Of a stretch of DNA of 12,288 nucleotides, positions 1 to 12,288 are shown piece after piece. Both the position numbers and the translations under genes were made by a program. Positions within the stretch are counted from its first letter, which is position 1. Every line of letters starts with the position of its first letter. The stretch is from Candidatus Methylomirabilis sp. (GTDB lineage Bacteria; DYJV01): positions 1-12,288 of the forward strand of contig DYJV01000066.1 of assembly GCA_020722945.1 (NCBI GenBank), written 5' to 3'. A model generated the notes under the pieces. That model did no database searches, was not told where the DNA came from, and saw only the letters and a list, made by a program, of their open reading frames with translations.

Positions 1-1
1 A

Positions 2-79
2 TTTAAAGAAATTTTTCAGATAGGGATAGAATTTTCCAAAACCAAGCGTCAGATAATAGGGTGGAATTGTGAGTTATGA
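2..79 (+). CDS. C-terminal tail of an AAA-ATPase-like / PD-(D/E)XK (DUF1703-type) protein, partial
   Basis: An open frame runs in from the left edge and ends at TGA 77-79, giving 25 residues that include IFQIGIEFSKTKRQIIGW. The pattern I-x-x-I-G-I-x-F-S-x-x-x-R-x-I-x-x-W is the typical last strand and tail of the PD-(D/E)XK nuclease-like domain (DUF1703) found at the end of AAA-ATPase-like proteins that occur in many copies in anaerobe genomes. The tail encoded at the right edge of this window (minus strand) has the same arrangement, which strengthens the call. The catalytic part and ATPase domain would lie outside the window. The stop codon sits inside the first unit of a heptamer repeat that continues downstream. 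The assignment rests on a short tail and is tentative. Confidence 0.6.
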   Translation, partial: FKEIFQIGIEFSKTKRQIIGWNCEL

Positions 80-106
80 ATTATGAATACCTTTGCGTCT
101 TTGCGA
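67..106. repeat. Heptamer repeat (xxTGAAT family) followed by an octamer tandem repeat
   Basis: Read on the plus strand, TGTGAGT, TATGAAT and TATGAAT follow each other in a 7-base register from 68 to 88, overlapping the stop codon of the upstream partial gene. Immediately after, CTTTGCGT (91-98) and CTTTGCGA (99-106) form an octamer tandem pair. Read on the opposite strand, the heptamers at 12075-12130 belong to the same family (units such as GGTGAAT and GATGAAT). The CTTTGCGT word also recurs at 11938-11945, next to the right-hand repeats. I see no coding function; this looks like an interspersed repeat. Confidence 0.6.
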
Positions 107-132
107 GAGATATAATAATTTCAAGAGATAAA

Positions 133-231
133 ATGACAAATATTGATTTTAAAGAAAAAGCTAAATCTCTTATTGACAGTCTCAAAAGTATCAGTGTAAA
201 AAAAAGAAAAACTTTTGCACCTCTACAATAG
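133..231 (+). CDS. Possible 32-residue small ORF, unrecognised
   Basis: ATG 133 opens a 32-codon frame ending at TAG 229-231. It encodes a lysine-rich, probably helical peptide beginning MTNIDFKEKAKSLIDSLKSI. The purine-rich AAGAGA at 123-128 could act as a weak ribosome binding site, and TATAAT at 111-116 is a possible -10 box, but I see no matching -35. It may be the surviving N-terminus of a decayed gene, since it lies in a repeat-rich gap behind a nuclease tail. I do not recognise a family and do not infer a function. Confidence 0.2.
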   Translation: MTNIDFKEKAKSLIDSLKSISVKKRKTFAPLQ

Positions 232-265
232 ATATAATCTTCCTAAAAAAAAATGAAAAAGTGTT

Positions 266-285
266 CTTGTCTTTCGGAAGACAGG
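266..285. other. Small hairpin upstream of the promoter at 295
   Basis: TGTCTT (268-273) and AAGACA (278-283) form a perfect 6-bp stem around the loop TCGG; one G-T and one C-G pair extend it to 266-285. There is no T-run directly after it on the plus strand. On the minus strand a T-rich stretch begins a few bases beyond it, so it could be a weak minus-strand terminator. A similar string (TGTTCTT followed by TTTCGGA) occurs at 11739-11761. Confidence 0.3.
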
Positions 286-294
286 TCAACTTTC

Positions 295-323
295 TTGACA
301 TATTCCGACTATCTCTTTAAAAT
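295..323 (+). promoter_or_regulatory. Sigma70-type promoter of the small-ORF/membrane-protein pair
   Basis: A consensus -35 box TTGACA (295-300) is followed by exactly 17 bases and the -10 box TAAAAT (318-323). Transcription would start near 330, leaving a leader of about 38 bases before the ATG at 369. This is the best-matching promoter I see in the window. No operator is obvious next to it. Confidence 0.65.
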
Positions 324-368
324 TTTGTGTCAATCTGATAAATAAAAATAAATAAAGAGGCTTGACAA

Positions 369-446
369 ATGGATGAGATAAATTTTAATATAAAGGGATT
401 TTCAAAAGCAGATAAAAAACAGGGCAAGAGGAGAGTAGTTAAATGA
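369..446 (+). CDS. 25-residue small ORF translationally coupled to the next gene
   Basis: ATG 369 is preceded by AAAGAGG (354-360) at a good Shine-Dalgarno distance and opens a 25-codon frame ending at TGA 444-446. The product begins MDEINFNIKGFSKADKKQGK and ends in a basic RRVVK stretch. Its stop overlaps the start of the next ORF as ATGA (443-446), the usual geometry for translational coupling, and both lie behind the strong promoter at 295-323. It could be a real microprotein or only a leader that delivers ribosomes to the next gene. No family is recognised. The support is the SD, promoter and overlap rather than sequence similarity. Confidence 0.45.
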   Translation: MDEINFNIKGFSKADKKQGKRRVVK

Positions 447-751
447 ATAACTATAAAAATGAGGTAAAATTGTCACCATTTGGTCGTTTGTTTAGATTCT
501 TTGGAGCGTGGTTTGGCTTTACAGGTCTTTATGCAATGTTTTCAGTCTGCCCGTTTTGTGGCCGGCAAGGATGCCCTGTGGGAATGGTAACAGCGGGGAG
601 TGTGGGAGCTTTTCTTGCTCTTTGTTTACAAGATTGGAAGAAGCTTTTTTTATACATTAAGCAAAACTTTAGGAAAAAAGATTATAAATCCTCACTTTGC
701 AATAGAGAGATAAGTCAAAGCAACTCAGATACGAATCATCTTCTAAAATGA
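443..751 (+). CDS. Small Cys-rich membrane protein with a CPFCGxxGCPVG motif, unknown function
   Basis: This 102-residue protein has two hydrophobic segments, at about residues 16-37 and 46-66. They flank a hydrophilic turn that carries C36, C39 and C44 in the form CPFCGRQGCPVG. Further cysteines are at C61 (end of the second segment) and C86. The C-terminal 35 residues are basic and polar. The CxxC-x4-C arrangement between two membrane segments suggests a redox disulfide or a bound metal or Fe-S centre at the membrane surface; that is inference. The start at 443 overlaps the stop of the 25-codon ORF, with AGAGGAG (427-433) as a plausible ribosome binding site. Its last 16 bases overlap convergently with the end of the plsB-like gene. 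I have an impression of similar CPFCG-x2-GCPVG small proteins in deltaproteobacteria-like genomes but cannot name a family. Confidence 0.65.
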   Translation: MNNYKNEVKLSPFGRLFRFFGAWFGFTGLYAMFSVCPFCGRQGCPVGMVTAGSVGAFLALCLQDWKKLFLYIKQNFRKKDYKSSLCNREISQSNSDTNHLLK

Positions 752-2142
752 GCAACCCTATTGGCATATTGCTCCAAAAGCATAGGTTCTATAATGTCAT
801 ACTCCTCAAATCCTACCTCTGCAATTATCCCCTTTTTGATAAAGATATCTATCCCTATTTTTATCTCCCTTTCTATAATCTTCAAAAATCTATAATCACC
901 CTTTGTTACAGGGAAGAATCTATTTAGTATATACTCCCTTACCTCTGAAATGTTAAATGTGTCTTTAGCTATGCTTGTCAAAATATATGCAAGTCTGTAA
1001 GTTGGAGTAATGACAATTTTGTTTGAAATTGTTTTCATTAAATTTTTTGCAATAGATGGAATTGCGTCATTATTGTCAGGAGTAAAGGGGATAGGATTGG
1101 ATATATTAATGAATATTGTAGCGTCTTTAACATTTTTGTAAATTCTGTTTAACTCTAAATTTTGAGTAATGATGTCCTTTTCTGATATATTTTTCCCTTT
1201 GAGGCTCTCAACGAGCTCTCTATCTTCTGGGACTACTGTATATGAAATAGAGATTGGAATAAAAAAGATAGTTTGATTACTATCTTTTGAGAAGGAGATG
1301 CTCTCTTTTAAAAATCCGTATTTGGGTGGGAGTATCTTCCCATCTCTTGACCTTGTCCCCTCCATATAAAATAGAAAAGGTTCATTTTTTTCCCACAAAA
1401 AATAATTATAATATTTGAATACAAGACTGTAAATAGGGTTGCTGAGCCATTTGACATTACCATGAATATAATCTCTCTGTAATTTGTAACAGTTAAACTT
1501 TGGAAGAATATCTTTTGACACACCTCTATATAAATTAGCACCTGCAACAATAACAGGCTGAAATATATTGGCTTTGTTGAGTGCAATGCACAGTGGTAGG
1601 TGGTCAGAGTTGGATATATGGTTGGGCAGTAGAAAAATTGGATATTTACCTTGTAATTTAATGATTTTTTTTATGCTTTCGTGGCTATTTTCTGTTATTT
1701 TTATATATTTGAATGTATCTGAAAATAGAAATTTTGCTAACTCTTTGAATATAACTGTGAAAAAAGGGTCAAAATCAGCAGCCATATCTTCTGTATAATA
1801 TTTGGCAAGGTATTCTATTATCTGTTCTGAATCGTTGAGCTGGGATAACTCTTCTAAATTTTTTTTATAACTATCTGCTATCTTCTTATATTTGGGGGCA
1901 GAGAAAATCTTTATCTGCTTTTGCAAATAAAATTTCTGCATTAATTTACACTCTTCAGCTACTATTTTCTTTTTTAGGCTGTTTTGATTGTAGTGAGTGA
2001 TAATTTTGTTGAAGACTGTGTTGATAGCTGTTGAGTGGTTTATCCTCTCTTTGTTGAGAAAGAAAAAGTTTGCAAATACCCTTGCTGGTCTTGAAGCTGT
2101 AAATTTTAGAATTATATTGAAACTCTCAAATAATTTTTTCAT
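736..2142 (-). CDS. PlsB-like glycerol-3-phosphate acyltransferase
   Basis: The 468-residue product is a membrane-associated glycerolipid acyltransferase, expected to acylate glycerol-3-phosphate (sn-1) in the first step of phospholipid synthesis. All four family motifs are visible: the catalytic H-x4-D as NHISNSD (H175, D180), the GANL region near 201, the phosphate-binding block EGTRSR (261-266) continuing to PPKYGFL (272-278), and IPISISYTVVPE (295-306). The EG(G/T)RSR...PPK form resembles PlsB more than PlsC, although the protein is far shorter than the roughly 800-residue E. coli PlsB and lacks much of its flanking sequence. I chose ATG 2142 because AGAGGA lies 6 bases upstream. The frame extends to an ATG at 2178, but that start has no good ribosome site. 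The gene is divergent from rpmH and overlaps the 102-residue membrane-protein gene tail to tail. Confidence 0.75.
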   Translation of the reverse strand: MKKLFESFNIILKFTASRPARVFANFFFLNKERINHSTAINTVFNKIITHYNQNSLKKKIVAEECKLMQKFYLQKQIKIFSAPKYKKIADSYKKNLEELSQLNDSEQIIEYLAKYYTEDMAADFDPFFTVIFKELAKFLFSDTFKYIKITENSHESIKKIIKLQGKYPIFLLPNHISNSDHLPLCIALNKANIFQPVIVAGANLYRGVSKDILPKFNCYKLQRDYIHGNVKWLSNPIYSLVFKYYNYFLWEKNEPFLFYMEGTRSRDGKILPPKYGFLKESISFSKDSNQTIFFIPISISYTVVPEDRELVESLKGKNISEKDIITQNLELNRIYKNVKDATIFINISNPIPFTPDNNDAIPSIAKNLMKTISNKIVITPTYRLAYILTSIAKDTFNISEVREYILNRFFPVTKGDYRFLKIIEREIKIGIDIFIKKGIIAEVGFEEYDIIEPMLLEQYANRVAHFRR

Positions 2143-2187
2143 AAAATATCCTCTATTAGAAGTAGAATTTTTTTTCAAGTCTAATTC

Positions 2188-2217
2188 TTGACATTTAAAA
2201 AAATTTATGGTTATTAG
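2188..2217 (+). promoter_or_regulatory. Candidate promoter of the rpmH operon
   Basis: A consensus -35 box TTGACA (2188-2193) is followed after 18 bases by TATTAG (2212-2217), a 4-of-6 match to the -10 box. Transcription would start about 50 bases before the rpmH ATG. This intergenic region separates rpmH from the divergent acyltransferase gene, and I see no DnaA boxes in it. Confidence 0.45.
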
Positions 2218-2275
2218 TTTACCTCAAAATGAAATAGTAACTAAATATTTTTTTGTTTTAAAAGGAGAAGCTATT

Positions 2276-2410
2276 ATGAAAAGAACTTACCAGCCGAGCA
2301 CTATAAGGAGAAAGAGGACGCACGGTTTTAGAAGCAGAATGCAATCAAGAACAGGGCAGTTGGTGCTCAATAGAAGAAGAGCTAAAGGCAGAAAAAGATT
2401 AGCTGTGTAA
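2276..2410 (+). CDS. rpmH: Ribosomal protein L34 (bL34)
   Basis: The 44-residue, very basic protein starts [20 protein letters not shown] and ends in a run of K and R. This is the whole bL34 protein at its usual length, a component of the large ribosomal subunit. The start is ATG 2276, with AAAGGAG (2262-2268) 7 bases upstream. The open frame reaches back to 2207, but that extension does not belong to the family. It is the first gene of the cluster, 29 bases before the annotated rnpA start. Confidence 0.97.
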
Positions 2411-2439
2411 CCAATAATAAATTTTCAAAGAGAAACAGA

Positions 2440-2760
2440 TTGAGAAAAAGGAAAGATTTTCATGATGTTTACAGTAAAGGTGCTAAGTTTTACACAGAAA
2501 ATTTACTTGTTTTTATACTAAAAAATTTAATAGGAGTGCCACGCATAGGGATCACGGTTACCAAAAAATATGGTAAATCATTCAAACGAAATAGGATAAA
2601 AAGATTAATAAGAGAATTTTTCAGGTTGAATAAATCTCTTTTTAGAGAAGGATACGATTACTTATTTGTAGTAAAAAAAGAGTGTTGGCTGCAAAAATTG
2701 GATGACGTAGAACTGGAGCTTATAAAATTATTAAATAATGAAAAAATTTATAATTTTTAA
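2440..2760 (+). CDS. rnpA: Ribonuclease P protein component
   Basis: RnpA binds the RNase P RNA and helps it process the 5' ends of tRNA precursors. The 106-residue product shows the family pattern: an N-terminal [13 protein letters not shown], a central [12 protein letters not shown], and the signature RNR helix [13 protein letters not shown], followed by YDYLFVVKK. The first canonical start in frame is TTG 2440, with AAAGAG (2427-2432) as a ribosome site. The codons just before it read FSKRNRL, which also looks like the usual RnpA N-terminus, yet no ATG, GTG or TTG lies upstream before the stop at 2380-2382. The true start may therefore be a rare codon (ATT 2398 is one candidate), or the protein may simply be short at the N-terminus. 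Its 3' end overlaps yidD by 23 bases. Confidence 0.93.
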
Positions 2761-2944
2761 TATTAAGTTATACAAAATTTTTATTTCTCCATTTTTAGGG
2801 AATAATTGCAGATTTTATCCATCATGTTCCCAATATGCCATAGATGCAATCACTAAATACGGCATATTCAAAGGGACATTCAAAGCTCTTATCCGTATCC
2901 TCAAATGTCATCCATTTCACCCTGGTGGCGTTGATCCAGCATAG
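2738..2944 (+). CDS. yidD: Membrane protein insertion efficiency factor YidD
   Basis: The 68-residue protein contains the family core [11 protein letters not shown] (three conserved positions of the C-x5-C type) and ends with [12 protein letters not shown], the diagnostic YidD tail. YidD is a small protein with an amphipathic N-terminal helix that associates with the inner membrane and assists YidC-dependent insertion. The gene starts inside the end of rnpA (23-base overlap) with no convincing ribosome site at the right distance, which suggests translational coupling to rnpA. yidC follows after 37 bases. Confidence 0.95.
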
Positions 2945-2981
2945 TTAGTCAGTTATTTTTTTATTTGAAAGGAGTTTTTGT

Positions 2982-4649
2982 ATGGAAAAAAAGACTATTA
3001 TAGCTATTGTAGTGTCTGTTTTGATACTGATAGCTTATCAGGAGATATTTTTAAAAAGAGTTCTCAAAATGGAGCAGCCCCAGAAGGGTGGTTTAGGTAT
3101 TTTCCAATCTCAAAAAGTATCAGAAAAGCCTGAATCATCAGATAAAGATATTAATTCAGAGAAAAATGTCAAGGTTGAAGTTCCAGCTCCTGAAAGTAAA
3201 GAAAATAGTAAAAATGAATATATAAAAAATCCTGAAGATAAATTTTTTAATGTAGAGAACAACCTCTTCTATCTTACCTTTTCAAATAAGGGTGGTTCAA
3301 TAGCAAAATGTTTCTTAAAAAATTATTATGAAGATGTTTCTAAGAAGAGGAATGTGTCACTTTTTAGCAGATTGAAAGATTACCCTTTTTCAAACACGTT
3401 ATTAATCAATGATCAGATTGTTGATAAAGATATCGTTTATCAGTCAGATATATCCCAAGACTCTTTGATTAATGTTGATAAAGCTATAGATATTGTTTTT
3501 ACATATTCAAAAGATAATTTTTTATTGAAAAAGATTTATACTGTAGATCCTGACAAGTATGAGATAAAGTTGAGATATGAGTATAAAAATCTCGCTGATA
3601 CTCCTTTAAAGATAGAAAACACTACATATTTTTATAGGGAGAAGGTTGATAAAGAAGCAAAGTATCAATTTGAAGGGAGCTGTTTCCTTGTTGATGGTGT
3701 TTTGAAGGAAGTATCAGTCAAAGATATTGAGAAAAATAAAATTGAAAAGTATAATAAAAATGTTCAGTGGCTTGCGTATAGCGAAGTCTACTTTGTTTCT
3801 GTTCTCTTGAAAAAAGATATGTTTTTTGATGAAGCAAAAACATATCTGAAAGGGAATGATGTAATATTAGAGGGGAATAAAATAATTAACCTAAAAGTAA
3901 ATGAAGAGCTAACAGACACTAATTTTATCTATTTAGGTCCCAAAAAATACGATATATTAAAGAGTTATAATGCTGGGATAGAACGTTCTATCGATTATGG
4001 GATGTTTGATTTTCTTGCTAAACCACTTATGGTTACACTTAACTACTTCTATAAATATGTTCATAATTATGGGGTTGCAATTATACTTTTGACAATCCTC
4101 ATTAAGATCATTTTCTATCCATTGACACAGAAAAGTTATCAATCTATGAAAAAGATGAAAGATTTACAGCCTCATCTTGAGAAGATAAAACAGAAATACA
4201 AAGATGATAAAGCAAAATTAAATCAGGAGATAATGGAGCTTTACAAGCGTCAAAAAGTTAATCCTTTTGGTGGTTGTCTGCCGATACTTATTCAGATACC
4301 TGTATTTTTTGCACTTTATAAAGCTCTGCTAAATTCAATAGAGTTGAGACATGCACCTTTCCTTACATATCTGCCTATTATAGACAAACCGTGGCTTGTG
4401 GATTTATCAGTAAAGGATCCATATTATATTACCCCAATTCTTATGGGAGCTACTATGTTTATACAGCAAAAGATGACACCAACAGGGGGAGGTGATGCTT
4501 TACAAGAGAAAATAATGTATTTCATGCCTATTTTTATGACTTTCTTATTCCTGAATTTCCCATCAGGACTTGTAGTCTATTGGTTGGCAAACAATGTGTT
4601 ATCAATAATTCAACAATATATGGTAAACAAAAAACTTGATAAAAAGTAA
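2982..4649 (+). CDS. yidC: Membrane protein insertase YidC, Gram-negative type
   Basis: YidC inserts proteins into the inner membrane alone or with SecYEG. The 555-residue protein has an N-terminal membrane anchor (about residues 5-24), a charged linker, a periplasmic beta-rich domain (about 85-340), and the conserved five-helix core. The core contains GVAIILLTILIKIIFYPLT, a basic coiled-coil hairpin (about 384-425), NPFGGCLPILIQIPVFFALY (427-446) and the final FPSGLVVYWLANNVLSIIQQ. The large periplasmic domain marks a Gram-negative-type YidC. The position of the hydrophilic-groove arginine (E. coli R366) is K375 here, which keeps the positive charge. The start ATG 2982 is preceded by GAAAGGAG at ideal spacing. 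jag begins 18 bases after the stop. Confidence 0.96.
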   Translation: MEKKTIIAIVVSVLILIAYQEIFLKRVLKMEQPQKGGLGIFQSQKVSEKPESSDKDINSEKNVKVEVPAPESKENSKNEYIKNPEDKFFNVENNLFYLTFSNKGGSIAKCFLKNYYEDVSKKRNVSLFSRLKDYPFSNTLLINDQIVDKDIVYQSDISQDSLINVDKAIDIVFTYSKDNFLLKKIYTVDPDKYEIKLRYEYKNLADTPLKIENTTYFYREKVDKEAKYQFEGSCFLVDGVLKEVSVKDIEKNKIEKYNKNVQWLAYSEVYFVSVLLKKDMFFDEAKTYLKGNDVILEGNKIINLKVNEELTDTNFIYLGPKKYDILKSYNAGIERSIDYGMFDFLAKPLMVTLNYFYKYVHNYGVAIILLTILIKIIFYPLTQKSYQSMKKMKDLQPHLEKIKQKYKDDKAKLNQEIMELYKRQKVNPFGGCLPILIQIPVFFALYKALLNSIELRHAPFLTYLPIIDKPWLVDLSVKDPYYITPILMGATMFIQQKMTPTGGGDALQEKIMYFMPIFMTFLFLNFPSGLVVYWLANNVLSIIQQYMVNKKLDKK

Positions 4650-4667
4650 ATAGATGAGGTGAATATT

Positions 4668-5543
4668 ATGAATACAGGAATATTTGAAGGTAAAACATTG
4701 GAGGATGCTCTTGAAAAAGCATCTCTTGATCTTGGAATGAATATAAATGAGCTTCAGTATCAAATTATTGAAGAGGGTAGTAAAGGATTTTTTAAAGTAT
4801 TTTCAAAAAAGTTTAAAATAAAAGTGAATAACAGAAAGGAGAGTCATCTAAAAGGTGTAATGGATCAGATGTTTGCTACAGAAGATAAATTGTCTGATAC
4901 TGCCTCCACTCTTTCAACTAATTCTGTTGTTGATAGGAGAAATTATTCAAAGAAAGAGGAAATTGCTTCCTCTTCAGAGGTTATTAATCAAGAGAAAATA
5001 GATGCTTTTTCTCTGAGTGATTCATATGATGAAGGTGAGTATGAGGATAAGGACGATTATTCAGATGAGCATAGAGATGAGATCTGTGACGAAGAGTTAA
5101 TAGAGAAAACAAAGAAATTTCTTGCTGAGTTTTTTAAAATAATTGGAATTGAAGCAAGGTTGGACCATAGACAGAGTAAGGATAAAGTGATAATTCTTGT
5201 TTTTACTCAGGGTAGTTATGTAGAAACAGATAATTTTGAAGAATTTATATATGCTCTTAGGTATATCATAAGTAAAATCGCATCAATAAAATATAAAACA
5301 AATGTTAAGTTTGAGCTTGATATCAATGAATATATAAAGAAAAAAGTTGTAAAACTTAAACAGCTTGCAAAAGATATATCTGAAACAGTAGCCTCTGAAA
5401 AGAGGAGTATCAAATTAAGACCTATGTATTCAAATGAAAGAAGGATTATTCATATTACCTTGAAGAACAACAAAGATGTGAAAACCAAAAGTATTGGCAA
5501 TGGAGAGAAGAAGAGAGTTATTATTTCACCTGTCAATTTATAA
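4668..5543 (+). CDS. jag: Jag/KhpB-like RNA-binding protein with degenerate KH domain
   Basis: The 291-residue protein has three parts. Residues 3-53 are a Jag-N domain (EGKTLEDALEKASLDLG, then SKGFFKVFSKK). Residues 55-142 are a polar linker that is strongly acidic at 119-142. The C-terminus holds a KH-like region (145-215) and an R3H domain with R258-x3-H262 in NERRIIH. Jag proteins bind RNA and sit beside yidC in many bacteria. The usual GxxG loop of the KH domain (typically IGKRG before TLDALQYL) reads VETDN before FEEFIYALRYI here, so RNA contact through this domain is probably altered. The start is ATG 4668, with GAGGTGA (4656-4662) as the ribosome site; the in-frame GTG at 4659 lies inside that site. 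mnmE starts 2 bases after the stop. Confidence 0.9.
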   Translation: MNTGIFEGKTLEDALEKASLDLGMNINELQYQIIEEGSKGFFKVFSKKFKIKVNNRKESHLKGVMDQMFATEDKLSDTASTLSTNSVVDRRNYSKKEEIASSSEVINQEKIDAFSLSDSYDEGEYEDKDDYSDEHRDEICDEELIEKTKKFLAEFFKIIGIEARLDHRQSKDKVIILVFTQGSYVETDNFEEFIYALRYIISKIASIKYKTNVKFELDINEYIKKKVVKLKQLAKDISETVASEKRSIKLRPMYSNERRIIHITLKNNKDVKTKSIGNGEKKRVIISPVNL

Positions 5544-5545
5544 AT

Positions 5546-6886
5546 ATGTCTTTTGAAGATACGATCTGTGCAATTTCAACTCCAAAAGGGTTAGGAGGAA
5601 TCTCTGTTATCAGGGTAAGCGGCAGAGATTCTTTACTCCTCTTAAAAAAAATATTTACACCCCTCCCAATTTCTATAGATACCCACAAAGTATATTATGG
5701 CAATATCTTTAATAATTTTACAAATGAGATTATAGACGAGGTCATAACCTTCTTTATGAAAGCTCCTAAAAGTTTTACAAGAGAGGATGTTGTTGAGATA
5801 CAATGTCATGGTGGTTACCTAACTGCTGCAAAAATTATCGATACTTTATTAAAAAATGGTTGTCGTCTTGCTGATGCTGGGGAGTTTACAAAGAGAGCGT
5901 TCCTTAATGGGAGGATAGACCTTACTCAGGCAGAAGCTGTTGCTGATATTATCAATTCTAAGTCGGATGAACTCCTCAAAATAAGTGAGCAGCAGTTGAA
6001 GGGGAGTCTAAAAAGCAAGATAGATGATCTCAAAAATTCTCTCATTAATATCTTATCAAATATTGAGAGCAGCATAGATTTTGATGAGTATGCAGGAGAT
6101 GTTGACCTTCAATTTTTAAGCTCTGAATTGTCATCAGTTCAAAACAAAATAGAGAAACTTACTTTATCATATGATACAACCAAAAGCCTTTTTGAAGGGA
6201 TAAAAATAGTAATAGCAGGTATGCCTAATTCAGGTAAATCTTCACTATTAAATTATTTTTTAAAAAAAGATAGGGCTATTATAAGTGAGATTCCCGGGAC
6301 AACCAGAGACACAATTGAGGAGGATATTTTAGTAGATGGTATCATTGTCAAAGTGATTGATACAGCAGGTCTTAGAGAGACAGATGATACGATTGAAAAG
6401 ATGGGAATAGAGAGGTCTTTAGAGAAGATAGCTGAAGCAGATATAGTAATATACCTTGTTGATATGGTAAAGGGGGTGTCTGATTACGATAAAGTTATGA
6501 TTGATAGGCTTAGCAGTAAAAAGAAGAAGTTTTTAGTTGTAGGGAATAAATCTGACATTGCAGAAAAGTTTGAAAGTAGTGATTTGATAAAAGTCTCTAT
6601 AAAGGAGAGGATAAATCTTGAATGTATAGAGAAAGAGATACGCAGGTTACTAACTGCTGAAAATGATCTGAAACAGTTTGATGTTTTTGTTACCAATTTG
6701 AGGCATTACAATCTCTTAAAAGATGCTAAAAAATTTATCAATATGGTGAATTTTGAGAATCAATCTTTAGATATGGTTGCTTTTAATATAAATCAGGGTA
6801 TTAATTTGCTTGGTCAAATTACAGGTGAAGTAACTTCTGAGGATATACTTGATAATATTTTCAGAAACTTTTGTATAGGGAAGTGA
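5546..6886 (+). CDS. mnmE: tRNA-U34 5-carboxymethylaminomethyl modification GTPase MnmE
   Basis: MnmE works with MnmG to place the carboxymethylaminomethyl group on the wobble uridine of several tRNAs. The 446-residue length is normal. The N-terminal folate-binding domain starts with DTICAISTPKGLGGISVIRVSG. The GTPase domain shows G1 GMPNSGKS (225-232), G2 PGTTRD (250-255), G3 DTAG (272-275) and G4 NKSD (334-337). The protein ends in the catalytic CIGK motif. ATG 5546 lies 2 bases after the jag stop and has no strong ribosome site of its own, so it is probably read by coupling. mnmG is not adjacent: the next gene is convergent and its stop codon is only one base away from this one. Confidence 0.97.
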   Translation: MSFEDTICAISTPKGLGGISVIRVSGRDSLLLLKKIFTPLPISIDTHKVYYGNIFNNFTNEIIDEVITFFMKAPKSFTREDVVEIQCHGGYLTAAKIIDTLLKNGCRLADAGEFTKRAFLNGRIDLTQAEAVADIINSKSDELLKISEQQLKGSLKSKIDDLKNSLINILSNIESSIDFDEYAGDVDLQFLSSELSSVQNKIEKLTLSYDTTKSLFEGIKIVIAGMPNSGKSSLLNYFLKKDRAIISEIPGTTRDTIEEDILVDGIIVKVIDTAGLRETDDTIEKMGIERSLEKIAEADIVIYLVDMVKGVSDYDKVMIDRLSSKKKKFLVVGNKSDIAEKFESSDLIKVSIKERINLECIEKEIRRLLTAENDLKQFDVFVTNLRHYNLLKDAKKFINMVNFENQSLDMVAFNINQGINLLGQITGEVTSEDILDNIFRNFCIGK

Positions 6887-6887
6887 T

Positions 6888-7814
6888 TTACTCTGACTTT
6901 TTTGCATCTTTTGGGAAAACCATTTTCCCACATATTTGCAGGTCATAACCTTCAAGTTTTTCAGCTGTTTCGAGGAATGTTTTTTCGTGAAGTATCCCTA
7001 AAAACAACTGAACCCCACGTTCGAAAAAACGATTTTTTGATATAAGAAGATCAAACCTCTCCCATTTTATAGGGATAAAATCGAGATTCATTATTTTAGC
7101 GACTGCTTTTATACCTAATCCAACATCTGCTCTACCTGATATGACTTCAATACCTACATCGAGATGCTGCTTCACTTCATTGTTGTATCCATTTATTTGT
7201 GAAGGTTTAATCCCTGCTTTTTCAATTTCTGTGTCAAAAAGCAATCGAGTCCCTGAGCCTTCAGTTCTATTAATAAAAGTTATATTGTTATCTGCTAAAT
7301 CTGAAATGGTTTTAATTCCTTTAGGATTACCTTTTTGGACGATAAGTCCCTGCTGGCGGTAGCAAAAATTAATTAATGCTGGTTTATGTTCGAGCTCATG
7401 GTCTGCAAATTCGAAGTTATATTCATCAATCCCTTTTTGTAAAAGGTGGCTTGATGCGATATGACAAAGATTTTTTTTTAAGCCTAATATCCCTGCATTG
7501 CTTCCAATATTTCCAAAAACAACTGTGTAATCAGAGTATTGAATGTTAAATATATCCATTGCTTTATTGAGCAGGATATCGTTACTGCCAGAAATAATCA
7601 GTGGTCCATTGTATGTCGATGTATTATAATTTTGGGGATGGTTGATAGTGTTACTTTCGATCCACTCCTCTACAAGGTGGCGTGGAAAGAGCCATTTACC
7701 CATTACCTTTGTTGCTGGGAGCCCCTTTTCGGTGATCATTGCATATACCATCTTCTCATTAATATCAAGAAACCGTGCAATTTCCCTTGTATTTAGAAGT
7801 TTCTTGTCGTTCAT
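6888..7814 (-). CDS. One-component regulator: excisionase-type HTH fused to a PBP-like (molybdate/tungstate-type) ligand domain
   Basis: The 308-residue protein begins with a short winged HTH of the excisionase/MerR-like kind (about residues 6-54; LNTREIARFLDINEKMVYAM, then GKWLFPRHLVEEWI). Residues 70-300 form a periplasmic-binding-protein-like domain of the type found in molybdate-binding-like regulators, with NRTEGSGTR (182-190) as the oxyanion-loop candidate and SGRADVGLGIKAVA (226-239). There is no signal peptide, so it acts in the cytoplasm as a DNA-binding sensor. ATG 7814 has GGAG 7 bases upstream. It lies downstream of wtpA on the same strand, so tungstate or molybdate is the likely ligand (inference). 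The gene ends one base from the mnmE stop in a convergent arrangement. Confidence 0.8.
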   Translation of the reverse strand: MNDKKLLNTREIARFLDINEKMVYAMITEKGLPATKVMGKWLFPRHLVEEWIESNTINHPQNYNTSTYNGPLIISGSNDILLNKAMDIFNIQYSDYTVVFGNIGSNAGILGLKKNLCHIASSHLLQKGIDEYNFEFADHELEHKPALINFCYRQQGLIVQKGNPKGIKTISDLADNNITFINRTEGSGTRLLFDTEIEKAGIKPSQINGYNNEVKQHLDVGIEVISGRADVGLGIKAVAKIMNLDFIPIKWERFDLLISKNRFFERGVQLFLGILHEKTFLETAEKLEGYDLQICGKMVFPKDAKKSE

Positions 7815-7889
7815 ACATCTGCTCCGTCCGATATTTTTTAAAATATACTTTTGTTTATATCAGTTTTGGATCTGAAATGTCTAATAAAA

Positions 7890-7904
7890 TTATCAGTGTG
7901 ATAA
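7890..7904. promoter_or_regulatory. Perfect dyad TTATCA-N3-TGATAA in the regulator's leader
   Basis: TTATCA (7890-7895), a 3-base spacer GTG, and TGATAA (7899-7904) form a perfect 15-bp dyad about 76 bases upstream of the regulator's ATG. Such a site could be an operator for autoregulation. A second inverted repeat, ATATTTT-TT-AAAATAT (7831-7846), lies just before the ribosome site. Both are in very AT-rich DNA, where short dyads arise easily. Confidence 0.3.
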
Positions 7905-7942
7905 AAATATTTTTATAATATAGTGTAGAATTTGGAAGGATT

Positions 7943-7998
7943 GAGCAGAACAATTTGCACCCCAATACGATTTCATTAATTTTTATTGGGTATTGCTC
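7943..7998 (-). promoter_or_regulatory. Nested inverted repeats in the wtpA-regulator leader; possible structured RNA
   Basis: GAGCA (7943-7947) pairs with TGCTC (7994-7998), and inside it CCCAATA (7961-7967) pairs with TATTGGG (7984-7990). The nested stems lie in the 334-base gap between wtpA and the regulator gene, upstream of the regulator on its transcribed strand. This could be a leader-RNA structure or a transcript boundary. It does not match a riboswitch that I recognise, including the molybdenum-cofactor motif. The rest of the gap holds three degenerate heptamers (8013-8033) and no supported gene. Confidence 0.25.
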
Positions 7999-8012
7999 CT
8001 GAGTTGGTAAAA

Positions 8013-8033
8013 ATAATTGATAATTCATAATTT
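8013..8033. repeat. Short degenerate heptamer array (ATAATTN x3)
   Basis: ATAATTG (8013-8019), ATAATTC (8020-8026) and ATAATTT (8027-8033) follow in exact 7-base register. They resemble the degenerate heptamers at both ends of the window, here between wtpA and its downstream regulator. In AT-rich DNA three units could be chance, so this is tentative. Confidence 0.35.
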
Positions 8034-8148
8034 TCATAAAGTGGTTTTAAAGAACCCAGCTTTGTAGTATTGTAACTTGGAACATTGAAATTTTATAACA
8101 ACCAACCCTTCTAAAAAGATATTGAAATTAAAATATTTGAAGAAGATT

Positions 8149-9129
8149 TTATTTAGATTGAGTATCTCCATTATAAGAGAAAAATTTCTGATATTTTGCT
8201 TTATCTCCTATAATTATTAAAGGTTTGATAAATTCTTGACCATTCTTTTCAATAATATTGATACCTGAATCTGACAATAGAAATTTTATGAATTCTACTG
8301 CACCTTTTGTGTTGGGAGCATTTTTTATTAGAGTGATTCCATAGATCATAGGTTCACCCTTTATTTCAATCCATGAGTCAGGTTTTTTCCCTATTATTTT
8401 AAAAGTGGCTGTTTTGTAGTAATCTTTCATAGAAAAATCAGCAAGAGAGAGCTCTTTGGGTAAATTTATATATTTTAAAGAGTGTTGGATTGCGACAGAT
8501 TTGTAGATATAGAGATAATCTATTGCACCTGTTTCGAGTAGTCCGAGAAGATCTGTCTCTTTTGCTCTGACAATAACTTTACTCTTATTCTCATCACCAT
8601 TGTTATAATGGTCACTGTAACCAAGTAGAGTTTGAAAAAAATCTTTATGATTGTAATATCTCTCTGCAAGCTTTGTAACCAATACTGCTCTATAGCCGCA
8701 TGGGTCGAGATTGGGGTTGGAGTGCCCTATTTTGACATCTTTCTTTAGAAAAATTTGATGCCAATTTTGGGAAGTTATCTCAGATGCAAATTTTGATTTG
8801 TCGGTATATGCTATTATCATCTCATTTTTTGCAAATAAAAGATTGAAATCTGCATAATCAGGGATTAATAGGTCATCTATTACTTTGTAATCAGCACTTG
8901 CCATAATGTCTGCATCCCTTTTTATATCAGTGATCTTTCTTGCACATTCTCTGCTTCCTGAAGATTCTCTCAATATATCATACTGGGGAAAATTTGTTTC
9001 AAACTCCTTTTCTATCTCTGAAAATGGGACACTCAGACTCCCTGCATGAAAAATAACTATCTTCTCTTTAGAGTGTAGCAGTGTAGTAAAAATAAGTATA
9101 AAAGATAGTATAATAAATTTTCTAAACAT
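8149..9129 (-). CDS. wtpA: Tungstate/molybdate ABC transporter substrate-binding protein, WtpA type
   Basis: The 326-residue protein has an N-terminal signal peptide (hydrophobic about residues 5-19, then LHSKEK) and is exported to the periplasm. The WtpA pattern is clear: IFHAGSLSVPFSEIEKEFE (26-44), RESSGSRECARKITD (54-68), ADIMASADYKVI (73-84) and NPNLDPCGYRA (138-148). D142 and E199 (in LLETGAIDYLYIYKSVA) match the two acidic residues that give WtpA/ModA archaeal-type proteins their six-coordinate tungstate or molybdate site. ATG 9129 has AAAAGGAG 6 bases upstream. No wtpB permease or wtpC ATPase lies beside it: the following gene is the HTH-PBP regulator and the divergent gene is a TonB-dependent receptor. 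It may share an ABC system encoded elsewhere. Confidence 0.9.
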   Translation of the reverse strand: MFRKFIILSFILIFTTLLHSKEKIVIFHAGSLSVPFSEIEKEFETNFPQYDILRESSGSRECARKITDIKRDADIMASADYKVIDDLLIPDYADFNLLFAKNEMIIAYTDKSKFASEITSQNWHQIFLKKDVKIGHSNPNLDPCGYRAVLVTKLAERYYNHKDFFQTLLGYSDHYNNGDENKSKVIVRAKETDLLGLLETGAIDYLYIYKSVAIQHSLKYINLPKELSLADFSMKDYYKTATFKIIGKKPDSWIEIKGEPMIYGITLIKNAPNTKGAVEFIKFLLSDSGINIIEKNGQEFIKPLIIIGDKAKYQKFFSYNGDTQSK

Positions 9130-9195
9130 TGTTAGCTCCTTTTAGAGTTTTATTATTTTAAGTAGTAGTGATGTTTGGTTTGCTTTAAGCATATT

Positions 9196-9222
9196 ATTAT
9201 CATATTCAATACTTTGTGCCAA
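9196..9222 (-). promoter_or_regulatory. Candidate wtpA promoter
   Basis: On the minus strand, TTGGCA (9222-9217) is followed after 15 bases by GATAAT (9201-9196). Both boxes match the sigma70 consensus well, but the spacing is short. Transcription would start near 9190, about 60 bases before the wtpA ATG. The paired direct repeats at 9233-9266 lie just upstream of the -35 box. Confidence 0.35.
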
Positions 9223-9232
9223 ATAATTTTTA

Positions 9233-9266
9233 TAAAAATAACTTTTAAATACTAAAAATAACTTTT
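9233..9266. promoter_or_regulatory. Two exact 14-bp direct repeats with 20-bp period, candidate operator
   Basis: TAAAAATAACTTTT occurs at 9233-9246 and again, base for base, at 9253-9266. The 20-base period is about two helical turns, so a protein would meet both copies on the same face of the DNA. The pair lies in the 463-base divergent region between wtpA and the receptor start, about ten bases upstream of the candidate wtpA -35 box. The HTH-PBP protein encoded downstream is the natural candidate to bind here, which is inference. The rest of the region is AT-rich, and I see no gene or known riboswitch in it. Confidence 0.4.
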
Positions 9267-9474
9267 TATAGTTAATTATTTTCATCTACTCCATTTTGAT
9301 TCGCTATATATTATCTGGTAAGGGTTGGGTGCTTTTATTTTGAAAAATTTTAAGTATTGGAATAAATTGATATGAACAGGTATCCAATTTTTTAAAGTTT
9401 AATAATGTAATAATAAGTTTTTTTTAGTAATAAATATCTTTTTAAATGCTTTTTTAAGCAAAATAAAAAAAATA

Positions 9475-9504
9475 TTGACAAATAAAGAGCTTTAATGCTA
9501 ACTA
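9475..9504 (+). promoter_or_regulatory. Candidate promoter of the TonB-dependent receptor
   Basis: A consensus -35 TTGACA lies at 9475-9480. The expected -10 position after 17 to 18 bases holds CTAACT/TAACTA (9498-9504), a poor match, so the promoter is either weak, activated, or shifted. The leader to the ATG at 9593 would be about 80 bases. I see no cobalamin or other riboswitch in it. Confidence 0.3.
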
Positions 9505-9592
9505 ATATCAGTATTTTTCCATTTAATTGCTATTTAGTTTTGTGATTGAAGTAAAAAATTAAATTTAATCTTAAAATCAAGGGGAAGAAGTT

Positions 9593-9677
9593 ATGAATAC
9601 AAAAAGTAATAATCTTAAAAAGTAATAATCTTATTTATCTGTTCCTACTCCTATTTTTTATTTTTTCATCTCCATTA
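9593..9677 (+). pseudogene. Frameshifted start and signal peptide of the TonB-dependent receptor
   Basis: ATG 9593 has AAGGGGAAG (9579-9587) as ribosome site, but its frame stops after ten codons (MNTKSNNLKK, TAA 9623-9625). The receptor frame itself has no ATG between its upstream stop (TGA 9594-9596) and GTG 9678. The cause is an exact 16-bp duplication (9601-9616 and 9617-9632). Removing one copy joins ATG 9593 to a 29-residue signal peptide (MNTKSNNLIYLFLLL, then a hydrophobic run ending PVYA before EKD) in frame with the receptor, giving a 696-residue protein. As read, this segment cannot encode a secreted receptor. Confidence 0.8.
9601..9632 (+). repeat. Exact 16-bp tandem duplication in the receptor's signal-peptide codons
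   Basis: The unit AAAAAGTAATAATCTT occurs at 9601-9616 and again at 9617-9632, with one further matching base. Sixteen is not a multiple of three, so the second copy shifts the frame and brings in the stop TAA 9623-9625. Only a single-copy allele reads through, since any extra copy meets this stop. Tandem units of this size are known substrates for slipped-strand gain or loss. Confidence 0.9.
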
Positions 9678-11699
9678 GTGGGTCCTGTGTATGCTGAGAA
9701 AGATAAAAGTTATCAAAATTTTGAAGTATATACACTTGGCGATATATTGGTTACAGAAAAGGGAGAAGTGGCAACAAAAACAGGTATTTCAGAAGAGTTT
9801 TCGGCAGAAGATATTGCCTCCACAAACATCCACAGTGTTGCAGAAGCTCTTAAATATGTTAATGGAATGGATGTTACTACTGGAAGAAAGAATCAGCCAG
9901 ATGTCAGTATACACGGTTTTGATCAAGATCATATCCTTGTTTTGATAGATGGTGTCCCCTATTACGAAACCTACTATGGAAAGCTTGATCTCAGTCAGAT
10001 CAATACAGAAAATATTGCTAAAATAATTATCGAAAAGGGTAACCACTCTGTTCTTTATGGTCCAAATGGTGAAGGTGGAGTTATTAACATAATCACAAAA
10101 AAGCCTTCAGAAAAGCTTGCTTTATCTGGAAAAGTCGAGATTGGTCAGCCAGATGCAAGAATTTTTTCAGTTTCTAACGGTTTGAAAAAGGGTATTTTCA
10201 ACTATTGGGTCAATTATAGCCATAGAGAGTGGGATGGATGGAGATTATCAGATGATTTTGAACCACGACTTGGAACAATTGTTCGTAAACCGGGGAAGAG
10301 CACTCAAGCTTATATTGAAGATGATGGTGAATATAGAAGCAATTCTGATTACAGAAACAACAGTTTTTGGGCTAAATTTGGTATAGAGCCCTCAAAAGAT
10401 TCTGAATATTATATCAATATTCACTCGTTTAACACTGAAAAGGGTGATCCACCAAGCATAAATTCAAATACTATATTTACATCAAAACCTGCTTTTACAA
10501 CATTTGATAGAATTTCAAATTATAATGATTGGGGAGTTGATTTTAGTGGAAAAGATAAAATTACAGAGTCTTTAGGTGTTATGATGAAGCTTTTTTATCA
10601 TAACCACCTTAATGATTATGTTTCATATTCTAATGAAAAATATAAAGATATTATGGCAGTAAGTAGATATAAAGATTATATACTTGGTGGGATGATGTTT
10701 TTTGATTATCAACCTATTTCATGGGATACAGTAAAGATGTCCATTCACTACAAAGGGGATTCTCATAAAGCGAGAGATGATAAATATCTCCCTTTTGCTG
10801 AATCTTTCTCTTATACAGGTTCTGTTGGTTTGGAGAATAATCTTAATTACTTCAAGAATATTACAATTGTAGCAGGGATCTGTTACGATTGGTTTGATGT
10901 ATCAAAGGCTGAAAAGAACATCACTGACAAAAGTGGTGCATTTGTAAGGCAGGGGGAGCAGGATACAGGTGAAATTCAGGACGAGCTTAATCCAATGATA
11001 GGGGTTACATACAATTTTGATAAAACTACCAAGTTTTTTGCTTCTGTTGCAAGAAAAACAAAATTCCCTAATTTAAGCCAGCTTTACTCAAGTAAGTTTG
11101 GTAATATAGATTTAAAAGCGGAGAACAGTATCAACTATACTGTAGGAGTTTCTAAAAGTATATCAAATATTTGGAAAATTGATTTTGCTCCATTTTATCA
11201 CGATGTATCTGACCGTATAAGCCGTGATTACCCAGCACCCCTCGGAATATACAGAAATTATGCTAAAGTTGAAATGCTCGGTTTTGAAATTAGTTCTGAG
11301 CTTATGCCTATGGAAGATCTTTTATTAAAAATAGGTTATACATACAATGATGCTGAGGATAAAAGCAGTAAAGCTGTAACAAGTAAAGTTGTAGGTATCC
11401 CAAAGCACCTCCTCAATTCATCTGTGAGATACAAAATTCCATTTATTGAGACATCCGTAACTTTAAATATGATTAATGCCAGTAGTTCATATTCTCAGCT
11501 TCCCACTCCTCAAAACTCTAATATTCCAATATTGAAGAGTGATGATTATACTGTTTTAAATTTTAAATTATCGAGAAAAATAGGGAAGTTTGATCCATTT
11601 TTAAGTGTAAGCAATTTATTTGATAAAAATTATGAATCAGAAGCAGGTTTTCCTGACATTGGTAGAACTATATGGTTGGGAGTTGATGCTAAATATTAG
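9678..11699 (+). CDS. TonB-dependent outer-membrane receptor, 5' end frameshifted
   Basis: The open part encodes 673 residues from GTG 9678, which lies inside the intended signal peptide. A TonB-box-like stretch (YTLGDILVT) is followed by the plug domain: SVAEALKYVNGMDV, SIHGFDQDHILVLIDGVPYYE, ENIAKIIIEKGNHSVLYGPN and GEGGVINIITKKP. A beta-barrel then ends in LSVSNLFDKNYE and a final aromatic residue (Y), as expected for BamA-dependent assembly. These receptors take up scarce ligands across the outer membrane using TonB-ExbBD energy. The specificity cannot be read from the sequence. The divergent wtpA gene suggests tungstate or molybdate (perhaps chelated), although a siderophore receptor is possible. 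A 16-bp duplication upstream disconnects this frame from the proper ATG at 9593, so in this allele the receptor is probably not exported. Confidence 0.85.
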   Translation: MGPVYAEKDKSYQNFEVYTLGDILVTEKGEVATKTGISEEFSAEDIASTNIHSVAEALKYVNGMDVTTGRKNQPDVSIHGFDQDHILVLIDGVPYYETYYGKLDLSQINTENIAKIIIEKGNHSVLYGPNGEGGVINIITKKPSEKLALSGKVEIGQPDARIFSVSNGLKKGIFNYWVNYSHREWDGWRLSDDFEPRLGTIVRKPGKSTQAYIEDDGEYRSNSDYRNNSFWAKFGIEPSKDSEYYINIHSFNTEKGDPPSINSNTIFTSKPAFTTFDRISNYNDWGVDFSGKDKITESLGVMMKLFYHNHLNDYVSYSNEKYKDIMAVSRYKDYILGGMMFFDYQPISWDTVKMSIHYKGDSHKARDDKYLPFAESFSYTGSVGLENNLNYFKNITIVAGICYDWFDVSKAEKNITDKSGAFVRQGEQDTGEIQDELNPMIGVTYNFDKTTKFFASVARKTKFPNLSQLYSSKFGNIDLKAENSINYTVGVSKSISNIWKIDFAPFYHDVSDRISRDYPAPLGIYRNYAKVEMLGFEISSELMPMEDLLLKIGYTYNDAEDKSSKAVTSKVVGIPKHLLNSSVRYKIPFIETSVTLNMINASSSYSQLPTPQNSNIPILKSDDYTVLNFKLSRKIGKFDPFLSVSNLFDKNYESEAGFPDIGRTIWLGVDAKY

Positions 11700-11864
11700 A
11701 AAATAAGAGAATTTTTTTATGAAGAGGTTCAATTTTTTATGTTCTTTTCTCTTTCGGAGAGCTATTTCTTGGATAGTCAGGTGATCATTTTATTATTTCT
11801 GTTCGTAAAGCCCAATATGTCAGAATAGTTGATCTCATAAATTGAAAAGATATGGGTGGGGAAA

Positions 11865-11906
11865 GATAGTTGATAGTTATTGGTTGGTAGTGTTTAGTGT
11901 TTAGAA
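11865..11906. repeat. Degenerate heptamer array, six units in register
   Basis: GATAGTT twice, then ATTGGTT, GGTAGTG, TTTAGTG and TTTAGAA occupy 11865-11906 in exact 7-base steps. It lies 165 bases after the receptor stop. Those 165 bases (11700-11864) hold no gene that I can support, only a small CTCT/AGAG hairpin near 11749-11761. Confidence 0.6.
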
Positions 11907-11913
11907 AAGGGAA

Positions 11914-11942
11914 AAAGATAAAAGCAGAGAGATTTTATCTTT
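11914..11942. other. 10-bp perfect inverted repeat, possible terminator-like hairpin
   Basis: AAAGATAAAA (11914-11923) and TTTTATCTTT (11933-11942) are perfect complements around a 9-base loop. The stem is long but very AT-rich, and no T-run follows directly (the nearest is at 11959-11965), so it is not a convincing intrinsic terminator. It lies between the first heptamer array and the 73-bp palindromic element. Confidence 0.4.
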
Positions 11943-11969
11943 GCGTTGGATGGTGTAGTTTTTTTAAAA

Positions 11970-12042
11970 AATTCCCCTCTATGGAGGGGTGGCAGGCAAA
12001 GCCTGACGGGGTGGTCAATTATCCTTCAAGCAGAGGGGAATT
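11970..12042. repeat. 73-bp palindromic interspersed element with 11-bp terminal inverted repeats
   Basis: AATTCCCCTCT (11970-11980) and AGAGGGGAATT (12032-12042) are perfect 11-bp terminal inverted repeats. Inside them are a GC-rich hairpin CCCCTC-TATG-GAGGGG (11974-11989) and a second one CAGGC-AAA-GCCTG (11993-12005), followed by GACGGGGTGGT. The GC content is far above that of the surroundings. The string GGGGTGGCAGGCAAAGCCTGACGGGG-type core resembles an interspersed element seen in many unrelated bacterial genomes, where chance frames through it read PS-MEGWQAKPDGVV-like peptides. No transposase lies in it, so if mobile it would need help in trans. Confidence 0.7.
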
Positions 12043-12074
12043 AAGAGCGGGAGAATACAAACTTGGGAAAAATA

Positions 12075-12130
12075 ATTCTCAATTCACCATTCACCATTCA
12101 CCATTCAAAATTCATCATTATCAATTATCC
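12075..12130. repeat. Heptamer array, eight units in exact register
   Basis: In 7-base steps from 12075 the units are ATTCTCA, ATTCACC three times, ATTCAAA, ATTCATC, ATTATCA and ATTATCC. The last unit contains the TAA stop (12127-12125) of the minus-strand nuclease tail, so the array begins at the 3' end of that gene. Read on the minus strand, the units are of the xxTGAAT type also found after the left-edge nuclease tail. Confidence 0.75.
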
Positions 12131-12286
12131 AGTTGCCCACTTCCACTCTGAGATATTTTTTGTCTGGCTGTCAAAGTTGATCCCAACAAGGAAAAGCTCT
12201 TCATTTGAACTTTGAGGCTTAAATCTTGATAAATATTTACTCTTTATCTGATCCAATGCTTTATCTGCACTCTGGTTGCATTTAAA
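12125..12286 (-). CDS. C-terminal part of an AAA-ATPase-like / PD-(D/E)XK (DUF1703-type) protein, partial
   Basis: On the minus strand an open frame enters from the right edge and runs 53 codons to TAA 12127-12125. It contains SADKALDQIKSKY, then ELFLVGINFDSQTKNISEW. The order A-L-x-Q-I-x-x-K-Y, linker, L-x-V-G-I-N-F-x-S-x-T-x-N-I-x-x-W is the characteristic end of the PD-(D/E)XK nuclease-like domain of AAA-ATPase-like proteins (DUF1703). The N-terminal ATPase domain and the catalytic residues would lie beyond the window. Its tail is homologous in layout to the partial gene at the left edge. The stop codon lies in the first unit of the heptamer array. Confidence 0.75.
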   Translation of the reverse strand, partial: FKCNQSADKALDQIKSKYLSRFKPQSSNEELFLVGINFDSQTKNISEWKWATG

Positions 12287-12288
12287 TT

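Follow-up and report, generated by a model that had tools for sequence, protein, structure and literature searches.

The window (the complete contig of 12,288 bp that was analysed) contains a TonB-dependent receptor gene that is put out of frame, immediately after its start codon, by an exact 16-bp tandem duplication. The duplication is probably a recent, spontaneous event that produced a potentially reversible null allele, rather than a dedicated contingency locus. The gene is one slip away from function and is more likely a snapshot of ordinary, reversible loss-of-function mutation. The features of the receptor locus are as follows.

9576–9592, forward strand: ribosome-binding region AAGGGGAAGAAG upstream of the ATG, from its duplex with the 16S tail
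9593–9625, forward strand: ATG and truncated 10-codon frame, MNTKSNNLKK followed by a stop, from translation
9597–11699, forward strand: receptor frame, with 700 open codons in the sequence as given and no ATG, GTG or TTG before 9678
9601–9616, forward strand: first tandem copy, 16 bp, AAAAAGTAATAATCTT, from direct reading, Tandem Repeats Finder and genome search
9617–9632, forward strand: second tandem copy, 16 bp, AAAAAGTAATAATCTT, carrying the in-frame TAA
9633–9695, forward strand: stretch coding for the hydrophobic signal peptide IYLFLLLFFIFSSPLVGPVYA, joined to the ATG in the one-copy allele only, from translation
9678–11699, forward strand: TonB-dependent receptor body with plug (PF07715) and barrel (PF00593), without internal stop

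The ribosome-binding region in front of ATG 9593 forms a duplex with the 16S tail that scores −7.1 kcal/mol. Translation of the two-copy sequence from this start gives the ten residues listed above and then TAA (9623–9625) at codon 11, and the receptor is encoded one base out of register with the ATG. The signal peptide of the two-copy sequence has no in-frame start codon, and the one-copy form has both. Deletion of one copy in silico lets ATG 9593 read MNTKSNNLIYLFLLLFFIFSSPLVGPVYAEKDK... through to a product of 696 residues; zero copies, by direct reading, are likewise out of frame. The earlier note had described an exact 16-bp duplication at 9601–9632, a stop ten codons past ATG 9593, a rescue by removal of one copy with the same start, ribosome site and signal peptide, and an in-frame TAA supplied by any second copy. 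The coordinates and sequence proved exact, translation and in silico deletion reproduced the stop and the rescue, and the logic of the second copy is correct. The locus is a perfect, ORF-breaking tandem duplication whose frame is restored by a single copy, which is the form of a cap3A-like reversible allele. Automatic annotation would treat a gene of this kind as dead, or would start it at GTG 9678 without the signal peptide.

Tandem Repeats Finder reports the array at 9601–9633 with a period of 16, 2.1 copies and a 100% match, the match extending one base past the second copy, to the A at 9633. Across the 2.51-Mb genome, the 16-mer is present at no site other than these two head-to-tail copies at 9601–9632. 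Once one copy is taken away to give the inferred ancestral form, a single A comes after the unit and repeats its first base, corresponding to a microhomology of 1 bp; this form has no earlier repeat tract of any kind, and the copy number here is two only. Spontaneous short tandem duplications arise at minimal microhomology and without an earlier repeat. Simple-sequence contingency loci, on the other hand, carry their repeat tract in the ON state as well. Therefore, with so little microhomology and nothing to slip on beforehand, the duplication is read as a recent single mutation and not as a contingency locus. We infer that it arose recently and once, just past the receptor start codon, either by replication slippage or by microhomology-mediated template switching across a single shared base. 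The resulting frame shift and the TAA at codon 11 would leave no receptor from the normal start. Since the repeats are identical and abut each other, loss of one copy is expected to be far commoner than point reversion, and would restore the receptor.

The receptor body matches PF07715 and PF00593 with 74.4 and 102.9 bits, respectively, both above the cut-off. Orthologues were found in 11 records (44–53% identity), which represent about ten independent genes, as L007 and L017 share one gene; they come from Smithella, Syntrophales, Geobacter and relatives, a Nitrospirae bin and a Desulfonema bin. In all 11 records the gene begins, in frame, with an upstream ATG and then codes for a hydrophobic stretch resembling a signal peptide, and none of them contains the 16-bp duplication. 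The Desulfonema-bin orthologue is itself interrupted in the barrel. The window protein retains 114 of the 127 columns (0.90) that are invariant across nine other aligned orthologues, and the same test applied to the other orthologues gave 0.83–0.99. The barrel was intact over 673 codons, as had been claimed from the sequence, with no second lesion, and conserved positions had been lost no more often than in intact orthologues. This indicates that no decay has accumulated, as judged against distant orthologues only (about 45–50% identical), so the frame break would be recent, or the gene would still sometimes be read. The genome carries five other receptors, all with intact starts, ribosome sites, signal peptides and open frames; one receptor of six is broken, and the other five contain no analogous repeat.

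Tandem duplications were surveyed in 949 kb (about 38% of the genome, including 53 kb of N), asking, for each exact one with a period not divisible by three, whether removing one unit lengthened an overlapping ORF. Exact tandem duplications with a period of at least 13 are not rare here, with 11 in 949 kb, or about one per 90 kb. At a period of at least 9, no other duplication in the surveyed sequence behaves like that of the receptor, in which taking out one unit rebuilds a gene (from 10 to 696 codons). When 567 kb was shuffled locally three times, no exact tandem duplication with a period of at least 12 appeared, and the receptor duplication is therefore considered real as a mutational event. 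Tandem duplications of shorter period were about as numerous as expected by chance for period 8. An 8-bp duplication on contig C119 (L112) was considered as a second frame-breaking case and was rejected, as its removal merely fuses two neighbouring genes. The same contig contains an exact 22-bp tandem array of 3.8 copies (L112 4098–4180, G000:C119) beside a 320-codon open frame, apparently in an intergenic position. A degenerate ATTCACC tandem array with periods of 7, 14 and 21 lies downstream of the receptor, near the contig end (window 12075–12126). A mutator genome was also considered as the cause of the duplication; the genome has MutS-family genes whose reading frames are open over 861 and 805 codons, so there is no sign of a slippage-prone mutator. 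The sampled part of the genome has a GC content of about 30%.

Reversible duplications of this kind have been described in other systems. Reversible sequence duplications switch off the pneumococcal capsule genes cap3A, cap8E and tts (Waite 2001, 2003, as cited in PMC4243769). They resemble the receptor allele in that a tandem duplication within an ORF inactivates a surface-related gene, one copy being ON and two OFF, and loss of a copy restores it; however, switching was seen there in culture, and the present allele is known from one sequence. The target here is, moreover, a TonB-dependent receptor, with the duplication at its first codons. Microhomology-mediated tandem duplications in yeast are likewise reversible (Dan 2021, as cited in PMC13207564). 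These too include premature stops created by two copies and are predicted to revert, but they occur in yeast between pairs of microhomologies, compared with a single base here. In Haemophilus influenzae, hgp genes carry CCAA tracts, and a heptanucleotide tract lies upstream of a TonB-dependent receptor gene (PMC2651432). The hgp loci are similar to the window in that copy number near the 5′ end sets the frame of an outer-membrane receptor; in contrast, they have many short units with strain-variable copy number, whereas two copies of a 16-mer are present here, in one genome. A coding duplication in agrA of Staphylococcus aureus AV3MW2 is a counter-example to reversal, as no revertants were obtained (PMC6686034). 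By analogy with the known reversible cases, reversal of the receptor duplication would nevertheless be expected.

The earlier note had left the choice between phase variation and fresh mutation. The fresh, potentially reversible mutation is favored by the intact frame, the lack of decay, the orthologues without the duplication and the single broken receptor among six. Selected phase variation, in which one copy is ON and two are OFF and high-frequency switching serves as bet-hedging, for example against phages or bacteriocins, appears unlikely; a phage-receptor motive for such switching is conjecture. The frame logic does provide a clean binary switch, the receptor body is intact, and surface receptors are phase variable elsewhere, as in H. 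influenzae (PMC2651432). However, only two copies are present, with 1 bp of microhomology, and the one-copy form lacks the several repeat units that a contingency locus has in its ON state; since the inferred ON allele holds no repeat, switching from ON to OFF would have no special substrate. Neither a conserved nor a length-variable tract was found in the 11 orthologue records, such repeats are also missing from the other five receptors, and no comparable gene-breaking repeat exists elsewhere in the 949 kb. These observations speak against an evolved switch. Two copies in the assembled sequence may reflect an assembly error, an allele carried by a minority, or fixation. An artefact of assembly or consensus, or a minority variant picked by the assembler, would imply that most cells have one copy and a working receptor. 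The draft quality of the genome (184 contigs, many of them short, with an estimated contamination of 5.8%) and the well-formed character of the one-copy allele in all respects are compatible with such an origin, which is nonetheless improbable, as any common read is longer than the entire 33-bp array, and assemblers do not usually generate exact 16-bp tandem duplications. The duplications of similar size found elsewhere in this assembly are in frame, near the ends of ORFs or in non-coding DNA.

Two further alternatives accept the two-copy allele as it stands. A pseudogene on its way out of the lineage, with the duplication fixed and among the first hits, would fit with the one other genome of the order that was compared, which has a partial 39% match only and no close orthologue, suggesting that the receptor is dispensable in the order. 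This seems very unlikely for 673 codons that contain no second lesion and show no excess loss of conserved residues. Low-level expression of the two-copy allele from ATA 9597 would give IQKVIILKSNNLIYLF..., with the full signal peptide and receptor. No stop interrupts the frame between 9597 and the end of the receptor, the ATA is a near-cognate codon that would use the same ribosome site as ATG 9593, and ATA is a listed, though rarely used, start codon in table 11. On the other side, the ATG four bases upstream would take nearly all of the initiation, and no orthologue requires an ATA start; expression by this route is very unlikely, although a small leak from ATA 9597 is possible. The preferred reading remains a recent duplication that silences an otherwise intact receptor.

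Other routes to expression were examined and rejected. Ribosomal frameshifting by −1 on the A-run would miss the receptor frame, which requires +1, and no motif was recognised for a +1 frameshift at the duplication. Candidate codons for re-initiation downstream (ATT 9633, CTG 9639 and GTG 9678) all lack a ribosome site, and a product started at GTG 9678 would have no signal peptide. RNA structure or leader-peptide attenuation was discarded, as structure across the duplication is no greater than in shuffled sequences. The viral contigs searched for a shared 5′ end gave no match, Rfam gave no match in the window, and a promoter and terminator scan upstream showed nothing above chance. The intergenic region between wtpA (see below) and the receptor contains TAAAAATAACTTTT twice, in perfect copies with 20-bp spacing (window 9233–9266), possibly an operator.

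The genes upstream of the receptor suggest a link to molybdenum or tungsten.

8149–9129, reverse strand: WtpA, tungstate ABC transporter substrate-binding protein, divergent neighbour of the receptor (NCBIfam)
6888–7814, reverse strand: regulator-like protein with HTH and PBP_like domains, a possible Mo/W sensor (PF12728 and PF12727)

The WtpA assignment is based on TIGR03730 (347 bits) and NF003196 (393 bits), both above the cut-off. WtpA itself was not found near the orthologues, which often have other genes of molybdenum or tungsten metabolism nearby: a ModE-domain regulator near L009 (below its cut-off), ModA near L012 (above the TIGR01256 cut-off), an XdhC of the aldehyde-oxidoreductase type near L010 and L012 (just under the cut-off), periplasmic binding proteins related to HI_1472 (MolA) near L010 and L012, molybdopterin-binding oxidoreductase (Oxidored_molyb) domains near L007/L017, L013, L015 and L016, and NifH with a FeMo-cofactor protein near L011. 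ExbB and TonB genes are also found near several orthologues. The queries for these neighbours came from the orthologue group itself, so that the association describes this group and not a rate against an unbiased background. An initial hint of W/Mo uptake is thereby strengthened, both by WtpA adjoining the receptor and by the Mo/W-related neighbours of the orthologues, which support a predicted Mo/W receptor; with moderate confidence, the substrate is most likely a Mo/W-containing ligand. The neighbourhoods point to a candidate family of outer-membrane TonB-dependent receptors for Mo/W, and a literature search, limited to the terms tried, found no paper on such receptors. It is quite unlikely that the single 16-bp duplication constitutes a two-state switch in a Mo/W receptor, with bet-hedging on trace-metal uptake or phage sensitivity. 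If the allele does interconvert in nature, switching by duplication, as in the pneumococcal capsule genes, would be seen for a metal receptor too, in a low-GC lineage that is poorly sampled.

Elsewhere, the genome carries a WtpC-like ATPase (below the cut-off) and three aldehyde ferredoxin oxidoreductase genes, a family that typically consists of tungsten enzymes. Fusions of a molybdopterin-oxidoreductase-like region with a tetrapyrrole methylase occur in four orthologue records (L013 7472–9247, L015 7567–9309, L016 6046–7761 and L007 731–2572), where they adjoin an amino-acid permease and the receptor orthologue. The genome also has three molybdopterin oxidoreductases, one of which contains an in-frame TGA; this protein (L204, G000:C110:24655-25929) is probably a selenocysteine-containing formate dehydrogenase.

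Follow-up and report, generated by a model that had tools for sequence, protein, structure and literature searches.

Heptamer repeat arrays at the stop codons of a dispersed DUF1703 nuclease gene family in a Candidatus Methylomirabilis draft genome

The analyzed window is the whole of contig C118 (12,288 bases) of a 184-contig, 2.51-Mb draft genome, and each of its ends holds a truncated 3' end of a DUF1703 gene (Table 1). Proteins of this family combine an AAA-ATPase-like domain (PF09820) with a PD-(D/E)XK nuclease domain (PF08011, PDDEXK_9), and the gene is dispersed in this genome in at least eight copies. Both contig ends are assembly breaks inside this gene. Two tails lie at the two window ends because the assembly breaks at the multi-copy gene, and we accept this assembly effect for their coincidence. 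The arrays themselves are not an assembly artefact, as several lie in contig interiors (C104, C136, C157, and C56). Elsewhere in the window, a perfect two-copy 16-nt direct repeat (AAAAAGTAATAATCTT, 9601-9633) lies upstream of a TonB-dependent receptor gene. An Rfam search of the window gave no match to any known RNA family.

Table 1. Gene ends, heptamer arrays, and dispersed repeats near the two ends of the window
Feature	Position	Strand	Basis and remarks
Diverged DUF1703 gene end: final 25 codons, TGA stop	2..79	+	Family HMM; cut by contig end
Short TGAATNN-type array, ~4 units	63..90	+	TRF score 36; motif search
Dispersed repeat directly after the left array	91..209	+	82% identical to C47:2935-3052
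Dispersed GGGGTGGC-type palindromic repeat	11959..12016	+	88% identical to part of C63 flank
TGAATNN heptamer array including the stop codon, ending in a T-run	12068..12127	-	Motif search; 60 nt from stop to T-run end
DUF1703 gene end (PDDEXK_9 C-terminal end): final 53 codons, TAA stop	12125..12286	-	Pfam E=5e-4; cut by contig end

The right tail contains only part of the PF08011 domain and for that reason scores below the curated cut-off. Its identity is 92% to the copy on C91 and 79% to those on C63 and C123, and the C91 and C63 copies both clear the cut-off. The left tail, with the peptide FKEIFQIGIEFSKTKRQIIGWNCEL, is too short for Pfam, and its family assignment comes solely from a family HMM built here, which gave 9.3 bits versus at most 3.1 for 1000 shuffles. 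No second clear copy of the left tail was found in the genome by DNA comparison. The right copy is one of a group of recent paralogues, and the left copy is a diverged member.

Read on the minus strand from the stop codon (12127 down to 12068), the right array is TAATTGATAATGATGAATTTTGAATGGTGAATGGTGAATGGTGAATTGAGAATTATTTTT, with at least six heptamers that start within the stop codon. The left array consists of the units GGAATTG-TGAGTTA-TGAATTA-TGAATAC, of which two of about four are perfect, and the TGA stop (77-79) is the start of the unit TGAATTA. The initial annotation had placed the stop codons of both tails inside (TGAATNN)n arrays, and this is confirmed, with the left array the weaker. 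It had also treated the tails as two independent loci; the left copy is indeed diverged from the right, but both sit at window ends through assembly breaks.

Each tail has a dispersed repeat close by. The repeat of about 120 nt after the left array starts CTTTGCGTCTTTGCGAGA and holds a short conserved reading frame (NIDFKEKAKSLIDSLKSIS). Its match on C47 has neither a gene tail nor an array in front; this gene-free copy is that of a dispersed repeat and not a proven empty site such as a homing endonuclease gene would have. The palindromic repeat near the right array has dozens more matches in the genome and is a neighbor of the copied unit described below, lying outside it. Palindromic repeats of the form CCCCTCTATGGAGGGGTGGCAGGCAAAGCCTGACGGGGTGGT are dispersed in the genome, often directly beside heptamer arrays.

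The fullest copy of the gene is on C136, where the N-terminal PF09820 domain matches with E=6.7e-59, and the C-terminal half with PF08011 is found on other contigs. We located 5' ends on C136, C91, C59, and C106, with fragments on C20 and at the start of C136, and 3' ends on C63, C91, C118 (both ends), C123, C44, C78, and C20, with a remnant on C134. Aligned at the stop, the coding ends of the copies are 80-92% identical. Crude dN/dS between these short tail segments is about 0.11-0.24, which suggests that the protein is under constraint. The PADLOC models of anti-phage defence gave no clear match, the best being PDC-S41 (13.9 bits, E=0.003).

An array is present at the stop in seven of the eight readable DUF1703 tails, versus none of about 594 other sampled genes of this genome. 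Five of the seven array-bearing tails begin alike (TAATTGATAATG), and the arrays are alike among copies but differ in unit number. The eighth tail, on C78, is array-free and has no TGAAT at the stop; this paralogue (L262, reverse strand) ends in a hairpin-like AAAGTAAGCTTTTGC...AAAGCTTACTTT instead. At the other end of the gene, the 5' flanks aligned at the ATG agree to about position -60 and diverge beyond it, with C136 and C59 agreeing for about 20 nt more. A sigma-70-like promoter (TTGAAA-17-TATATC) was read by eye within these 60 nt, and none of the five 5' junctions seen has an array. In the 60 nt past the T-run, likeness is 0.41-0.58 versus a random mean of 0.49 for all pairs except C91/C123.

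The copies are thus alike from about -60 to the T-run, with mostly unrelated flanks, which argues that the array travels with the gene as a dispersed unit. The downstream boundary is also marked by the C47 repeat, whose homology starts at window base 91, right after the array, so that the unit ends at the array end. Because the contigs break inside the gene, no copy is readable end to end, and the unit is therefore reconstructed from unpaired 5' and 3' ends. Compared by eye for terminal inverted repeats like those of DNA transposons and insertion sequences, the two ends of the unit have only an A/T-rich likeness of about 10 nt, of low complexity. Carriage of the array with the gene, as the initial annotation had proposed, is well supported within this genome.

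Arrays of this kind are also common elsewhere in the genome. The exact triple ATTCANNATTCANNATTCA occurs 30 times genome-wide versus 0 in a reversed control. A motif search for TGAATNN arrays of at least three units found 30 in 0.70 Mb sampled, versus 0 in a reversed control and 0-1 in Markov shuffles; since contigs with arrays already known are partly favoured in this sample, the 30 is not a genome-wide density. For the DUF1703 ends of this genome we relied on this motif search, as a strict period of 7 misses degenerate arrays and a gene filter let through only one such end. Twenty-three of the 30 sampled arrays lie away from DUF1703 genes, and the seven at DUF1703 tails abut the stop. The former all keep a distance of more than 80 nt from any same-strand stop ahead of them, the shortest being 83 nt. 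The initial annotation had considered whether arrays would be equally frequent after unrelated genes: they are common away from the DUF1703 gene, but not at other stops in this genome.

Most arrays in this genome come after other, non-coding repeats. Class B bodies, which measure about 55 nt and contain GAGCTGGAACACTTGAA and ATTTTATAAAAATT, lie ahead of TGAATNN arrays at 10 sites (loci in this genome include L249, L250, L253, L255, L267, L271, L273, and L284), and class C bodies, with ATTATTAATGTTGAAT, at 7 sites. No consensus structure or conserved RNA fold was found for the class B body. The arrays mostly terminate in AATTATTTTTTT or a similar T-run; a terminator hairpin was rejected, as the tails fold no better than shuffles (z of 0.97, 1.29, 1.23, and -0.49). 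Further heptamer-like arrays (GGCTGAAGGCTGAAGGCTGAAGG, TTAGTTGTTAGTTG, and CTCTTTTCTCTTTT) occur in the same intergenic islands (L256, L011, L037, and other loci of this genome). The same array module thus stands behind at least two non-coding bodies besides the gene, and the array is a common, generic intergenic heptamer repeat of this genome.

We compared these tails with family members from other genomes. In a relative of the same order (G001), the DUF1703 gene end is array-free and lacks TGAAT at its stop. Among 138 distinct family C-terminal ends elsewhere, from loci fetched for the DUF1703 family and not for arrays, a strict period-7 array lies within 100 nt of the stop in 3 (L045, Aminicenantes; L049, Deltaproteobacteria; L098, Phaeodactylibacter) versus 1 of 1029 other genes; the remaining 135 (~98%) have no such array within that distance. 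Period 7 is not alone in showing a contrast, as the same comparison at period 8 gives 3 family ends versus 4 other genes. When the window at the stop is made stricter, the counts are 2 of 180 family ends versus 1 of 1368 other genes (p=0.037). A within-genome control in Phaeodactylibacter gave no clear preference, with arrays at 2 of 20 family ends versus at least six near the stops of about 199 other genes. A family-wide link between arrays and DUF1703 stops is therefore weak at best. With C78, G001, and most family ends elsewhere lacking one, an array at the stop is not a hallmark of the family, although nearly all readable tails in this genome have it; members without heptamers, which the initial annotation had named as evidence against its proposal, are thus many. 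As a separate observation, a period-7 array in a Bacteroidetes gene (L063:1972-2010) is read as part of a signal peptide (LFIVHCSLFVIHS).

A striking recurrence is seen in Aminicenantes, although it comes from a single genome and from copies that are related. That genome contains the exact TGAATNN triple 49 times. The first TGA of TGAATCGTGAATTGTGAATGGTGAAT serves as the stop codon in its DUF1703 copies C50 and C83; the array of C4 is shorter, and just one unit is present at C1, C169, C236, and the remnant C116. All eight tails with a TGAATNN ending start with TGAAT at the stop and contain one to four units. On contig C36, a cas6 gene (PF01881) owes its stop codon to the final 15 nt of a DUF1703 gene; that DUF1703 gene's own stop and array follow (L372 around base 1500, reverse strand; G336:C36:31066-31099). 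Downstream, the flanks of C36 and of the C236 copy match. The C36 arrangement would be explained equally well by an insertion or by a deletion of the DNA between cas6 and a DUF1703 gene formerly beside it.

We consider it probable that a generic heptamer repeat was captured at the 3' end of the dispersed DUF1703 gene and then amplified with it. A generic intergenic array would have come to the 3' end in an ancestor of most copies, supplying the stop codon. The copied unit would run from about 60 nt upstream of the ATG, including the sigma-70-like promoter, to the T-run after the array; array and gene would have been copied together, with the unit number drifting by slippage. The array-free ends of C78 and G001 suggest that the array was gained in this lineage. 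Capture possibly occurred two or three times independently; the arrays of C44 and of the left window copy are differently composed, which may point to separate captures. Because C136 and C59 share an additional stretch upstream and C91 and C123 a common downstream flank, segmental duplication may account for some of the copies. A single capture in this lineage does not account for the recurrence in Aminicenantes.

Another explanation is local birth, in which a stop-containing heptamer (TGAATNN) expanded by slippage into an array separately in each lineage. The uniform TGAAT start and graded unit numbers of the Aminicenantes tails fit this, but in this genome the array is mostly found apart from the gene, and C78 and G001, whose gene ends are array-free, lack TGAAT at the stop; we regard such a birth as improbable. 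Coincidence, in which contact between generic intergenic repeats and stops reflects only the shared ancestry of a few copies, we regard as improbable to the same degree. The arrays are abundant and generic, and those of Phaeodactylibacter also lie near the ends of unrelated genes. Yet no other sampled gene of this genome has a TGAATNN array at its stop, and strict arrays near stops elsewhere are commoner for the family than for other genes.

Two further explanations give the array a function. The array and T-run could be a shared 3' tail recognized by a copying machinery that moves the gene (autonomous) and the short non-coding bodies (non-autonomous). One tail is common to the gene and at least two other bodies, and 3'-only gene fragments with the tail occur both here (C134) and in Aminicenantes (C36 and C116). 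The unit has its own upstream promoter, however, which is at odds with a simple RNA copy, and there is also a fragment with only the 5' part (C20:15531), which simple deletion would produce; we think this explanation unlikely. That a bacterial machinery, perhaps with the DUF1703 ATPase-nuclease, uses such a tail in at least two phyla to mobilize both the gene and the short non-coding bodies seems to us unlikely as well. Alternatively, as the initial annotation had suggested, the arrays could be integration or repair sites, cut or recognized by the nuclease, into which the gene inserts. The family is a nuclease with an ATPase domain, and arrays abut its stop in two phyla. Had the gene inserted into an array, units should flank it on either side, but the 5' junctions have none; most local arrays lack the gene, and most family members, with one local paralogue (C78), lack the array. 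We consider such targeting very unlikely, and recognition of the arrays by the nuclease, or a role for it in making or using them, is not supported.

Under the favored reading of capture and amplification, the array belongs to a dispersed gene unit whose boundaries can be read, and its spread could be traced by occupied versus empty sites in close strains. If the tail were functional, it would tie an uncharacterized, much-expanded nuclease family to the spread of repeats; even if not, the copies of this gene clearly carry a repeat along with them. Such multi-copy genes also break assemblies and put family tails at contig ends, which is a point of caution.

Some eukaryotic LINEs and SINEs share a 3' tail. 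The arrangement here may be likened to such pairs, with a coding body and several non-coding bodies bearing one repetitive 3' tail and with 3'-only fragments, but the promoter lies inside the unit here, and the likeness is an analogy only. Heptamer arrays are, to our knowledge, widespread in bacteria, with no source or carrier established. As in known bacterial heptameric tandem repeats, the arrays are intergenic, with 7-nt units, few per array and variable in number; there are many arrays per genome, at sites beside unrelated genes, and period 7 is far above chance. Heptameric repeats are over-represented in bacteria, including GGGAATC and GGGGA(C/T)T repeats (PMC4692102), and for the TAACTGA repeats of Beggiatoaceae an overlap of stop codons is on record (PMC4679880). 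Unlike these, the unit here is TGAATNN with a T-run at one end, and the arrays are attached to a dispersed nuclease gene and other repeated bodies. The AAA plus PD-(D/E)XK protein family was defined in 2007 (PMC1913061), and other bacteria also have several copies of the gene, with 25 paralogues described in Cardinium cCpun (PMC6387759). Both genomes hold many paralogues of the two-domain protein and partial genes at contig borders; unlike the Cardinium copies, for which the available portion of that report mentions no heptamer array, the copies here are recent, with 80-92% identical coding ends that finish in a heptamer array.
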